In this document: positions 1 through 64,000 of the stretch, in pieces
Layout: each line of letters starts with the position of its first letter
How positions within the stretch are numbered: position 1 is the stretch's first letter
Source of the DNA: Streptomyces fradiae ATCC 10745 = DSM 40063
Lineage (GTDB): Bacteria > Actinomycetota > Actinomycetes > Streptomycetales > Streptomycetaceae
Length of the DNA: 64,000 bases
Assembly (NCBI RefSeq): GCF_008704425.1
Contig: NZ_CP023696.1
Location: forward strand, 1,722,501-1,786,500
Direction: 5' to 3'
Translations under genes and position numbers: made by a program
Notes under the pieces: model-generated
Database searches by the model: none
What the model was told of the DNA's origin: nothing
What the model saw: only the letters and a program-made list of their open reading frames with translations

Positions 1-922
1 TGTAGTTGAGGGTGTCGCCGACGCGCTCGGTGTCGTGGTTGTCGACGAAGACGCCCGACTGGCCGGAGGACATGAAGCCCCACGCCTCGCCGAAGTTCTT
101 CAGGTACGCGAGCTTGTCGCCGGTGAACATCCGCTTCAGCTCGCGGGCGTAGCGGAACTCCTGCACGTCGCCGTTGCCGAGGTACTCGTCGGGCGAGACG
201 GCCTCGCCGGCGCCGTGGATGACCTCCTGCTTCCAGTAGACGTTCGGGTTGCTGAGCCGGGACTTGATGTTGGCCAGGTCGGCGGCCGGCATGTGCTTGG
301 CGGCGTCGACGCGGAAGCCGTCCACACCGAGCGACAGCAGGTCGTTCATGTACGCGGCGATGCGGCCGCGCACGTACTCCTCGCCCGTGTCCAGGTCGGA
401 GAGGCCGACCAGCTCGCAGTTCTGGACGTTCCAGCGGTCCCGGTAGTTGTTCACCTCGGACGTGCAGTTGTCGAAGTCGGACGCCGAGTAGATGCCGGGG
501 TAGTTGTACTTGGTGTACGACGACCCGCCGGTGCCCGTGCCGCTGCCGGCCGACATGTGGTTGATGACGGTGTCGGCGACGACCTTGACGCCCGCCGAGT
601 GGCAGGTGTCGATCATGCTCTTGAAGGCGGCGCGGTCGCCGAGGGGACCGGCGATGCGGTAGCTGACGGGCTGGTAGGCCGTCCACCACGTGGAGCCCTG
701 GATGCGCTCCTGCGGGGGCGAGACCTGCACGTAGCCGTACCCGGCGGGGCCGAGCGTGTCGGTGCAGGCCTTGGCGATCGACGAGAACTTCCACTCGAAC
801 ATCACCGCGGTGACGTCCTTGTCGCCGGGCGCGGCCGCCTGTGCGGTCTGGCTCGGCGCCGTGACACCGACTGCGGCTCCCGCCACGAGGGCGAGTGCGG
901 CTGCCACGGTTCTTCTGGCCAT
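1..922 (-). CDS. aml: Secreted alpha-amylase (GH13), 3' part cut off by window edge
   Basis: The first ~307 codons are present; the rest lies left of the window. The product opens with a Sec signal peptide ([20 protein letters not shown]...[10 protein letters not shown], cleavage near residue 30). The GH13 catalytic signatures follow in order: DTVINH (region I), GFRVDAAKH with the nucleophile Asp (region II), [10 protein letters not shown] around the acid/base Glu (region III) and [11 protein letters not shown] (region IV) right at the window edge. It should hydrolyse starch outside the cell and feed maltodextrins to the MalEFG transporter encoded in the same window. The start is fixed by a strong AGGAGG Shine-Dalgarno 4 nt before the ATG. 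A carbohydrate-binding domain is common at the C-terminus of this family but cannot be seen here. CTTGC/GCAAG motifs upstream suggest control by the LacI-type maltose regulator. Confidence 0.95.
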
Positions 923-1012
923 GTTTCCTCCTGGGGAGGGGAGGGGAGGTGCGGATGCGGTGGGGGCAGCCTCGTACGGCAACGCGCCATGCCCGCAAGG
1001 CCGATGGAACCT

Positions 1013-1023
1013 CTTGCTGCAAG
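1013..1023. promoter_or_regulatory. Putative MalR operator upstream of amylase
   Basis: CTTGCTGCAAG is a perfect 5-bp inverted repeat around one base, 90 bp upstream of the amylase start. LacI-family maltose regulators of Streptomyces are known to bind CTTGCAG/CTGCAAG-type repeats in amylase and mal promoters. Similar motifs recur between malE and the second alpha-glucosidase in this window. Assignment to MalR is inference. Confidence 0.5.
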
Positions 1024-1139
1024 ACGGCAGCAACAGTTTTCGGACGTGACCGTACGAGCCCCCCGGCGCGAGGTCAACCCCTGCGACAGACTCCGCTCAC
1101 ATGGTGGCCATCACGCTGAAACAAGCCGGATTCCGTGCC

Positions 1140-1168
1140 CTGCAAGGGCTTTCGCAAGATATTGCAGT
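1140..1168. promoter_or_regulatory. Cluster of CTGCAAG-like motifs upstream of amylase
   Basis: Within 29 bp lie CTGCAAG (1140-1146), CGCAAG and TTGCAG. All resemble the maltose-regulator half-site and sit ~220 bp upstream of the amylase start. The 923-1314 gap otherwise holds no gene. The cluster could be a distal operator or upstream promoter element for the amylase. Confidence 0.35.
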
Positions 1169-1314
1169 GGTGTTACGTTCAACCACGCCGGTCCGGCCGG
1201 CGGAGGGTCGGTCCCGGCACCGCGCCCCGCGCGGCGCCGTGCCTCCCCCACGCGCCCACCGGCCGGACCGGTCTCCATCCCTCCTTGCCCGGCCCACCGC
1301 CGGGGCCACGCCGT

Positions 1315-1869
1315 TCACCCAAGGTCGAGCAGCATCACGTCATGCAGGCCGGCACCCGGCCACGGCCGCGCCTCCCCGACCTTCCGGTATCCCCAGGCCC
1401 GGTAGGCGGCGGATGCGGCGCGGCTCTCCGGGTGGACGTTCAGCAGCACCCGCTCGGCGTCGAGACCGCCGAGCAGCGTCTCGTGCAGCCTCCGCGCGAC
1501 GCCCTGCCGCCGCCGGCACTCCCGTACGGCGAGCTCCAGCAGCCCGAAGGTCCGGTGACCGTCCTCGCGGCGCATGTCCTCGGACACGGGCTCCACGAGC
1601 TGATCCCACCAGCCCGTGTTCGCGCCCAGGTGGTGGCCGTACGCCATGCCGATCGGCTCACCGTCCTCGGCTTTGGCCAGGGCGGCCCTGAAGGTCTCTC
1701 TGCGGATCTGGGCCCGGAAGCGCCTGAAGGCGGCCGCCACGTCGTCCGTGGTCTCCTCGTATGGCGGGTCGGCGAACACCTCCGCGTAGATCAGCCTGAA
1801 CGCGGCCTCCGCGCGCATGGCGGACTCCCCACCCAGGCGCACGACGGTGACAACCCCCTGCCGGGTCAT
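1315..1869 (-). CDS. GNAT-family N-acetyltransferase
   Basis: 184 residues, the usual length for a single GNAT domain. The acetyl-CoA binding loop is visible as RRQGVARRL (residues ~120-128), preceded by the strand GLLELAV and followed by VLLNVHPESRAASAAYRAWGY, the typical motif B region. The substrate cannot be predicted. Its start overlaps the stop of the upstream XRE/TPR regulator by 4 bp (ATGA), so the two are translationally coupled. The acetyltransferase may act on a target linked to that regulator, or be its accessory output. Confidence 0.85.
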   Translation of the reverse strand: MTRQGVVTVVRLGGESAMRAEAAFRLIYAEVFADPPYEETTDDVAAAFRRFRAQIRRETFRAALAKAEDGEPIGMAYGHHLGANTGWWDQLVEPVSEDMRREDGHRTFGLLELAVRECRRRQGVARRLHETLLGGLDAERVLLNVHPESRAASAAYRAWGYRKVGEARPWPGAGLHDVMLLDLG

Positions 1870-3143
1870 GTCCTGCTCCCTCGGACGGTTTCACGAAGGC
1901 GCTCACGGCACGCACGCGTCGCAGCGCCGTCGACCTCGGCGGCAGCCCGCTGAAACGCTCGCATCTTGGCGAGCAAGCGGGGAGACGAGATACCTCCGCA
2001 GCCGTCGAGCACCGCGCACATCTCCGCGCACGCTTCATCCACCTCCCCGGCGGTGAGGAGTACCTGGGCCAGCCTGACCCGGTAGGAAGCGCTGTTGCGA
2101 GCGAGGTCGCCGCCCATTCCGCGCACTGCCGACCGCAGGAACGGCACGGCTCGCCTCGGTTGCCCGGCCCTCGCGTACATGTCCGCTGTCGCGTAGTCCA
2201 CTTCGAACGGGCCTACGAACCGCGCCCATCTAGGCACATCCACGTCCGTGTCCGTCTTCCCCAGATGCCGCAAGGCGCGGCTCAATGCCCGCCGGGCGCC
2301 TGAAGAATCACCGGCGTGCGTGGCCACGTTGGCGTCCCTCAGGGAGAGCAGCAGATGGACGGTTGGTCCCGCGCCCACGCGTGTGGCGAGCCGATGCGCC
2401 TGCTCCACCGCGCTCGCCGCCTCCCAGGTCCTTCCGCTCCTGACCGCGAGCAGTACGAGCGTCTCGAGTACGGATACTTGGAGCAGCGGACTATCGACGA
2501 GCTGAGCCGCCGCCAGCGCCTCCGCACAGGCGGCACGCCCTTCCTCGATACACCCACCGTCATAGCCGTACCAGGCGCGGTGGCCGTGCAACTCAGCCAG
2601 CATGGTCTGCAGTTCGCGACCCACCCCATCGGTGTACCTCGCGTTCCCCAAGGCGTTCGTGATCTGCTCTTCGAGTCTGCGTGACTGCTTCAGGGCGGGC
2701 ATACTGCCCGCCTTGTGATCCGTCCGGTAGAGGTCGTCAAGCCTTCCCCGGAGGTGAGCCACGTCGGCCGAGCCGAACCGGGGGCCCGGCCCGGCGGGCG
2801 CGAGTGCGGCTGCGGCCAGTGCGCCGACGTCGGCGACGAACGTCCTTCGCTTCACTTCTCCAGCATCGCTGACGGGTGCGGAAACGCTCATACGGTGCGG
2901 AGGTACAGCGAATCCCATCTCAGCCAACGGCATGCCGAACAGCGCCTCCAGGACCGTCTGCTGGCTCTCGTGAGGCAGCGGTGGCGGGTCCTCGCACTCC
3001 CAGCGCCGGAGCTGTCTCACGCTGATCGAGGCGTGGACGCGCAACCGTACCGCCTCCCGCCCGAAGGCAGTGACGAACGACCTCTGTGTGTACCCCGCCT
3101 CGCGTCGTAACGCGGCCAGTCTCTTCACACCCCGCCCCGTCAT
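1866..3143 (-). CDS. XRE-type transcriptional regulator with TPR-like C-terminal half
   Basis: 425 residues. The N-terminus is a helix-turn-helix (ALRREAGYTQRSFVTAFGRE, then SVRQLRRWECED, residues ~10-53). Downstream is an all-helical, alanine/leucine-rich region (residues ~130-420) with repeated helix pairs (AVEQAHRLATRVG, ALSRALRHLG, AVPFLRSAVRG, LLTAGEVDEACAEM) that look like degenerate tetratricopeptide repeats. This architecture matches Streptomyces developmental or signalling XRE regulators. Codon 12 is TTA, the rare leucine codon read by the bldA tRNA, so translation may be restricted to differentiating cells. It is the first gene of a pair with the GNAT gene and divergent from two small genes at 3308-3795. 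Confidence 0.8.
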   Translation of the reverse strand: MTGRGVKRLAALRREAGYTQRSFVTAFGREAVRLRVHASISVRQLRRWECEDPPPLPHESQQTVLEALFGMPLAEMGFAVPPHRMSVSAPVSDAGEVKRRTFVADVGALAAAALAPAGPGPRFGSADVAHLRGRLDDLYRTDHKAGSMPALKQSRRLEEQITNALGNARYTDGVGRELQTMLAELHGHRAWYGYDGGCIEEGRAACAEALAAAQLVDSPLLQVSVLETLVLLAVRSGRTWEAASAVEQAHRLATRVGAGPTVHLLLSLRDANVATHAGDSSGARRALSRALRHLGKTDTDVDVPRWARFVGPFEVDYATADMYARAGQPRRAVPFLRSAVRGMGGDLARNSASYRVRLAQVLLTAGEVDEACAEMCAVLDGCGGISSPRLLAKMRAFQRAAAEVDGAATRACRERLRETVRGSRT

Positions 3144-3307
3144 CCGTGCCGCTGCACTCCGTCACCGTAGTGCCGTCACGGCCGGCGGAGCGGGGAAACG
3201 TCCGCCGAAACGTCCGCTTCCCCGGTCTCCTGAGTGCCCTCTGAGCCGCTGAACTTGTCCTGCACCCCCCTCCACCAACCGCTGTGAGCTGTGGAAAGGA
3301 CACAGAA

Positions 3308-3511
3308 GTGGTGATGACCCTGCGTGTGTACGACGTCGACAGAAGGACAGGACGAGTCGTCAGAGAGCGCGGTCGGATCGTGACCCCAATGGGTGACCAG
3401 TCCCTCGCACCGCCCCTGACGAACGCGTACCCACCCTGCGAGTGCCCTCGATGCGGAAGAGACGGGGCCTCGCACGAGCGGACCGACGGCATGGGGGTGG
3501 AGAACGCGTGA
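3308..3511 (+). CDS. Small hypothetical protein with CxC..C cysteine cluster
   Basis: About 67 residues from the GTG at 3308, chosen because GGAAAGGA lies 7 nt upstream; a GTG at 3311 and an ATG at 3314 are alternatives. The N-terminus is basic (VYDVDRRTGRVVRERGRIV), and residues ~40-55 carry CECPRCGRD, a possible half zinc-binding knuckle. No family is recognised. Its stop overlaps the GTG start of the next gene (GTGA), indicating coupling. It is divergent from the XRE/TPR regulator, an arrangement in which small proteins are often that regulator's targets or partners; this is inference. Confidence 0.6.
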   Translation: MVMTLRVYDVDRRTGRVVRERGRIVTPMGDQSLAPPLTNAYPPCECPRCGRDGASHERTDGMGVENA

Positions 3512-3795
3512 AGGAGACGGAATCCAGCACCGAGGTGCGCCTGCTCCCTGGGGTCGGCGCCGACGGCCGGACATGCATCCTCGTCACCGATGAAGAAGGC
3601 GGGACCGTCTCCCGCTACGCAGACCGGCTCGAAGCCATCCTGCTCGGTCATGCCGCTCACTCGCTGGCGCGGGCACGCAGCCTGGCTCCCGCTGCCTCTG
3701 CGGCGGACCTGCGCACGCTTGTGGAATGCCTGGCAGACCACCTGTCGGACGTGCTGCGCGTAGCGGAGAGCCGCCGCAGGCCCCTCCGTGAGTGA
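3508..3795 (+). CDS. Small hypothetical protein, coupled to upstream gene
   Basis: 95 residues from the GTG at 3508, which overlaps the previous stop codon by 4 bp; a longer reading from 3442 would overlap the upstream gene without a ribosome site. The sequence has a short beta-like N-terminal half (TEVRLLPGVGADGRTCILVTDEEGGTVS by position; YADRLE follows) and a helical C-terminal half (LVECLADHLSDVLRVAE). No domain is recognised. Together with 3308-3511 it forms a two-gene unit divergent from the XRE regulator. Confidence 0.6.
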   Translation: MKETESSTEVRLLPGVGADGRTCILVTDEEGGTVSRYADRLEAILLGHAAHSLARARSLAPAASAADLRTLVECLADHLSDVLRVAESRRRPLRE

Positions 3796-3951
3796 TCGCG
3801 AAGGGACGCACCACCCGTACGGCGGGCGATGCGTCCCTCGGTCGTCCTCGTCCTCGCCCCCGCTTGGAGCGGGTGGGCGGAAGACCGGGCCGACAGGCTC
3901 GCGGCGAGTGGGGACGGACCAGACGGACCGGGTGACGAGGACGCCCGGGCC

Positions 3952-5006
3952 CTACAGCCGTGGTGCGGACGTGGAGCCGCGGACGACCAGGTCCGGTTGG
4001 AAGACGAACTCCGTGCGCTGGACCGGGTTGCCCTCCATCTCCTCCAGGAGGGCGTCCACCGCCGCCGTGGCCATCGCGCGGACCGGCTGGCGGACCGTGG
4101 TCAGGGGCGGGTCGGTGAAGGCGATGAGCGGGGTGTCGTCGAAGCCGACGACCGACACGTCCGACGGGACGTCCAGGCCCCGGGCCCGGACCGCGCGGAT
4201 CGCGCCCAGCGCCATCAGGTCGCTGCCGCACACGATGCCCGTGCAGCCCTGGTCGAGGAGGACGCTCGCCGCCGCGTGGCCGCCCTCCACGCCGAACAGG
4301 GTCGGCTGGACGTACGCCTCCGCGCGGTCGCGGGGCACGCCCAGGGTGCGGTGCAGCGCGGAGACGAAGCCCTCCGCCTTGCGGCGCGACGGCACGTACC
4401 GGGTGGGTCCGATGGCGAGGCCGATCCGCTCGTGGCCCAGCTCCACCAGGTGCTGGACGGCCATGCGGGCGGCGGCCCGGTCGTCGGGCGACACGAAGTG
4501 GGCGTCGATGCGCTCGTTGAACCCGTTGATCAGGACGAACGGCACCCCGCGGGCGGTGAGCCGCTCGTACCGGGAGGGGTCCGCGGTCGTGTCGGCGTGC
4601 AGCCCGGACATGAACACGATGCCGGTGACGCCGCGCTCCTCCAGCTGCTCCACCAGCTCGTCCTCGGTGGCGCCGCCCGGCATCTGCGTGCACAGCACCG
4701 GCGTGTAGCCGTGCCCGGCCAGGACCTGCTCGATGACCTGCGCGAACGCCGGGAAGATCGGGTTCGTCAGCTCGGGGATGAGCAGCCCGATGAGGCCCGC
4801 GCTGCGCTGCCGCAGCCGTATGGGCCGCTCGTAGCCGAGCATGTCGAGCGCGGCCAGCACCCGGTGGCGGGTGTGCGGGGCGACGCCGGCCTTGCCGTTG
4901 AGGACGCGGCTGACGGTCGCCTCGCTCACCCCCGCCTGGGCGGCGATGTCCGCGAGCCGCGGGGCGCCGGCGGCCAGGTCGCCGGCGGCCCGCGGCAGGG
5001 GGATGG

Positions 5007-5010
<4 letters not shown>
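3952..5010 (-). CDS. malR: LacI/GalR-family maltose regulator (copy 1)
   Basis: 352 residues from a GTG start that overlaps the stop of the alpha-glucosidase gene by 4 bp. The N-terminal HTH reads RLADIAAQAGVSEATVSRVLNG (residues ~16-37), followed by the hinge and a periplasmic-binding-protein-like sensor (GLLIPELTNPIFPAFAQVIE through SVVGFDDTPLIAFTDPPLTTVRQP). It is closely similar to the LacI protein at 12455-13525, with matching sensor motifs such as SGLHADTTAD, PFVLINGF and VSPDDRAA. It should repress the mal operon and amylase until maltose or maltodextrin binds. Its position as last gene of malEFG-agl implies autoregulation. Which of the two copies is orthologous to the characterised MalR/Reg1 cannot be settled by eye. 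Confidence 0.9.
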
Positions 5011-6659
<1,649 letters not shown>

Positions 6660-6832
6660 GTCTTCCCTGGGTGAGTGGGATGGGGGACGGCGCCGGGTCC
6701 GGCTGCGGGGCTTGTCGGGCCGGACCGGCGCCGCCGTTCTGGGGCGCGTGGGGGTTGCCTGGTGCGGTGGGCGCGTCCGCGACGGGTCGTGCGGGCGCGC
6801 CCGGCGGGTTCGGGCGGGCGCTCGGGCCGTGC

Positions 6833-7771
6833 TCAGCCCTTGGTGCCGCCCGCCGTGAGGCCGGCGACGAGGTTGCGCTGCACGAGGAGGAACACCAGGC
6901 CCGCCGGGATCGTGATGATCACCGCGCAGGCCGTGAGGTAGCCCCACTCGGCCTTGTGCTGGCCGATGAAGCTCTGCAGGCCGACGGAGAGCGTGAGCAT
7001 CGAGTCGGTGGAGAGGAAGGCGCGCGCGAAGGCCACCTCTCCCCAGGCGGTGATGAAGGAGTAGAAGGCGGTGACGGCGAGGCCGGGCTTCGCCAGCGGC
7101 AGGATCAGCCGGTAGAAGGTGCCGAAGGGGGTGAGCCCGTCGACGCGGCCGGCCTCGTCGATCTCGTGCGGGATGGTGTCGAAGTAGCCCTTCATCATCC
7201 AGGCGCAGAAGGGAACCGACACCGAGCAGTACGTGAGGATCAGGCCGACGTACGAGTCGAGGAGGCCCATGCTGCCGAGGATGTTGTACAGGGCGACGAT
7301 CAGCACGGCGACGGGGAACATCTGCGTGACGAGCAGCACCCACATCAGCGACCTGTGGCCGGGGAAGCGCATCCGGGAGATGGCGTAGCCGGTGGAGGCC
7401 GCGACGAAGACGCCGATCACCGTGGTACCGGCGGCGACGAGCAGCGAGTTGGCGAACCAGCGCGGGAACTCGGTCTCGGTCAGCACGTACGTGTAGTTGC
7501 TGATCTCCAGGCCGCCCTCGGCGCTGGTCGGCCTGGTCCAGCCGTCCCGGCCGCGCAGCGAGATGAAGACCATGTACACGAGCGGGAACACCGCGACCAG
7601 GCTGGCGGCGACGAGCGCGCCGTGCAGTCCGGCCGAGGCGATCGGGGAGCGCTCCTCGCGGCTGCGGACCTTGCGGGCGCGGCCGGTGCCGGAGCCGGCG
7701 CCGGCCGCGCCGTGGGCGGCGGAGCGGCGGGCCACCGGGGTGTCCTTCCGGGATTCGGTCACCGTGCTCAT
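6833..7771 (-). CDS. malG: Maltose/maltodextrin ABC transporter permease MalG
   Basis: 312 residues with six predicted membrane segments. The permease EAA loop reads HEIDEAGRVDGLTPFGTFYR, where the ATPase docks. Its start overlaps the malF stop by 4 bp. The N-terminal ~45 residues are a basic, disordered cytoplasmic extension. No ATPase gene is present in the operon; in Streptomyces the shared MsiK ATPase, encoded elsewhere, energises such sugar importers. Confidence 0.93.
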   Translation of the reverse strand: MSTVTESRKDTPVARRSAAHGAAGAGSGTGRARKVRSREERSPIASAGLHGALVAASLVAVFPLVYMVFISLRGRDGWTRPTSAEGGLEISNYTYVLTETEFPRWFANSLLVAAGTTVIGVFVAASTGYAISRMRFPGHRSLMWVLLVTQMFPVAVLIVALYNILGSMGLLDSYVGLILTYCSVSVPFCAWMMKGYFDTIPHEIDEAGRVDGLTPFGTFYRLILPLAKPGLAVTAFYSFITAWGEVAFARAFLSTDSMLTLSVGLQSFIGQHKAEWGYLTACAVIITIPAGLVFLLVQRNLVAGLTAGGTKG

Positions 7772-8754
7772 CGGGCGGCCTCCTGACGGTTGAGCAGCCG
7801 CCGGTAGAAGACGGCGAAGACGAGGAGCATGGAGAGGATGATGATCCCGTAGGTGGCGGCGCCCGCGTAGTCGCGCACGGAGCCGAAGGCGAGCCGGTAG
7901 GCGTACGTCACGAGGATCTCGCTGTTCAGGGCGTTCGCCTCGCCGAGCATCAGGTAGATGATCGGGAACATGTTGAACGTCCAGATCGTGCCGAGCATGA
8001 TCACCGTGGCGCTGACCGGGCGCAGGCCGGGCAGGGTGACGTGGCGGAACCGCTGCCAGGGGGAGGCGCCGTCCATCTCGGCGGCCTCGTACTGCTCGCT
8101 GGAGATGGCCTGGAGACCGCCGAGGATGGCCACCATCATGAACGGCACGCCGAGCCAGACGTTGACGCCGATGACGGCGACCTTCTGCATCAGGGAGTCG
8201 CCGAGCCAGTCGACCGGGCCGAAGCCCAGTTTGCCGAGGACGGCGTTGAAGATGCCGGACTCGGAGTTGTACATCATGCGCCACACGTAGGTGGCGACGA
8301 AGGGGGGCACCGCCCACGGCAGGATGAGCAGCACGCGGTAGACGGAGCGGCCCTTGAGCCTGCGGTTGAGCAGCATGGCCAGGGCGAGGCCGATGGTGTA
8401 GTGGAGGACCACGCACGAGACGGTCCACACCACGGTCCACCAGAGCTTGGGGTAGAACTCGCCGTCGGCGCCGGACAGGACCCGCCAGTAGTTGTCGAGG
8501 CCGACGAACTGGTAGGTGGCCGGGATCTCGGTGGCGCCGAGCTGCTTGGCGACGTTCAGCTCGTTGGCGTCGGTGAACGACAGGTAGACGCCGCGGCCCA
8601 GCGGGTAGGCGATCAGCACGCCGATGACCAGCACCACCGGCAGCACCATGGCCCAGGCGTACCAGTGCCGGTCGTACGAACGCTTCATGCGGGTGAGCAG
8701 CCCGGTCCGGGCAGGCCGCGCGGCCGTGGCGGGATCTGCGGTGGCTGTCTTCAT
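7768..8754 (-). CDS. malF: Maltose/maltodextrin ABC transporter permease MalF
   Basis: 328 residues with six predicted membrane segments; the first is WAMVLPVVLVIGVLIAYPLG. The EAA loop is EQYEAAEMDGASPWQRFRH (~residues 215-233). It heads the malF-malG pair with a 4-bp overlap and is separated from malE by an 83-bp gap containing a strong hairpin. It forms the heterodimeric translocation pore with MalG and receives substrate from the MalE lipoprotein. Confidence 0.93.
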   Translation of the reverse strand: MKTATADPATAARPARTGLLTRMKRSYDRHWYAWAMVLPVVLVIGVLIAYPLGRGVYLSFTDANELNVAKQLGATEIPATYQFVGLDNYWRVLSGADGEFYPKLWWTVVWTVSCVVLHYTIGLALAMLLNRRLKGRSVYRVLLILPWAVPPFVATYVWRMMYNSESGIFNAVLGKLGFGPVDWLGDSLMQKVAVIGVNVWLGVPFMMVAILGGLQAISSEQYEAAEMDGASPWQRFRHVTLPGLRPVSATVIMLGTIWTFNMFPIIYLMLGEANALNSEILVTYAYRLAFGSVRDYAGAATYGIIILSMLLVFAVFYRRLLNRQEAAR

Positions 8755-8785
8755 GGAAGTTGGTTTCCCTCAGTGCGTACGGGTC

Positions 8786-8830
8786 CGGCCCGGACCGGCC
8801 GCCGCGCCTTCGCGGTGCCGGTCCGGGCCG
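8786..8830 (-). terminator. malE-malF intercistronic hairpin
   Basis: A perfect 14-bp inverted repeat (8786-8799 with 8817-8830) encloses an inner 5-bp stem (8802-8806 with 8811-8815). It lies just after the malE stop and before malF. In binding-protein operons such hairpins act as partial terminators or 3' stabilisers, so that malE mRNA exceeds malFG mRNA. That role is inferred from position and structure. Confidence 0.7.
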
Positions 8831-8837
8831 AAGGGGC

Positions 8838-10118
8838 TCAGTCGACCGAGTACTCCTTGAGGGAGTTGATGTTGGTCTTCCACTTCTCGGCGGTGGCGTC
8901 GAGGCCCTTCTCGACGGTGGTGTTGCCCTTGAGGGTCTCGATGTACTGCTTGGTCCACTCGGTGAACATGTCGCTCACGCCGGCGACGGCGGGGCGGGCG
9001 GTGGAGTCGGCCAGCACGTTCTTGAAGGCGGCGCGGATCGGGTCGGCGACGACCTTGACGGTGTAGGCGTCGTCACGGGTCGGCAGGACGCCGGTCTCGA
9101 TGGCGGCGGACTCCTGCGAGGCGGCGGAGGTCATGAACGCCACGAACTTCTGGGCGGCTTCCTTGCGGGCGGCGTCGGCGCCGTTGTAGACGACGAGGTT
9201 GTGGCCGCCCGTGGGCGTGCCGGCCTTGCCGGCGGAGCCGGACGGGACCGGGGCGACGCCCAGGTTGTCCTTGTTCTTGAACGCCTTGCCGGTGAGGTCG
9301 TCGGCCGTGGACCACGGGCCGTTGATCACCATGGCGACCTTGCCGTCCTTGAAGGCGGCCTGCATGTTGTTGTAGCCGTCGGTGAAGTCCGGCTTGACGG
9401 CGACACCGCTCTTGATCATGTCGACGACGGTCTGGACGCCCTTCTGGCCGGCCGCGTCGTTGACGGTGATCTTCTTGGTGTCGGTGTCCACCATCGTGCC
9501 GCCCTCGCCGTACAGGAACGGCAGGGCGAAGTAGCTGTCCGGGTTGAGGTAGATGCCGTCGACGCCGGTCTTCGTCTTGATGGCCTTGGCGGCGGTGGTC
9601 AGCTCGGCCCAGGTCTTCGGCGGCTGGACGCCGGCCTTCGTGAAGAGCTCCTTGTTGTAGAGGAGCGCGAGGGCGTCGGTGACCTGCGGGACGCCGTACA
9701 GCTTGCCGTTGACCTTCGCGCCCTCGACGAGGCCCTTGTTGAAGGCGTCGAGCTCCTTGACGGCGGGGGTGCCGTCGAGGGGGGCGAGGTACTGGTTCTC
9801 GGCGAGGCCGGCGGTCCAGCCGACGTCGGCGCGCAGCACCTCGGGGGCGTTGCCGGCCTGGGCGGCGGTCTTGTACTTCTGCTCCGCCTCGGCGAAGGGG
9901 ACGTTCTGGTACTTGACCTTGACGTCCTTGTTGGCCGCCTCGAACTTGGCGATCAGCTTCTTGTAGGTCGGAGCCTCGTTCGTGGCGTCCGAGGTGTCCC
10001 ACCACGTGATGGTGACCGGGCCCCCGGTCGACGCCTTGTCCTCACTACCGCCGCCGCAGGCCGTCGCCGCGAGGGCCAGGCTCGCGACCAGCGCGGTGGC
10101 CGCTATGCCACGCCGCAT
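8838..10118 (-). CDS. malE: Maltose/maltodextrin-binding lipoprotein MalE
   Basis: 426 residues. A lipoprotein signal peptide ends in the lipobox LAATAC (Cys ~21), so the mature protein is anchored outside the membrane. The mature part has the extracellular solute-binding family 1 pattern: ITWWDTSD, YKKLIAKFEAANKDVKVKY, GVPQVTDALALLYNKELF and VAMVINGPWS. It opens the operon malE-malF-malG-aglA-malR and is divergent from the second alpha-glucosidase. CTTGC-type repeats lie 45-60 bp upstream. Confidence 0.95.
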   Translation of the reverse strand: MRRGIAATALVASLALAATACGGGSEDKASTGGPVTITWWDTSDATNEAPTYKKLIAKFEAANKDVKVKYQNVPFAEAEQKYKTAAQAGNAPEVLRADVGWTAGLAENQYLAPLDGTPAVKELDAFNKGLVEGAKVNGKLYGVPQVTDALALLYNKELFTKAGVQPPKTWAELTTAAKAIKTKTGVDGIYLNPDSYFALPFLYGEGGTMVDTDTKKITVNDAAGQKGVQTVVDMIKSGVAVKPDFTDGYNNMQAAFKDGKVAMVINGPWSTADDLTGKAFKNKDNLGVAPVPSGSAGKAGTPTGGHNLVVYNGADAARKEAAQKFVAFMTSAASQESAAIETGVLPTRDDAYTVKVVADPIRAAFKNVLADSTARPAVAGVSDMFTEWTKQYIETLKGNTTVEKGLDATAEKWKTNINSLKEYSVD

Positions 10119-10162
10119 GTGAACTCCTTCAACTGATCCCGGGAAAGACCGAGGCGGAAGAT

Positions 10163-10177
10163 CTTGCGATGACTTGC
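10163..10177. promoter_or_regulatory. Direct CTTGC repeats in malE upstream region
   Basis: CTTGCGATGACTTGC contains two direct CTTGC half-sites 10 bp apart (one helical turn), 45 bp upstream of the malE start. They fit the maltose-regulator half-site and are well placed to block malE transcription. The regulator assignment is inference. Confidence 0.45.
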
Positions 10178-10250
10178 CACCTGCCGACCGCTCCTTCGCG
10201 GCGCGCCGGGTTGCCAGGAACGTAACAGGGATGAAAACGAGCCGAAAGAG

Positions 10251-10271
10251 CTTGCGGCAACTTTCTGCAAG
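10251..10271. promoter_or_regulatory. CTTGC...GCAAG inverted operator, malE-agl2 intergenic
   Basis: CTTGC at 10251-10255 and GCAAG at 10267-10271 form an inverted repeat; the right half extends to CTTTCTGCAAG. The site lies in the middle of the 340-bp divergent region between malE and the second alpha-glucosidase and could serve both transcripts. Confidence 0.5.
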
Positions 10272-10396
10272 GAGGGGGGATCGTTACATCCGCGTGTCCC
10301 TACGGTTGCCGTCGCATCGCTTGACACACCAGGCACAGCCGCTCCACGGACGCTTCCGCGCGCCCCCCGAGACGACCTTGCGGCACGGCGGCGCGC

Positions 10397-10425
10397 TCTG
10401 CAAGCCTTTTCACGCCGCTTGCAGA
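10397..10425. promoter_or_regulatory. TCTGCAAG...CTTGCAGA operator upstream of agl2
   Basis: A perfect 8-bp inverted repeat (10397-10404 and 10418-10425) with a 13-bp spacer lies 34 bp before the second alpha-glucosidase start. The half-site CTTGCAG is the textbook Streptomyces maltose-regulator motif. This is the best operator candidate in the region. The rest of 10119-10458 holds no gene. Confidence 0.6.
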
Positions 10426-10458
10426 AGGTCGTGTTCCGGACGGGAGGCCGCACCGCCC

Positions 10459-12429
10459 ATGGCCCACGAGCTGACCACCCCGGCCCCGGCACCGCGGGGC
10501 CCGCGCCCCGCTCCGCCCGACCGCCCCGGATGGTGGCGGGACGCGGTCATCTACCAGGTGTACGTCCGCTCGTTCGCCGACGCGGACGGCGACGGCATAG
10601 GCGACCTGCGGGGCGCGCGCGAACGGCTGCCGCACGTGGCCCGGCTGGGGGCCGACGCGGTGTGGCTGACCCCGTTCTACGCCTCCCCGCAGGCGGACGG
10701 CGGCTACGACGTGTCGGACCACCGGGCCGTCGACCCCGTCTTCGGGGACCTGGCCGACGCCGACGCGCTCGTGCGGACCGCCCACGAGCTGGGCCTGCGC
10801 GTGATCCTGGACGTGGTGCCCAACCACACCTCGGACCGGCACCCGTGGTTCCAGGCCGCCCTGGCGGGCACCGGGCGCGACCGGTACCACTTCCGTCCCG
10901 GCAGGGGCCCGGACGGCTCGCTGCCGCCCAACGACTGGGAGTCCGTCTTCGGCGGCCCCGCCTGGACGCGGGTCGCGGACGGCTCCTGGTACCTGCACCT
11001 CTTCGCGCCCGAGCAGCCCGACCTGAACTGGGAGCACGAGGAGGTGCGGGCCGACTTCGCGTCCGTGCTGCGGTTCTGGCTGGATCTGGGCGTCGACGGG
11101 TTCCGGTTCGACGTGGCGCACGGGATGGTCAAGGCGCCCGGCCTGCCCGACGTCGGCCACCGCGAGCAGGCCCGGCTGATCGGCGCGCAGGAGCTGCCCT
11201 TCTTCGACCAGGACGGCGTCCACGAGATCCACCGCGAGTGGCGCCGCCTCCTCGACGCGTACGCTGCGGGGCCGGAGGGGCCGACGGGGCCGGGCGGCGG
11301 CGCGGAGCGCGTCGGGGTCGCCGAGGCGTGGGCCCCGACGCCGGAGCGGCTCGCCCTGTACGTGCGCCGCGACGAGCTGCACCAGGCGTTCAACTTCCAC
11401 TACCTGCGGTGCCCCTGGGACGCGGCGGCGCTGCGCCGGGTGATCGACGAGTCGCTGCGGGCCACCGGGACGGTGGGCGCCCCGGCGACGTGGGTGCTGT
11501 CCAACCACGACGTGGTCCGGCACGCCACCCGGCTGGGCGGGGTGCGGCAGGCGCGGGCGGCGGCGCTGCTGATGCTGGCGCTGCCCGGCTCGGTCTACCT
11601 GTACCAGGGGGAGGAGCTGGGGCTGCCGGAGGTCGCGGACCTGCCGGACGGGGCGCGCCGGGACCCGGCGTTCCACCGCGGCGACGGCCAGGACGGACTG
11701 CGGGACGGCTGCCGGGTGCCGATCCCGTGGACGCGGGAGGGCACGTCGTACGGGTTCGGGCCGGGCGGGAGCTGGCTGCCGCAGCCCGCGGGGTGGGGCG
11801 GCCTGTCCGTGGAGGCCCAGACCGGCGACCCGGACTCGGTGCTGGAGCTGTACCGGGCGGCCCTGGCCCTGCGGCGGGCCCACCCGGCGCTGGGCGCGGG
11901 TCACGGGGTGGAGTGGCTGCCCGCGCCGCCCGGGGTGCTGGCCTTCCGGCGGACACCGGAGGCCGGCGGTGGGGCGCCGGGCCGGGCGGTGGACGGCGGG
12001 GCGGTGGGGGGCGCCCCGGCGGGTTCCGTGGTGGGCCGCTCGGCGGGCGGCGGCCCGGCGGGGAGCCGCGCGGCGGAGGGCCCGGCCGTGGAGGGCCCGG
12101 CGGGGAGCCCGGCCGTGGAGGGCCCGGCGGGGAGCAGCGCGGCGGAGGGCCCGGCCGTGGCGGGCCCGGCGGCGGGGGGTGCGGCGGAGGGCGGCCGGGC
12201 CCCGCTGGGCGGCGCGGGGGGCGCGGGGGGCGCGGGGGCCTTGGGGGGCACGGGCGGCGCCGTGGTGTGCGTCGCCAACACCACCGGCCGCGCGGTCCGG
12301 ATGCCCCGCCCCGGCGGGCCCGGCGGGCGGCTGCTGCTGGCCGGCCACACCGGCGAAGACCCCGCCCCCGAGGGCCCGGACGGCACCGTCGCCATCGCCC
12401 CGCACTCCTGCTCCTGGTGGGCAATCTGA
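10459..12429 (+). CDS. GH13 alpha-glucosidase (copy 2) with ~100-residue low-complexity insertion
   Basis: 656 residues from the ATG at 10459; an open frame reaches further upstream, but GGGAGG ~11 nt before this ATG and alignment to copy 1 support this start. Residues ~15-500 match copy 1 closely and keep the catalytic motifs DVVPNH, GFRFDVAHG, VAEAW and LSNHDVVRHATR. Then, between GVLAFRR and VVCVANTTGR in the C-terminal beta domain, there is a Gly/Ala/Pro/Glu-rich stretch (~residues 501-600) that copy 1 lacks. The frame is maintained and the C-terminus SCSWWAI is normal. It is likely a cytoplasmic maltodextrin-degrading enzyme if the inserted loop is tolerated. It is divergent from malE and followed 25 bp later by its own LacI gene. 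Confidence 0.9.
   Translation: MAHELTTPAPAPRGPRPAPPDRPGWWRDAVIYQVYVRSFADADGDGIGDLRGARERLPHVARLGADAVWLTPFYASPQADGGYDVSDHRAVDPVFGDLADADALVRTAHELGLRVILDVVPNHTSDRHPWFQAALAGTGRDRYHFRPGRGPDGSLPPNDWESVFGGPAWTRVADGSWYLHLFAPEQPDLNWEHEEVRADFASVLRFWLDLGVDGFRFDVAHGMVKAPGLPDVGHREQARLIGAQELPFFDQDGVHEIHREWRRLLDAYAAGPEGPTGPGGGAERVGVAEAWAPTPERLALYVRRDELHQAFNFHYLRCPWDAAALRRVIDESLRATGTVGAPATWVLSNHDVVRHATRLGGVRQARAAALLMLALPGSVYLYQGEELGLPEVADLPDGARRDPAFHRGDGQDGLRDGCRVPIPWTREGTSYGFGPGGSWLPQPAGWGGLSVEAQTGDPDSVLELYRAALALRRAHPALGAGHGVEWLPAPPGVLAFRRTPEAGGGAPGRAVDGGAVGGAPAGSVVGRSAGGGPAGSRAAEGPAVEGPAGSPAVEGPAGSSAAEGPAVAGPAAGGAAEGGRAPLGGAGGAGGAGALGGTGGAVVCVANTTGRAVRMPRPGGPGGRLLLAGHTGEDPAPEGPDGTVAIAPHSCSWWAI
11961..12258 (+). 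repeat. In-frame GC-rich degenerate minisatellite inside agl2
   Basis: About 300 bp of degenerate repeats on GAGGGCCCGGC and GGGCGCGGGG themes encode motifs such as EGPAVEGPAG, SPAVEGPAGSSAAEGPA and GGAGGAGGAGALGG. The length stays a multiple of three. It separates two conserved strands of the enzyme's C-terminal domain. Confidence 0.8.
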
Positions 12430-12440
12430 CGTGCGCCCGG

Positions 12441-12446
12441 TACAGT
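12441..12446 (+). promoter_or_regulatory. -10 box for leaderless malR copy 2
   Basis: TACAGT (TANNNT) ends 8 nt before the ATG at 12455 and no Shine-Dalgarno is visible. This suggests transcription starts at or next to the start codon, giving this regulator its own constitutive or autoregulated promoter besides read-through from agl2. Confidence 0.5.
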
Positions 12447-12454
12447 CCCACCAC

Positions 12455-13525
12455 ATGACCGCGCGGCTCGCCGACATCGCAGCCCAGGCGGGTGTCAGCG
12501 AAGCCACAGTCAGCCGCGTGCTCAACGGCAAGCCCGGCGTGGCCGCCACCACCCGCCAGTCCGTGCTGGCCGCGCTCGACGTGCTCGGCTACGAGCGTCC
12601 CGTACGGCTCCGCCAGCGCAGCGCCGGGCTCGTCGGGCTCATCACGCCCGAGCTGGACAACCCGATCTTCCCGGCGCTCGCCCAGGTCATCGGCCAGGCC
12701 CTGACCCGCCAGGGGTACACCCCGGTGCTGGCCACGCAGACGCCCGGCGGCTCCACCGAGGACGAGCTGACCGAGATGCTGGTCGAGCGCGGCGTCTCCG
12801 GCATCATCTTCGTCTCCGGCCTGCACGCCGACACGACCGCCGACACCCAGCGGTACGACCAGCTCCGCGGCAAGGGCGTGCCGTTCGTCCTGATCAACGG
12901 CTTCTCGCCGCGCGTCCAGGCGCCGTTCGTCTCCCCCGACGACCGGGCGGCGATGAAGCTCGCCGTCACCCACCTCGCCTCGCTCGGGCACACCCGGATC
13001 GGCCTCGCGGTCGGCCCGAAGCGGTTCGTGCCCGTGCAGCGGAAGATCGAGGGCTTCCACGCCGGGATGCGGGAGCGGCTCGGCCTCTCCCCCGAGCAGA
13101 CCGAGGAGCTGATCCAGCACTCGCTGTACACGCTCGAGGGCGGCCAGGCCGCGGCGGGCGCGCTGATCGAGCGGGGCTGCTCGGCGATCGTGTGCGCCAG
13201 CGACATGATGGCGCTCGGCGCGATCCGCGCCGCCCGGCAGCGGGGCCTGGCCGTACCGCGCGACGTGTCGGTCGTCGGCTTCGACGACTCCCCGCTCATA
13301 GCCTTCACCGACCCCCCGCTGACGACGATCCGCCAGCCGGTCCAGGCCATGGGCCAGGCGGCGGTGCGGGCGCTGCTGGAGGAGATCGGCGGCACACCGA
13401 CCCCGCACAGCGAGTTCGTCTTCATGCCGGAGCTCGTCGTACGCGGCTCGACGGCCTCCGGGCCCCAGGGGCAGCGGTCCTCCGAAAGGCGGACCAACGG
13501 CGGCGAGAATCCGATTGAAGGATGA
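12455..13525 (+). CDS. LacI/GalR-family maltose regulator (copy 2)
   Basis: 356 residues. The HTH (MTARLADIAAQAGVSEATVS) is identical to copy 1 through the recognition helix, so both should read the same operators. The sensor domain (GLITPELDNPIFPALAQVIG ... SVVGFDDSPLIAFTDPPL) differs modestly, and the C-terminus has an extra polar tail (SGPQGQRSSERRTNGG). It follows alpha-glucosidase copy 2 by 25 bp in the same direction. The two regulators may form mixed dimers or respond to different sugars. Confidence 0.9.
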   Translation: MTARLADIAAQAGVSEATVSRVLNGKPGVAATTRQSVLAALDVLGYERPVRLRQRSAGLVGLITPELDNPIFPALAQVIGQALTRQGYTPVLATQTPGGSTEDELTEMLVERGVSGIIFVSGLHADTTADTQRYDQLRGKGVPFVLINGFSPRVQAPFVSPDDRAAMKLAVTHLASLGHTRIGLAVGPKRFVPVQRKIEGFHAGMRERLGLSPEQTEELIQHSLYTLEGGQAAAGALIERGCSAIVCASDMMALGAIRAARQRGLAVPRDVSVVGFDDSPLIAFTDPPLTTIRQPVQAMGQAAVRALLEEIGGTPTPHSEFVFMPELVVRGSTASGPQGQRSSERRTNGGENPIEG

Positions 13526-13561
13526 TCGAACAGCAGCACCTTTCTGGCAGACTCTCCGCTC

Positions 13562-14575
13562 ATGGGTGACAGGATTCTGACCACGCCGGAGGGCCTGCCG
13601 GCACCACGCCAGGCCACGTGGCACCGGCTGCGGACCCCGCGCCATCCGCGCATCTGGTTCGAGATCCTGCTCATCGCCGTCAGTTACGGCGTGTACTCGC
13701 TCATCCGCAACGCGGTACCGGAGCAGAAGGCGCAGGCCCTGCGCAACGCCGACTGGATCTGGCGCGCCGAGCACAGCCTGGGGCTCGCGTTCGAGAAGAC
13801 CGTCAACCACGCGGCGGACTCCGTGGGCTGGCTCATCGTGTCGATGAACTACTACTACGCGACGCTGCACTTCGTCGTCACCATCGGTGTGCTGGTGTGG
13901 CTCTACCGCCGGCACCCCGGCCGCTACGCGGCGGTCCGGATGATCCTCTTCCTCACCACCGCCGTCGCCCTGCTCGGCTACTACCTGTACCCGCTGGCTC
14001 CGCCCCGGCTGATGGAGAGCGAGGACTTCATCGACACGGTGCTGGTCCACCAGACCTGGGGCTCGATGGCGTCAGGCGACCTGAAGCACGTGTCGAACCA
14101 GTACGCCGCGATGCCGTCCATGCACATCGGCTGGTCGCTGTGGTGCGGCTTGGCCATCTTCGTACTGGCCAAGGCGCCCTGGGCGCGCGTCCTGGGCCTG
14201 CTGTACCCGGCGGCCACGCTGGTCGTGATCGTGGCGACCGCCAACCACTTCTGGCTGGACGCGGTGGGCGGCGTCGTCTGCCTGGGCTTCGGCACGGCCG
14301 TGGTGTGCGCCTGGTACGGCGCGCTGCCGCACCGGCTGCCCCGGTACGCGCACGGCGGCGCGCCCGGCACGAGGCGGGACGGGGCGGACGGCACGGGGTC
14401 GAGCCCGGGGGCCTCCGCGGGCACGGCCGGTGCGGCTACGGCCGGTGCCGGAGCGGGCGGTACGGGGGCCGGTGCCGGGGTGGGCGGTGCCGTTCCGGCG
14501 CCCGCCGCCGAGCCCGCGCTGGCCTCGGAGCACCCCGGCGACCCGGCGGCCCCGGTCGCGGCGCCCGTCTCCTGA
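13562..14575 (+). CDS. PAP2-superfamily membrane phosphatase / inositolphosphotransferase-like
   Basis: 337 residues. Six or so membrane segments span residues ~30-260. The PAP2 catalytic signature is NQYAAMPSMHIGWSLW (PSMH) and NHFWLDAVGG (second catalytic His with Asp), the pattern of the Aur1/Ipt1-like PAP2_3 group. The protein probably transfers or removes phosphate groups on lipid head groups. The last ~75 residues are a low-complexity Gly/Ala tail (GTAGAATAGAGAGGTGAGAG) with no fold. A CAGACT -10-like box ends 8 nt before the ATG, suggesting a leaderless mRNA. Confidence 0.85.
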   Translation: MGDRILTTPEGLPAPRQATWHRLRTPRHPRIWFEILLIAVSYGVYSLIRNAVPEQKAQALRNADWIWRAEHSLGLAFEKTVNHAADSVGWLIVSMNYYYATLHFVVTIGVLVWLYRRHPGRYAAVRMILFLTTAVALLGYYLYPLAPPRLMESEDFIDTVLVHQTWGSMASGDLKHVSNQYAAMPSMHIGWSLWCGLAIFVLAKAPWARVLGLLYPAATLVVIVATANHFWLDAVGGVVCLGFGTAVVCAWYGALPHRLPRYAHGGAPGTRRDGADGTGSSPGASAGTAGAATAGAGAGGTGAGAGVGGAVPAPAAEPALASEHPGDPAAPVAAPVS

Positions 14576-14706
14576 GCCCCGCGCACCGACCCGGCCGGGT
14601 GCCCGGCGCCGACCGGGTGGCGGGCGGCGGTCCCGGCAGCGGCGTGCGGGCCCCGGCCCCCGGCGCGGGCGGGCGGCGCCCCCGCGAGGACGGCCGGGCC
14701 CGGTAC

Positions 14707-14735
14707 GGGCGCGCGGCGCCCCGCCGGGCGCGCCC
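14707..14735. terminator. Possible bidirectional hairpin between convergent PAP2 and glnE genes
   Basis: An 8-bp perfect stem, GGGCGCGC (14707-14714) with GCGCGCCC (14728-14735), has a 13-nt loop in the 187-bp convergent gap. The surrounding DNA is so GC-rich that other foldings compete. Confidence 0.35.
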
Positions 14736-14762
14736 CGCGCGGGGCGGCGACCCGTGCGGCCC

Positions 14763-17750
14763 TCACGCCCCGTAGAACAGCTGCTCCACCACGGCGCGGG
14801 CGCGGCGCGTGGTACGCCGGTAGTCGTCCACCATCTCCCCCGCGTGACCGGGCCCGTACCCCAGGTAGCGGCCGACGGCGGCCAGTTCGCGCGCGTCGGC
14901 CGGGAACGTGTCCCCGGCCCGGCCCCGTACGAGCATCACGCCGTTGCGGACGCGGCTGGCCAGCACCCACGCCTCGTCCAGGATCCGCGCGTCCTGCTCC
15001 CCGATCAGCCCCGCGTCCCGCGCGGCGGCGAGCGCCTCGCGCGTCCGGGTGGTGCGCAGGCCCGGCACCTCGTGGGCGTGGCGCAGCTGCAGGAGCTGCA
15101 CCGTCCACTCGACGTCCGACAGGCCGCCCCGGCCCAGCTTGGTGTGGAGGGTCGGGTCGGCGCCGCGCGGGAGCCGCTCGTTCTCCATGCGGGCCTTGAG
15201 GCGGCGGATCTCCCGCACGGCGGCCTCGTCGAGGCCCTTCGCCGGGTACCGCAGCCGGTCGGCCAGCTCGATGAACCGGCGGCCCAGGTCGGGGTCGCCC
15301 GCCATCGGCGCGGCGCGCAGCAGGGCCTGGCTCTCCCAGCCCAGCGACCAGCGCCGGTAGTACGCCTCGTACGACTTGAGGGTGCGCACCAGGGGCCCGC
15401 TGCGGCCCTCGGGGCGCAGGTCGGCGTCGATGGGCAGCGGCGGATCGGTGGTCGGCAGCTGGAGCAGGCGGCGCATCTCGGCGACGACCCGGTTGGCGGC
15501 GCGGGCCGCCTCCTCCTCGCCGACGCCGTCCCGCGGCTCGTGGACGAACAGGACGTCCGCGTCGGAGCCGTACCCCTGCTCGCGTCCGCCGAAGCGGCCC
15601 ATGCCGATGACGGCGAACCGGGTGGGGAGGGTGTCGCCCCACTCGGCGCGCACGGCCGCGCGCAGGGCGCCCGCGATCGTCGCCGCGTTGAGGTCGGTGA
15701 CCGCCCGGCCCACCTGGTCCACGAGCGCGCCCGCGTCGGGGTGGGCGGGCGCCTCCTCCGTGCCGTACGAGGCGACGATGTCGGCCGCCGCCGTGCGGAA
15801 CAGCTCCCGGCGGCGGACCCCGCGCGCCGCGGCGACGGCCTGCTCCGGGGTGTCGGCCCGGCCCACCGCGGCGAGGACCTCCGGCTCCAGGTGGTCGCGC
15901 CCGCGCGGCTCCAGTCCCTCGGGGGCGCCCAGTATGGCGACCGCCTCGGGGGCGCGCAGCAGCAGGTCGGGGGCGAGGCGGCCGGCGGACAGCACGCGGG
16001 CCAGGTTCTCGGCGGCGGCGCCCTCGTCGCGCAGCAGCCGCAGGTACCAGGGGGTCGTGCCGAGCGCGTCGGACACCTTGCGGAAGCCGAGCAGTCCGGC
16101 GTCCGGGTCGGCGGAGTCCGCGAACCAGCCGAGCAGCACCGGCAGGAGGGTGCGCTGGATGGCGGCCTTGCGGCTCACCCCGGAGGCCAGGGCCTCCAGG
16201 TGGCGCAGGGCCGCCGCCGGGTCGGCGTAGCCGAGCGCTTCGAGCCGCTGCCCGGCCGCCTCGGGGCTGAGCCGGATCTCGCCGGGGGCGAGCTGGGCGA
16301 CGGCGTCGAGCAGCGGCCGGTAGAACAGCTTCTCGTGCAGGCGCCGCACGACGGACGCGTGCCGCTTCCACTCCCGGTTCAGCTCGGCGACCGGGTCGGC
16401 GCGCAGGCCGAGCGACCGGCCGAGGCGCCGCAGGTCCTCCTCGGCCTCCGGCACCAGGTGGGTGCGGCGCAGCCGGTGGAGCTGGATGCGGTGCTCCATG
16501 GTGCGCAGGAACCGGTAGGCCGCGTCGAGCTGGGCGGCGTCGGACCGGCCGACGTACCCGCCGGCGGCGAGGGAGGCCAGGGCGGAGAGGGTGGTGCCGC
16601 TGCGCAGCGTGCCGTCGCTGCGGCCGTGCACGAGCTGGAGGAGCTGGACGGCGAACTCCACGTCCCGCAGGCCGCCCGGCCCCAGCTTCAGCTCCCGGTC
16701 GAGATGGGCGCGCGGGATGTTGTCGACGACGCGGCGGCGCATCTCCTGCACGTCGGTGACGAAGTTGTCCCGCTCGGCGGCCTGCCACACCAGCGGGGCG
16801 AGCGCGTCGACGTAGGCGGCGCCGAGCTCCGGGTCGCCCGCGACGGGGCGTGCCTTGAGGAGGGCCTGGAACTCCCAGGTCTTCGCCCAGCGCTGGTAGT
16901 AGGCGACATGGCTGGAGAGGGTCCGTACGAGGGGGCCGTTGCGGCCCTCGGGGCGGAGGTTGGCGTCGACGGGCCAGATGGTGCCCTCGACGGTGGTCTC
17001 GGAGCAGATCCGCATCATGTGCGAGGCCAGGCGGGTGGCGGCCTGGAGGGCGTCGTGCTCGCCGGCGCCGTCGGCGGCCTCCGCCACGAAGATCACGTCC
17101 ACGTCGGAGACGTAGTTCAGCTCGTGGCCGCCGCACTTGCCCATCGCGATCACCGCGAGCCGGCAGCGCGCCGCGTCCTCGGGGGCGGCGGCCCCCGCGA
17201 GGCCGAGCGCGGCGCGGAGGGTGGCCGTGGCGAGGTCGGCCAGCTCGGCGGCGGCCTGCGCGACGTCGGTGGTGCCGCACACGTCGCGGGCGGCGATGGA
17301 CAGCAGGCAGCGGCGGTAGGCGACCCGCAGGGACACCGGGTCGCCGGCGTCGGCGAGGTCCCGCTCGAAGTCCGCGACGCCGGGGTGGAGGTCGGCCGCC
17401 TCGTACGTGACGAGGGCCCGCCAGTCCAGCGGGTGCCGCGCGAGGTGGTCGGCGAGCGCCTCGGACGCGCCCAGCACGCCCAGCAGCCGGTCGCGCAGCG
17501 GCTTGGCGGTGACCAGCGTGGACAGCAGCTCCTGCGGCCCGTCGGGCTGCGCCTCCGCGAGCCGCACCAGGCCGCGCAGGGCCAGGTCGGGGTCGGCGGT
17601 GGCGCCGAGGGCGTCGAGGAGGACGGGGTGGGAGCGGACCGGGGCCAGGGCGGGGCCGTCGAGGAGCCGCTCGGCGGCGGACGCGTCGGTGAAGCCGTGC
17701 CGCAGCAGCCGTGTGAAGGTGCTGCTCCTACGCCCCGGCGCCGTCGTCAT
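14763..17750 (-). CDS. glnE: Bifunctional glutamine synthetase adenylyltransferase/deadenylase
   Basis: 995 residues from the ATG at 17750 (GGAGAGG 6 nt upstream); an ATG at 17768 would give six more. Two nucleotidyltransferase domains are visible. The first has GMGKCGGHELNYVSDVDVIF (~residue 200) and the second GMGRFGGREQGYGSDADVLF (~residue 715), each followed by a helical domain (EMRRRVVDNIPRAHLDRELK and RIRRLKARMENERLPRGADP by position). One half adenylylates and the other deadenylylates class I glutamine synthetase in response to nitrogen status. It lies upstream-reversed of, and in the same direction as, the GS-like gene glnA2. Confidence 0.95.
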   Translation of the reverse strand: MTTAPGRRSSTFTRLLRHGFTDASAAERLLDGPALAPVRSHPVLLDALGATADPDLALRGLVRLAEAQPDGPQELLSTLVTAKPLRDRLLGVLGASEALADHLARHPLDWRALVTYEAADLHPGVADFERDLADAGDPVSLRVAYRRCLLSIAARDVCGTTDVAQAAAELADLATATLRAALGLAGAAAPEDAARCRLAVIAMGKCGGHELNYVSDVDVIFVAEAADGAGEHDALQAATRLASHMMRICSETTVEGTIWPVDANLRPEGRNGPLVRTLSSHVAYYQRWAKTWEFQALLKARPVAGDPELGAAYVDALAPLVWQAAERDNFVTDVQEMRRRVVDNIPRAHLDRELKLGPGGLRDVEFAVQLLQLVHGRSDGTLRSGTTLSALASLAAGGYVGRSDAAQLDAAYRFLRTMEHRIQLHRLRRTHLVPEAEEDLRRLGRSLGLRADPVAELNREWKRHASVVRRLHEKLFYRPLLDAVAQLAPGEIRLSPEAAGQRLEALGYADPAAALRHLEALASGVSRKAAIQRTLLPVLLGWFADSADPDAGLLGFRKVSDALGTTPWYLRLLRDEGAAAENLARVLSAGRLAPDLLLRAPEAVAILGAPEGLEPRGRDHLEPEVLAAVGRADTPEQAVAAARGVRRRELFRTAAADIVASYGTEEAPAHPDAGALVDQVGRAVTDLNAATIAGALRAAVRAEWGDTLPTRFAVIGMGRFGGREQGYGSDADVLFVHEPRDGVGEEEAARAANRVVAEMRRLLQLPTTDPPLPIDADLRPEGRSGPLVRTLKSYEAYYRRWSLGWESQALLRAAPMAGDPDLGRRFIELADRLRYPAKGLDEAAVREIRRLKARMENERLPRGADPTLHTKLGRGGLSDVEWTVQLLQLRHAHEVPGLRTTRTREALAAARDAGLIGEQDARILDEAWVLASRVRNGVMLVRGRAGDTFPADARELAAVGRYLGYGPGHAGEMVDDYRRTTRRARAVVEQLFYGA

Positions 17751-17870
17751 GTCGGCCTCTCCCTCCACACGTCCACGCTCGCCCCGAGCCTATCGGCCGC
17801 CGCGCCCCGGCACGCGCGGCGGACGGCCGGAAGGCCGGAAGCGCTGCCCGGCCGGGCCCGCGGGCGGGGG

Positions 17871-17928
17871 GTGCGGCCCGGTCCCGGACGGGGGGTGCGG
17901 CCCGGTCCCGGGCGGGGGCGGCCGCGGG
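17871..17928. repeat. Short tandem repeat in glnE-glnA2 gap (17751-18110)
   Basis: The 24-bp unit GGGGGGTGCGGCCCGGTCCC plus four bases occurs twice in tandem around 17874-17921. A run of GGGCCGG/GGCCCGA units follows at ~18000-18073. No gene is visible in this 360-bp gap between the start of glnE and the end of glnA2. Confidence 0.6.
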
Positions 17929-18110
17929 CTCGGGCGGGCCGCCGTGGCCGCCGTGGGCCGCGTACGACGCCGCCGCCCCGCCCGTGGCGGGGCGGCCCGC
18001 CGACGGCCCGAGGCCCGAGGCCCGAGCGGCCTGCCACCGCTGCCCCGGCCGGGGGGCCGGGGGCCGGGGGCCGGAGTGACGGGCGGCGGCGGGACGGCGC
18101 TGACCTGCGC

Positions 18111-19472
18111 TTACAGCACCGGCAGGTTCTTGCGGAGCTCGTAGGCCGTGACCTCGGAGCGGTACTCCTCCCACTCCTGCTTCTTGTTGCGCAGGAAGAA
18201 GTCGAAGACGTGCTCGCCGAGGGTCTCGGCGACCAGTTCGCTGCGCTCCATCAGGGAGATCGCCTCGCCGAGGTTCTGCGGGAGCGGTTCGATGCCCATC
18301 GCGCGGCGCTCGCCGTCGGAGAGGGCCCACACGTCGTCGTCGGCGCCGGGGCCCAGCTCGTAGTTCTCCTCGATGCCGCGCAGGCCCGCCGCGAGGAGCA
18401 GCGCGTACGCGAGGTAGGGGTTGCAGCCGGCGTCGAGGGAGCGGACCTCGATGCGGGCCGAGCCGGTCTTGCCGGGCTTGTACATGGGGACGCGGATCAG
18501 CGCGGAGCGGTTGTTGTGGCCCCAGCAGATGTACGAGGGCGCCTCGCCGCCCGACCCCGCGGTGCGGGACGAGCCGCCCCAGATGCGCTTGTAGGAGTTG
18601 ACCCACTGGTTGGTGACGGCGGAGATCTCCGCCGCGTGGCGCAGCAGGCCCGCGATGAAGGACCGGCCGACCTTGGAGAGCTGGTACTCGGCGCCGGACT
18701 CGTAGAAGGCGTTGCGGTCGCCCTCGAAGAGGGAGAGGTGGGTGTGCATGCCCGAGCCGGGGTACTCCGAGAACGGCTTCGGCATGAACGTGGCCTGCAC
18801 GCCCTGCTCCAGTGCCACCTGCTTCATGACCAGGCGGAACGTCATGATGTTGTCGGCCGTCGACAGGGCGTCGGCGTAGCGCAGGTCGATCTCCTGCTGG
18901 CCGGGGGCGCCCTCGTGGTGGGAGAACTCCACGGAGATGCCCATGAACTCCAGCATCGTGATGGCCTGGCGGCGGAAGTCCATGCCCACGTTCTGCGGGG
19001 TGTGGTCGAAGTAGCCGGAGCTGTCGGCGGGGGTCGGGCGCGAGCCGTCGACGGGCTTGTCCTTGAGCAGGAAGAACTCGATCTCGGGGTGGGTGTAGAA
19101 GGTGAAGCCGAGGTCGGAGGTCTTCGCGAGGATGCGCTTGAGGACGTAGCGCGGGTCGGCGAAGGACGGGGACCCGTCGGGCATGAGGATGTCGCAGAAC
19201 ATCCGGGCCGTGCCGGGCGACTCGGCGCGCCACGGCAGGATCTGGAAGGTGGCCGGGTCCGGCTTGGCGATCATGTCGGACTCGTAGACGCGGGCGAAGC
19301 CCTCGATGGCGGAGCCGTCGAAGCCGATGCCCTCGTCGAACGCCTGCTCAAGTTCGGCGGGGGCGACGGCGACCGACTTGAGGAAGCCGAGCACGTCGGT
19401 GAACCACAGGCGCACGAAGCGGATGTCGCGCTCCTCGAGGGTTCGGAGCACAAATTCCTGCTGCTTGTCCAT
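18111..19472 (-). CDS. glnA2: Glutamine synthetase-like GlnA2 (type I fold, not adenylylatable)
   Basis: 453 residues from the ATG at 19472 (MDKQQEFVLRTLEERDIRFV); an in-frame ATG at 19484 would add four residues. GS type I signatures are present: GFDGSAIEGFA, HPEIEFFLL, EFSHHEGAPGQQEIDLRYAD, PGSGMHTHLSLF (~residue 240) and the nucleotide-binding RIEVRSLDAGCNPYLAYA. At the position of the adenylylation Tyr (KNLYDLP in true GSI-beta) the sequence is DDDVWALS, so the target Tyr is Trp. In S. coelicolor, GlnA2 family proteins are reported to gamma-glutamylate polyamines rather than ammonia; by orthology the same role is likely here, inferred not shown. Confidence 0.9.
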   Translation of the reverse strand: MDKQQEFVLRTLEERDIRFVRLWFTDVLGFLKSVAVAPAELEQAFDEGIGFDGSAIEGFARVYESDMIAKPDPATFQILPWRAESPGTARMFCDILMPDGSPSFADPRYVLKRILAKTSDLGFTFYTHPEIEFFLLKDKPVDGSRPTPADSSGYFDHTPQNVGMDFRRQAITMLEFMGISVEFSHHEGAPGQQEIDLRYADALSTADNIMTFRLVMKQVALEQGVQATFMPKPFSEYPGSGMHTHLSLFEGDRNAFYESGAEYQLSKVGRSFIAGLLRHAAEISAVTNQWVNSYKRIWGGSSRTAGSGGEAPSYICWGHNNRSALIRVPMYKPGKTGSARIEVRSLDAGCNPYLAYALLLAAGLRGIEENYELGPGADDDVWALSDGERRAMGIEPLPQNLGEAISLMERSELVAETLGEHVFDFFLRNKKQEWEEYRSEVTAYELRKNLPVL

Positions 19473-19655
19473 TTCCACACCCATCCTCGCTGATCACGGC
19501 CAGCATGCCACCACTCGGTTTCGTGCGCGTTGCCAACCCATAGTGCCCGGCCCGGTGTGATGCGCGTAACGCGAAGCGGGGGCGGGCGCCCCGGCCGGGC
19601 GCGGGCGGCGGTGCCGGGCGGGCGGGCGGCGGGCGGGGCGCGCAGACTGAAAGCC

Positions 19656-20963
19656 ATGGACCGCGTCCCGAGGGAACTGCCCGGCGCCCGGGCCCCCCAC
19701 TGGCTGCGGGCGCTGCCCTGGGCGCTGCTGGTGGTCGTGGAGACCGCGCAGTTCCTGACCCCCGAGACGGTGCAGCTCGGTTTCGTGTTCGCCGTGCTGC
19801 CGATGCTGGCGTCGCTGGCGTACGGGATGGCCGGGACGCTGCTGGTGTCCACGGCGATCATGCTGCTGCTGGCCCTGCCCGAGGCGCGGGCCGAGCACAT
19901 CAGCTCCGGCGACCTGCTGGCGCTCGGGCTGATCGGCGCGGTGAGCACCCTGCTGGCCTGGGTGCGCGGGCGGCGCAACGCCCAGCTGGTGACGGTCCGG
20001 ACGGTCGCGGAGGCCGCCCAGTACGCGGTGCTCCCGCCGCTGCCGCCGCGCGTGGGACCGGTGCGGTGCGGGGCGCTGTACCAGGCGGCGGTGCATACGG
20101 CCCTGGTCGGCGGCGACCTGTACGACGTGCAGCCGGGCCCGTACGGCGTGCGGGCGGTCGTGGCGGACGTGAAGGGGCACGGGCTCGGGGCCGTCTCGAC
20201 GGTGGCGGCGCTGCTCGGGGCGTTCCGCGAGGCGGTGCTGGACGAGCCGGAGCTGGCGGGGGTGGCCGCGCGGATGGACCGGCGGCTCGTGGTCGACGCG
20301 GCCCGGCGGGAGGACGAGGAGCTGTTCGCGACCGCGCTGCTGCTGGAGTTCCCGACGCGCGGCGGGGGCGGACGGGGCGCCGGGGAGGGGGCGGAGGCGT
20401 TGGCGGGGACGGGCGGGGGGCCGGGCGGGGCTGGGGCGGAGGCGTTGGCGGGGACGGGCGGGGGGCCGGGCGGGGCGGGGGCGGAGGCGGGCAGGGGTGC
20501 GGAGGCGGGCGGGGCGGATGTGGTCGGGGGGCCGGGCGGGGCTGGGGCTGGGGCGGAGGCGGGTGGGCCGGGGGGTGGCGGGCCGCGCCCCGACGGGGGC
20601 CCGCCGGTCGAGGCGCGCCTGCTGAGCTGCGGGCATCCCCCTCCCTTCGTCGTGGGGCGGGCCGGGGCGCGGGAGGTCGCGATGGAGTCGGGGCCGCCGC
20701 TCGGACTCGGGTTGACGCGGTCCGCGGCGCCCGAACCGCTGACCGTCGCGCTGGAGCCGTCGTGCGTGCTGCTCGCGTACACGGACGGGGTGACGGAGGC
20801 GCGGGACGCGAGCGGTCGGTTCTACCCCCTGGGGGAGCGCGTCCGCCCGGAGCGCGAACCCGTGGCGCTGGTGAGGGCCGTGTGGCGGGACCTCTCGGCG
20901 TACACGGGCGAGATCGCCGACGACGTGGCCCTGCTCGCCCTGCGGGTCGACCCCGGCGAGTGA
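19656..20963 (+). CDS. Membrane-anchored PP2C (SpoIIE-type) serine/threonine phosphatase with low-complexity insertion
   Basis: 435 residues. Three or four membrane segments lie in residues ~18-105 (WALLVVVETAQFLT, FVFAVLPMLASLAYGMAGTL, LLALGLIGAVSTLLAWV). The SpoIIE phosphatase domain follows with the metal-binding motifs VGGDLYDV (~150), VADVKGHGLGAVS, LAYTDGVTEARD and EIADDVALLALRV. Between the third core strand (LLLEFPT) and RLLSCGHPPPF the domain is interrupted by ~75 Gly/Ala residues. Proteins of this class dephosphorylate anti-sigma-factor antagonists; the partner is unknown. The start ATG has a CAGACT box ending 7 nt upstream, so a leaderless mRNA is likely; a longer frame from 19530 lacks support. 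Confidence 0.85.
   Translation: MDRVPRELPGARAPHWLRALPWALLVVVETAQFLTPETVQLGFVFAVLPMLASLAYGMAGTLLVSTAIMLLLALPEARAEHISSGDLLALGLIGAVSTLLAWVRGRRNAQLVTVRTVAEAAQYAVLPPLPPRVGPVRCGALYQAAVHTALVGGDLYDVQPGPYGVRAVVADVKGHGLGAVSTVAALLGAFREAVLDEPELAGVAARMDRRLVVDAARREDEELFATALLLEFPTRGGGGRGAGEGAEALAGTGGGPGGAGAEALAGTGGGPGGAGAEAGRGAEAGGADVVGGPGGAGAGAEAGGPGGGGPRPDGGPPVEARLLSCGHPPPFVVGRAGAREVAMESGPPLGLGLTRSAAPEPLTVALEPSCVLLAYTDGVTEARDASGRFYPLGERVRPEREPVALVRAVWRDLSAYTGEIADDVALLALRVDPGE
20392..20481 (+). repeat. Two 45-bp tandem units inside the PP2C gene
   Basis: Two near-identical 45-bp units encode AEALAGTGGGPGGAG twice. They are followed to ~20580 by related GCGGAGGCGGG units. The reading frame is kept. They form most of the Gly/Ala insertion within the phosphatase domain. 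Confidence 0.75.
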
Positions 20964-21177
20964 CCGCCCTCGGGGCGGCTCGTGACGGGTGGGTGGAGCG
21001 GGGCGGTGGGTGGACCGGCGACGGGTGGGTGGTCCGGCGGGGGGTGGGGCTGGCGGGTGTCCGGCGGGGGGCGGTGGGAGACCGGTGGCGGCAGAGAGCC
21101 GGGCGGGGCGGAGGCGGGCGGGATGGAGGGGGCGGGGGGTGGCAGGGGGGCGGGGGCGGCGGATTACCATCACGCCC

Positions 21178-21732
21178 ATGGAGGGCCTGCGGTTCACACG
21201 CGTCACGCGCCCCGCGCGCTTCGTGCGTCCCATGGCCCTGGTGAGCGCCGTGGTGGCGCTCCTCGCCGCGCTGCATCTCTGCTCCGGCCCCGTCGGGCAC
21301 CCGTCGGCGTCCCCGGCGCACCACGCGCTGGGCGGCTCCGCGGCCTCCGCCGCCGGGCACGCCCCGGAGCACGCGCGGGCCCGGCCGGCGGCGGTCGTCC
21401 CCGCGTACGGACCGGCGGCCGCCTCGGCCTCCGGCCAGGTACACGGACCGGGGTACGGGACCACGGCGTCGGGACCGGTTCCGGCCGGTCCGGCGGCCGC
21501 CGGCCCCGCGGCGGTGCCCGTGGACCGGTACTCCTGCCCGTACGACGACGCCGAGTGCGACCTGGTGCCGCCGCTGGAGCCGGCGGTGCTGACCGCCACG
21601 CCGCCGGACCCGCCTCCCGCCGGCGACGGGCCCGTCCCGCTCGGCCCCGTGCCGGGCGCGGTCCGGCCGGACGGCGTACGGCCCGTGCCGCGCGCCCCCG
21701 ACCTGCACGTCCTTCAGGTGCTGCGGACCTGA
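21178..21732 (+). CDS. Secreted/membrane-anchored hypothetical protein, His/Ala/Pro-rich
   Basis: 184 residues. One N-terminal membrane segment (MALVSAVVALLAALHLC, ~residues 19-35) is followed by a low-complexity extracytoplasmic region with scattered His and a YSCPYDDAECD motif with two Cys (~residue 120). The layout (N-terminal helix, then His-rich mature part) resembles DUF6153 proteins, one of which lies at 26512. It sits just before DUF3105 and DUF305 genes, which suggests a link to extracytoplasmic metal handling; this is inference. TACCAT ends 7 nt before the ATG, and no ribosome site is seen. Confidence 0.6.
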   Translation: MEGLRFTRVTRPARFVRPMALVSAVVALLAALHLCSGPVGHPSASPAHHALGGSAASAAGHAPEHARARPAAVVPAYGPAAASASGQVHGPGYGTTASGPVPAGPAAAGPAAVPVDRYSCPYDDAECDLVPPLEPAVLTATPPDPPPAGDGPVPLGPVPGAVRPDGVRPVPRAPDLHVLQVLRT

Positions 21733-21827
21733 CGGGCCCCTCCGGAACGCCCGCCGTGCCGGTTCGGTGCCCCGCAGGTCTCCCGCGCTCCCCTTCGGGG
21801 GCGCTCGCACAGAAGGATCGATTCACC

Positions 21828-22484
21828 ATGTCCGCACACCGTTCCGCCTCCGCCGACCGCCGTGCCCGGGTCGAGCAGATGCGCAAGGCCGAACAGGCCC
21901 GCGAGCGCCGCGCCCGCGTCCTCACGCTGACCGTGAGCGCCGCCGTGGTCGCCGGTCTCGTGGGCTTCGGCGCGTACGTCCTCAACGAGGAGTCGGAGGA
22001 GAGGCAGCGCGAGGAGGCCGCGGCGAAGGCCCCGGTCAGGGACGAGAAGTCCTGGGACGCGAAGGAGCTGGGCCGCGACCACGTCACGCAGACCGTGGCG
22101 TACCCGATGAAGCCGCCGGTCGGCGGCGACCACCACCAGGCGTGGATGGACTGCGACGGCGCCGTCTACAAGGAGCCCGTCCCCGAGGTGAACGCCGTCC
22201 ACTCGCTGGAGCACGGCGCGGTGTGGGTGACGTACAACGCCAAGGCGCCGAAGGACGCGGTCGAGACGCTGGAGAAGAAGGTCGCCCGGACGCCGTACAC
22301 GATGATGAGCCCGGTCGGGGAGCAGACCGGCGCGATCATGCTGACGGCGTGGGGCAAGCAGGTCACCGTCGACAGCGCCGACGACCCGCGTGTGAACCAG
22401 TTCCTCGCCAAGTACGTGCAGGGCCCCCAGACGCCCGAGCCGGGGGCGGCGTGCACGGGCGGCCTGAACGGCACCGGGAAGTGA
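21828..22484 (+). CDS. DUF3105 membrane-anchored protein
   Basis: 218 residues with AGAAGGA 11 nt upstream of the ATG. A charged cytoplasmic N-terminus (RRARVEQMRKAEQARERRAR) precedes one membrane helix (VLTLTVSAAVVAGLVGFGAYVL). The extracytoplasmic DUF3105 domain follows, with YPMKPPVGGDHHQAWMDCDG, EHGAVWVTYN and PDDPRVNQF-like segments. The function of the family is not established; its conserved His/Cys positions could bind metal. It is coupled by a 4-bp overlap to the DUF305 gene, with which it is often paired in actinobacteria. Confidence 0.85.
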   Translation: MSAHRSASADRRARVEQMRKAEQARERRARVLTLTVSAAVVAGLVGFGAYVLNEESEERQREEAAAKAPVRDEKSWDAKELGRDHVTQTVAYPMKPPVGGDHHQAWMDCDGAVYKEPVPEVNAVHSLEHGAVWVTYNAKAPKDAVETLEKKVARTPYTMMSPVGEQTGAIMLTAWGKQVTVDSADDPRVNQFLAKYVQGPQTPEPGAACTGGLNGTGK

Positions 22485-23332
22485 CCCCCCGTACGGGGCC
22501 GGGGCCGGCCGCCGGGCGGGAGCCCGAGTCCGGGGCCGAGGTCGAGTCCGGGGCCGGGGCCGAGTCCGGGGCCGGGGGTGCCGGGTCGCCGGTGGGCGCC
22601 GTCACCCGTACGGGCCCCGGCGGCCGGACCCTCTGGTTCGCCGCGGGTGCGGTGGCCCTGGCGCTGCTGTTCGCGGGCTGGGCCACCGTCACGGCGCTGG
22701 GCCGGGACGGCGCCGGGCCGTCGGCGGCGTCCGCCGTGCCGGGCGCCGACTCGGCGGACGCCGGGTTCGCGCGGGACATGTCGGTCCACCACCAGCAGGC
22801 GGTGGAGATGTCGTTCGCCGTACGGGACCGCACGGACGACGAGGAGGTGCGGCGCCTCGCGTACGACATCGCCAACACCCAGGCGAACCAGCGCGGCATG
22901 ATGCTGGGCTGGCTGGACCTGTGGGGCCTGCCGAAGGCGGCGCCGGACCGCGAGCCGATGGCCTGGATGGGCGGCGGACACGGAGCGGCGCACGGCGGCG
23001 GTGACGGCCACGGCGGTCACACGAGTGGCGGTGCCACGGGTGGCGGCCCGGAGGGCGGCCCGGCCGGCGGCGGGGCGCTGATGCCCGGCATGGCCACCAG
23101 GGCCGAGCTGGAGCGGCTGCGGGCGGCGGACGGTGTGGCGGCCGAGGTGCTCTACCTCCAGCTGATGATCGACCACCACGAGGGCGGCGTCGCCATGGCG
23201 CGCGGCTGCGTCGACGCGTGCCGCGTGGACGTGCAGCGCGGGCTGGCGCGGGGCATGGTCGACGCCCAGCAGTCGGAGATCGACCTGATGACCGGCCTGC
23301 TGGCGGCGCGGGGCGCCCGGCCGCGCGGCTGA
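22481..23332 (+). CDS. DUF305 protein, probable extracytoplasmic copper-binding
   Basis: 283 residues from a GTG overlapping the previous stop (GTGA). A low-complexity N-terminus (ESGAEVESGAGAESGAGG) precedes one membrane helix (LWFAAGAVALALLFAGWATV). The DUF305 domain then shows its two metal-ligand motifs, MSVHHQQAVEMS and LMIDHHEGGVAMA, and Met/His-rich stretches (GGGHGAAHGGGDGHGGHT, RGMMLGW). DUF305 proteins have a ferritin-like helical fold and are frequently found with copper-resistance genes. Confidence 0.85.
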   Translation: MTPRTGPGPAAGREPESGAEVESGAGAESGAGGAGSPVGAVTRTGPGGRTLWFAAGAVALALLFAGWATVTALGRDGAGPSAASAVPGADSADAGFARDMSVHHQQAVEMSFAVRDRTDDEEVRRLAYDIANTQANQRGMMLGWLDLWGLPKAAPDREPMAWMGGGHGAAHGGGDGHGGHTSGGATGGGPEGGPAGGGALMPGMATRAELERLRAADGVAAEVLYLQLMIDHHEGGVAMARGCVDACRVDVQRGLARGMVDAQQSEIDLMTGLLAARGARPRG

Positions 23333-23690
23333 CCCCGCCGGGGGCGGGCGGCTCCCTCCCGCGCGGGCGGGGGCCGCCCGGACGGGGGGGCGCCGCCCGC
23401 TGGGGCGCCGCCCGGTAGGCCGCCGCCCGGTACGTAGGGCCCGGCCGTCGGGGACCGGTAGGGGAAGCCGGCCGCAGGGCCGCCGCCCGCCGAAGCCGGG
23501 GGCGGGGCCGTCCGGTGGGCCCGTGCCGCCCCCGTGCCGATCCGGTGCGGTCGCCGGGGCCGGTACCGGGTCCGGGGACGTCCGCCGGGTCCGGGGACGG
23601 GCCGCCGGAGCGGGGCACGGGCCGTCGGACCACGGGTGGGCCGACAGGGGGGCGGCGGGCGCCAGCGGTCGCGCGGGGGTGGGGGCGCGG
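23333..23690. other. Gene-free low-complexity GC-rich spacer
   Basis: About 360 bp built of GGGGCGCCGCCCG/GCCGCCCGGTA-type degenerate repeats. No credible reading frame with normal codon usage was found. Near its end, CAGAAT (23691-23696) is a possible -10 for the CBS gene. Confidence 0.5.
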
Positions 23691-23746
23691 CCAGAATGGA
23701 GGGGCTCGGGGAGACCACGTATGCCCTTTACGGAGGTACGCGCCTG

Positions 23747-24166
23747 ATGACCACCGCCCGAGACATCATGCACACCGGTGCCCACTGGATCCCGGCCCAC
23801 GAGACCCTGGACCGCGCCGCCCAGCTCATGCGCGACCACAAGGTGGGCGCGCTGCCCATCGCCGACGAGAACGAGCGGCTCTGCGGCATCGTCACGGACC
23901 GCGACATCGTCGTGAAGTGCGTCGCGGCGGGCCACGACCCGTCCCGCGTGACGTGCGGCGACATCGCCGAGGGCACCCCCCGCTGGATCGAGGCCTCCGC
24001 AGACGTCAGCGAGGTGCTCAACGAGATGCGCGGCCACCAGATCAAGCGCCTGCCGGTCATCGAGAACAAGCGGCTGGTCGGCATCATCAGCGAGGCCGAC
24101 CTCGCCCGGCACCTGCCGGACGACCAGGTCGCCGAGTTCGCCCAGAGCGTGTACGCGAGGGCCTGA
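23747..24166 (+). CDS. Two-CBS-domain protein
   Basis: 139 residues, essentially a tandem CBS pair (Bateman module): MTTARDIMHTGAHWIPAHET...GIVTDRDIVVK and GDIAEGTPRWIEAS...GIISEADLARH. Start chosen at 23747 because CGGAGG precedes it by 10 nt; an ATG at 23696 in the same frame is weaker. Stand-alone CBS proteins bind adenine nucleotides or regulate partner enzymes. The partner is not evident from neighbours. The gene ends at a strong hairpin shared with the convergent hydrolase gene. Confidence 0.9.
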   Translation: MTTARDIMHTGAHWIPAHETLDRAAQLMRDHKVGALPIADENERLCGIVTDRDIVVKCVAAGHDPSRVTCGDIAEGTPRWIEASADVSEVLNEMRGHQIKRLPVIENKRLVGIISEADLARHLPDDQVAEFAQSVYARA

Positions 24167-24184
24167 CCCGGCCCGCGACGCGCC

Positions 24185-24217
24185 CGCCCGCCCGGCCGTT
24201 CACCGGCCGGGCGGGCG
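24185..24217. terminator. Bidirectional terminator between CBS gene and alpha/beta hydrolase gene
   Basis: A perfect 14-bp stem (24185-24198 with 24204-24217) encloses a TTCAC loop. It starts 18 bp after the CBS stop and overlaps the last codons and stop of the convergent hydrolase gene. As usual in Streptomyces there is no T-run. Confidence 0.75.
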
Positions 24218-25084
24218 CAGGACCGCCTCGGCGACCGCGCCGGGGCGGTCCAGCATGAGCAGGTGCCCCGCGCCGGGGACGAGGCGGAGCCGGGCGCCCA
24301 GCGCGGCGGCGAGCGCCCGCTGGCGGGCCGTCCAGCGGTCGGTGCCGTCCGGGGAGTCCGGGGCGGCCAGCACGGTGACCGGCAGCGCGCCGGGCAGCGG
24401 GTGCCGGGCGCGCAGGGCGAGGAGCCCGGCCGCCACGGTCCGGTAGTGGGCGTTCTCCAGCAGGGCGCCGTCCACGACGCGGCGGGTGCGGTAGCAGCGG
24501 CGTACGCGCGCGGGGTCGGCCGGGTCGGGCGCGTACCCGGCACGCGAGAGGCGGACCAGCGCCCGGCGGGCGTGCGGGCCCAGCGCGGCGGGCAGCCCCG
24601 CGGCGGTGAGCAGCGCCCCGGTGGCGCGCGCCGCGGCGGTGCGCAGCGCGGCGGCGCGCGGGCCCGGCGGGCGGGCGTCCGCCTCCACGGACGCGTCGGC
24701 CAGGACCAGCGCCGCCGTCCGGCCGGGGTGCAGCCGGGCGAACGCCTCCGCGTGGAGGCCGGCGAGGGAGTGGCCGACGACGGTCACCCGTTCGCCGCCC
24801 CGGCCGAGCGCGTCCAGCAGGGCGGCGATCCGGTGCGCCTCGCCGCGCGCGGTGGGCGCCGTCCGGGCGGGGCCGCTCAGCCCGTGGCCCGGCCGGTCGA
24901 AGCGGACGACCGTGCGGTGCGGGGCGAGCAGCGGCACGACCGGGTCCCAGTCGAACCAGCTCAGCGCCAGTCCGGCGCTCAGCACGCACACCGGCCCCGA
25001 GCCCTCGACGACCACGTGGTGTGGCACGCCCCCGACCCGTACGAAGCGGCTCGCCGTCCCGCCGCTCACCGCCCCGCCGCTCAC
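24200..25084 (-). CDS. Alpha/beta-hydrolase fold protein
   Basis: 294 residues from a GTG at 25084 that overlaps the upstream stop by 4 bp (GTGA). Canonical features: the oxyanion region SAGLALSWFDWDP, FDRPGHGLSG, the nucleophile elbow VVGHSLAGLHAE (Ser ~113), an acid in the LAAPDSPDG region and the catalytic His in VPGAGHLLMLDRP. Substrate unknown. It is translationally coupled to the multispanning membrane protein gene upstream. Confidence 0.85.
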   Translation of the reverse strand: MSGGAVSGGTASRFVRVGGVPHHVVVEGSGPVCVLSAGLALSWFDWDPVVPLLAPHRTVVRFDRPGHGLSGPARTAPTARGEAHRIAALLDALGRGGERVTVVGHSLAGLHAEAFARLHPGRTAALVLADASVEADARPPGPRAAALRTAAARATGALLTAAGLPAALGPHARRALVRLSRAGYAPDPADPARVRRCYRTRRVVDGALLENAHYRTVAAGLLALRARHPLPGALPVTVLAAPDSPDGTDRWTARQRALAAALGARLRLVPGAGHLLMLDRPGAVAEAVLRPPGR

Positions 25085-26082
25085 CGGCCCCTCCCGGACC
25101 GGCCCCCGGCCGGGCCCCCGGGCAAACCCCCGGACCGGCCCCCGGACCGGCCCCCGGGCGGGCCCCCGGACGAACGGCCTCCGGGCCCGGCCGGGGCCTC
25201 CGCCCGCCGCCGTCCGGCCCGGAGCCACCGCCCTCCCCCGCCGTCGCCCCGGCCCGGCCCCCGCCACAGGGACCACGCCAGCACCAGGAGCCACACCGCC
25301 AGCAGCAGCAGTTGCGCGCGCTGCCCCGCGCCGAGCCCCCAGTGCCCGCGCTCCGCCTCGAACGCGGCGACCCCCACCAGCGTCCAGGCGGTGGCGGCGA
25401 GCTCCAGTACGACGAGGAGCGGCCCCGTACGGGCGAGGGGCGGCCACCAGCCGTAGCGGCGGGCGGCGACGGTGAGCGCGACGACCGCCGTGACGGCACC
25501 GGTCGTCGCGAGGCCGGAGCTCACGGCGTGCGCGGTGTGCCCGAACGGCACGAGTCCGGCGTCCTCGCGGGCCGCGCACAGGGCGTCGACGGTGGGCGCG
25601 CAGCTCAGCGGCAGCCGGGAGTCGGCGGCGGTGGCCGCGCCGAACAGGGCCAGCGCGGCCCATCCGCCGGCCGCCCAGAAGCGGCGCCGGGCCGCGAGCA
25701 GCCGGGGCAGCGCGGCGGCCAGCAGCAGGAGTCCCGCGAGCAGGTCGGTGGCGCGGAAGAGGGCGCCGAACGGCTGGTCGGTGGCGGCCAGCTCGCTCAC
25801 GTACGACTGGACGGGGTCCAGTCCGGTGGCCAGGGGGCCTTCGAGGAGCCACACGCTGTACGTGAGGGCGCCCAGGGCGAGCAGCACGGCGACGAACCGC
25901 CCGCCACCGGGCCCGGCGGGGTCCCGCTCCTCGGGTACGTCCCGCTCCTCGGATACGTCCCGCTCCTCGGATACGTCCCGCTCCTCGGATACGTCCCGCT
26001 CCTCGGATACGTCCCGCTCCTCGGATACGTCCCGCTCCTCGGATACGTCCCGCTCCTCGGATACGTCCCGCTCCCGGGCCAT
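25081..26082 (-). CDS. DUF998-like membrane protein with N-terminal hexapeptide repeats
   Basis: 333 residues. Residues 5-52 are eight consecutive copies of D-V-S/P-E-E-R encoded by an 18-bp tandem repeat, a highly charged cytoplasmic leader. Six membrane segments then follow, starting GGGRFVAVLLALGALTYSVW, with YVSELAATDQP and CAPTVDALCAA, which fit the DUF998 family. The C-terminal ~45 residues are Gly/Arg/Ser-rich (GGRSGGRSGGLPGGPAGG). Function unknown. Start chosen at the ATG at 26082 because upstream codons are low-complexity. It is coupled to the downstream hydrolase. Confidence 0.75.
   Translation of the reverse strand: MARERDVSEERDVSEERDVSEERDVSEERDVSEERDVSEERDVSEERDVPEERDPAGPGGGRFVAVLLALGALTYSVWLLEGPLATGLDPVQSYVSELAATDQPFGALFRATDLLAGLLLLAAALPRLLAARRRFWAAGGWAALALFGAATAADSRLPLSCAPTVDALCAAREDAGLVPFGHTAHAVSSGLATTGAVTAVVALTVAARRYGWWPPLARTGPLLVVLELAATAWTLVGVAAFEAERGHWGLGAGQRAQLLLLAVWLLVLAWSLWRGPGRGDGGGGRWLRAGRRRAEAPAGPGGRSSGGPPGGRSGGRSGGLPGGPAGGRSGRGR
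25925..26068. repeat. Eight perfect/near-perfect 18-bp tandem repeats
   Basis: Eight head-to-tail copies of CGCTCCTCGGATACGTCC (the first has one A-to-G change). Read on the minus strand each encodes DVSEER; the first plus-strand unit gives the single DVPEER. The near-identity of the copies indicates recent expansion, and copy number probably varies between strains. Confidence 0.97.
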
Positions 26083-26511
26083 CGGGGCGCGCCCGTCCAC
26101 CGCCGGGCACCGCGAGCCCGCCGCCTCCCGCTCCCCCTTCGCCGGGGGCCGCTGCGCGGCCGGGCCGGGCACTCGGGCGGCCGGGTCAGGCTCCCGCGTC
26201 ACCGGGCCCGGCCCGCCCGCCCTCGCCTCCCGCTCGCCCGCAGCCGCGTGCCGCCGACCGGCCCCGCTGTCCCGCTCCGACGCGGCGGGGGCGCCCACGT
26301 CCCGGCGCCCCGCCGGGCCGCCCGCCCGCCGTCCGGTCACCGGGTCGCCGCCCGTCCGGCCACGGGAGCGCCGGCCGCCGGAGCGCCGGCCGCCCGTTCG
26401 CCGGTCTCGCGCCCGGTCACCCGATCGCAGGCCGCCCGCCCCGCCGCCGGGGCACCGGCCGGCCGCCGGGCTCTCGCCGTCCCGGTACCCCGCGGGGGTA
26501 GGCTTCGGCGC
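26083..26511. other. Gene-free GC-rich spacer
   Basis: 429 bp of degenerate CCGGGCC/CGCCCGCC/GCCGGCC sequence, with runs such as GCGCCGGCCGCCGGAGCGCC. No ribosome site or plausible coding frame was found. It is the divergent region between the DUF998-like gene and the DUF6153 gene. Confidence 0.5.
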
Positions 26512-26970
26512 ATGGTCGACAGGGTGAGCGGGCGGCGCGCCGACAGCGCGTCGGGTCTGGGGCGGCTGCTGCTGCTCGCCGCTCTGCTGTTCGGCATCGT
26601 GACGATGCACACGTGGGGCCACCCTTCGGAACATGCGGGCGCGCACTCGGTGGCGGCGCCCGCCCACGGCTCGGCGGCCGCGGATCACTCCGGGCACGCG
26701 GCCGTGCACGGCGCCCCGGCGCCTGTCGTCCCTGAAGACGCGCCGCTGAGCGGTTTGGATGCGGCCTCCATGTGCCTGGCGCTGATCGGCTCGGCCGGCT
26801 TCGGCCTGGCCGGGGTGGCGCTGCTGCGGCTGCCGCGGCGCGGTCGGCGGACCGCGCGCGGCCCGGACGTCGGCTCCCCCGCCGGGCGGGTACCCGGCGG
26901 TCTGTGGCCCCCGCCCACGCCGCCACCGACGCGTGTGGCCCTCGCGGAACTCTCGGTGCTGCGGATCTAG
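26512..26970 (+). CDS. DUF6153-like His-rich membrane protein
   Basis: 152 residues. The first membrane segment (LLLLAALLFGIVTMHTWG) leads into a His-rich loop (HPSEHAGAHSVAAPAHG, ADHSGHAAVHG). A second membrane segment follows (MCLALIGSAGFGLAGVALL), then a basic/Pro-rich tail. This is the pattern of DUF6153, a small actinobacterial family often next to copper or multicopper-oxidase genes. Here a multicopper oxidase follows 115 bp later in the same direction. Metal binding is inferred from the histidines. Confidence 0.75.
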   Translation: MVDRVSGRRADSASGLGRLLLLAALLFGIVTMHTWGHPSEHAGAHSVAAPAHGSAAADHSGHAAVHGAPAPVVPEDAPLSGLDAASMCLALIGSAGFGLAGVALLRLPRRGRRTARGPDVGSPAGRVPGGLWPPPTPPPTRVALAELSVLRI

Positions 26971-27084
26971 GAGCGGATCGGCACGGCGACCGGCCGTGCC
27001 CCTCCGTGCCTCCGGCGTGCCCGCGCGGCGCCCGGCTTCCTACCGATCCGCACCACTTCACACCGATACGAGGTGTTCGCCATC

Positions 27085-28866
27085 ATGCGTGCTTCCCGTA
27101 CGCCGTCGTCCCCGTCCACCCCCTCGACCCCGTCGGCTCCGACGGCCCCGTCCGCCCCGCCCCTGGACCGCGCCCCCGCCCCGGCGGCGACCCGCCGTGC
27201 CCTCCTCGGGGTCGGGCTGGCCGCCGCCGGTACGGCCGCCCTCTCCGCCTGCACCGGCTCCGGCGGCTCGGCCCACGGCGGCCACGGCGGCCCCCACGGC
27301 CCGTCCGCCTCCGGGGCGCCCGCCCCGCAGGGGTTCGTCGCCCCGGACGGTCCGGAGGTCGCCGCCGCGGAGGCGGCGCGCGGCAAGGGCCCCGTCCGCG
27401 CCGTCCGCCTCACCGCCACGGCCGCCGCCCTCGACCTGGGCGCGGGCCGCACGGTGCGGAGCTGGGCGTACGGCGGCGAGCTGCCCGGCAAGGAGGTGCG
27501 GGTCACGGCGGGCGACACGCTGGCGCTCACCCTCGCCAACCACCTGCCGCAGGCCACGAGCCTGCACTGGCACGGTCTGGCCCTGCGCAACGACATGGAC
27601 GGGGTCCCCGGCCTGACGCAGCGGGACATCGCGCCCGGCACGGAGTTCACGTACCGGTTCGCCGTGCCGCACCCGGGCACGTACTGGTTCCACCCGCACT
27701 CGGGCACCCAGCAGGACCGGGGCCTGTACGCGCCGCTGATCGTGGAGGACCCGAAGGAGCCGCTGGCGTACGACGCGGAGTGGGTGGTCGTGCTGGACGA
27801 CTGGCTGGACGGCGTGGACGGCTCCACCCCGGACGCCGTGCTGGCGGAGCTGAGCCGGGGCATGGGCGGCGGCCACGCGGGGCACTCCGGGGGCCACGGC
27901 GGCGGCCACGAGGGCCACGCGGCGGGCGGCGGCGACAGCGGCGACGGCACAGCCGGTACGGGGGGCGCGGGCGGCCACGCGGGGCACGGGCCCGCCGCCT
28001 CCCCGGCCTCGCCGGCCCCGGCGGGGTCCGGCGGTCCGTCCCGGATGATGATGGGCGCCACCAGCGACCTGCTCGGCGGGGACGCCGGGGACGTCGCCTA
28101 CCCGTACTACCTGGTCAACGGGCGTACGGCGGAGGCGCCCGCCGAGTTCCGCGCCAAGCCGGGCGACCGGGTGCGGCTGCGGATCGTCAACGCGGGCGGC
28201 GACACCGCGTTCCGCGTCGCGCTCGGCGGGCACCGCATGACCGTGACGCACACGGACGGCTTCCCGGTCCGGCCCGTCGAGACCGGGGCCCTGCTGATCG
28301 GCATGGGCGAGCGGTACGACGTGCTGGTCACCGCCGGGGACGGGGTGTTCCCGCTGGTCGCCGCCGCCGAGGGGAAGAAGGCCGCCGCGCTCGCCGTGCT
28401 GCGCACCGGCCGGGGCGCGGCGCCCGCCGCCTCCGTCCGCCCGAAGGAGCTGGCCGGACCGGTGCTCGACGCCGCCCGGCTGAAGGCGGCCGAGCCGGTG
28501 GCGCTGGCCGCCCGGAAGCCGGACCGCACGGTGCGGATCCGGCTGACCGGCGGGATGGCCCGGTACGACTGGGCGTTCGACGGCAGGCCCTACACGCCGG
28601 ACCAGCGGCACCCGGTGAAGGCGGGCGAGCGGGTCCGGCTGGTGTTCACCAACGCGACGGAGATGTGGCACCCGCTGCACCTGCACGGCCACACGTTCGC
28701 CCTGGGCGGGCCCGGCGGACCCCGCAAGGACACGGCGGTGATCCTGCCGGGCGAGACGCTGACGGCGGACTTCGACGCCGACAACCCGGGCCTGTGGATG
28801 CTCCACTGCCACAACGTCTACCACGCGGAGGCGGGCATGATGACCGTCCTCGGCTACCGCCGCTAG
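27085..28866 (+). CDS. Multicopper oxidase (three-domain), Tat-exported lipoprotein-like
   Basis: 593 residues from the ATG at 27085 (a GTG at 27073 is possible). The signal region combines a twin-arginine TRRALLG and a lipobox LSAC (Cys ~57), so the enzyme is probably Tat-exported and lipid-anchored. All four copper signatures are intact: HWHG (~162), HPHSG (~204), HPLHLHGH (~530) and HCHNVYHAEAGM (~573), with Met as the axial T1 ligand. A His/Gly-rich insertion (GGGHAGHSGGHGGGHEGHAA, ~270-310) sits between the first two domains. Such enzymes oxidise Cu(I) or phenolics. With DUF6153, DUF305 and DUF3105 nearby, copper detoxification is the best guess. Confidence 0.92.
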   Translation: MRASRTPSSPSTPSTPSAPTAPSAPPLDRAPAPAATRRALLGVGLAAAGTAALSACTGSGGSAHGGHGGPHGPSASGAPAPQGFVAPDGPEVAAAEAARGKGPVRAVRLTATAAALDLGAGRTVRSWAYGGELPGKEVRVTAGDTLALTLANHLPQATSLHWHGLALRNDMDGVPGLTQRDIAPGTEFTYRFAVPHPGTYWFHPHSGTQQDRGLYAPLIVEDPKEPLAYDAEWVVVLDDWLDGVDGSTPDAVLAELSRGMGGGHAGHSGGHGGGHEGHAAGGGDSGDGTAGTGGAGGHAGHGPAASPASPAPAGSGGPSRMMMGATSDLLGGDAGDVAYPYYLVNGRTAEAPAEFRAKPGDRVRLRIVNAGGDTAFRVALGGHRMTVTHTDGFPVRPVETGALLIGMGERYDVLVTAGDGVFPLVAAAEGKKAAALAVLRTGRGAAPAASVRPKELAGPVLDAARLKAAEPVALAARKPDRTVRIRLTGGMARYDWAFDGRPYTPDQRHPVKAGERVRLVFTNATEMWHPLHLHGHTFALGGPGGPRKDTAVILPGETLTADFDADNPGLWMLHCHNVYHAEAGMMTVLGYRR

Positions 28867-29080
28867 CGCCTCGCGCGGGGCGGCCCGCCCGCCCCGCTCA
28901 GCGCCTGCCGGGCGCCGGCGGGCGGCCCCGCCCGTCGGCGCCCCCGGCCCGGCGGGCCCTCGGGGCCGCCCCGCACCCGCGTGCCGTCCCGCCCCCGCAT
29001 CCGCCCCCGCCCACCCTCTCCGCCCTCCGTTCGCGAGGACGAACGGCCCCCTCCCCACGACATAGCGTCGATCTGACGAT

Positions 29081-29086
29081 TAGACT
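29081..29086 (+). promoter_or_regulatory. -10 box for leaderless nadE mRNA
   Basis: TAGACT ends exactly 6 nt before the GTG start and no Shine-Dalgarno precedes it. The same hexamer at the same spacing occurs before map. No convincing -35 is visible. Confidence 0.6.
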
Positions 29087-29092
29087 GGGCGC

Positions 29093-30862
29093 GTGCCTCG
29101 ACTACGCCTCGCCCTGAACCAGATCGACTCGACCGTCGGCGACCTCGCCGGGAACGCCGAGGCGGTCGTCCGCTGGACCCGGCACGCCGCCGAGCGGGGG
29201 GCGCATCTCGTCGCGTTCCCCGAGATGGCGCTGACCGGCTACCCCGTCGAGGACCTCGCGCTGCGGTCCTCGTTCGTGGAGGCGTCCCGCGCCCGGCTGC
29301 GGGAGCTGGCCGCCCGGCTCGCCGCCGAGGGCTTCGGGGACCTCCCGGTGGTCGTCGGCTACCTGGACCGCTCCGAGCGGGCGCAGCCCCGGTACGGCCA
29401 GCCCGCGGGCGCCCCGCAGAACGCCGCCGCCGTGCTGCACGGCGGCGAGGTCGTGCTGGCCTTCGCCAAGCACCACCTGCCGAACTACGGCGTCTTCGAC
29501 GAGTTCCGCTACTTCGTGCCGGGCGACACGCTGCCGGTGCTGCGGGTCCACGGCGTGGACGTGGCGCTGGCGATCTGCGAGGACCTGTGGCAGGACGGCG
29601 GCCGGGTGCCCGCCGCCCGCAGCGCCGGTGCCGGGCTGCTGCTGTCCGTGAACGCCTCCCCGTACGAGCGGGACAAGGACGACACCCGCCTGGAGCTGGT
29701 GCGCCGCCGTGCCCGCGAGGCCGGCTGCGTGACGGCGTACCTGGCGATGACCGGGGGGCAGGACGAGCTGGTCTTCGACGGCGACTCGATCGTGGTCGAC
29801 GCGAGCGGCGAGGTGATCGCGCGGGCCCCGCAGTTCGCGGAGGGGTGCGTCGTCCTCGACCTCGACCTGCCCGCCGCGTCCGCCGAACCGGCCCGCGGCA
29901 CGGTGGACGACGGGCTGCGGATCGACCGGGTGGTCCTGTCGGAGGAGCCGCTGCCCGCCGGTCCGCCCGAGCTGACCGGCGGGCGGGCGGACCGGCTCGA
30001 CGACGACGAGGAGGTCTACTCGGCCCTGGTGGTGGGGCTGCGGGCGTACGTCGCGAAGAACGGCTTCCGGTCGGTGCTGATCGGCCTGTCGGGCGGGATC
30101 GACTCGGCGCTGGTGGCCGCCGTCGCCTGCGACGCGCTGGGCGCGGCGAACGTGTACGGCGTGTCGATGCCGTCCCGGTACTCGTCGGAGCACTCCCGGA
30201 CCGACGCCGCCGAGCTGGCGCGCCGCACCGGGCTGAACTTCCGCACCGTGTCGATCGAGCCGATGTTCGACGCCTACATGGCGGCGCTGGACCTGAGCGG
30301 GCCGGCGGAGGAGAACCTCCAGGCGCGGCTGCGCGGCACGCTGCTGATGGCGCTCTCCAACCAGGAGGGCCACCTCGTCCTCGCGCCGGGCAACAAGTCC
30401 GAGCTGGCGGTCGGCTACTCGACGCTGTACGGCGACTCGGTCGGCGCGTTCGGGCCCATCAAGGACGTGTACAAGACGGGGGTGTTCCGGCTGGCGCGGT
30501 GGCGCAACCGGGTGGCCGCGGAGCGCGGCGGGACGCCTCCGATCCCGGAGAGCTCCCTCACCAAGCCGCCCAGCGCCGAGCTGCGGCCGGGCCAGGTCGA
30601 CGCGGACGCGCTGCCCGACTACGACGTGCTGGACCGCGTCCTGGAGCTGTACGTGGACCGGGACCAGGGCATGGACGCGATCGTCGCGGCGGGCTTCGAC
30701 GAGGAGCTTGTGGCCCGGACGCTGCGGATGGTGGACGCCGCCGAGTACAAGCGGCGCCAGTACCCGCCGGGGACGAAGATCTCCGCGAAGGGCTTCGGCA
30801 AGGACCGCCGCCTGCCCGTCACCAACCGCTGGAGCGAGACGGCCGCCACCCGCCCGGTGTAG
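29093..30862 (+). CDS. nadE: Glutamine-dependent NAD+ synthase
   Basis: 589 residues. The N-terminal nitrilase-type amidase has the triad Glu in FPEMALTGYP (~43), Lys in FAKHHLPNYG (~125) and Cys in LAICEDLW (~162). It releases ammonia from glutamine. The C-terminal synthetase has the ATP P-loop GLSGGIDSALVAA (~332) and NKSELAVGYSTLYGD. The protein converts deamido-NAD+ to NAD+ in the last step of NAD biosynthesis. It is a monocistronic housekeeping gene; a GTG start and upstream TAGACT indicate a leaderless transcript. Confidence 0.96.
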   Translation: MPRLRLALNQIDSTVGDLAGNAEAVVRWTRHAAERGAHLVAFPEMALTGYPVEDLALRSSFVEASRARLRELAARLAAEGFGDLPVVVGYLDRSERAQPRYGQPAGAPQNAAAVLHGGEVVLAFAKHHLPNYGVFDEFRYFVPGDTLPVLRVHGVDVALAICEDLWQDGGRVPAARSAGAGLLLSVNASPYERDKDDTRLELVRRRAREAGCVTAYLAMTGGQDELVFDGDSIVVDASGEVIARAPQFAEGCVVLDLDLPAASAEPARGTVDDGLRIDRVVLSEEPLPAGPPELTGGRADRLDDDEEVYSALVVGLRAYVAKNGFRSVLIGLSGGIDSALVAAVACDALGAANVYGVSMPSRYSSEHSRTDAAELARRTGLNFRTVSIEPMFDAYMAALDLSGPAEENLQARLRGTLLMALSNQEGHLVLAPGNKSELAVGYSTLYGDSVGAFGPIKDVYKTGVFRLARWRNRVAAERGGTPPIPESSLTKPPSAELRPGQVDADALPDYDVLDRVLELYVDRDQGMDAIVAAGFDEELVARTLRMVDAAEYKRRQYPPGTKISAKGFGKDRRLPVTNRWSETAATRPV

Positions 30863-31005
30863 CGCCGCGGCACGCCCCGTGCAGCGGCGCGGCCCGGCCG
30901 CCGAGGCGGGGCGGCCCCCGGCCGCCGAGGCGGTGGCGGCGGCGCCGCCCGTGCGGGAGCCACCCGCCACCCGGGGGGGGCAGCCCCGCCCCCGTACCCG
31001 CCGGG

Positions 31006-32031
31006 TCAGAACGTCACGCGGGCGGCGATCGGCAGGTGGTCGCTGCCGGTGCGCGGCAGCGACCAGGACGCGGCCGGCTCGACGCCCCGCACCAGGATCT
31101 GGTCGATGCGGGCCATGGGGAAGGAGGCCGGCCAGCTGAAGCCCATGCCGTCGCCCGCCGCGCCCTGCGTGGAGCGCATCTGGGAGGTGACGGCGTTCAG
31201 GGAGCGGTCGTTCATGGTGCCGTTGAGGTCGCCGAGGAGGATCACCCGGCGGTTCGGCTCGGCGGCGATGGCCTCGCCCAGCCGGTCGGCGCTGCGGTCC
31301 CGCTGGTTGGCGGTGAAGCCGGCCCTGAGCTTGACCCGCACGGACGGCAGGTGCGCCACGTACACGGCGACGGGGCCCTGCGGCGCGGACACCGTGGCCC
31401 GCATGGCGCGGGTCCAGCCGAGCCGGATGTCCACGGGGCCGCTGTCCCCGACCGGGTACCGGCTCCACAGGCCGACCGTCCCGCGCACCGAGTGGTACGG
31501 GTAGGCGGCGGCCAGCGCCTTCTCGTACACCGGGACCATCCCGGGCTTCAGCTCGACCAGCGCCACCACGTCCGCCCCGGACGCCGCGACGGCCGACGCG
31601 GTGCCCTGCGGGTCCGGGTTGTCGGCGTTCACGTTGTGCGAGACGACCATCAGGTCGCCGCCGGGGCCGTTCTTGTCGGTGACGAGGCCGCCGAAGCTGC
31701 CCACCCAGACGAGGGCCGGGACGAGGACGGCGATCAGCGCGGTCGCCGAGCGGCGCAGCAGCGCCAGGACCGCGAGCACCGGCACGAACAGGCCGAACCA
31801 GGGCAGGAACGTCTCGATGAGGCTGCCCAGGTTGCCGACGTCGTTGGGGACGTGGCGGTGCAGGACCATCAGCAGTGCCAGCAGGATCGCGCACACGGAG
31901 AGCACGGCGCCGCGCCGCCAGACACCGGGGTCGCGCAGCCGGCGGACGGCCGCCGAACGGAGCCGGGACCCCGTGCGCCGTTCCTCCCCGGCGCCGTTGC
32001 CCGTCCCCGTCATGTCGTCCACCCGCGCCAT
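31006..32031 (-). CDS. Membrane-anchored endonuclease/exonuclease/phosphatase family protein
   Basis: 341 residues; GAGGAAG 6 nt upstream fixes the ATG at 32031. Three membrane segments come first (GAVLSVCAILLALLMVLH, FLPWFGLFVPVLAVLALL, ALIAVLVPALVWVGSFGGL). The extracytoplasmic EEP catalytic domain follows with VVSHNVNADN, VALVELKPG, VILLGDLNGTMND, ARIDQILVRG and GSDHLPIAA. This topology is typical of secreted or anchored phosphodiesterases. Substrate unknown (phospholipid, nucleotide or DNA are possible). Confidence 0.88.
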   Translation of the reverse strand: MARVDDMTGTGNGAGEERRTGSRLRSAAVRRLRDPGVWRRGAVLSVCAILLALLMVLHRHVPNDVGNLGSLIETFLPWFGLFVPVLAVLALLRRSATALIAVLVPALVWVGSFGGLVTDKNGPGGDLMVVSHNVNADNPDPQGTASAVAASGADVVALVELKPGMVPVYEKALAAAYPYHSVRGTVGLWSRYPVGDSGPVDIRLGWTRAMRATVSAPQGPVAVYVAHLPSVRVKLRAGFTANQRDRSADRLGEAIAAEPNRRVILLGDLNGTMNDRSLNAVTSQMRSTQGAAGDGMGFSWPASFPMARIDQILVRGVEPAASWSLPRTGSDHLPIAARVTF

Positions 32032-32209
32032 CGCGTCTTCCTCACCTGCTGCTGGTCGTTCCCGTGCCGGAACCCGACCCTAGGGGATCACCGGAGGGTC
32101 GCGGCACGGCCGTACTGGTGGAGGGACGACGGGTGTCACGGGCGGGGTTCCTGGGGGGTGCGGGCGCCGGGCGGGTTGTGACGAAACGCGCACACTCGCC
32201 CGGGCGTTC

Positions 32210-32251
32210 GGTGCGGCACCCCCCGGGGCCGGTGCGGCACCCTCCGGGGCC
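32210..32251. repeat. Two 21-bp tandem units downstream of the DHA2 MFS gene
   Basis: GGTGCGGCACCCYCCGGGGCC occurs twice in tandem and a third copy starts at 32252. It lies just after the MFS stop codon. Each unit has hairpin potential (CCCCGGGG), so it could act in termination. Confidence 0.6.
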
Positions 32252-32273
32252 GGTGCGGCGGCCGCCCGGCCGT

Positions 32274-33965
32274 TCAGTCCGAGCCGAGCGGCCCCCGGCC
32301 GGCGACGGGCTCGCGCGGGGCGTCCCGCGCCTCCGGTGCCCGGCCGCCCTCCGGCGGGCGGCGCCCCGGCAGGAACGCGGCCACCACGACGGCGCCCGCC
32401 ACCGCCGCCCCGGCCGCGCACAGGACCGTGACGTGCATCGCGGAGAGGAACGCCGACTGCGCCGGGGCGACCAGCGCCTCACCCGCCGGCCCCAGCCGCC
32501 GCGCCGCCGCGAGGGTGGCCTCCACGGACTCGCCCGCCCGCTCCCGCGCGCCCGGCGGCAGGGCGCCCAGGTGCTCCTCGACGCTGCCCCGGTAGACGGC
32601 GGACAGCAGCGAGCCGAGCACCGCCACCCCGAGCGCCCCGCCGATCTGGCGGAACGTGGTGTTCACCGCCGACCCGGAGCCGGCCTTCTCGCGGGGCAGC
32701 GCCTGCATCACGGCGACCGTCACGGGCGGCATGACGTGGGCCATGCCCGCGCCCTGGGCGAACAGCACCAGCTCCACCGCCCACACCGGCGTGCCCGTGT
32801 CGAACGCGGCGAACGCGGCCAGGCACGCCGCGACCGTGAGCAGCCCGGCCGCGCACACCGTGCGCGCCCCGAACCGCCGCACCAGCAGCCGGGAGCGCGG
32901 CGCGAACAGCAGCTGCGTCACGGCGAGCGGCAGGAGCAGCAGGCCCGCCTGGAGCGGGCTGAAGCCGCGTACGGACTGGAGGTAGAAGACGGAGACGAAG
33001 GTGACGCCCATCAGGGCGAAGAACACGAGGGTGATCCCGCCGACCGCCGCCAGGAAGACGGGCTGGCGGAAGTACGCCATGTCGAGCGCCGGATGGGGGG
33101 TGCGCCGCTCGTGGACGACGAACGCGGCCAGCACCAGCAGTCCCCCGGCGGCGGGCAGCAGCGCCGTGGGGTGGGTGAGGTCGGCGAGTTCGCCGCCCCG
33201 GATGATGCCGAAGACGAGCAGGACGAGGCCGAGGATCGACAGGGCCACCCCGACCGGGTCGATCCGCCCCGGCGCGGGGTCGCGGGACTCGGGGACGATC
33301 AGCGCCACGGCGGTCAGCGACACCGCGACGACCGGGACGTTCACCAGGAAGATCGAACCCCACCAGAAGTGCTCCAGGAGCAGCCCGCCGAGCACGGGGC
33401 CGATCGCGATGGCCACGCCGACCGCGCCGACCCACACGCCGATGGCCTTGGGCTGCTCGTCCCGTTCGAAGACGTTCATCAGGATGGCGAGCGTCGCGGG
33501 CATGACGAACGCCGCCCCGAACCCCATCACCGCCCGGTACGCGACGAGCTCGACCGGCGAGTCGGCGAAGGCCGCCAGCGCCGAGGCGGCGCCGAAGACG
33601 ACGGTGCCGAAGACGAGCGTCCTGCGGCGGCCGATCCGGTCGCCGAGGAGCCCCGCCGTGAACAGCAGACCGGCGAAGACCAGGGAGTAGGCGTTGATCG
33701 CCCACTCCAGCTGGCTCTGGGTGGCGCCGATGCCGACGGGCGGCGGGCCGGCGATGGTCTTGACGGCGACGTTCAGGATCGAGTTGTCCAGCACCACGAA
33801 GAGCAGGCTGAGCATCAGCACCGCCAGGATGGCCCAGCGCCGCCGGTGCACCTCCGGCGGCACCTCGCGGACCGGCCCGCCGGGCGCGCCGCCGGACGGC
33901 GGCGCCCCGTCGTCCGGTGCGCCGTCGGGCGCGGGGCGCGGGGCGTGGGGCGGGGGCCGGTCCAT
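32274..33965 (-). CDS. MFS multidrug efflux transporter, DHA2 (14-TM, EmrB/QacA-type)
   Basis: 563 residues. A Pro-rich cytoplasmic leader (~45 residues) precedes 14 predicted membrane segments. The DHA signatures are visible: [13 protein letters not shown] in TM1, [13 protein letters not shown] in the loop 2-3 motif A, and [25 protein letters not shown] (motif C region, TM5-6). It exports drugs or its own metabolites in exchange for protons. TACGGT ends 6 nt before the ATG and no ribosome site is seen, pointing to a leaderless mRNA. It is divergent from panB. Confidence 0.9.
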
Positions 33966-34165
33966 GGGCTCACCGTAGGCCGGAAACCGGAAGGGCGCCG
34001 TCCGCTGTTACTCCTCCCCGGTACTCCCCCTCGGCCCCCTCCCGCGTCTCCCCGGTCTCCGCCCGGCTCCTCCCCCCACTTCCCCCCGCACGGCACGAAG
34101 TGCCACCATGGACGTGGTCCGGGGACGCCGTCAGGGCGCCTCGAGATGACGAAGGAGCCGTTCAC

Positions 34166-35065
34166 ATGACGCTTCAGCCTGCCCCGAAACAGAACGGCGC
34201 CGGCGGCCCCGGCGCGAGCGGGGAGCAGGGCACCACGCATCCGAAGGCGCTGTACGGCGGGAAGGGCACCCGCCGGGTCACCGTCCACGACATCGCCGCC
34301 GCCAAGGAGCGCGGCGAGAAGTGGCCCATGCTCACCGCGTACGACGCGATGACGGCGTCCGTCTTCGACGAGGCCGGCATCCCGGTCCTCCTCGTCGGCG
34401 ACTCCATGGGCAACTGCCACCTCGGCTACGAGACGACCGTGCCCGTCACGATGGACGAGATGGCCCTGCTGTCCGCCGCCGTGGTGCGGGGCACCAGGCG
34501 CGCCCTGGTCGTCGGCGACCTGCCGTTCGGCTCCTACCAGGAGGGCCCCGTGCAGGCCCTGCGGTCGGCGACGCGCCTGGTCAAGGAGGCCGGGGTCGGC
34601 GCGGTGAAGCTGGAGGGCGGCGAGCGCTCGCTGCCGCAGACGCGGATGCTGGTCCAGTCGGGCATCCCGGTCATGTCCCACCTCGGCCTGACCCCGCAGT
34701 CGGTGAACACGATGGGCTACCGGGTGCAGGGCCGCGCCGACGAGGACGCCCACCGGCTGCTGCGGGACGCGAAGGCCGCGCAGGACGCGGGCGCGTTCGC
34801 GGTCGTCCTGGAGCTCGTACCGGCGGAGCTCGCCGCCGAGGTCACCCGCTCCCTGCACATCCCGACCATCGGCATCGGCGCGGGCCCCGACACCGACGCG
34901 CAGGTCCTGGTGTGGACGGACATGGCCGGGCTGACCGGCGGCAAGGTGCCGCGCTTCACCCGGCAGTACGCCGACCTGCGCCGGACCCTCGGCGACGCGG
35001 CGCAGGCGTTCGCCCAGGACGTCGCGGGCGGTGCGTTCCCCGCCGAGGAGCACACCTTCCACTAG
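34166..35065 (+). CDS. panB: 3-methyl-2-oxobutanoate hydroxymethyltransferase
   Basis: 299 residues; GAAGGAG 9 nt upstream of the ATG. After a ~35-residue flexible N-terminus the TIM-barrel enzyme shows WPMLTAYDAMTASVFDEAGI, LLVGDSMGN with Mg2+-binding Asp, VVGDLPFGSYQ, VKLEGGE, PVMSHLGLTPQS and the catalytic LELVP. It makes ketopantoate, the first committed step of pantothenate and CoA synthesis. Other pan genes are not adjacent. It is transcribed divergently from the DHA2 transporter. Confidence 0.96.
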   Translation: MTLQPAPKQNGAGGPGASGEQGTTHPKALYGGKGTRRVTVHDIAAAKERGEKWPMLTAYDAMTASVFDEAGIPVLLVGDSMGNCHLGYETTVPVTMDEMALLSAAVVRGTRRALVVGDLPFGSYQEGPVQALRSATRLVKEAGVGAVKLEGGERSLPQTRMLVQSGIPVMSHLGLTPQSVNTMGYRVQGRADEDAHRLLRDAKAAQDAGAFAVVLELVPAELAAEVTRSLHIPTIGIGAGPDTDAQVLVWTDMAGLTGGKVPRFTRQYADLRRTLGDAAQAFAQDVAGGAFPAEEHTFH

Positions 35066-35241
35066 CGGCCCGGCCGCGCCGACGGCCGTGCCGCCTCGGC
35101 CACCCGCGTGCCGGCCGGCCCTCCCGCCGGCCGGCGCCGAGCGGCCGGTGGCGGACGGCCGAAGGGGCCGGGGCGGACGGCGGTACGGCCGGGGCGGTAC
35201 GGCGGTACGGTCGGGGCCGTCGCCGTGAAGGAGGACCGCCC

Positions 35242-36057
35242 GTGGCCGTCGACGCCTCGCGCCGGATCAGCCCCGTGTTCCTGGGCATCGCCGCCGTCAC
35301 CGGCGCCGCCGGCTGGGCGGTGTGGCGCGGCGGGGCCGGGACCGGCCTCGCCGAGGGCGCGGCCGTCTTCGTCTTCGTCACCGGGGCGTGGGTCGTGTCG
35401 CTGTGCCTGCACGAGTACGCGCACGCCCGTACCGCGCTGCACGTCGGCGACCTGTCGGTGGCCGACAAGGGCTATCTGACGCTGAACCCGCTGCGGTACA
35501 CCCACGCCGTGCTCAGCGTGCTGCTGCCGGTGCTGTTCCTCGTCATGGGGGGCATCGGACTGCCCGGCGGGGCCGTGTTCATCGAGCGGCACCGCATCCG
35601 GGGCCGTCTGCGGCACAGCCTCGTCTCGGCGGCGGGGCCCCTGACGAACGCGCTGTTCGCCCTCGTCTGCACGGCGCCGTTCTGGCTGGGCGCGCTGGAC
35701 GGCGTACCGGCCGGGTTCCGGTTCGCGCTGGCGTTCCTGGCGCTGCTCCAGGTGACGGCGGCCCTGCTGAACTCGCTGCCCGTGCCGGGGCTCGACGGGT
35801 ACGGGGTGCTGGAGCCGTGGCTGTCGGAGCGGGCGCGGCGGCGCGTCGAGCCGTTCGCCCCGTACGGGCTGGTCGCGGTGTTCGTGCTGCTGATGGCGCC
35901 GGAGGTGAACCAGGTCTTCTTCGGCCTGGTCGACGGGGTGCTCGGCGCGCTGGGCGTCGGCGACGCGGAGTCGGCGTGCGGTCGCGACCTCTACCGCTTC
36001 TGGCGGGCGGCCGACCCGGTGTGCGCCTACGCGGCCGGGCTCGGCGTCACTCGCTGA
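35242..36057 (+). CDS. Site-2-protease-like (M50) membrane metalloprotease
   Basis: 271 residues from a GTG with GAAGGAGG 7 nt upstream. Five or six membrane segments. The zinc motif HEYAH (HExxH) lies at ~57-61 in the second segment, and the distal NSLPVPGLDGYG (~177-188) supplies the third ligand (LDG motif). Members of this group cleave within the membrane, often anti-sigma factors. No anti-sigma partner is adjacent. Its stop overlaps the convergent small membrane protein gene by 11 bp. Confidence 0.88.
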   Translation: MAVDASRRISPVFLGIAAVTGAAGWAVWRGGAGTGLAEGAAVFVFVTGAWVVSLCLHEYAHARTALHVGDLSVADKGYLTLNPLRYTHAVLSVLLPVLFLVMGGIGLPGGAVFIERHRIRGRLRHSLVSAAGPLTNALFALVCTAPFWLGALDGVPAGFRFALAFLALLQVTAALLNSLPVPGLDGYGVLEPWLSERARRRVEPFAPYGLVAVFVLLMAPEVNQVFFGLVDGVLGALGVGDAESACGRDLYRFWRAADPVCAYAAGLGVTR

Positions 36058-36220
36058 CCGGGCGCGAGCGGCGCCGGTAGTACAGGCTCATGTTGGAGGA
36101 GACACCGGCGAGCAGCACCCAGACGACGCCGAGCCACCAGGGGCCCCGGACGAAGGAGACCACGGCGGCGGCCGTCGCGAGGAGACAGACGGCGAGCGAG
36201 TAGAGGGCGAGGCGGGGCAT
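36047..36220 (-). CDS. Small two-TM membrane protein
   Basis: 57 residues: MPRLALYSLAVCLLATAAAV and WWLGVVWVLLAGVSSNMSLY form two membrane helices, followed by a basic tail (YRRRSRPVSE). Streptomyces genomes carry many such conserved short proteins of unknown function. It is convergent with, and overlaps by 11 bp, the site-2 protease gene, so the two cannot both be efficiently transcribed through their ends. Confidence 0.65.
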   Translation of the reverse strand: MPRLALYSLAVCLLATAAAVVSFVRGPWWLGVVWVLLAGVSSNMSLYYRRRSRPVSE

Positions 36221-36449
36221 GGGGCTCTGCTCCTGTCGGTGCGGGGGTCGTGCCCGTCCAGTGTCCCCCATGCGCCCCGGTACCCCGCCGGGCGGCCCGC
36301 CCCGGCCGTCCGCCCGGCGCAACCGTCGGCGCGGCGGCCCGGCACCCCCGCGACCCGGCGGACGGTGACGCACGCGCGGGCGGCCCGGTGGCCCGGTGGT
36401 ACGGGCACCGGGCCCGCGGCGGCACGGGGACGGGCCCGGCAGGACGGGG

Positions 36450-36497
36450 GACCCGGCGGTACGGGGACGGGGGACCCGGCGGTACGGGGACGGGCGC
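36450..36497. repeat. Two 24-bp tandem units downstream of npdG
   Basis: GACCCGGCGGTACGGGGACG plus four bases occurs twice in tandem directly after the npdG stop. Related CGGTACGGG units occur to its left. The 36221-36503 gap holds no other feature. Confidence 0.6.
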
Positions 36498-36503
36498 CCC
36501 CGG

Positions 36504-37244
36504 TCAGCGGCCTCCCGGCCCGTCGGCCTGCCCGTCGGCCGGGCCGTGCACGTCGGTGAGGCGCAGTCCGGCGTGGGCCTTGTAGCGGCGGTTGACGGAG
36601 ATCAGGTTGGCGACCAGGGCCTCCACCTGGTGGGCGCCGCGCAGCCGCCCCGCGAAGACGCCCCGCATGCCCGGGATGCGGGCGGCGAGCGCCTGCACCA
36701 GATCGGTGTCGGCGCGCTTCTCGCCGAGGACCAGCACGTCCGTGTCGATCTCCTCGACCGTCTCGTCCTGGAGCAGCACCGCCGACAGGTGGTGGAACGC
36801 CGCCGTGACCCGCGACTCGGGGAGCAGCGCGGCGGCCTGCTGGGCGGCGCTGCCCTCCTCGGGCTTGAGGGCGTAGGCGCCCTGCTTGTCGAAGCCGAGC
36901 GGGTTCACGCAGTCGACGACGAGCTTGCCGCGCAGCTCCTCCCGGAGCGCCGTGAGCGTCGCGGCGTGGCCCTCCCACGGCACGGCGACGATCACGATGT
37001 CGGCGCGGCGGGCGCACTCGGCGTTGTCGGCGCCCTCGACGCCGAGGCCGATGGCGCCGGCGGCCTCGCGGGCCCGCTCGGCGGCGCGCGAACCGATGAT
37101 CACCTTCTGGCCCGCGCGGGCCAGCCGGTAGGCGAGGCCGCGGCCCTGGTCGCCGGTGCCGCCGAGGACCCCGACGACGAGGCCGGACACGTCGGGCAGG
37201 TCCCAGGGGTCGCGGGCGGGCTTCTTGGTCTCCGTCTCACTCAT
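36504..37244 (-). CDS. npdG: NADPH-dependent F420 reductase-type oxidoreductase
   Basis: 246 residues. The N-terminal Rossmann motif GVLGGTGDQGRGLAYRLARAG with IIGSRAAERA (NADPH-type) leads into ADIVIVAVPWEGH, VVDCVNPLGFDKQ and the C-terminal RLRGAHQVEALVANLISVNRRYK. It should transfer hydride between NADPH and coenzyme F420, a cofactor abundant in Streptomyces. TAGTGT ends 7 nt before the ATG, suggesting a leaderless mRNA. It is divergent from the 37336 gene, with 91 bp between starts. Confidence 0.9.
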   Translation of the reverse strand: MSETETKKPARDPWDLPDVSGLVVGVLGGTGDQGRGLAYRLARAGQKVIIGSRAAERAREAAGAIGLGVEGADNAECARRADIVIVAVPWEGHAATLTALREELRGKLVVDCVNPLGFDKQGAYALKPEEGSAAQQAAALLPESRVTAAFHHLSAVLLQDETVEEIDTDVLVLGEKRADTDLVQALAARIPGMRGVFAGRLRGAHQVEALVANLISVNRRYKAHAGLRLTDVHGPADGQADGPGGR

Positions 37245-37335
37245 GGTGCCGACACTACGTGCAGGGCCCCTCGTTGGGGTGACGGGGCGGTGAAGCGCGG
37301 CGCGGGGCGCGCCGGGGCGGGCAGGATGCCGCCCC

Positions 37336-37956
37336 ATGGATGCCGTACGGGTCGCCCTGCTCCGCGACGTGCTCGCCGGGACGGCGTGGCCGTCGGCCGC
37401 GCGCTCCTTCGCCGGGGCGCTGCGGTCGTCGGTCGTCCGGCACGGCGGGGGCCTGCTGCTGGTGGGAACCGCCGGGTACGAGCCGTGGCACCTGGCCGCG
37501 CACCTGGGGGACGAGGCGCGGTGGGCGGGGCTCCCGGAGCTGTCCCCCACCCTCGTACGGCACCGGGTGCGGCCGGGCGACCCGCCGCACCTGGCGGTGG
37601 GCCCCGGGCGGCTGGAGGTGGCGGGGCGCGGGGCGACACTGCTGGTGGTGGCGCCGGACCGGCTGGGCGGCGGGCTGCTGGAGCGGGTGCACGGGGCGCG
37701 CCGGGCGGGCGCCACGGTACTGGCCCTGGGCGGCGGCGACGGCGAGGGGGAGGTGCGGGGCCTGGCGCACGAGGCGCTCACCGTGGACCCGGCGCGGGAC
37801 GGGGGCGTCGACCTCGACACGGTGCAGCACCTGGTGAGCGCGGCGGCCGGGGAGGCCGGCCCGTCGCCGCGGGGCGGGGGCCGCGGCCGGTTCCGGGACC
37901 GGCTGTCCCGGCTGGCCGACCACCTGACGTCGCCGCCCCCGCCGGAGCGCTGGTAG
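37336..37956 (+). CDS. Conserved hypothetical protein, possibly SIS-like fold
   Basis: 206 residues with no signal peptide or membrane segment. Alternating strands and helices (GGGLLLVGTAGYEPWHLAAHL, ATLLVVAPDRLGGGLLERVH, AGATVLALGGGDGE, EALTVDPARDGGVDLDTVQHL) recall sugar-isomerase (SIS) phosphosugar-binding domains, but the diagnostic Ser/Thr-rich loop is not clear. The C-terminal ~40 residues are basic and disordered. CAGGAT ends 8 nt before the ATG (leaderless candidate). Function unknown. Confidence 0.65.
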   Translation: MDAVRVALLRDVLAGTAWPSAARSFAGALRSSVVRHGGGLLLVGTAGYEPWHLAAHLGDEARWAGLPELSPTLVRHRVRPGDPPHLAVGPGRLEVAGRGATLLVVAPDRLGGGLLERVHGARRAGATVLALGGGDGEGEVRGLAHEALTVDPARDGGVDLDTVQHLVSAAAGEAGPSPRGGGRGRFRDRLSRLADHLTSPPPPERW

Positions 37957-38108
37957 GCAGGCCCCACGAACGGGCACGCGCCCTACGCGGCACGGCCGGG
38001 TGGCCGGCGCGCGTACCGGGTAGCCGACGCGCGGACGACCGGACGACCGGACCACCAGGCCCGGCAAGCACCGGGGGCCGGGGGCCGGGGGCCGGTACGA
38101 AAATCCGC

Positions 38109-38138
38109 TTGCCGCCGGTGACGGGGGGCGCGCAGCAT
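38109..38138 (+). promoter_or_regulatory. Promoter of the MFS gene at 38147
   Basis: TTGCCG (38109-38114) and CAGCAT (38133-38138) are separated by 18 bp, and the -10-like box ends 8 nt before the GTG start. There is no Shine-Dalgarno. This is a housekeeping-type promoter giving a probable leaderless mRNA. Confidence 0.5.
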
Positions 38139-38146
38139 GGCACGCC

Positions 38147-39421
38147 GTGACGTCGAAGCTCGCCGCGATCCTGCCGGACCTGTCCCCGTGGAGGTCCTCC
38201 CGTGACTTCCGCCTCCTGTGGGTGCAGGGGCTCATCGCCTACTTCGGCAGCTTCACCGCCCTGGTGGCGCTGCCGCTCCAGATCAAGGAGCTGACCGGTT
38301 CGCCGTTCGCGGTCGGCGCCATGGGCGCGGTGGAGCTGATCCCACTGGTGGTGTTCGGCCTGTACGGGGGCGCGCTCGCCGACGCGGTGGACCGGCGCCG
38401 GGTGATCCTCGCCACGGAGGCGGGCATGGCCGTGCTCGCCGGAATCCTGCTGGTCAACGCGCTGCTGCCGGAGCCGCTGCTGTGGCCGCTGTACGTGGTG
38501 GCGGCCGGGGTGTCCGCGCTGGCGGGGCTCCAGCGGCCGGCGCTGGACTCGCTGATGGCGCGGATCGTGCCGCACGACCAGCTCCCGGCGTCGGCCGCGC
38601 TGAACGCCCTGCGGTGGCAGGTCGGCGCCATCGCGGGGCCCGCGGTGGCGGGGCTGGTGGTGGCGTTCGCCGGGCACGGCGCGGCGTACGCGGGGACCGT
38701 CGGCTGCTTCGCGGTGTCGGTGCTGCTGTGCCTGCGGCTGTCCCCGGCGCCGCCCGTGAGCGGCTCCGACAGGCCGTCGCTGCGGGGCATCGTGGAGGGG
38801 GCGCGGTACGCCTGGTCGCGGCCTGTGCTGCTCGGCACGTACGCGGTGGACCTCGCGGCGATGCTGCTGGCCTACCCGCCGACCCTGTTCCCGTTCCTGG
38901 CGGACGAGCTGGGGGCGCCGTGGGCGCTGGGCCTGATGTACGCGGCGGAGTCCGCGGGGTCGGTGCTGCTGAGCCTGACCAGCGGCTGGACCTCCCGCGT
39001 GCGGCGGCACGGGCTGATGGTGGTGGTGGGCGCGGCCGGGTGGGGGCTGGCCGTGGCGGGCGCGGGCTGGTTCGACAGCCTGTGGCTGGTGCTGCTGTGC
39101 CTGGCCTTCGCGGGCGCGGGCGACATGCTGAGCGGGCTGGGCCGCTCGACGATCTGGAACCAGACGATCCCGGACGAGCTGCGGGGCCGCCTGGCCGGCA
39201 TCGAGGTGCTCTCCTACAGCGTGGGCCCGCAGCTCGGACAGGTGCGGGCGGGCACGATGGCCGGCTGGACGGGCACGCGCGGCGCCATCTGGGGCGGTGG
39301 CCTGGCGTGCGTGGCGGCGGTGGGGCTGCTGGCGGCGGCGCTGCCGAAGCTGGTCTCGTACGACGCCACCACCGACCCGGACGCCCGGCGCCGCCGGGAG
39401 GCCCACGAGCAGGCCGGGTAG
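38147..39421 (+). CDS. MFS transporter (EntS-like)
   Basis: 424 residues, ~12 membrane segments. The N-terminus LSPWRSSRDFRLLWVQGLIAYFG and motif LYGGALADAVDRRRVILATE are typical of the enterobactin-exporter-like MFS branch. GSDRPSLRGIVEGARYAWSRPVLLGTY marks the central cytoplasmic loop. Substrate unknown. No siderophore biosynthetic gene is nearby, so the family label should not be read as function. Confidence 0.88.
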   Translation: MTSKLAAILPDLSPWRSSRDFRLLWVQGLIAYFGSFTALVALPLQIKELTGSPFAVGAMGAVELIPLVVFGLYGGALADAVDRRRVILATEAGMAVLAGILLVNALLPEPLLWPLYVVAAGVSALAGLQRPALDSLMARIVPHDQLPASAALNALRWQVGAIAGPAVAGLVVAFAGHGAAYAGTVGCFAVSVLLCLRLSPAPPVSGSDRPSLRGIVEGARYAWSRPVLLGTYAVDLAAMLLAYPPTLFPFLADELGAPWALGLMYAAESAGSVLLSLTSGWTSRVRRHGLMVVVGAAGWGLAVAGAGWFDSLWLVLLCLAFAGAGDMLSGLGRSTIWNQTIPDELRGRLAGIEVLSYSVGPQLGQVRAGTMAGWTGTRGAIWGGGLACVAAVGLLAAALPKLVSYDATTDPDARRRREAHEQAG

Positions 39422-39476
39422 CCGGCCGGTCCCGGCGCCCCCGCGGCGCGGGGGCGGCGGGCCGGGCCTGCCGGGG

Positions 39477-39704
39477 TCAGCGTTCGGGGTCCTGCGGGGT
39501 GTCGTCGTGCCAGCGGGGGTCCGTCTCCCAGTCGGCGTTGCGCTCGCGGGCCGTCTCCATGGCGCGGCCGGCCTCCCCCGCCGTCCGGTAGGGGCCGAAG
39601 CGGTCCTTCGCCGGGCACTCCGGGCCCTCCTCCACCTTCCGGTGGTGCAGGCAGTAGTACCACTCGCCCGGTTTGCCCACCGCGCGCTTCTTGAACAGGG
39701 CCAT
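39477..39704 (-). CDS. Small conserved hypothetical protein
   Basis: 75 residues: MALFKKRAVGKPGEWYYCLH, then HRKVEEGPECPAKDRFGPYRTAGEAGRAMETARERN, ending DDTPQDPER. The YYCLHHRKVEEGPEC-PAKDRFGPY pattern with two Cys and an aromatic-rich core resembles small SPOR-like or zinc-ribbon-like Streptomyces proteins. Function unknown. Divergent from map, with 54 bp between starts. Confidence 0.7.
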   Translation of the reverse strand: MALFKKRAVGKPGEWYYCLHHRKVEEGPECPAKDRFGPYRTAGEAGRAMETARERNADWETDPRWHDDTPQDPER

Positions 39705-39746
39705 GTCGCTCCTTCCTCTGTCCCATGGTGCCCCGCGCGCCCTGGT

Positions 39747-39752
39747 TAGACT
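39747..39752 (+). promoter_or_regulatory. -10 box for leaderless map mRNA
   Basis: TAGACT ends exactly 6 nt before the ATG of map, identical in sequence and spacing to the box before nadE. No ribosome-binding site is visible. Confidence 0.6.
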
Positions 39753-39758
39753 CGCCGC

Positions 39759-40616
39759 ATGTCTGGCCAGTCGCTGCTCGTCCCCGGGGTGCAGTCCCCC
39801 GTCCGTTCCGTCCCCGGTTCCATCCGCCGGCCCGAGTACGTCGGAAAGCCCGCCCCGAAGCCGTACGACGGCCCCGAGGTGCAGGACTCCGACACCATCG
39901 AGCGGATGCGCGTCGCGGGCCGCATCGCCGCCCGGGCGATGGAGGAGGCCGCCAAGCACATCGCGCCCGGCGTGACCACCGACGAGCTGGACCGGATCGC
40001 CCACGCGTACATGTGCGACCACGGGGCCTACCCGTCGACGCTCGGCTACCGGGGCTTCCCGAAGTCGCTGTGCGCCTCCGTCAACGAGGTCATCTGCCAC
40101 GGCATCCCCGACTCGACCGTCCTCAAGGACGGCGACATCGTCAACCTGGACGTGACGGCGTACATCCACGGCGTCCACGGCGACAACAACGCCACCTACC
40201 TGTGCGGCGACGTCGACGAGGAGTCGCGGCTGCTCGTGGAGCGCACGCGCGAGGCCCTGGCGCGGGCGATCAAGGCCGTCCGGCCGGGCCGGCAGATCAA
40301 CGTGATCGGCCGCGTCATCGAGTCGTACGCCAAGCGCTTCGGCTACGGGGTGGTGCGGGACTTCACGGGGCACGGCATCAACACGTCCTTCCACTCCGGG
40401 CTGATCATCCCGCACTACGACTCCCCGCACGCCACGACCGTGATGCGGCCGGGCATGACCTTCACCATCGAGCCCATGCTGACGCTGGGCACCCACGAGT
40501 ACGACATGTGGGAGGACGGCTGGACGGTCGTGACGAAGGACCGCAGGCGGAGCGCGCAGTTCGAGCACACGCTCGTGGTGACCGACAGCGGGGCCGACAT
40601 CCTCACCTTGCCCTGA
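39759..40616 (+). CDS. map: Type I methionine aminopeptidase
   Basis: 285 residues with an N-terminal ~40-residue extension ([20 protein letters not shown]) typical of actinobacterial MAP1c. Metal ligands are all in place: Asp in [10 protein letters not shown], Asp in [10 protein letters not shown], His in DFTGHGIN, Glu in TIEPML and Glu in QFEHTL. The substrate-binding His is in EVICHGIPD. It removes N-terminal Met from new proteins. Leaderless transcript predicted from the -10 box. Confidence 0.96.
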
Positions 40617-40799
40617 CGCCGGCGAGGGGTACCGTTTTTACCGACAGGACGTCGGAAAGCAGCTGACCCGGGTGTCCCCGAGCACGAGGACCGGGTGCGG
40701 TGGCGCCCGGTGCGCCCGCGCGTGACAGGGCGCGCCGGCACAGCCGCCCCACCCGCCCGCCTCGCGGCTTTCCGCCCCATCGGCCCCCGGAGGACCGCC

Positions 40800-41465
40800 T
40801 TGGACGCCAGCGCCACCGCCACCCCGTTCTCCACCCTCATCCGCACCGCGTCCCACGACGCGCACACGGAGGCCGAGACCTCGACGTTCATGGGCGACCT
40901 GCTCGGGGGCCGCCTCGGCCTGGACGCCTTCGCGCGGTACACCGAGCAGCTGTGGTTCGTCTACCGGGCGCTGGAGGAGGCCGCGGACGGCCTGGCGGAC
41001 GACCCCGTCGCCGGCCCCTTCATACGGCCCGAGCTGCTGCGCACCGCCGAGCTGGAGCGGGACCTCGCCCACCTGATGGGGCCCGGGTGGCGGGAGCGCG
41101 TCTCCCCGCTCCCGGCGACCGCCGCGTACGCGGCCCGCGTCGAGGAGTGCGCCCGCACCTGGCCCGCGGGGTACGTCGCCCACCACTACACGCGCTACCT
41201 GGGCGACCTCTCCGGCGGCCAGGTCATCCGCGACCGGGCCGAGCGCCGGTGGGGCTTCGCGCGCAAGGGCGACGGCGTCCGCTTCTACGTGTTCGACGCC
41301 ATCGACAACCCGGCCGCGTTCAAGCGGGACTACCGGGCGCTGCTCGACGCGGTGGACGCCGACGACCTGGAGCGGCAGCGGATCGTGGACGAGTGCCGGC
41401 GCGCCTTCGCGTTCAACACGGCCGTCTTCCGCGAGCTGGGCGAGGAGTACCCGCTGAGCGCCTGA
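40800..41465 (+). CDS. Biliverdin-producing heme oxygenase, TTG start
   Basis: 221 residues from the TTG at 40800, supported by CGGAGGA 5 nt upstream and by the family length of ~215; an ATG at 40695 would add 35 residues of non-homologous sequence. The proximal heme ligand is His22 in HDAHTEAETSTFMGDLL, the distal helix is YLGDLSGGQ, and FAFNTAVFREL closes the domain. It opens heme to biliverdin, CO and Fe2+, recycling iron. No heme uptake gene is adjacent; an FTR1-like gene lies 1.1 kb downstream. Confidence 0.93.
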   Translation: MDASATATPFSTLIRTASHDAHTEAETSTFMGDLLGGRLGLDAFARYTEQLWFVYRALEEAADGLADDPVAGPFIRPELLRTAELERDLAHLMGPGWRERVSPLPATAAYAARVEECARTWPAGYVAHHYTRYLGDLSGGQVIRDRAERRWGFARKGDGVRFYVFDAIDNPAAFKRDYRALLDAVDADDLERQRIVDECRRAFAFNTAVFRELGEEYPLSA

Positions 41466-41715
41466 CCGGCGTGCCGGGCACCTGACCGTCTCCCCGCCGG
41501 AGGGCCGGGCGCCGGGCCGTGCGGCGGACGCCGGGCCGGGCGCGGGGCCGGGCGGCGGACGCCGGACGCGGGGCCGGGCGGCGAGCCCGTCCGGCGCGTG
41601 GGGCGGGGGGCAGCCCGCGCGGCCCCTCAGGCGAGGCGCGGCCCACGGGGGGCGGGCGGCCGACGCGGGGCGAGCGACCGGCGCGGGGCGGCCGATCGGC
41701 CCACGGCCGGGCGGG

Positions 41716-42390
41716 TCAGCCGGCGAGCGGGCCGTGGCCCAGGCTGCGGACCCGGCCGCCCAGTTCGATGACGCCGTCCGGGCCGGGCGCCGTCATGATC
41801 TGCGGGCCCTCCCCCTGGGCGATGTTGAGCGCCCGGCCCAGCTCCGCCGTCAGCAGCAGCGCCGCGGCGCCCGTCGCCTCGTCCTCGTCGATCCCGTCGC
41901 CCCGCCCCGGGAAGGCCCGCGCGCGCACCCGTCCGGCGGCCTCGTCCTCCCACGCCCACGCGTACAGCCACTCCCCCGGCGGCGGCACTTCCAGCGCCTC
42001 CACCTCGGCGGCCGAGCCGTACCGGCGCAGGGTGCGCGGCGGCGCCCACTCGGCGCGCGCCTCGATCCAGGTGAACTCGCCGTCCTGGCGCACCCACACC
42101 TCGCCCACCGGCAGGTCCAGCACCTCCAGGTCCAGCAGCCAGGCGGCGCCGACGACCGGGTGCCCGGCGAAGGGCAGCCGCACGCCGGGCGTGTAGATGT
42201 CGAGGGCGCCGCGCTCGGGGTCGTCCACGAACACCGTCTCGCTGAAGCCGAGTTCCTTGGCGAGCGCCTGCCGGGCCGCCTCGTCGGGGCAGGCCCTGCC
42301 CTCCCGTACGACGCCGAGCCGGTTGCCGTGGCGTCCGTCGGGACCGCAGAAGACCGCCAGGACGTCGTACGCAGTGTTCACCGGATTCAC
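41716..42390 (-). CDS. PhzF-family isomerase/epimerase-like protein (copy 1)
   Basis: 224 residues from the GTG at 42390; a GTG at 42381 and a TTG at 42402 are alternatives. PhzF signatures: YDVLAVFCGPDGRHGNRLGVV, ELGFSETVFVDDPERGALDIYTPGVRLPFAGHPVVG (domain 1 core) and DEDEATGAAALLLTAELGR (domain 2, catalytic region). It is shorter than the usual 260-300 residues. Reaction unknown; most members are not phenazine enzymes. A second PhzF-like gene lies at 52204. The 41466-41715 gap downstream is repetitive GGGCCGGGCG sequence with no gene. Confidence 0.8.
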   Translation of the reverse strand: MNPVNTAYDVLAVFCGPDGRHGNRLGVVREGRACPDEAARQALAKELGFSETVFVDDPERGALDIYTPGVRLPFAGHPVVGAAWLLDLEVLDLPVGEVWVRQDGEFTWIEARAEWAPPRTLRRYGSAAEVEALEVPPPGEWLYAWAWEDEAAGRVRARAFPGRGDGIDEDEATGAAALLLTAELGRALNIAQGEGPQIMTAPGPDGVIELGGRVRSLGHGPLAG

Positions 42391-42553
42391 CGGGGCATTC
42401 AAGCACGGCCGCCGGGGCCGGGGATGGTGTGACCGGCCGGTACGGTGGCGGGGCCCCCTCGGGCCCGTCCCGGACCTCTCCGGCGGGCCCCTCGGGTCCG
42501 TGCCGGAGCGCGTCCGGCGGGCCCGTGCACCGGACCGACGGAAGGCCGCCCCT

Positions 42554-43540
42554 GTGCTCGGCTCCCATCTCGCGGGTCTGCGCGGCGGCTTGGAGGCCGC
42601 CCTGCTCGTCGGCGTGCTCGCCGCGTGGTGGGGCGCGGGCCGCGGCGGCGCGCGGGCGGCGGGCCGACGCGGCGTCGCCGTACGGGGGTTGTGGATCGGG
42701 GCCGCCGCGGCGGGGCTGGCGGCGCTGGCCGTCGGCTGGGTCTTCACCTACGGGACGCGGGAGTTGACGCCCGGGGCGCTGAAGGTGCTCGGCGGCGTGC
42801 TGTCCGTGGCGGCGGCCGGGTGCGTGACCTGGGCGGTGCTCCGCCCGGACGGGGCGCGGGCCGGGGCGGCGGGCGCGGCCGGGTTCCTGGTGGTGGCGCG
42901 GGAGGGGACGGCGACGGCGCTGTTCCTGTGGGCGGCCGTGTCGGCGGCGCGGGACGAGGCCGGGTCGGCGGGGCCGCTGGGCATGGTGCTGCTGGGCCTG
43001 GGGGTGGCCGCGCTGCTGGGCTGGGGGGCGCACCTGGGCGTGCGGCGGCTGCCGGAGGCCCGGCTGCGCGCCGTGGCGGGCGGGGTGCTGGCGGTCGTCA
43101 CGGCGGGGGTGCTGGCGCGGGGGGTGCGCGACCTCCAGGACGGCGGCCCGCTGGGCGGGCTGCTCGCGGGGCGGGCGGTGGACCTGGGCGGCGCGGTGGC
43201 GCCGGACCGGTGGCCGGGGGCCCTGCTGGAGGGCGTCTTCAACGTGTCCCCGGAGCCGACGGTGCTCCAGGTCGCGGTGTGGGCGCTGTACCTGGTCCCG
43301 GCGCTCGCGCTCGCCCTGGCCCCGGTAGGGTTCGGTCGGTCGGTGCCGGTCGGGGTCGAGGAGCAGAAGAGAACCGATGCGAGGGCTGGGGCTGGTGGAG
43401 GGGCGGGGCCGGACGCGGGTCCGGGCGGGCCGCGGAGCGCTGGCGGCCGTCGCGGCGGTGGCGGCGCTGACACTGACGGCGAGCGGCTGCGTGACGGTCC
43501 GCGGCGAGCTGGCGGTCGTGCCGACGGCGACCCGCGATGA
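42554..43540 (+). CDS. FTR1-like iron permease with degenerate REXXE motifs
   Basis: 328 residues from a GTG; GGAAGG lies ~9 nt upstream. Seven membrane segments fit the FTR1/EfeU family. TM1 has LRGGLEAALLVGVLAAW where FTR1 has REGLE, and TM4 has VVAREGTATALFLW where the family has REGxE, so each iron-binding motif has lost one Glu. The final helix (VAVWALYLVPALALALAPVG) ends near 43335. The remaining ~65 codons are Arg/Gly/Asp-rich and overlap the next gene by 164 bp, so the natural end may have been lost. Transport activity is uncertain. Confidence 0.75.
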   Translation: MLGSHLAGLRGGLEAALLVGVLAAWWGAGRGGARAAGRRGVAVRGLWIGAAAAGLAALAVGWVFTYGTRELTPGALKVLGGVLSVAAAGCVTWAVLRPDGARAGAAGAAGFLVVAREGTATALFLWAAVSAARDEAGSAGPLGMVLLGLGVAALLGWGAHLGVRRLPEARLRAVAGGVLAVVTAGVLARGVRDLQDGGPLGGLLAGRAVDLGGAVAPDRWPGALLEGVFNVSPEPTVLQVAVWALYLVPALALALAPVGFGRSVPVGVEEQKRTDARAGAGGGAGPDAGPGGPRSAGGRRGGGGADTDGERLRDGPRRAGGRADGDPR

Positions 43541-44408
43541 GGCCGCGCGGGCGCTGAAGGACTTCACCGAGGCGTACAACGCCGCCGACAAGGCGTACGA
43601 CCCGACGCTGGACGCGCACCGGGTGACGGGTTCGCTGGGCGCGATCAACCAGGCGGGGCTCAAGGCCCGTTCGGTGACCGACCCGGACGGCAACCCGAAG
43701 CACCGGCCGCTGGAGCTGAGCGACGTCGAGCTGGTCATCCCCAAGAAGGCGGGCTGGCCGCGCTGGTTCGTCGCCGACGCCGACTCCAACACGGACACCG
43801 ACGGCGGGCCGGACGACAACCGGTGGCTGCTGCTGTTCGTCCGCGAGGGCGCCGACGCGACGTGGGAGGCGGCGCACCTGGCGATCCTGCCGCCCGACCG
43901 GGTGCCCGCGTTCCGCACCGACGCCGACGGCTGGGCCGAGCCCGCCCCGGCGGACGGCGGGTCGCTGGCGGTGGCGCCCGCGCGCCTGAGCCGGGACTAC
44001 GCCGCGTACATGGAGTCGGGTGAGCCGAAGGTCTTCGCGGACGGGCCGCACACCTCCGGGCTGCGGGCGGAGCGCGACAAGATCTCCCGCCGTCCGGGGC
44101 TGGCGCTGCAGTTCGCCGACCAGCCGCTGGACTCCGGGGCGTTCGCGCCGGTGGGGCTGGTCACCGAGGACGGCGGGGCGCTCGTGTTCTTCTCGAACCG
44201 GATCTACGAGCGGGCCACCACCGCCCACGGCTACCGGCCGAAGGTGACCCCGCAGGAGAAGCCCCTGCTCACCGGAGAGGTCCGCAACACGCTCACCAAG
44301 GAGTGGGTGTCGAGCCTGACCGCCCTGGTCAAGCCCGCCCCGGCCGACGAGGACCAGGTCGTCGTGCTCAACCGCTTCCAGGGTGTGACGGGGCTCAAGG
44401 GCTCCTGA
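43377..44408 (+). CDS. Secreted lipoprotein of unknown function
   Basis: 343 residues. The signal peptide (RAGRGALAAVAAVAALTLTASGC) ends in a lipobox with Cys ~37. The mature domain has EAARALKDFTEAYNAADKAYDP at its start and a mixed alpha/beta core (WPRWFVADADSNTDTDGGPD, RWLLLFVREG, YAAYMESGEPKVFADGPHTS), recalling SnoaL/NTF2-like folds at the N-terminus. It starts inside the 3' end of the FTR1-like gene and may be a partner lipoprotein. A ribosome site GAGGAGCAG lies ~12 nt upstream. Confidence 0.8.
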   Translation: MRGLGLVEGRGRTRVRAGRGALAAVAAVAALTLTASGCVTVRGELAVVPTATRDEAARALKDFTEAYNAADKAYDPTLDAHRVTGSLGAINQAGLKARSVTDPDGNPKHRPLELSDVELVIPKKAGWPRWFVADADSNTDTDGGPDDNRWLLLFVREGADATWEAAHLAILPPDRVPAFRTDADGWAEPAPADGGSLAVAPARLSRDYAAYMESGEPKVFADGPHTSGLRAERDKISRRPGLALQFADQPLDSGAFAPVGLVTEDGGALVFFSNRIYERATTAHGYRPKVTPQEKPLLTGEVRNTLTKEWVSSLTALVKPAPADEDQVVVLNRFQGVTGLKGS

Positions 44409-44438
44409 CCCCGGACGGCGGGGCGAGCCGGGCGGCGG

Positions 44439-44502
44439 CCGGCGCCGCGTACCGGCCGGGCGGCGGGCGGCCGGCGCCGCGTACCGGCCGGGCGGCGGGC
44501 GA
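44439..44502. repeat. Two 32-bp tandem units after the lipoprotein gene
   Basis: A 32-bp unit beginning CCGGCGCCGCGTACCGGCCG occurs twice in tandem and a partial third copy follows. It lies within the 267-bp gene-free convergent gap 44409-44675. Confidence 0.65.
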
Positions 44503-44643
44503 CCGGCGCCGGTACGGCCCTGGGCGGCGGTGCCGCCACCGGCGCCGACCGGGCGGGGTCGGGCGAGGACGGGCGGGGACGAGCCGGGCAGACGGCGCGG
44601 GCCGGGCGGGGCCTGCCCGGTCGGGCGGGCCGGGCAGGCCGCC

Positions 44644-44701
44644 GGCTCAGCCGGTGAGGGGCCAGGCGGCCCGGCTCAGCGGGTGAGGGGCCAGGCGACC
44701 G
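44644..44701. repeat. 29-bp imperfect duplication of a gene's 3' end
   Basis: GGCTCAGCSGGTGAGGGGCC plus nine bases occurs at 44644 and again at 44673. The right copy contains the last codons (VAWPLTR-stop) of the minus-strand prim-pol-like gene. The left copy would encode AAWPLTG-stop in another frame. Confidence 0.75.
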
Positions 44702-45425
44702 CGTGGTGGCCGTGCTCGTCGTCGTACTGCTCCGCGTGGCGGGCGCAGGCGTCCGTGAGCGTCTCCAGCAGGGTCAGCGGGTCCGGCAGCGGGTGCTCGG
44801 GCCCCCGCACCCACTCCACGGCGTGGTCGCCGGGCAGCCGCGCCGGGGGGACGAGGACGTAGCTGCCCCGGCAGTGCCAGCGCAGGCCCGGGTGCTCGTC
44901 CATCGTCTCGGGGTGGCAGTCCAGCTCGCACGGCCACCACTCGTCCTCGTCCTCGGGCGTGCCGCGCGTGGCCGTGAAGAACAGGGCGCGCCCCCCGCCC
45001 AGCGCGTCCCCCGCCTCGGCCACCGGGCCCACCTCGACGCCCTCGGCGAGCAGGCGCTCCAACGCGGCGCGACCGGCCTCCAACGGAACGTCCAGGACGT
45101 CGTGGACCATGCCGGTCGCGGTGATGAAGTTGGCCTGCGGCTGGCTGCGCGCCCACCGCTCGATCTGCTCCGGGTCGGTGGCGCACTGCGTCTGCCAGGC
45201 GAAGGAGAGCGGATGGCGGGCCGGGGTGGGACAGCCGATGCGCTCGCAGGAGCAGCGGTAGCCGACGGGGTGGGCGGCGGGGGCGAGCGGCAGACCCGCG
45301 GCGGCGGTGGCCAGGAGCAGGTCCTCCCGGCTCGGCGTGTCGGCGGCGGGCTTCCTCGGGCGCCGGCGCAGCCACTGCGCGAGTTTGCTCTCCGTGCCGC
45401 GGTAGCGGCCGATACCGTCGCCCAT
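44676..45425 (-). CDS. Prim-pol-like (bifunctional DNA primase/polymerase N-terminal) protein
   Basis: 249 residues; GAGGGGAT 4 nt before the ATG. The layout ATAAAGLPLAPAAHPVGYRC...HPLSFAWQTQCATDPEQIERWARSQPQANF matches the start of the prim-pol domain of actinophage or actinobacterial primases. However, the catalytic strand reads VLDVPLEAG with a single Asp instead of the usual DxD. The Cys-rich CSCERIGCPTP segment may bind zinc. This looks like a stand-alone chromosomal homologue with lost or altered catalysis. It is downstream of the TetR gene in the same direction. Confidence 0.7.
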   Translation of the reverse strand: MGDGIGRYRGTESKLAQWLRRRPRKPAADTPSREDLLLATAAAGLPLAPAAHPVGYRCSCERIGCPTPARHPLSFAWQTQCATDPEQIERWARSQPQANFITATGMVHDVLDVPLEAGRAALERLLAEGVEVGPVAEAGDALGGGRALFFTATRGTPEDEDEWWPCELDCHPETMDEHPGLRWHCRGSYVLVPPARLPGDHAVEWVRGPEHPLPDPLTLLETLTDACARHAEQYDDEHGHHAVAWPLTR

Positions 45426-45716
45426 CTATCCCCTCACACCTGAATACGAGCCCCTGTGGTCCCTGCCATGGTCGCACCATCCCGGCCCTCAGGTGACAGG
45501 AGTCCGCAACCCGGTGGCGGGCCCGGTGGCCGGAACCTCCCCCTGTCCCCTCGGCTTGCCGGATTTCGTCCCGGTATGCCGGGGGTTCGGGCGCCGTTCA
45601 CCGTGAGCAGCTCCACGCGGGGCGCGGGAACCTTCCGGGGACGGCCGGGGGACGGCCCGGCGACTGTCGGGGCGCCGGAGCGGCGGGCGACCCGGAGTCT
45701 CGGGCTCCGGTTCGCC

Positions 45717-46409
45717 TCAGCGCGGCGCGATGCCCTGGAGGACGTGGTCGACCAGCTCGTCGGCGTAGGCGTGGGTGAGCGGGCGGGTGCGCATCAGCCA
45801 GCGGTGGGTGAGCGGCCCCACCAGCAGCTCGACGGCGACGCGGAGGTCGGCGCCCGGCCGCAGGAGGCCCGCGTCCCGCGCGGCGGCGAGGCGCCGGACG
45901 TACAGCCGGAGCTGCGGTTCGAGGAGCCGCTCCACGAAGCGGGCGCCCAGCTCGGGGTCGATCACGCCCTCGGCGGTGAGGGCCCGGGTGGGGGCCTCGA
46001 AGCGGGGGTCGTTGAGCTCGTCCACGGTCGCGCGGAGCACGGCCTTGAGGTCGGCGGCGAGGTCGCCCGTGTCGGGCAGCCCGGCGGGCTCGGTGGGCCC
46101 GGTGGCCCCGGTGGGCTCGGTGGGCTCGGCCCGCTCCTCCCCGCCCTCCCGTCCTGCCTGGGCCTCCTGCCCGGCCTGGCCGGTGAGGTCGAGGTAGGCG
46201 TCGAGGAGGACGGCGGACTTGGAGGGCCACCACCGGTAGATCGTCTGCTTGCCCACGCCCGCGCGGGAGGCGATGCCCTCGACGGTCGTCCTGGCGTACC
46301 CGACCTCGACGACGAGGGCGAGCGCCGCGTCGTAGATGGCGCGGCGGGAGCGCTCGCTGCGGCGCGTCGCGTCGGGCGTCCGGGAGGACGCCGCCTTGGG
46401 TGTGGGCAT
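45717..46409 (-). CDS. TetR-family transcriptional regulator
   Basis: 230 residues. The HTH is clear: RAIYDAALALVVEVGYARTTVEGIASRAGVGKQTIYRWWPSKSAV (residues ~23-67). A low-complexity linker (EPTEPTGATGPTEPAG) precedes the ligand-binding helices (LKAVLRATVDELNDPRF, FVERLLEPQLRLYVRRL). The target is unknown. TAGATT (46416-46421) ends 6 nt upstream of the ATG, so the mRNA is probably leaderless. A 107-bp gap separates it from the Rsm22-like gene end. Confidence 0.88.
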   Translation of the reverse strand: MPTPKAASSRTPDATRRSERSRRAIYDAALALVVEVGYARTTVEGIASRAGVGKQTIYRWWPSKSAVLLDAYLDLTGQAGQEAQAGREGGEERAEPTEPTGATGPTEPAGLPDTGDLAADLKAVLRATVDELNDPRFEAPTRALTAEGVIDPELGARFVERLLEPQLRLYVRRLAAARDAGLLRPGADLRVAVELLVGPLTHRWLMRTRPLTHAYADELVDHVLQGIAPR

Positions 46410-46516
46410 GGCGGCAATCTACCAACCGCCCGTGCCGCCCCGGCCGGCCCGGCGCGACGCCCCGCCCCCGGCGCGCGGCGGCCCGACCGCCCCGGCCGCT
46501 GACCCCCGGGCCCCGG

Positions 46517-47626
46517 TCAGGCCGGGGGCCAGGCGTCCCCCCACTGCGCGTCCCGCGCCTCCTTGTAGAGGCCGCCGTGGCGCTTGGTGACGGTGTCGCG
46601 GCGCAGCCCGTCGCCCTCGGTGCACAGGTCGAGCAGGACCTGGCCCTTGCGGATCTGCGGCCTGCGCGTCACGCGGGCGGCGGCGGGCTCCGCGGGGAAG
46701 CGGACCGCGGCGACGTAGGCGAACTTCTCGTCCTCGTACGCGAGGGAGCCGCCCTTCACCTGCCGGTGCAGCGACGAGCGGCTGACCCGCGCGGAGAAGT
46801 GGCACCAGTCGCCGCCCGGCTCGATCGGGCACGCGGCGCTGTGCGGGCAGGGCGCGGCGATCCGCAGGCCCGCGCCGATCAGGAGGTCGCGGGCGGCGAT
46901 GATCCGCTCGTACCCGTCGGGGGTGCCCGGCTCCACGATCACCACGGCCTGGGCGGCGCGGGCGGCGGCGCCGACGAGCGCGGCACGGTCGGCCTCGGTC
47001 AGCTCCTTGAGCACGTACGAGACGGTGACGAGGTCCACCGGGTCCAGCGTCAGCGCCCCTCCGATGCGGGCGCGGCGCCACTGTGCGGTGCGCAGTCCGG
47101 GCACGCCGGAGGCGGCGGCCAGCTCGCGGCCCAGGGCGAGCGCGGGCTCGGCCCAGTCGAGGACGGTGGTACGGGGGGTCTGGGGGGCCTGCCGGGCCCG
47201 GTCGGCCTCCCCTCCCGCCACGTCCGCGCGGCCCCCGTCGCGGCCCGGCTCGTCGGCGAGCGGCTCGTCGGCGAGCGGCTCGACGGTGCCCGGCTCGTCG
47301 GCGCCCCACGCCTCCGCGACCGCCCAGCTCGCCGCGCCCGTGCCGCCGCCGACGTCGGTGTGGGTGGCGGGCCGCCAGGCGGGGGCGGCGTCGCGGAGGG
47401 CGGCCAGCGCGGACCGCACCGCCTCGAAGGTGGCGGGCATCCGGTAGGCGGCGTACGCGGCGACGTCGGCGCGGTCCCGCAGGACGGGCGCGTCGGTGGG
47501 CGTGGTGCCCCGGTAGCTGGCGATGAGCCGGTCGACGGCCTGCGCGGCCTTGGTGGGCGGCAGCCCGTCGAGCAGCCCGGCGAGGGCGGCGCGCAGGGCG
47601 TCCGGGGTCGGGAGGGTGGCGTTCAC
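46517..47626 (-). CDS. Rsm22-like small ribosomal subunit protein / rRNA methyltransferase family
   Basis: 369 residues from a GTG that overlaps the upstream MFS stop by 4 bp. A SAM-binding Rossmann core (HTDVGGGTGAASWAVAEAW, VLDWAEPALALGREL, DLVTVSYVLKEL, VVIVEPGTPDGYERI) is followed by the Rsm22 signature cysteines (CPHSAACPIEPGGDWCHFSAR). Mitochondrial relatives bind an iron-sulfur cluster through such cysteines. A repetitive linker (EPLADEPLADEP) interrupts the core. Probably acts in small-subunit assembly. Confidence 0.85.
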   Translation of the reverse strand: MNATLPTPDALRAALAGLLDGLPPTKAAQAVDRLIASYRGTTPTDAPVLRDRADVAAYAAYRMPATFEAVRSALAALRDAAPAWRPATHTDVGGGTGAASWAVAEAWGADEPGTVEPLADEPLADEPGRDGGRADVAGGEADRARQAPQTPRTTVLDWAEPALALGRELAAASGVPGLRTAQWRRARIGGALTLDPVDLVTVSYVLKELTEADRAALVGAAARAAQAVVIVEPGTPDGYERIIAARDLLIGAGLRIAAPCPHSAACPIEPGGDWCHFSARVSRSSLHRQVKGGSLAYEDEKFAYVAAVRFPAEPAAARVTRRPQIRKGQVLLDLCTEGDGLRRDTVTKRHGGLYKEARDAQWGDAWPPA

Positions 47627-49131
47627 CGGCCCATGGTAGGCGGCCCGGCGGGGGCGGCGGCCCGCTGCCAGGGGCGGCACAGCCCGAGGAAGCAGCCGAC
47701 GGCGGCGAGGGCGCAGACGAGCTGCACGAGGGCCATCGGCACGGCCGTGTGCTCCCCGGCGATGCCGACGAGCGGCGAGGCGACCGCGCCGACCAGGAAC
47801 GAGCAGGTGCCCAGCAGCGCGGAGGCGGAGCCGGCGGCGTGCGGGGTGCGCATCAGCGCCTGGGCGTTGGTGTTCGGCATGGCCAGTCCCATCGCCGACA
47901 TGAGGACGAACAGCCCGGCCGCGACCGGCACGAGACCGACCGGCCCGAAGACGCCGCCGGTCATCAGCAGCAGCGCGGCGGAGGCCAGGGTGATCACGGC
48001 GAGGCCGGTGGCGAGGGCCTTGTCGAGGCTGACGCGCCCGACGAGCAGCTTGCCGTTGATCTGCCCGACGGCGACGAGGCCGACCGAGTTGACCCCGAAG
48101 AGGAGGCTGAAGGTCTGCGGCGACGCCCCGTAGATCTCCTGGACCACGAACGGGGAGGCGCTGATGTAGGCGAAGAGGGCGGCGAAGGCGAAGCCGCCGG
48201 AGAGCATGTAGCCGGTGAAGACGCGGTCGGCGAGGAGGCCGCGCATGGTGCGCAGGGCGGAGCCGACCCCGCCGTCGTGCCGGCGCGCGGGCGGCAGCGT
48301 CTCGTGCAGCCACTTCCACACGACGAGGGTGAGGAGCAGGCCGACGACGGTCAGGACGTGGAAGACGCCCCGCCAGTCCGTGACGCGCAGGATCTGCCCG
48401 CCGATGAGCGGCGCGACGACGGGGGCGACGCCGGAGATGAGCATGAGGGTGGAGAAGAAGCGGGCCATCTCCACGCCGTCGTACAGGTCTCGGACGACGG
48501 CGCGGGCGATGACGATGCCCGCCGCGCCCGCGAGTCCCTGGAGCAGCCGGAAGGAGACCAGCAGCGCGGCGTTCGGCGCGAGGGCGCAGGCGGCGGTGGC
48601 CAGGACGTAGACGACCATGCCGATGAGCAGCGGGCGGCGGCGGCCCCACTTGTCGCTCATCGGCCCGACGACGAGCTGGCCGAGCGCCATGCCGGCGAGG
48701 CAGGCGGTCAGGGTGAGCTGCACGGTCGCGGCCGGGGCGCCCAGGGAGCCGGTGACCTCGGGGAGGGCCGGGAGGTACATGTCCATGGAGAGCGGCGGGA
48801 GCGCGGTCAGCCCGCCGAGGACGAGGGTCACGAGGAGCCCGGCGCGGCGCGCGGCGGGGACGGCGGGCGCAGGCGCCGTACGCCCCTCGCGCTCCGTACG
48901 GGCGGCCGTCCGGGTGCCGGAGGCCCCGCTCTCGGGGGTCCGGGTCTCGGCGGTGCGGGTCTCCGGGGCCGGGGCGTCCTGGGCCGGGGCGTCCTGGGCG
49001 CGGGTGCCCCGGGTCCCGATGTCCGGGGTCCGCGTGACCGGGGTGCCGGCGCCCGGGGGCCGGGGTTCCGTGCGGGGGGTCGGTATCGGTCCGTGGGTGG
49101 TCTGTCCCTGGCTCGGGCCGGATTCCGGCAT
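47623..49131 (-). CDS. MFS drug-resistance transporter, Bcr/CflA type
   Basis: 502 residues. The first ~95 are a repetitive Thr/Pro/Arg-rich cytoplasmic tail (DAPAQDAPAPETRTAETRTP). Twelve membrane segments follow, with Bcr/CflA signatures LPPLSMDMYLPALPEVTGSL and GPMSDKWGRRRPLLIG (motif A). It probably exports small toxic compounds. AGGAG ~6 nt upstream supports the ATG. The Rsm22-like gene is coupled downstream, an unusual pairing. Confidence 0.9.
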   Translation of the reverse strand: MPESGPSQGQTTHGPIPTPRTEPRPPGAGTPVTRTPDIGTRGTRAQDAPAQDAPAPETRTAETRTPESGASGTRTAARTEREGRTAPAPAVPAARRAGLLVTLVLGGLTALPPLSMDMYLPALPEVTGSLGAPAATVQLTLTACLAGMALGQLVVGPMSDKWGRRRPLLIGMVVYVLATAACALAPNAALLVSFRLLQGLAGAAGIVIARAVVRDLYDGVEMARFFSTLMLISGVAPVVAPLIGGQILRVTDWRGVFHVLTVVGLLLTLVVWKWLHETLPPARRHDGGVGSALRTMRGLLADRVFTGYMLSGGFAFAALFAYISASPFVVQEIYGASPQTFSLLFGVNSVGLVAVGQINGKLLVGRVSLDKALATGLAVITLASAALLLMTGGVFGPVGLVPVAAGLFVLMSAMGLAMPNTNAQALMRTPHAAGSASALLGTCSFLVGAVASPLVGIAGEHTAVPMALVQLVCALAAVGCFLGLCRPWQRAAAPAGPPTMGR

Positions 49132-49212
49132 GACGTCTCCTGTCCTGGGTGGCGCCCCCTATGCTCTCAGCTCGACCTGGGTGGTTTAAACCTCAATCGA
49201 AAGGGCCGGGCC

Positions 49213-50199
49213 GTGGGGCGGAAGGTGCGCTGGGGCGTGCTGGCGACGGGCGGCATCGCCGCGTCGTTCACGCGGGACCTGCTGGACATGCCGGACGACG
49301 CCGAGGTGGTGGCCGTGGCGTCGCGTACGGCGGCCTCCGCGCGGGCGTTCGCGGAGCGGTTCGGGATACCGCGCGCGTACGGGTCGTGGGCGGAGCTCGC
49401 CGCCGACGACGGGGTCGACGTGGTGTACGTGGCGACGCCGCACGCCGCGCACCGGGCGGCGGCGGGCCTGTGCCTGGAGGCGGGGCGGGCGGTGCTGTGC
49501 GAGAAGCCGTTCACCCTCAACGCGCGGGAGGCGGGTGAGCTGGTGGCCCTGGCGCGGGAGCGCGGGACGTTCCTGATGGAGGCCATGTGGATGTACTGCA
49601 ACCCGGCCGTGCGGCGGCTCGTCGAGCTGGTCCGGGACGGGGCGATCGGCGAGATCCGCACCGTGCACGCCGACTTCGGGCTGGTCGCCCCCGACGACCC
49701 GGGGCACCGGCTGCGGGACCCGGCGGCGGGCGGCGGGGCGCTGCTGGACCTCGGGGTCTACCCGGTCGCCTTCGCCCAGCTCCTGCTCGGCGAACCGGAC
49801 CGGGTCGCGGCGAACGCGCTGCTGTCGCCGGAGGGCGTCGACCTCAACACGGGGGTGCTGCTCGGCTGGGATTCGGGGGCGGCGGGGCTGCTGTCCTGCT
49901 CGGTCGTGGCGGACACCCCGCTGACCGCGTCGGTGACCGGGACGGCGGGGCGGATCGAGTTCCCGCGCGGCTTCTTCTTCCCGGAGGGCTTCACCCTGTT
50001 CCGGGACGGGCGGGAGCCGGAGGAGGTCCGGGTCGAGCTGCGCCGGGACAGCTACCAATACCAGGCGGCCGAGGTGATGCGCTGCCTGCGGGCGGGCGAG
50101 AGCGAGTCGCCGCTGGTGCCGCTGGACGGCACGCTGGCCGTGATGCGGACGCTGGACGCGGTCCGGGAACTGGTCGGCGTCCGCTACCCGGGCGAGTAG
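49213..50199 (+). CDS. Gfo/Idh/MocA-family NAD(P)-dependent oxidoreductase
   Basis: 328 residues from a GTG with GAAAGG ~9 nt upstream. The Rossmann start VRWGVLATGGIAASFTRDL, ATPHAAHRAAAGLCLEAGRAVLCEKPFTLN (conserved EKP) and the C-terminal domain GGGALLDLGVYPVAFAQLLLG with catalytic-region Asp/Tyr are standard for trans-1,2-dihydrodiol or sugar dehydrogenase-like members. Substrate unknown. Divergent from the Bcr-type MFS gene; the intergenic DNA contains a perfect GGTTTAAACC palindrome at 49183-49192. Confidence 0.9.
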   Translation: MGRKVRWGVLATGGIAASFTRDLLDMPDDAEVVAVASRTAASARAFAERFGIPRAYGSWAELAADDGVDVVYVATPHAAHRAAAGLCLEAGRAVLCEKPFTLNAREAGELVALARERGTFLMEAMWMYCNPAVRRLVELVRDGAIGEIRTVHADFGLVAPDDPGHRLRDPAAGGGALLDLGVYPVAFAQLLLGEPDRVAANALLSPEGVDLNTGVLLGWDSGAAGLLSCSVVADTPLTASVTGTAGRIEFPRGFFFPEGFTLFRDGREPEEVRVELRRDSYQYQAAEVMRCLRAGESESPLVPLDGTLAVMRTLDAVRELVGVRYPGE

Positions 50200-50384
50200 C
50201 GGACCCGGCCGTGGTGGGTGGCGGGCCGGTGGCGGGTGGGCGTGGCGCCGGGCACCCGGGCACCGCCGGGCGGCCGTCGCGGGACGGCGAGCCGCCCACC
50301 GGCCACCCCACCGCCCCATCGGCCACCGGCCCATCGGCCCATCGGCCACCCCACCGCCCACCACCGGCCCACCCACCCCCGCCG

Positions 50385-52007
50385 CTACGCGGGCCGCAGC
50401 CCCGGGGCGCCGGCCTCCGTGACGAAGGAGGCGGCCGTCGCGACGGGCGCGCCCGGCGTGGTGACCGCGCCCACCGTGCGGTAGTCGGCGCGGGCCTGCC
50501 GCTCGTCGAAGGTGACGCGCAGATAGCCGCGCCGCCCGTTGTAGTACCGCAGGTGCGGGTTGGCGGCGGTCAGATCGCCCCAGTTGGCGGGCCGGTCGGC
50601 GCCGTCCTTGCCGCTGCTGATGGAGGTGGCGACCAGTTCGGTGCCGACGGTCCGCGAGCCGGGGTCGTCGAAGTCGGCCTTCAGGTCGAGGGCGTATCCG
50701 ACGTGGACGTCGCCGGTGAGCACGACGAGGTTGTCCACCCCGGCCGCCTGGGCCCCGTCGAGGAGGCGGGCGCGGGCGGCGGGGTAGCCGTCCCAGGCGT
50801 CCATGGAGACCTTGAAGTCCGGGCGGGGGACGTTGCGCCGCCGGGCGAGGACGACCTGCTGCGGGACGACGTTCCACAGGGCGTCCGAGGCGCGCCAGCC
50901 GTCGAGGAGCCACCGCTCCTGCTCGGCGCCGAGCATGGTGCGCGACGGGTCCTGCGAGTCCGGGCCGGGGACGCGCCAGCCGTCGCCGTACGCCTGGTCG
51001 GAGCGGTACTGGCGGGTGTCGAGCACGTCGAACTGGGCGAGCCGCCCGAACCGCAGCCTCCGGTACACCCGCATGTCGGGGCCGGTGGGCCGCTGGGGCA
51101 GCCGCAGCGGCTGGTTCTCCCAGTACGCGCGGTACGCGGCGGCGCGCCGCAGCAGGAACTCCTCGGGCGGCACGTCGTTCTCCGGGGTGCCGCCGGCGTA
51201 GTTGTTCTCCGTCTCGTGGTCGTCCCAGGTGACGACGAAGGGGTGCGCGGCGTGGGCGGCCCGCAGGTCCGGGTCGGTCTTGTAGAGCGCGTACCGGAGG
51301 CGGTAGTCCTCCAGCGTGACCGTCTCGCGGTTGAAGTGGGCGGGCAGGCGGCGGTCGGTGTAGGCGCGGGCGCCGCCGGTGGCGTTGACGGCGTACTCGT
51401 ACAGGTAGTCGCCGAGGTGGACGACGGCGGCGAGGTCCGGCTCGTCGGCGAGGTGGCGGTAGGCGGTGAAGTAGCCGTCGTGGTACGCCTGGCAGGAGAC
51501 GGCGGCGATGCGCAGCGCGGCCGGGCGGGCGCCCGGGTGGGGGGCGGTGCGGGTGCGGCCGGCGGGGCTGGTCCAGGTGCCGGTGCGGAAGCGGTAGTGG
51601 TAGACGCGGCCGGGCTGGAGGTGGCCGACCTCGACGTGCACGGTGTGGTCGAACTCGGGGTGGGCGGTGGTGCGGCCGCGCCGCACGACGCGGCGGAACC
51701 GCTCGTCGTGGGCGATCTCCCAGTGCACGGGGACGCGCTGCGCGGGCAGTCCGCCGCCGGGCTCGTACGGGCGGGGCGCGAGGCGCGTCCACAGCAGGAC
51801 GGACGTGGGGTGCGGGTCGCCGGAGGCCACGCCGAGGGTGAACGGGTCGTCGGCGACGCGGCGTTCGTCGAGCTCGGCGGCGTGGGCGGCGCCCGCGGCC
51901 GGGAGGCCGACGGCGAAGGCGAGCGCGGCGGCGGCGCCCGTGCCGATGAGGCCCCGTCTGCCGAAGTGGCGGGCCGCTGCGCGGAGTTCGGAGGTGTCGG
52001 ACGTCAT
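50385..52007 (-). CDS. phoD: PhoD-type alkaline phosphatase/phosphodiesterase, Tat-exported
   Basis: 540 residues. A Tat signal (FGRRGLIGTGAAAALAFAVG...AGAAHA) is followed by a Fn3-like N-terminal domain and the PhoD metallophosphatase core: VVHLGDYLYEY, VTWDDHETENNYAGG, LDTRQYRSDQ and VLTGDVHVGYALDL supply the metal ligands. It is probably a calcium/iron-dependent extracellular phosphodiesterase that releases phosphate. No clear PHO box (GTTCACC repeats) is visible upstream. The 50200-50384 gap after its end is repetitive GCCCATCGGCC-type sequence without genes. Confidence 0.92.
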   Translation of the reverse strand: MTSDTSELRAAARHFGRRGLIGTGAAAALAFAVGLPAAGAAHAAELDERRVADDPFTLGVASGDPHPTSVLLWTRLAPRPYEPGGGLPAQRVPVHWEIAHDERFRRVVRRGRTTAHPEFDHTVHVEVGHLQPGRVYHYRFRTGTWTSPAGRTRTAPHPGARPAALRIAAVSCQAYHDGYFTAYRHLADEPDLAAVVHLGDYLYEYAVNATGGARAYTDRRLPAHFNRETVTLEDYRLRYALYKTDPDLRAAHAAHPFVVTWDDHETENNYAGGTPENDVPPEEFLLRRAAAYRAYWENQPLRLPQRPTGPDMRVYRRLRFGRLAQFDVLDTRQYRSDQAYGDGWRVPGPDSQDPSRTMLGAEQERWLLDGWRASDALWNVVPQQVVLARRRNVPRPDFKVSMDAWDGYPAARARLLDGAQAAGVDNLVVLTGDVHVGYALDLKADFDDPGSRTVGTELVATSISSGKDGADRPANWGDLTAANPHLRYYNGRRGYLRVTFDERQARADYRTVGAVTTPGAPVATAASFVTEAGAPGLRPA

Positions 52008-52203
52008 GCCCTCAGTACACCGGGCGGGCTTGTCCGACACACCACATCCACATGGCGGGCACGTGAGGTCCGCGTGCCGGACACCCCCGGCCCTGCCCCG
52101 CCACCGCACCCTTCGCCCCCACCTCCACCACCTCCCCCACAGGAACAGATGACCGATGAGGCACACGGGAACAAGCGCCCGGCCCAACGGAGTTGTGGGA
52201 ACC

Positions 52204-53082
52204 ATGACGAACGACGCCCCCGAGGCCACCCCCGAGATCCTGCACTACACCGCGTTCTCCGCCGATCCGGGAGGCGGCAACCCGGCGGGCGTCGTCCTCG
52301 ACGCCTCGGGCCTGGAGCCCGCGGACATGCTGGCGATCGCGGCGGAGGTCGGCTACAGCGAGAGCGTCTTCCTGACGGCGCCGCCGGAGGGCCTCGGCGA
52401 GGCGGGGCGGGCGTACACCGTGCGGTACTTCAGCCCGCTGGCGGAGGTGCCGTTCTGCGGGCACGCCACGATCGCGGCGGCCGTGGCGCTGGGCGAGCGG
52501 ATCGGTCCGGGCGACCTGGTGTTCGCGACCCGCGCCGGCGAGGTCCCCGTCTCGGTGACCGTACGGGACGGGGCGCCGCGCGCGACGCTGACCAGCGTGG
52601 AGCCGTACGTCGCCGAGGCCGCCGACGAGGACGTGGCGGAGGCGCTGGAGGCGCTGGACTGGCCGGCGGAGGACCTGGACCCGGCCCTGCCCCCGCGCAT
52701 CGCCTTCGCGGGCGCCCGGCACCTGGTGCTGGCGGCGGGGTCACGGGAGCGGCTGGCGGACCTCTCGTACGACTTCGAGCGGCTGAAGGCGCTGATGCTC
52801 CGCCTGGACCTGACGACCGTGCAGCTGGTGTGGCGGGCGTCGGACACGGTGTTCCACGTGCGGGACCCGTTCCCGGTGGGCGGGGTGGTGGAGGACCCGG
52901 CGACGGGCGCGGCGGCGGCGGCGTTCGGCGCGTACGCCCGCGCCCTGCGGCTGGTCCCGGAGGCGTCGGTGCTCACCCTCCACCAGGGCGAGGACCTGGG
53001 CCGCCCGGCGGAGCTGACGGTCGAGCTCCGCACCGGCGACCCGCGCGTCCGGGTCTCGGGCACCGGCGCCCGGATGCGCTGA
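52204..53082 (+). CDS. PhzF-family isomerase-like protein (copy 2)
   Basis: 292 residues from the ATG at 52204 (an ATG at 52156 is in frame). Complete PhzF pattern: ILHYTAFSADPGGGNPAGVVL, AAEVGYSESVFLTAP (catalytic Glu region), YFSPLAEVPFCGHATIAAA, VHVRDPFPVGGVVEDPATGAAAAAFGAY. It has the full family length, unlike copy 1 at 41716. Reaction unknown. Divergent from phoD. Confidence 0.9.
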   Translation: MTNDAPEATPEILHYTAFSADPGGGNPAGVVLDASGLEPADMLAIAAEVGYSESVFLTAPPEGLGEAGRAYTVRYFSPLAEVPFCGHATIAAAVALGERIGPGDLVFATRAGEVPVSVTVRDGAPRATLTSVEPYVAEAADEDVAEALEALDWPAEDLDPALPPRIAFAGARHLVLAAGSRERLADLSYDFERLKALMLRLDLTTVQLVWRASDTVFHVRDPFPVGGVVEDPATGAAAAAFGAYARALRLVPEASVLTLHQGEDLGRPAELTVELRTGDPRVRVSGTGARMR

Positions 53083-53176
53083 GCCCGCGCCGGCGGCCGG
53101 GCCCGCGCCCTCGGCCCGGCCCACGTGCGACGGCCGGGCCCGCGTGCGGCGGCGCCCGGCCGGGGAGCCTTCCGGC

Positions 53177-53572
53177 ATGGACAGCACCTGGAAGACGGTC
53201 GAGGAACTCCGCACCTGGCTCGACGGCCACGCCCCCGGCCCTCCCGAACACACCGCCCTGCTGCGGGTCCTGAAGCTCTCGGAGGAGGTCGGCGAGGTCG
53301 CCGAGGCGGTGATCGGCGCGCACGGGCACAACCCCCGCAAGGGCCGCAGCCACACCTGGACCGACGTCCAGGCGGAGCTGTGCGACGTCATCGTCACCGC
53401 GATGGTCGCCCTGCGCACTCTCACCCCCGACGCCCCGGCCGTCTTCGCCCATCACCTGAACCGCGTCCACATCCGCTCCCGCCCGCCGGGCGCCCGCCCC
53501 TCCGAGCCGCCGGGGGAACCCGGCACGTCCGCGCCCGGAAACACCACCGAGCGGTCGCCCGCGTCCCCCTGA
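53177..53572 (+). CDS. MazG-like nucleotide pyrophosphohydrolase family protein
   Basis: 131 residues. The all-alpha NTP-PPase core shows LRVLKLSEEVGEVAEAVIGA (ExxE) and WTDVQAELCDVIVTAMVAL (ExxD), the four metal ligands. The C-terminal ~35 residues are Pro/Ser-rich and disordered. It probably hydrolyses non-canonical or excess NTPs to NMP. It stands alone and is followed by a hairpin. Confidence 0.85.
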   Translation: MDSTWKTVEELRTWLDGHAPGPPEHTALLRVLKLSEEVGEVAEAVIGAHGHNPRKGRSHTWTDVQAELCDVIVTAMVALRTLTPDAPAVFAHHLNRVHIRSRPPGARPSEPPGEPGTSAPGNTTERSPASP

Positions 53573-53675
53573 ACGCGCCGCCCGCCCCCGAACGGCGCCG
53601 GCGGCCCGCACCCCCGGCCGGTGGGGCCACTCCTCCGCTGTCGCCCACCGCGTCCCGTCACGCGAGGTCACGCCC

Positions 53676-53715
53676 GGGTTTCCCGCTCCGGGGCCCCGAG
53701 GGCGACGGGAAACCC
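53676..53715 (+). terminator. Hairpin terminator after the MazG-like gene
   Basis: GGGTTTCCCG (53676-53685) pairs perfectly with CGGGAAACCC (53706-53715). The 20-nt loop holds an inner CGGGGCCCCG palindrome. It lies ~100 bp after the MazG-like stop and 128 bp before the lipoprotein start. The rest of 53573-53842 has no gene. Confidence 0.65.
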
Positions 53716-53842
53716 CTGCCCGGCATGGCACACCTCGGCGACGCTGGGACCGCCGGCCTCTCGGGGCACGGCGCCGGTGCCGTCCAGTGAGGGCGCTTCC
53801 GGCCGAGGGGGACTCACGTGGCTCACAGGGGGCGGGGAACAC

Positions 53843-54808
53843 ATGAGACGGGGACTGACGTCCTGGTGCACGGTCCTGATGGCGGCGGCCGTCGCGGCCG
53901 GCTGCGCCCCCGGCGGCGGCACCGGAGCGGACCGGCCCGGCCCGGCCGCCGCCACGGCGGCCGCCTCTCCCTCCGCGTCCGCGTCCGCGTCCGACGGTCG
54001 AAAGCCCCTGACCTGGCGGCAGGAACTGCGCATCACCGACGCCCTGCAGCGCCTCACGAAGCAGTGCATGAACCGTCAGGGCTTCGAGTTCCACGAGGAG
54101 CGCGCCCTGTCCCTGGACGAGAGCCGTCCTGTGACCTACGTCCAGGACGACGTGGCGTGGGCCCGCACGCACGGCTACGGCAGCCGGATCGACGCGAAGG
54201 CCCAGCGCGCCCGGGAGGCCAACCCGATCGGCACCTACCGCCAGGGCCTGCCCGCACCACGGCGGACCGCCTTCGACCTCGCCCTCGACGGCGGCGGCGA
54301 CGCCCGGGTGCTCACCGCACCGCTGCCCGCCGGCGGAGAGATCCGCAAGCGCCTCGGCGGCTGCACGGAGGAGGCCGAGCGCACCCTGTACGGCGATCCG
54401 GCCGAGTGGTTCCGCACCAGCAAGATCGCCATGGGGATCGGCGGCCTCTACCGCGACCGGCTCCTGCGGGACCCGGAGCTGACCGCGGCCCTACGTGCCT
54501 GGTCCCGCTGCATGCACGCGGCAGGGTACCCCTACAAGGATCCGCAGGCGGCCCGCGACGCCACCCGGGCCCGCGGCCTCCAGCCGGGCGCGGACGGCTC
54601 CGGCGAGGCGTTCGCCACCGAGCGGAGAACCGCCGCCGCGGACGCGACCTGCGCCCGCCACACCTCCCTGCGCGCCGTCACCACGGCCCGGGAGACGTAC
54701 CACCGAGACCGCCTGCGTGACCGGTTCGGCAAGGACCTCGACACCCACCTGCGCCTCGGTCACCGGGCCTACGGCAGGGCGGTGCGCATCGTTCCCGAGC
54801 GGGACTGA
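53843..54808 (+). CDS. Lipoprotein of unknown function
   Basis: 321 residues. Signal MRRGLTSWCTVLMAAAVAAGC with lipobox Cys21, then a Ser/Ala-rich linker (SPSASASASDG) and a helical domain rich in Arg/Tyr (ITDALQRLTKQCMNRQGFEF, LRAWSRCMHAAGYPYKDPQAA). Paired Cys (CMNRQGF/CTEEAERTL/CMHAAGYP/CARHTSL) suggest two disulfides. This pattern occurs in many secreted Streptomyces lipoproteins of unknown role, often next to ABC exporters, but none is adjacent here. Confidence 0.8.
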   Translation: MRRGLTSWCTVLMAAAVAAGCAPGGGTGADRPGPAAATAAASPSASASASDGRKPLTWRQELRITDALQRLTKQCMNRQGFEFHEERALSLDESRPVTYVQDDVAWARTHGYGSRIDAKAQRAREANPIGTYRQGLPAPRRTAFDLALDGGGDARVLTAPLPAGGEIRKRLGGCTEEAERTLYGDPAEWFRTSKIAMGIGGLYRDRLLRDPELTAALRAWSRCMHAAGYPYKDPQAARDATRARGLQPGADGSGEAFATERRTAAADATCARHTSLRAVTTARETYHRDRLRDRFGKDLDTHLRLGHRAYGRAVRIVPERD

Positions 54809-54993
54809 CCCCTCTCGCGGTCCGGCGCTATCCGCCCCGCCGTCGACGGACCGGGCCCTCGGCCCCGCGCCCGTCACGCACCACCCGCACCACCCGCACC
54901 ACCAGGCAGGCACCATCTGCACCATCTGCACCAAGAGCACCAAGAAGCGCCACGACAAGACGACACACCATCATCACCACGAAGGGATCCATC

Positions 54994-55446
54994 ATGCGCA
55001 AGTTCGCCGCCGCGGTGGCCGTCCTCGGGCTCAGTGCCCTGGGCGTCGCCGTCCCCGCCACCACCGCCCAGGCCGCCGGCGAGTCCACCACCGGTGCGAT
55101 CTGCGACAGCAAGTGGGGGCCGCGCAACGGCAACATGTACGCCTGGGAGCACTACGACTGCCAGGGCACCCTTCTGATCTCCACCCCGGGCAACAGCTCG
55201 TGGTGGGGGACCAGCGCGCAGGACAAGGCCACGTCCGTCATGAACCGCGGGTACACCGGCAGCCTCGCCGTCGTCAAGTTCTACGAGCACGTCAACCACG
55301 GCGGTGGTCACGGCTGCCTCCTGCCCGGTGAGCTCTACGCCGACAACCTCACCGACAACCGCCTCAGCAACGGTGTCGGCGCCAACGACAGGATCTCCTC
55401 GCACAAGTGGGTCAACTCGACGGACTGCAGCACGCTGCTGACCTGA
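54994..55446 (+). CDS. Secreted peptidase-inhibitor I36-like / crystallin-fold protein
   Basis: 150 residues. Sec signal MRKFAAAVAVLGLSALGVAV...AQAAG (cleavage ~29) and a mature ~120-residue domain with four Cys and motifs NMYAWEHYDCQG, KATSVMNRGY, VKFYEHVNHGGGHGCLLPGE and NDRISSHKWV. This is the beta/gamma-crystallin-like pattern of the SMPI/I36 family. It may inhibit metalloproteases or bind Ca2+. Its leader (54880-54960) has imperfect CACCCGCAC and ACCATCTGC repeats, and the stop codon lies in an ACCTG pentamer run (55441-55458). Confidence 0.8.
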   Translation: MRKFAAAVAVLGLSALGVAVPATTAQAAGESTTGAICDSKWGPRNGNMYAWEHYDCQGTLLISTPGNSSWWGTSAQDKATSVMNRGYTGSLAVVKFYEHVNHGGGHGCLLPGELYADNLTDNRLSNGVGANDRISSHKWVNSTDCSTLLT

Positions 55447-55469
55447 CCTGACCTGACCCGGCCCGGCCC

Positions 55470-55524
55470 GCGCCACCCGAGCGCCCGGAACCGCACCGTG
55501 CGGTTCCGGGCGCTCGGGTGGCGC
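55470..55524 (+). terminator. 27-bp perfect-stem terminator
   Basis: 55470-55496 and 55498-55524 are perfect reverse complements over 27 bp around a single base, followed by a long pyrimidine tract (CTCTCCTCCC...). It lies 23 bp after the I36-like gene. It is by far the strongest hairpin in the window and should isolate the inhibitor gene from the NTPase gene downstream. Confidence 0.92.
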
Positions 55525-55574
55525 CTCTCCTCCCGCCGCCTCTCCCCCTCCCTCTCGCCACACCGGCGAAACCC

Positions 55575-55605
55575 TTGCCCGCCCCGGGCCCCCCGGTACT
55601 AGCCT
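55575..55605 (+). promoter_or_regulatory. Putative promoter of the XRE-STAND gene
   Basis: TTGCCC (55575-55580) and TAGCCT (55600-55605) are separated by 19 bp. Initiation near 55612 would give a ~35-nt leader containing AGGGGG before the TTG start. The spacing is slightly long. Confidence 0.4.
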
Positions 55606-55646
55606 GAGCGCCGCCTGCTCCACGGCCGCTTTGCCAGGGGGATGCC

Positions 55647-57947
55647 TTGACGAACCCGCAACACGGACACGCAGCAGACCACCGCAGCAGCGACGACCAG
55701 GACGCGCACGGCGCGGAGACCTTTCCCGCGCACCTGCGACGACTGAGACGGGAACGCGGCCTGTCTCTCGCCGACCTCGCTCGGCGCACCCACTACAGCA
55801 AGGGCTACCTCAGCAAGATCGAGACGGGGGCGAAGCGGCCGACCGCCGACGTCGCCCGGCTCTGCGACGAGGTGCTGCGCGCCAGGGGCGGACTCCTGAG
55901 GCGGATGGCCCCGCCCACCGGGCCGTCGCCCGCCCCCGGCCGGCACGCTGCCGCCACCGCGCCCCGCGATCGGAACGACGTCTGCCCCTACCGGGGCTTC
56001 CAGGCGTTCACCCCGGAGGACTCGCAGTGGTTCTTCGGCCGCGACCGGGTCACGGCCGCCCTGGTCGAGCGGACCTTCGAACGGATCGGCCGCGGCCCGC
56101 TCGCGCTGGTCGCCCCCTCGGGCACGGGCAAGACATCCCTGCTCAACGCGGGGCTCGTACCCGCCCTCAAACGCGGTGAACTGCCGATGCCCGGCGCCGA
56201 CCGCTGGCCGGTCGTCACCCTCACCCCCACTTCCCGCCCCCTCGACGAGCTGCTGGAGCGCACCGCCAAGACCGTCGGCTGGGACCCCGGCGTCACCACC
56301 GAAGCGCTGCGGGAGGATCCCGCCGTGCTTCTCCACGGCGTGGGCGACCCGCGGGACGTCGCATCCGGCTCCCCCACGGGCGGGACGCCCCCGCCGGCCC
56401 GTCCGGTCCTGATCGTCGACCAGTTCGAGGAACTGTTCACCCTCTGCTCCGAGGAGGAGCAACGACGCGCCTTCGTCCGGGTGCTCCTCACCCTGGCCGG
56501 GACCCCGCCCGCACACGACGCTCCCGAACCCGCCGTGGTGGTGCTCGGCATCCGCGCCGACTTCACCGACGACTGCCTGAGGTTTCCGGACCTTGCCGAG
56601 GCCCTCGCGGGAGGCGTCTTCGTCCCGCCGCCGATGTCGGTGGCGGAACTGACGGAGGCGATCACACGTCCGGCCGAGCTGGCCGGGCTCACCCTCGAAC
56701 CCGGCCTCGTGCCCCTGCTGCTACGGGACGCCGGGCCGGGCGACACGCCCCTGCCCGAGGACCCCGCGGCCGCGCACCACACCGGGACGGGTCCGAACCC
56801 GCAGGCCTGGGCGGGTTCGGCGCCCGGGGCCGGGGAGGCACCCGGCTTCGCCCTGCCGTTCGTCTCACACGCCCTGCTCGCCACCTGGCGGCGGCGCGAG
56901 GGACCGGCTCTGACCGTCCGGGCATACGAGCGGACCGGCGGCGTCCGGGAAGCCGTCGCCCGGACCGCGGAGAACGTCTTCGCGGGGCTGCGCCCGGCCG
57001 AGCAGAAGGCCGCCCGGCTCCTCCTGACCAGGCTGGTCCATGTCGCCGAAGGCGTCCGTACGACCCGTCGCCGGGTCGGCCGGGCGGCACTGACGGAACA
57101 GCTCGCCGGCACGGCCGGAGCCGCCGTCGCATGGGAGGCGCTCGTTCGGGCACGGCTCGTCACCGTCGGCGGTGACACGGTCGAGATCTCGCACGAGGCC
57201 CTGCCGCACGCCTGGCCCCGGCTCCGCGCGTGGCTCGACACCGACCGGGCCGCCCTGCTGCTGCTCCAGGAGCTCTCCCGGGCCGCCGCGGTATGGCGAC
57301 GTGAGGGCCGCGACCCGTCCGCCCTGTATCGGGGCAGCCGCCTGGAAGCCGCGTCCGCCCTGGCCGCCGGCCCGGGCGGAGGGCGGCTGCTGAGCGCGTT
57401 GGAGGAGGAGTTCCTGACGGCCGGCCGCGAGCGGGAGGACCTTCTCCGGGCCCGCGCTCGGTGGCGGGTCCGAGTACGGCGGTCCCTGCTCGCCGCCCTC
57501 CGCCTTCCGCCGGCGCTCGCCGCGACCGCCCACCGCCTCGCCCACCGCCTCGTCCACCGGCGGCGGGCCCGGCGTCGCCGCCGGGCCTCCGGTCACGGCC
57601 GTTCCCCGGGCGGCTCGACGGACCCGGTCCCGCGGCTCCCGCTCCGGCCGGCCGACCGGCCGACCACCACGTGTACCACCACGGGGTGGGAACGGCATCC
57701 GTTCCCACCCCGCGTCCGCCGGATCTCCACGCCCCACAGCGCAGGCCGGCTCGAACCTGACGGCACGACGACGTCAGGAGAGCCGAGGAGCAGTACTCGG
57801 CGCCCGGGTGTCGACCGGGATGTCGGGGTCAGTCACGGACGGACGCGGCCCTGGCGCCTGAGTACCACCGCGGCTCACACGCCGCTGGCTATCTGGCCGA
57901 TGCCGCTCCAGCCGTTGACCATGCCGTTGCCGATCCAGGCGCTGTAG
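55647..57947 (+). CDS. XRE-STAND (nSTAND1) P-loop NTPase lacking a C-terminal sensor
   Basis: 766 codons from a TTG start (AGGGGG 6 nt upstream; no in-frame ATG nearby). An XRE helix-turn-helix (LRRLRRERGLSLADLARRTHYSKGYLSKIE by position, residues ~25-60) is followed by CPYRGFQAFTPEDSQWFFGRD, typical of nSTAND1. The NTPase has Walker A APSGTGKTSLL (~155) and Walker B VLIVDQFEELFTL (~255), then helical winged-helix regions to ~610. Homologues usually continue into a membrane helix and WD40 propeller; here residues ~640-766 are Arg-rich low-complexity sequence ending inside the convergent gene (73-bp overlap). Probably truncated. Confidence 0.8.
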   Translation: MTNPQHGHAADHRSSDDQDAHGAETFPAHLRRLRRERGLSLADLARRTHYSKGYLSKIETGAKRPTADVARLCDEVLRARGGLLRRMAPPTGPSPAPGRHAAATAPRDRNDVCPYRGFQAFTPEDSQWFFGRDRVTAALVERTFERIGRGPLALVAPSGTGKTSLLNAGLVPALKRGELPMPGADRWPVVTLTPTSRPLDELLERTAKTVGWDPGVTTEALREDPAVLLHGVGDPRDVASGSPTGGTPPPARPVLIVDQFEELFTLCSEEEQRRAFVRVLLTLAGTPPAHDAPEPAVVVLGIRADFTDDCLRFPDLAEALAGGVFVPPPMSVAELTEAITRPAELAGLTLEPGLVPLLLRDAGPGDTPLPEDPAAAHHTGTGPNPQAWAGSAPGAGEAPGFALPFVSHALLATWRRREGPALTVRAYERTGGVREAVARTAENVFAGLRPAEQKAARLLLTRLVHVAEGVRTTRRRVGRAALTEQLAGTAGAAVAWEALVRARLVTVGGDTVEISHEALPHAWPRLRAWLDTDRAALLLLQELSRAAAVWRREGRDPSALYRGSRLEAASALAAGPGGGRLLSALEEEFLTAGREREDLLRARARWRVRVRRSLLAALRLPPALAATAHRLAHRLVHRRRARRRRRASGHGRSPGGSTDPVPRLPLRPADRPTTTCTTTGWERHPFPPRVRRISTPHSAGRLEPDGTTTSGEPRSSTRRPGVDRDVGVSHGRTRPWRLSTTAAHTPLAIWPMPLQPLTMPLPIQAL

Positions 57948-59108
57948 GCGGTGCTGGTGCCACTACCCCGGAGCAGGAGGTCGGCGTGGACATCGCCGGT
58001 GAAGTCGGCGAAGTGGACGCGGCCGTGCTCCGTGGTGACTCCCGAGGCGACTTGTCCGACCGTGCTCCAGCCACCGCGTCCGTCTCCGCCCGTGTTGACG
58101 TGGACGTTGAACGAGCCGTTGGAGTTGATCACCCAGTAGTCGGTCTTGCCGTCGCCGTCGTAGTCGGCTAACCGCACGCGCGAGCGGTCCAGAGTGGTGC
58201 CGCTGGCGACCTTGCCGACGGCCACAAAGGCATTGGGGCCGCGGTTGAGCCACACGCTGACGTTGCCGTTCGCGGCGATGCTGACGTAGTCGGGCCCGCG
58301 GTCACCGTCCCAGTCGGCCCACCGGATCTGATCGCTGCCGCCCACCTCGTTCACGGCGGCGGAACGCCGCGGCTTGGTGGTCTCGGTGATCCACTGGGCG
58401 AGGCCGTCGGTGCGGGCGGCCACGGCGCTCGTGCGGGTTTCGGCCGGGTCGGTGCCCAGGCAACCCCCCTGCCAGGACCGGCTGTTGACCCCGACGATCT
58501 CACCCGCGGCATTCAGGAGGGGACCGCCGGCGTCTCCCTTGCAGATGGCGTCGGTACCCGTACCGGTGACGGCCAGCGTGGTCGCGTCCGCGGAGTCGAG
58601 GGTGAACGTGCCGGTGTGGGCCTTGTCCGGCACCCACTCGGTCTTCGTCCGGCCGTAGCCGACCGCGCTGAGGCTCGTACCGGCCGCCGGGGTCGCGGTC
58701 GCGACCCTGGCGGTGGCCGCGCCCCTGGCCGGCAGCATGAGACGGGCCAGGACCAGGTCGCGCTCGGCGCGAGGGGCGAGTTCGGTGACGTCGCGCGTCT
58801 CACCGCCGGCCAGGGTGACGATGGTCCGCAGAGCGGGCTTCCCCGCGGGCACCTGCTGGCCCGCCGTGGGGGGCGAAGCAACTGGCTGCGGTGGCGACCC
58901 ACCACTCGTCCACGAGCGTGCCGGTGCAGGCGCGGGTGTTCGGCTCTTCCCCGATGTTCCGCTTCACGACGGAGGCGTGCTGACCGGGCAGCGCTTCGGG
59001 CCCCTCGAGGGCCAGGGCGGAATCGGCCGAGGCCAGGCTCGCAGCGACCACGGTGGCTGCTGCCAGCAGGCTGGTAATCCGCACTGAGCCCGGACGGACA
59101 TCCGACAT
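57875..59108 (-). pseudogene. Frameshifted trypsin-like pseudoprotease with FG-GAP repeats
   Basis: Two frames together encode one protein. The N-terminal part (ATG at 59108) gives a signal peptide (ITSLLAAATVVAASLASADSA) and the start of an S1 protease (HASVVKRNIGEEPNTRACTG, DEWWVATAASCF). The frame shifts at a run of six G (58868-58873); one more base would join it to the second frame, which gives PAGKPALRTIVTLAGG through CKGDAGGPLLN to FG-GAP/VCBS repeats (RWADWDGDRGPDYVSI, RLADYDGDGKTDYWVI, HFADFTGDVHADLLLR). The catalytic His (TAAHC becomes TAASC) and Ser (GDSGG becomes GDAGG) are both replaced. A TTA codon lies at 58169-58171. Could be a true pseudogene or a sequencing error in the G run. 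Confidence 0.8.
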
Positions 59109-59310
59109 GCGGCTTTCTTCACGATGGGCTCCACGACAACGCCCGCTGCCCATGTCACCTGGCCACGCCTTGAGTTGAGGCCGACCCCGGAGTGGACAAC
59201 GGGTTGCGTACGACGTGTGACAGCGTACGCGAACCATGATCAGTTATGGTTCGGAATCGGCCCTCGCGGGAGGTGGTCGAGTGGTCGGGCTCGCGCCGAC
59301 ACCCCGGTAG

Positions 59311-59622
59311 GGACCCGGAGTTCGACGTGCCCCCTGGGACGACGAGCGACGCCCGCCGTTCCGTGCGGAGTCGGATGCCGCCCTCCACCACCTTTACGGC
59401 GTTGAGCGCCACGGCGTTGACTACTTCCCGGAGACTCTCCCCGTCGCCACACGCAAGGAGGACGCCGCCCACGACACCAACCGCGCCAAGGACCTGTTCC
59501 TGGACTTCCACGACCGCCTGGCCGAGACCCAGCGGCACCGGCACCTCCTGCCCCACGGACCTCAGCCCCACCTCCCGACCAGGACCACCGCCACTCGGCG
59601 TGACCCTGACCGCCCCGCCTGA
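59311..59622 (+). pseudogene. 3' remnant of an Eco57I/PglX-like DNA methyltransferase (restriction/defence)
   Basis: A frame opens after a TAG at 59308 and ends at TGA 59620-59622, with no start codon in a sensible place. It reads PWDDERRPPFRAESDAALHH, then LYGVERHGVDYFPETLPV, then ATRKEDAAHDTNRAKDLFLD, FHDRLAETQRH. This corresponds to the conserved C-terminal tail of large class I SAM-dependent DNA methylases of restriction and phage-defence systems (from memory: RaELDAyyahLYGLsRDdvdYIldtFPivkrkdE...yRTkrliLe.yDamA). Only the last ~100 residues remain, and several consensus residues are altered, as expected for a decaying fragment. Confidence 0.65.
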
Positions 59623-59714
59623 GCACCCCCCCCCACCAGCGCGCCCCTCCTCGGACGGCGCGCCGTACTCGGCGCAACCTCCGCCCGCCCACCTCACCGC
59701 ACAGGCAGCCGCAT

Positions 59715-61358
59715 ATGGAACCACGCAACTACCGCATGGCCGTCTCGACCGCGCAGGACTTCGTGACCACCTCCGCCGAAGCCGACCGCCAACTGCACTA
59801 CTGGCTAGGCACGATGAAGCGGTACGACACCTCCGCCCTGGACGAGGGCCGCAACGAGATAGGCGAGGGGGTGACCCTCGACCACGACGCGTCGGCGGGC
59901 CGGCACGGCTCGTACTCCCGCTGGCGCCTGCGCGAGAACCGGCCCGACAACCAGGGCACCTGGCAGTCCACCCTCGTGGTCCGCTCGGACAACGGCAAGG
60001 ACTCCCAGCGCACCTGGCTCCAGGTCGACATCGAGCACCATCCGTCCGACGCGCAGCTCAGGCCCACGCGGGCCAACACACCGGGCATAGCCAGGTTGCT
60101 GCTCGACTCCCTGCGCGCCCGGGACGGGCTCGCCGATGTCACCTCGGATCCCCGGTTCATCGAACCGGACGACGTCGAGGAGGTCATCGAGGAACTCTGC
60201 GACCAGGACCGCCGGCTTCCGCTCATCGTGGCGAGCGTCCCCTACGGGAAGAAGGCCGACACCTGGACCGACGAGGTGGTCGTACCGGCCTTCCGCAACC
60301 TTCCCGGTCTCGCCGTCATGTACGTACTGACGCCGGAGGCACAGACCCTCTTCAACACCAAGCTGGACTACCACCCCGTCTTCGGTGGCGGCATCCGCAC
60401 CTACCTCCCCGGTGTCGACCCGGCCTGGCAGCCCGATGCCCAACGCCACCCCGTGATGTCCCGGACCAAGATCGAGACGAGTCCGCGAAGGGCAGCGGCG
60501 ATCCTCGCCTCCCTCCCCCAACGACAGGCTCTCCGCCTCTCGCTGCCCGCTCCGCTGGACACCCTCCCCGTCCAGCGCACGCGCCCCCGCCCTGCGGGGC
60601 ACGACTCCGGCCTCACCGACCTCCGTGCGGAGAACCGCACCCTCGGCAACATGCTCGCCGAGGCCGAACAGCGCGAGAACGCCAACGCGGACCTCCTGCG
60701 CGACCTGCGCCAGCAGCTCCAGATCGCGGAGGAGCTGGAGTTCGACCAGGCGGCCGAGAACCAGGATCTGTACGCCAGGCTCAAGCACGCCGAGCGCCAG
60801 GTCCGCGCCCTTCAGATACAGCTGGGGAAGGCCGGCCGGAACACCCACGCCCTGACCGCCGCGCCCGCCGACGCGCCCACCACCTTCGCGAAGATCCTGG
60901 ACCGCATGGGCGAGTTCTCCCACCTCCGCTTCACCGGCGACAAGCGGAAGACCAGAGATCTCGACGCCCAGTCCATCGGCAACTGGGTCGAGGTCGCCTG
61001 GGACGCCCTGTGCGCCCTCGACACCTACGCCGCCGCCTCGGCCGCCGGCACGGCGGGGGGCGACTTCCGCTACTGGTGCGCCCACCTGCCGGACGACTGC
61101 GAGTACCCGTTCCCGGCAGGCAAGGTGAAGATGAAGGAGTCCAAGACCGTCGGCAACCGGGACGACTGGCGCCGCGAACGCACCTTCCCGGTGCCCGAGG
61201 CCGTCGACCCGAGCCGAAAGCTGTTCATGGAAGCCCACCTCCGCATCGGCGGCGGCAACACGGTCTCCCCGCGGCTGTACTTCTACGACGACGGCCCCAA
61301 CACCGGGCTGGTGTACGTCGGCTACCTGGGCCCGCACCCGACCAACACGAAGACCTGA
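59715..61358 (+). CDS. 547-residue coiled-coil protein of unknown function, possible defence component
   Basis: No family recognised. Three parts are visible. Residues 1-~290 form an alpha/beta region (YWLGTMKRYDTSALDEGRNE, WLQVDIEHHP, LPLIVASVPYGKKADTWTDE, AVMYVLTPEAQTLFN, GGGIRTYLPGVDPAWQPDAQRH). Residues ~298-375 are a long, heptad-rich coiled coil (LRAENRTLGNMLAEAEQREN onward). Residues ~390-547 form a globular domain (ILDRMGEFSHLRFTGDKRKT, WVEVAWDALCALDTY, FRYWCAHLPDDCEYPFPAGK, ending LYFYDDGPNTGLVYVGYLGP). No signal or membrane segment, so cytoplasmic. It starts 92 bp after the methylase remnant in the same direction, as if once in its operon. Codon use is normal and no disabling mutation is seen. 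An ATG at 59736 is an alternative start. Confidence 0.8.
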   Translation: MEPRNYRMAVSTAQDFVTTSAEADRQLHYWLGTMKRYDTSALDEGRNEIGEGVTLDHDASAGRHGSYSRWRLRENRPDNQGTWQSTLVVRSDNGKDSQRTWLQVDIEHHPSDAQLRPTRANTPGIARLLLDSLRARDGLADVTSDPRFIEPDDVEEVIEELCDQDRRLPLIVASVPYGKKADTWTDEVVVPAFRNLPGLAVMYVLTPEAQTLFNTKLDYHPVFGGGIRTYLPGVDPAWQPDAQRHPVMSRTKIETSPRRAAAILASLPQRQALRLSLPAPLDTLPVQRTRPRPAGHDSGLTDLRAENRTLGNMLAEAEQRENANADLLRDLRQQLQIAEELEFDQAAENQDLYARLKHAERQVRALQIQLGKAGRNTHALTAAPADAPTTFAKILDRMGEFSHLRFTGDKRKTRDLDAQSIGNWVEVAWDALCALDTYAAASAAGTAGGDFRYWCAHLPDDCEYPFPAGKVKMKESKTVGNRDDWRRERTFPVPEAVDPSRKLFMEAHLRIGGGNTVSPRLYFYDDGPNTGLVYVGYLGPHPTNTKT

Positions 61359-61383
61359 TCGGGTGCGACCCGAGCGGAGTGGG

Positions 61384-61578
61384 TCAGCGTTCCCCGGCGA
61401 AGCGGACGAACGCGGCCCACTCCGCAGCGGTGACGATCAGTTGGGCGCGGGACGGCGCCTTGGAGTCGCGGATGTGGATGGCACGGGGCGTGACGGCGAC
61501 TTCGAGGCATTCGCCGCCCTCGTTGCCGCTGTAGCTGCTCTTGAACCAGGCGAGAGGAGCGGATTCCGCACTACTCAT
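61384..61578 (-). CDS. DUF397 small regulator-partner protein
   Basis: 64 residues with the DUF397 hallmark WFKSSYSGNEGGECLEVA and AIHIRDSK...EWAAFVRF. It overlaps the upstream XRE stop by 4 bp (ATGA). DUF397 proteins accompany XRE-DUF5753 regulators throughout Streptomyces (WhiJ-type systems) and are thought to relieve or modulate their repression. Confidence 0.93.
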   Translation of the reverse strand: MSSAESAPLAWFKSSYSGNEGGECLEVAVTPRAIHIRDSKAPSRAQLIVTAAEWAAFVRFAGER

Positions 61579-62441
61579 AGCTCTGCCACCATCTTCTCGA
61601 TCAAGGCAAGGGACTCCTGCATCGTAAGCGCCTGCGCCCGGATGCTGCCGTACCGTGCGGCCATGATGCGAGCTTCCTCGGCGTCCGTGACCAGTCGGCT
61701 GGAGCTCTGTGCCTCGACATAGCCCAGTTGGGGCTTCCCCTTGGGGGTCAGCAGGATGAAGGAGCCGCCCATCCCCGCGTGCTGGGTACGCCCGGTCGGC
61801 ATCACCTGGAGTTCCACGTTGCGCAGCCGGGCCAGCCGGAGCAGCTGCTCCAGTTGCTCCCTGTGAACGTCCCGCTCACCCAGCGGACGTTGCAGGACCA
61901 CTTCCTCGACCACAGCGGTGATCATCGGAGGCGGCCACTGAGTGAGGATGTCCTGCCGCGCCAGGCGGGACACGACCCGCTGCTCCACCGTCTCCTCGTC
62001 CAGCAACGGCTTGCGCATCTCGTACAGGGCTCGGATCCGCCGCTCGGTCTGGAACAGCCCGGGGATGTCATGGCAGTTGTAGAAGTTGATCTCCACCGCC
62101 TCCCGCTCCAACCGCGCATAGTCCCGGAACCACGCCGGATGCCGGACCCGCGCCTTCGCCTTGGCCCTCTCCACGTCCTCGATCGTGGCGCGCAGCAGCC
62201 CGCCCGCGTCCAGCGCGTCATCGGCCGCCTCCAGGAACTCCCGCTGCGGTGTCCGCCTCCCCCGCTCCAGCGAGGAGACGAGGTCCTCGCTGTACCCGAG
62301 CCGGTCCCCCAGCTCCCGCTGGGTGAGCCCGGCCCGTTCCCGGAGCAGTTTGACCTGTTTGCCCACCGCCCGCATCAGGTCGCCGCTCAGCTCCCCCTCG
62401 TCGTGGACCCCCTGCGGCTCCACCGCTGCCTCGGACACCAC
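61575..62441 (-). CDS. XRE-DUF5753 transcriptional regulator (WhiJ-like)
   Basis: 288 residues from a GTG at 62441 (AAGGGGG ~6 nt upstream). The HTH is VKLLRERAGLTQRELGDRLGYSEDLVSSLERGRR by position (~30-63). The DUF5753 domain follows with YARLEREAVEINFYNCHDIPGLFQTE, PPPMITAVVEEVVLQRPLG and MPTGRTQHAGMGGSFILLTP. This pair with DUF397 and the divergent ATP-binding gene forms a WhiJ-like triad that in S. coelicolor relatives controls development or antibiotic production. Its specific target is unknown. Confidence 0.93.
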   Translation of the reverse strand: MVSEAAVEPQGVHDEGELSGDLMRAVGKQVKLLRERAGLTQRELGDRLGYSEDLVSSLERGRRTPQREFLEAADDALDAGGLLRATIEDVERAKAKARVRHPAWFRDYARLEREAVEINFYNCHDIPGLFQTERRIRALYEMRKPLLDEETVEQRVVSRLARQDILTQWPPPMITAVVEEVVLQRPLGERDVHREQLEQLLRLARLRNVELQVMPTGRTQHAGMGGSFILLTPKGKPQLGYVEAQSSSRLVTDAEEARIMAARYGSIRAQALTMQESLALIEKMVAEL

Positions 62442-62561
62442 TGCCCCCTTCTCAGGTCACGGCCGACACCCCGCACACGGCACCTTCCGTACCGGTACCA
62501 GCACCCTCCGTACCGAAGGATGTCCTGGTCAGAGTAGAGCGGGCCCACCACGCTCAGTGAC

Positions 62562-62990
62562 ATGAAGACGCAGATCTCCTCCCTTCGATTCAGCCGGCTC
62601 CTCAGCGCCACCCCGCGCGGCGCCCGGCTCGCCCGCCTACTGACCGTGCAGCAGCTCGACGCGTGGGGTTGGCCGCCGGCCTGCGCGGCGAGCGAGTACG
62701 CCGCTGTGGTCGCCGCCGAGCTGGCGGCGAACGCGGTGACCCACGGGCGCGCACGGGGCCGCGGTTTCCGGCTCACGCTCATCAACGAGGCGTCCGACTC
62801 CGGCACGCTCCGTGTCGAGGTCACCGACGCACGGGGCGACCGGGTGCCGCCTTCCCTTGCGACCACCCCCGAACCCACCGCCGAATCCGGCCGCGGCCTG
62901 CTTCTCGTCGCGGCCCTCGCCACCCGGTGGGGGTGGGAGCCGGACCCGCCCTCCGGGAAGACCGTCTGGGCGTGTCTTCCGCTCACCTGA
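62562..62990 (+). CDS. HATPase-domain (anti-sigma-kinase-like) protein
   Basis: 142 residues, a single GHKL ATPase domain as in RsbW/SpoIIAB relatives: AAVVAAELAANAVTHGRARG (N box), VEVTDARGDRVPP (G1-like) and ESGRGLLLVAALATRWGW (G2). It lacks the dimerisation extension of classical anti-sigma kinases. It is divergent from the XRE-DUF5753 gene and is a standard third partner of such loci. ATP binding is likely; sigma-factor binding is unproven. Confidence 0.9.
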   Translation: MKTQISSLRFSRLLSATPRGARLARLLTVQQLDAWGWPPACAASEYAAVVAAELAANAVTHGRARGRGFRLTLINEASDSGTLRVEVTDARGDRVPPSLATTPEPTAESGRGLLLVAALATRWGWEPDPPSGKTVWACLPLT

Positions 62991-63112
62991 CGGCTGGTGC
63001 GAGACGGCCCGTCCGGCGGCCTCCGCCGATTCCCGCTGGTCGCATCCGAGGGGTGGGGCTGAGGCCCGGAGGGAGCCCTGCACCATGGGCGGTGGGGGGC
63101 GAAGCCTGGGAG

Positions 63113-63525
63113 GGGCAGACGAGTCGGGCTGTACGCCGGGTTCTGTGCCCCGGGACCTCGCGGTCGTCGGGGTGACGGCCATCCATCTAGGACCGGCGTT
63201 GCCGCCGGCCTCGTGCGGTCTACCCGCGGACTCGGGCGGGCAGCCCTCGAACGTCCGCGCAGAGACACCGGGGTGTCTCCTTTTGACCTTGCTCCGGGTG
63301 GGGTTTACCTAGCTGCCCAGGTCACCCTGGGCACTGGTGGTCTCTTACACCACCGTTTCACCCTTACCGCGGGCCGAGGCCCCCGGCGGTCTGTTTTCTG
63401 TGGCACTGTCCCGCGGGTCACCCCGGGTGGCCGTTAGCCACCACCCTGCCCTGTGGAGCCCGGACGTTCCTCGGGAGGGCCCTCGAAGGGTCCCCACGCG
63501 GCCGCCCGCCCGGCTCGTCTGCCGT
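63113..63525 (-). ncRNA. rnpB: RNase P RNA (bacterial type A)
   Basis: ~410 nt. Read on the minus strand, the hallmark segments appear in order: the 5' P1 strand GGCAGACGAGCCGGGC, GAGGAACGTCCGGGCTCCAC (CR I), GGTAAGGGTGAAACGGTG with GGTGTAAGAGACC (CR II/III; plus strand 63351-63368), AGATGGATGGCCGTC, ACAGAACCCGGCGTACAG and the 3' P1 strand GCCCGACTCGTCTGCC. The two P1 strands pair. This catalytic RNA removes 5' leaders from tRNA precursors. Ends are estimated from P1; the 5' end also fits the -10 box TACCAT (63538-63533) ~7 bp upstream. Reading frames over this interval are spurious. Confidence 0.95.
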
Positions 63526-63532
63526 GCCGACC

Positions 63533-63538
63533 ATGGTA
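63533..63538 (-). promoter_or_regulatory. -10 box of rnpB
   Basis: On the minus strand this reads TACCAT (TANNNT) and ends ~7 bp before the inferred rnpB 5' end. A -35 at the expected distance (63555-63560) is weak (TCAAGC) and overlaps the MerR promoter region. Confidence 0.5.
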
Positions 63539-63556
63539 CCCGCCCCGCCGGAGCGC

Positions 63557-63580
63557 TTGACCTTGCCGCAACGTCAGGGT
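63557..63580 (+). promoter_or_regulatory. -35 and MerR-type operator dyad of the edge gene
   Basis: TTGACC (63557-63562) begins a region whose core 63560-63580 is a 21-bp imperfect palindrome (ACCTTGCC...GTCAGGGT, 7 of 10 positions paired). MerR-family regulators bind such dyads between an over-spaced -35 and -10 and usually control their own gene. The -10 is not clear. Confidence 0.5.
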
Positions 63581-63593
63581 TTCTCCTGGTCGC

Positions 63594-64000
63594 ATGAGGA
63601 TCGGAGAGGTCGCCCGGCTCGCCGGGGTCACCACGCGGGCCGTACGGCACTACCACCATGTCGGGCTGCTGCCCGAGCCGCCCCGGCTCGGCAACGGCTA
63701 CCGGGCCTACGGGCTGCGGGACGCCGTGCTGCTGGTGCGGGTCCGGCGGCTGACCGAGCTGGGGCTGTCCCTGGACGAGGTGCGGGACGTGCTGGCCGAC
63801 GACGCCGGGCGGGACCTCGCCGAGGTGCTGGAGGAACTGGACACCGACCTGGCCCGGCAGGAGGCCGAGGTGCGGGTGCGGCGGGAGCGCCTGGCGGTGC
63901 TGCTGGAGCAGGCGCGGGAGGGCCGGCTGCCCGCCGAGGGGCCCCTGTCGCCGGAGCTGGCCGCGCTCTTCGCGGACATGGCGCGCGCCCGTGGCGGGCG
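63594..64000 (+). CDS. MerR-family transcriptional regulator, 3' end beyond window
   Basis: The first ~135 codons are present. The MerR winged HTH is complete: MRIGEVARLAGVTTRAVRHY, HHVGLLPEPPRLGNGYRAYG, VRRLTELGLSLDEVRDVLAD. A long coiled dimerisation helix follows (LAEVLEELDTDLARQEAEVR). No metal-binding cysteines are seen so far. The effector domain lies outside the window. It is head to head with rnpB, with about 70 bp between the start codon and the RNA's 5' end. Confidence 0.9.
   Translation, partial: MRIGEVARLAGVTTRAVRHYHHVGLLPEPPRLGNGYRAYGLRDAVLLVRVRRLTELGLSLDEVRDVLADDAGRDLAEVLEELDTDLARQEAEVRVRRERLAVLLEQAREGRLPAEGPLSPELAALFADMARARGG

Follow-up and report, generated by a model that had tools for sequence, protein, structure and literature searches.

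An intact gene for a 547-residue HEC-07-like protein (P0001; positions 59715..61358, + strand) was found immediately downstream of the remains of a defence operon in the window, the 64,000-nucleotide stretch of Streptomyces fradiae ATCC 10745 = DSM 40063 that was analysed. By its profile matches, the protein is a diverged member of the HEC-07 family with an NsnC-matching C-terminus. The mobile or decaying partner of the gene is, as aligned with intact relatives, an operon encoding a DruE-like helicase, an SNF2 helicase and a DNA methylase, here deleted to a 3' stub. We give an even chance to the reading that the protein is an effector carried by defence loci as cargo and acting alone, as an autoinhibited RelE-type RNase that would bring about abortive infection.

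The open reading frame at 59715-61358 was full length and the position of its start codon was conserved among relatives, confirming the original prediction that the gene is intact. That prediction could not place the protein in any family, which proved wrong in a profile search with PADLOC. The HEC-07 profile PDLC04161 matched residues 70-373 (profile positions 92-391 of 553, E 3.3e-22), and recovered the same protein when searched over the whole genome. The NsnC profile matched residues 381-541 (E 5.7e-11); the match to the isolated C-terminal domain had an E-value of 1.3e-11, and the C-terminal domains of 73/73 members matched NsnC. Three other HEC-07-profile matches (L074, L076 and L082) aligned over positions 5/18-543 of the A2 alignment model with E-values of 3e-61 or better, and two more (L070 and L071) retained the tail motif described below. 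Scans of the protein against Pfam, NCBIfam and PHROGs gave coiled-coil noise only, with no match to Pfam RelE/YoeB, and profile searches against PDB sequences retrieved nothing beyond coiled coils and one short, unrelated helical match.

The acronym HEC, for Hma-embedded candidate, comes from the preprint of Payne et al. as relayed in PMC12988326. The HEC families were discovered as genes embedded in defence operons, and some of them (HEC-05, HEC-06) are reported to function independently (PMC12988326, PMC11411939). No experimental test of HEC-07, and no reported mechanism or activity, was found in the literature searched. Since the HEC-07/NsnC family is already listed among defence candidates, we do not rate the locus an undescribed system, as had been proposed. 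The protein resembles HEC-07 in its match over residues 70-373, in having full-length co-linear relatives in other actinomycetes, and in that its gene also sits inside a helicase-methylase defence operon; it differs in its divergence, with ~54% of the profile covered, and in that the usual host operon is DruE-like/SNF2/methylase rather than Hma, the gene often being solo. Embedding in an Hma operon was not seen among the relatives, where the gene adjoined DruE-like/SNF2/methylase or SMC/McrBC genes or stood alone; such embedding reflects how the HEC-07 family was discovered, not the protein itself. The likeness to NsnC, which PADLOC places with the Nhi-like systems, lies in the C-terminal domain, whereas the NsnC profiles are only ~305-316 positions long, the 547-residue protein has extra N-terminal domains, and it lacks a recognised NsnA/NsnB partner.

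The frame at 59311..59622 (+), open and ending in a TGA stop, is the C-terminal remnant of a DrmMI/Eco57I-like DNA methylase. Protein homology covered 59335-59535, where the remnant aligned without gaps to the C-terminus of the L032 methylase (55% identity over 67 aa, E 2e-16), far beyond chance; identity to the L089 methylase C-terminus was 48% over 66 aa. DNA homology between the window and intact loci spanned 59331 to 59712, and the deletion boundary was therefore placed at 59331. The PglX/Eco57I-like fragment of the original prediction is thus a genuine remnant, homologous to the C-terminus of full-length methylases, and in intact relatives the full methylase lies directly upstream of the 547-residue gene. 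The predicted distance of 92 bp between remnant and gene was also correct. This spacer (59623..59714, +) is conserved at the DNA level in both intact-operon and solo loci, with a consensus that contains a GC-rich inverted repeat, and may be a leader or promoter sequence. Persistence of the operon elsewhere in the genome was considered and rejected: genome searches returned no SNF2 relative, no close methylase at 1e-80, and only generic helicase matches for DruE.

The gene was present in 29 of 199 same-genus genomes, and scanning 84,980 species genomes recovered 80 loci, the majority from Streptomyces, Kitasatospora and Streptacidiphilus. Of the relatives whose locus is intact, the closest carried the gene directly 3' of genes for a DruE-like/MZB helicase, an SNF2 helicase (DpdE/DrmD-like) and a DrmMI-like methylase, with a DUF397-WhiJ-HATPase triad after it. 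In a second context it stood between an SMC-like zinc-hook ATPase with a small protein and McrBC/UvrD/HsdM genes. Kitasatospora and Streptacidiphilus had it alone, at fixed sites outside defence loci; in Streptomyces it was also found solo, often still next to DUF397/WhiJ. The neighbourhood analysis that had been suggested thus found homologues recurring beside a full-length methylase operon and in an SMC/McrBC defence context. Homologues mainly in stable contexts outside defence had been expected to speak against the original prediction; roughly a third of the retrieved relatives, those of Kitasatospora and Streptacidiphilus, sit in such places, which counts in part against it.

The methylase was present in 35/199 genomes, and methylase and gene together in 18/199 (hypergeometric p 3e-9, with kinship ignored); in 18/18 of the genomes having both, they lay on one contig within about 25 kb. 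At 20 further methylase loci, most of them chosen for having no adjacent copy of the gene, the same methylase end had other genes of small or medium size behind it, or none, and the WhiJ triad came after the methylase in 16 of the 20. The triad therefore travels with the operon and not with the gene. The position between methylase and triad is, from these comparisons, a cargo slot, in which the gene is present in some genomes. The deleted operon resembles DISARM, Druantia and BREX in encoding a DruE-like helicase, a DpdE/DrmD-like SNF2 helicase and a DrmMI-like methylase; the 547-residue gene is a component of none of these systems, and it persists without them.

Several arrangements were observed around these loci. 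The conserved Streptomyces operon of DruE-like, SNF2 and methylase genes, with its variable cargo slot and following DUF397-WhiJ-HATPase triad (L061:12843-19001, L032:1-8285 and relatives), may be a DISARM/Druantia-like composite that carries developmental-type regulators of its own. In L061, the intact operon is immediately preceded by a pPIWI_RE module (PprDinG, PprPIWI; L061:5074-11672). In L107-L124 (e.g. L107:5900-16600) the SMC-like zinc-hook ATPase, which has weak similarity to LmuB, occurs with the small protein, the gene and McrBC/UvrD/HsdM; this type of ATPase-small protein pair was also found without the gene.

In a 77-row tree, the window copy grouped with L089, in which the operon is intact (support 99/90). 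Operon scars upstream of an intact gene were found in the window, L090, L092, L093, L097, L103 and L126/L141, the scar of L090 being a long frameshifted methylase. Since the breakpoints differ, the scars represent at least seven separate decay events (the window and at least six others), counted among loci picked for presence of the gene, a choice that under-represents loss of the gene itself. The gene was broken in L149, beside an intact operon, and in L059. Pairwise dN/dS of the gene was 0.12-0.37 whether the operon was present or absent, and comparisons of the window copy with its nearest relatives gave 0.22-0.37; by these ratios the gene is under purifying selection. The suggestion of a self-sufficient system in the original prediction fits well with a gene that repeatedly outlives its operon under such selection. 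The second defence context and the solo stable sites in Kitasatospora and Streptacidiphilus likewise indicate that the gene is probably self-sufficient.

The full-length AlphaFold2 model of the protein had a mean pLDDT of 84.6. The coiled coil of ~78 residues that had been predicted appeared in it as a 77-residue helix, residues 299-375 (60609..60839, +). VIA-align placed residues about 3-134 (59721..60116, +) near helix-grip/SRPBCC-like proteins (Z about 8.7-8.8), and residues 124-275 (60084..60539, +), which lie within the HEC-07 match at 70-373, near thioredoxin-like alpha/beta folds (Z up to 9.9) with the CXXC motif absent. Foldseek found no significant neighbour for the full-length model. 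Given this result and the missing CXXC, the N-terminal assignments are fold-level leads only; the model suggests that the N-terminus comprises a helix-grip-like and a thioredoxin-like domain.

Residues 384-547 (60864..61355, +), modelled alone with a pLDDT of 93.2, form the C-terminal, NsnC-matching domain. Foldseek searches of this model against PDB and BFVD gave nothing significant. When 230 Foldseek candidates were re-aligned with VIA-align, 12 PDB entries reached Z >= 2 and 11 of these 12 were toxins of the RelE/YoeB/HigB/ParE superfamily, although families outside the candidate list may still be related, and the best score, Z 6.3, is within the range where chance arrangements arise. Model residues 19-158 aligned with residues 1-83 of YoeB (2a6r) at 2.8 A over 82/83 residues, and the predicted order of elements was beta1-alpha1-alpha2-beta2-beta3-beta4, as in RelE/YoeB, with an added helical insertion. 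The catalytic residues of YoeB are R65 and H83. Model residue 158, which is H541 (61335..61337, +), aligned on YoeB residue 83, which we take to be the catalytic histidine, at the point where the structural alignment ends; R520 (61272..61274, +) is a candidate counterpart of R65, and H508 (61236..61238, +) is a further candidate active-site residue. H508, R520 and H541 were invariant in 73/73 sequences, including relatives on viral contigs with unrelated N-termini, and this motif was also kept in remote HEC-07 members. Among the same 73 sequences, position 475 was E or D and R489 was conserved in 72/73.

Comparison by hhalign of the tail with Streptomyces YoeB (20 loci matching Pfam YoeB, including one stray non-YoeB row, L269, read on the wrong strand) found no similarity, and the RelE/YoeB fold assignment consequently rests on models, which suggest a RelE/YoeB-like fold for the C-terminal domain. 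The likeness to the YoeB/HigB/RelE mRNA interferases thus consists of predicted fold and element order, an invariant Arg on strand 3 and an invariant His after strand 4. Unlike those interferases, the domain is the tail of a 547-aa protein with a helical insertion of roughly 60 residues, there is no antitoxin gene, and similarity is not detectable between sequence profiles.

The same RelE-like tail was seen behind other N-termini. Viral contigs L221-L242 encode proteins of ~580-640 residues in which this tail and a coiled coil are combined with a different N-terminus, and in L077:939-2337 the tail motif follows what may be, as judged by eye, a nucleoside-deoxyribosyltransferase-like N-terminus. 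The head of L077 joined to the common tail suggests that heads are exchangeable. By analogy, one C-terminal domain behind several N-termini would be the usual sensor-effector pattern.

The genes flanking the locus in the window were both as predicted and otherwise. A WhiJ-like triad does lie at 61384-62990, consisting of a DUF397/BldB-like small protein (61384..61578, -), a WhiJ-like XRE-HTH + DUF5753 regulator (61575..62441, -) and an AbaA-like HATPase (62562..62990, +), but it belongs with the deleted operon, as the 16/20 methylase loci indicate. The HTH + nSTAND1 NTPase at 55647-57947 is likewise present but decayed: homology stops near residue 640, where the coding signal changes, and its closest relatives have frames of 1300-1400 aa, so that the C-terminal half has been lost. 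Given this truncation, the flanking STAND system is, from its sequence, probably dead. The region at 57.6-59.3 kb is scrap. A trypsin-like/FG-GAP gene at 57875-59237 (-) is frameshifted near 58.85 kb and has a serine at the position expected for the catalytic histidine (ATAASC).

In the mechanism that we favour, the N-terminal domains would keep the C-terminal RNase inactive, probably within a dimer formed through the coiled coil. On sensing a phage-derived or infection-induced signal they would release it, the coiled coil serving to dimerise the protein or to relay the signal. H508, R520 and H541 of the released tail would then cleave RNA, and translation and phage growth would be halted in an abortive infection. 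Since silencing would be intramolecular, an antitoxin gene would not be needed.

A role without catalysis is unlikely, though it comes closest among the alternatives: the tail would have a RelE fold and be enzymatically inert, and the protein would be a nucleic-acid-binding or adaptor subunit aiding the neighbouring helicase/methylase or SMC/McrBC systems. RelE relatives such as ParE act without RNase activity, the gene adjoins two different multi-gene systems, and the protein has a coiled coil. Against this, the gene is intact and under selection where its partner operon has been lost and stands alone in Kitasatospora and Streptacidiphilus, and the invariant H/R/H residues suggest catalysis. 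Only slightly less probable is that we are dealing with an actinomycete host regulatory or developmental protein which is frequent in defence islands by chance. The fixed chromosomal positions in Kitasatospora and Streptacidiphilus speak for this, as does the company of WhiJ/DUF397/HATPase genes in many Streptomyces, paralogues of WhiJ, BldB and AbaA being controllers of development (PMC10294661). With roughly a third of the relatives at stable non-defence loci, a host function would also suit. Such a role fits poorly, however, with the gene's patchy presence (29/199 genomes) and strong physical association with defence genes, with the occurrence of the tail in relatives on viral contigs, and with a WhiJ triad that follows the methylase even where the gene is missing.

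That triad also bears on a reading in which the protein acts as toxin and the convergent DUF397/WhiJ as antitoxin of a toxin-antitoxin-like pair, retained through addiction and not for defence. It has been proposed that XRE-DUF397 pairs form type II toxin-antitoxin systems (PMC6262351, PMC10364602), several solo loci still have DUF397 and/or WhiJ next to the gene, and the modelled C-terminus appears toxin-like. We nevertheless regard this as improbable, because DUF397/WhiJ is not beside the gene in Kitasatospora, Streptacidiphilus or the SMC/McrBC contexts, and methylase loci without the gene have the triad just as often. No constant partner that could be a cognate antitoxin gene adjoined the gene across its contexts, and WhiJ/DUF397 was rejected as an obligate partner, as it stays with methylase loci and is missing from the gene's other contexts. 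Least probable is a functionless, decaying passenger, the one gene of the operon that has yet to break. The scrap just upstream and the broken copies in L149 and L059 are what such decay would leave, but the window copy has a full-length frame, its dN/dS values are those of a constrained gene, and the gene was retained through at least seven independent operon losses.

Returning to the self-acting, autoinhibited effector, a broader proposal is held more tentatively, at somewhat below an even chance: HEC-07/NsnC proteins would be single-gene immune receptors, each with an exchangeable sensor, a coiled coil and an autoinhibited RelE/YoeB-type RNase. They would be passed as cargo among defence operons unrelated to one another and would outlast these. 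The work gives a catalogued defence candidate a mechanism that names specific residues and can be tested. The recorded methylase-operon losses with the cargo gene kept amount to a natural experiment, and their repetition implies that a gene embedded in an operon can be a defence unit in its own right. Should the tail prove to be a RelE-type RNase, the boundary between toxin-antitoxin modules and single-protein immune receptors would become thinner, and if the receptor-tail reading is true, the toxin of a toxin-antitoxin system would have been turned into the tail of a receptor.
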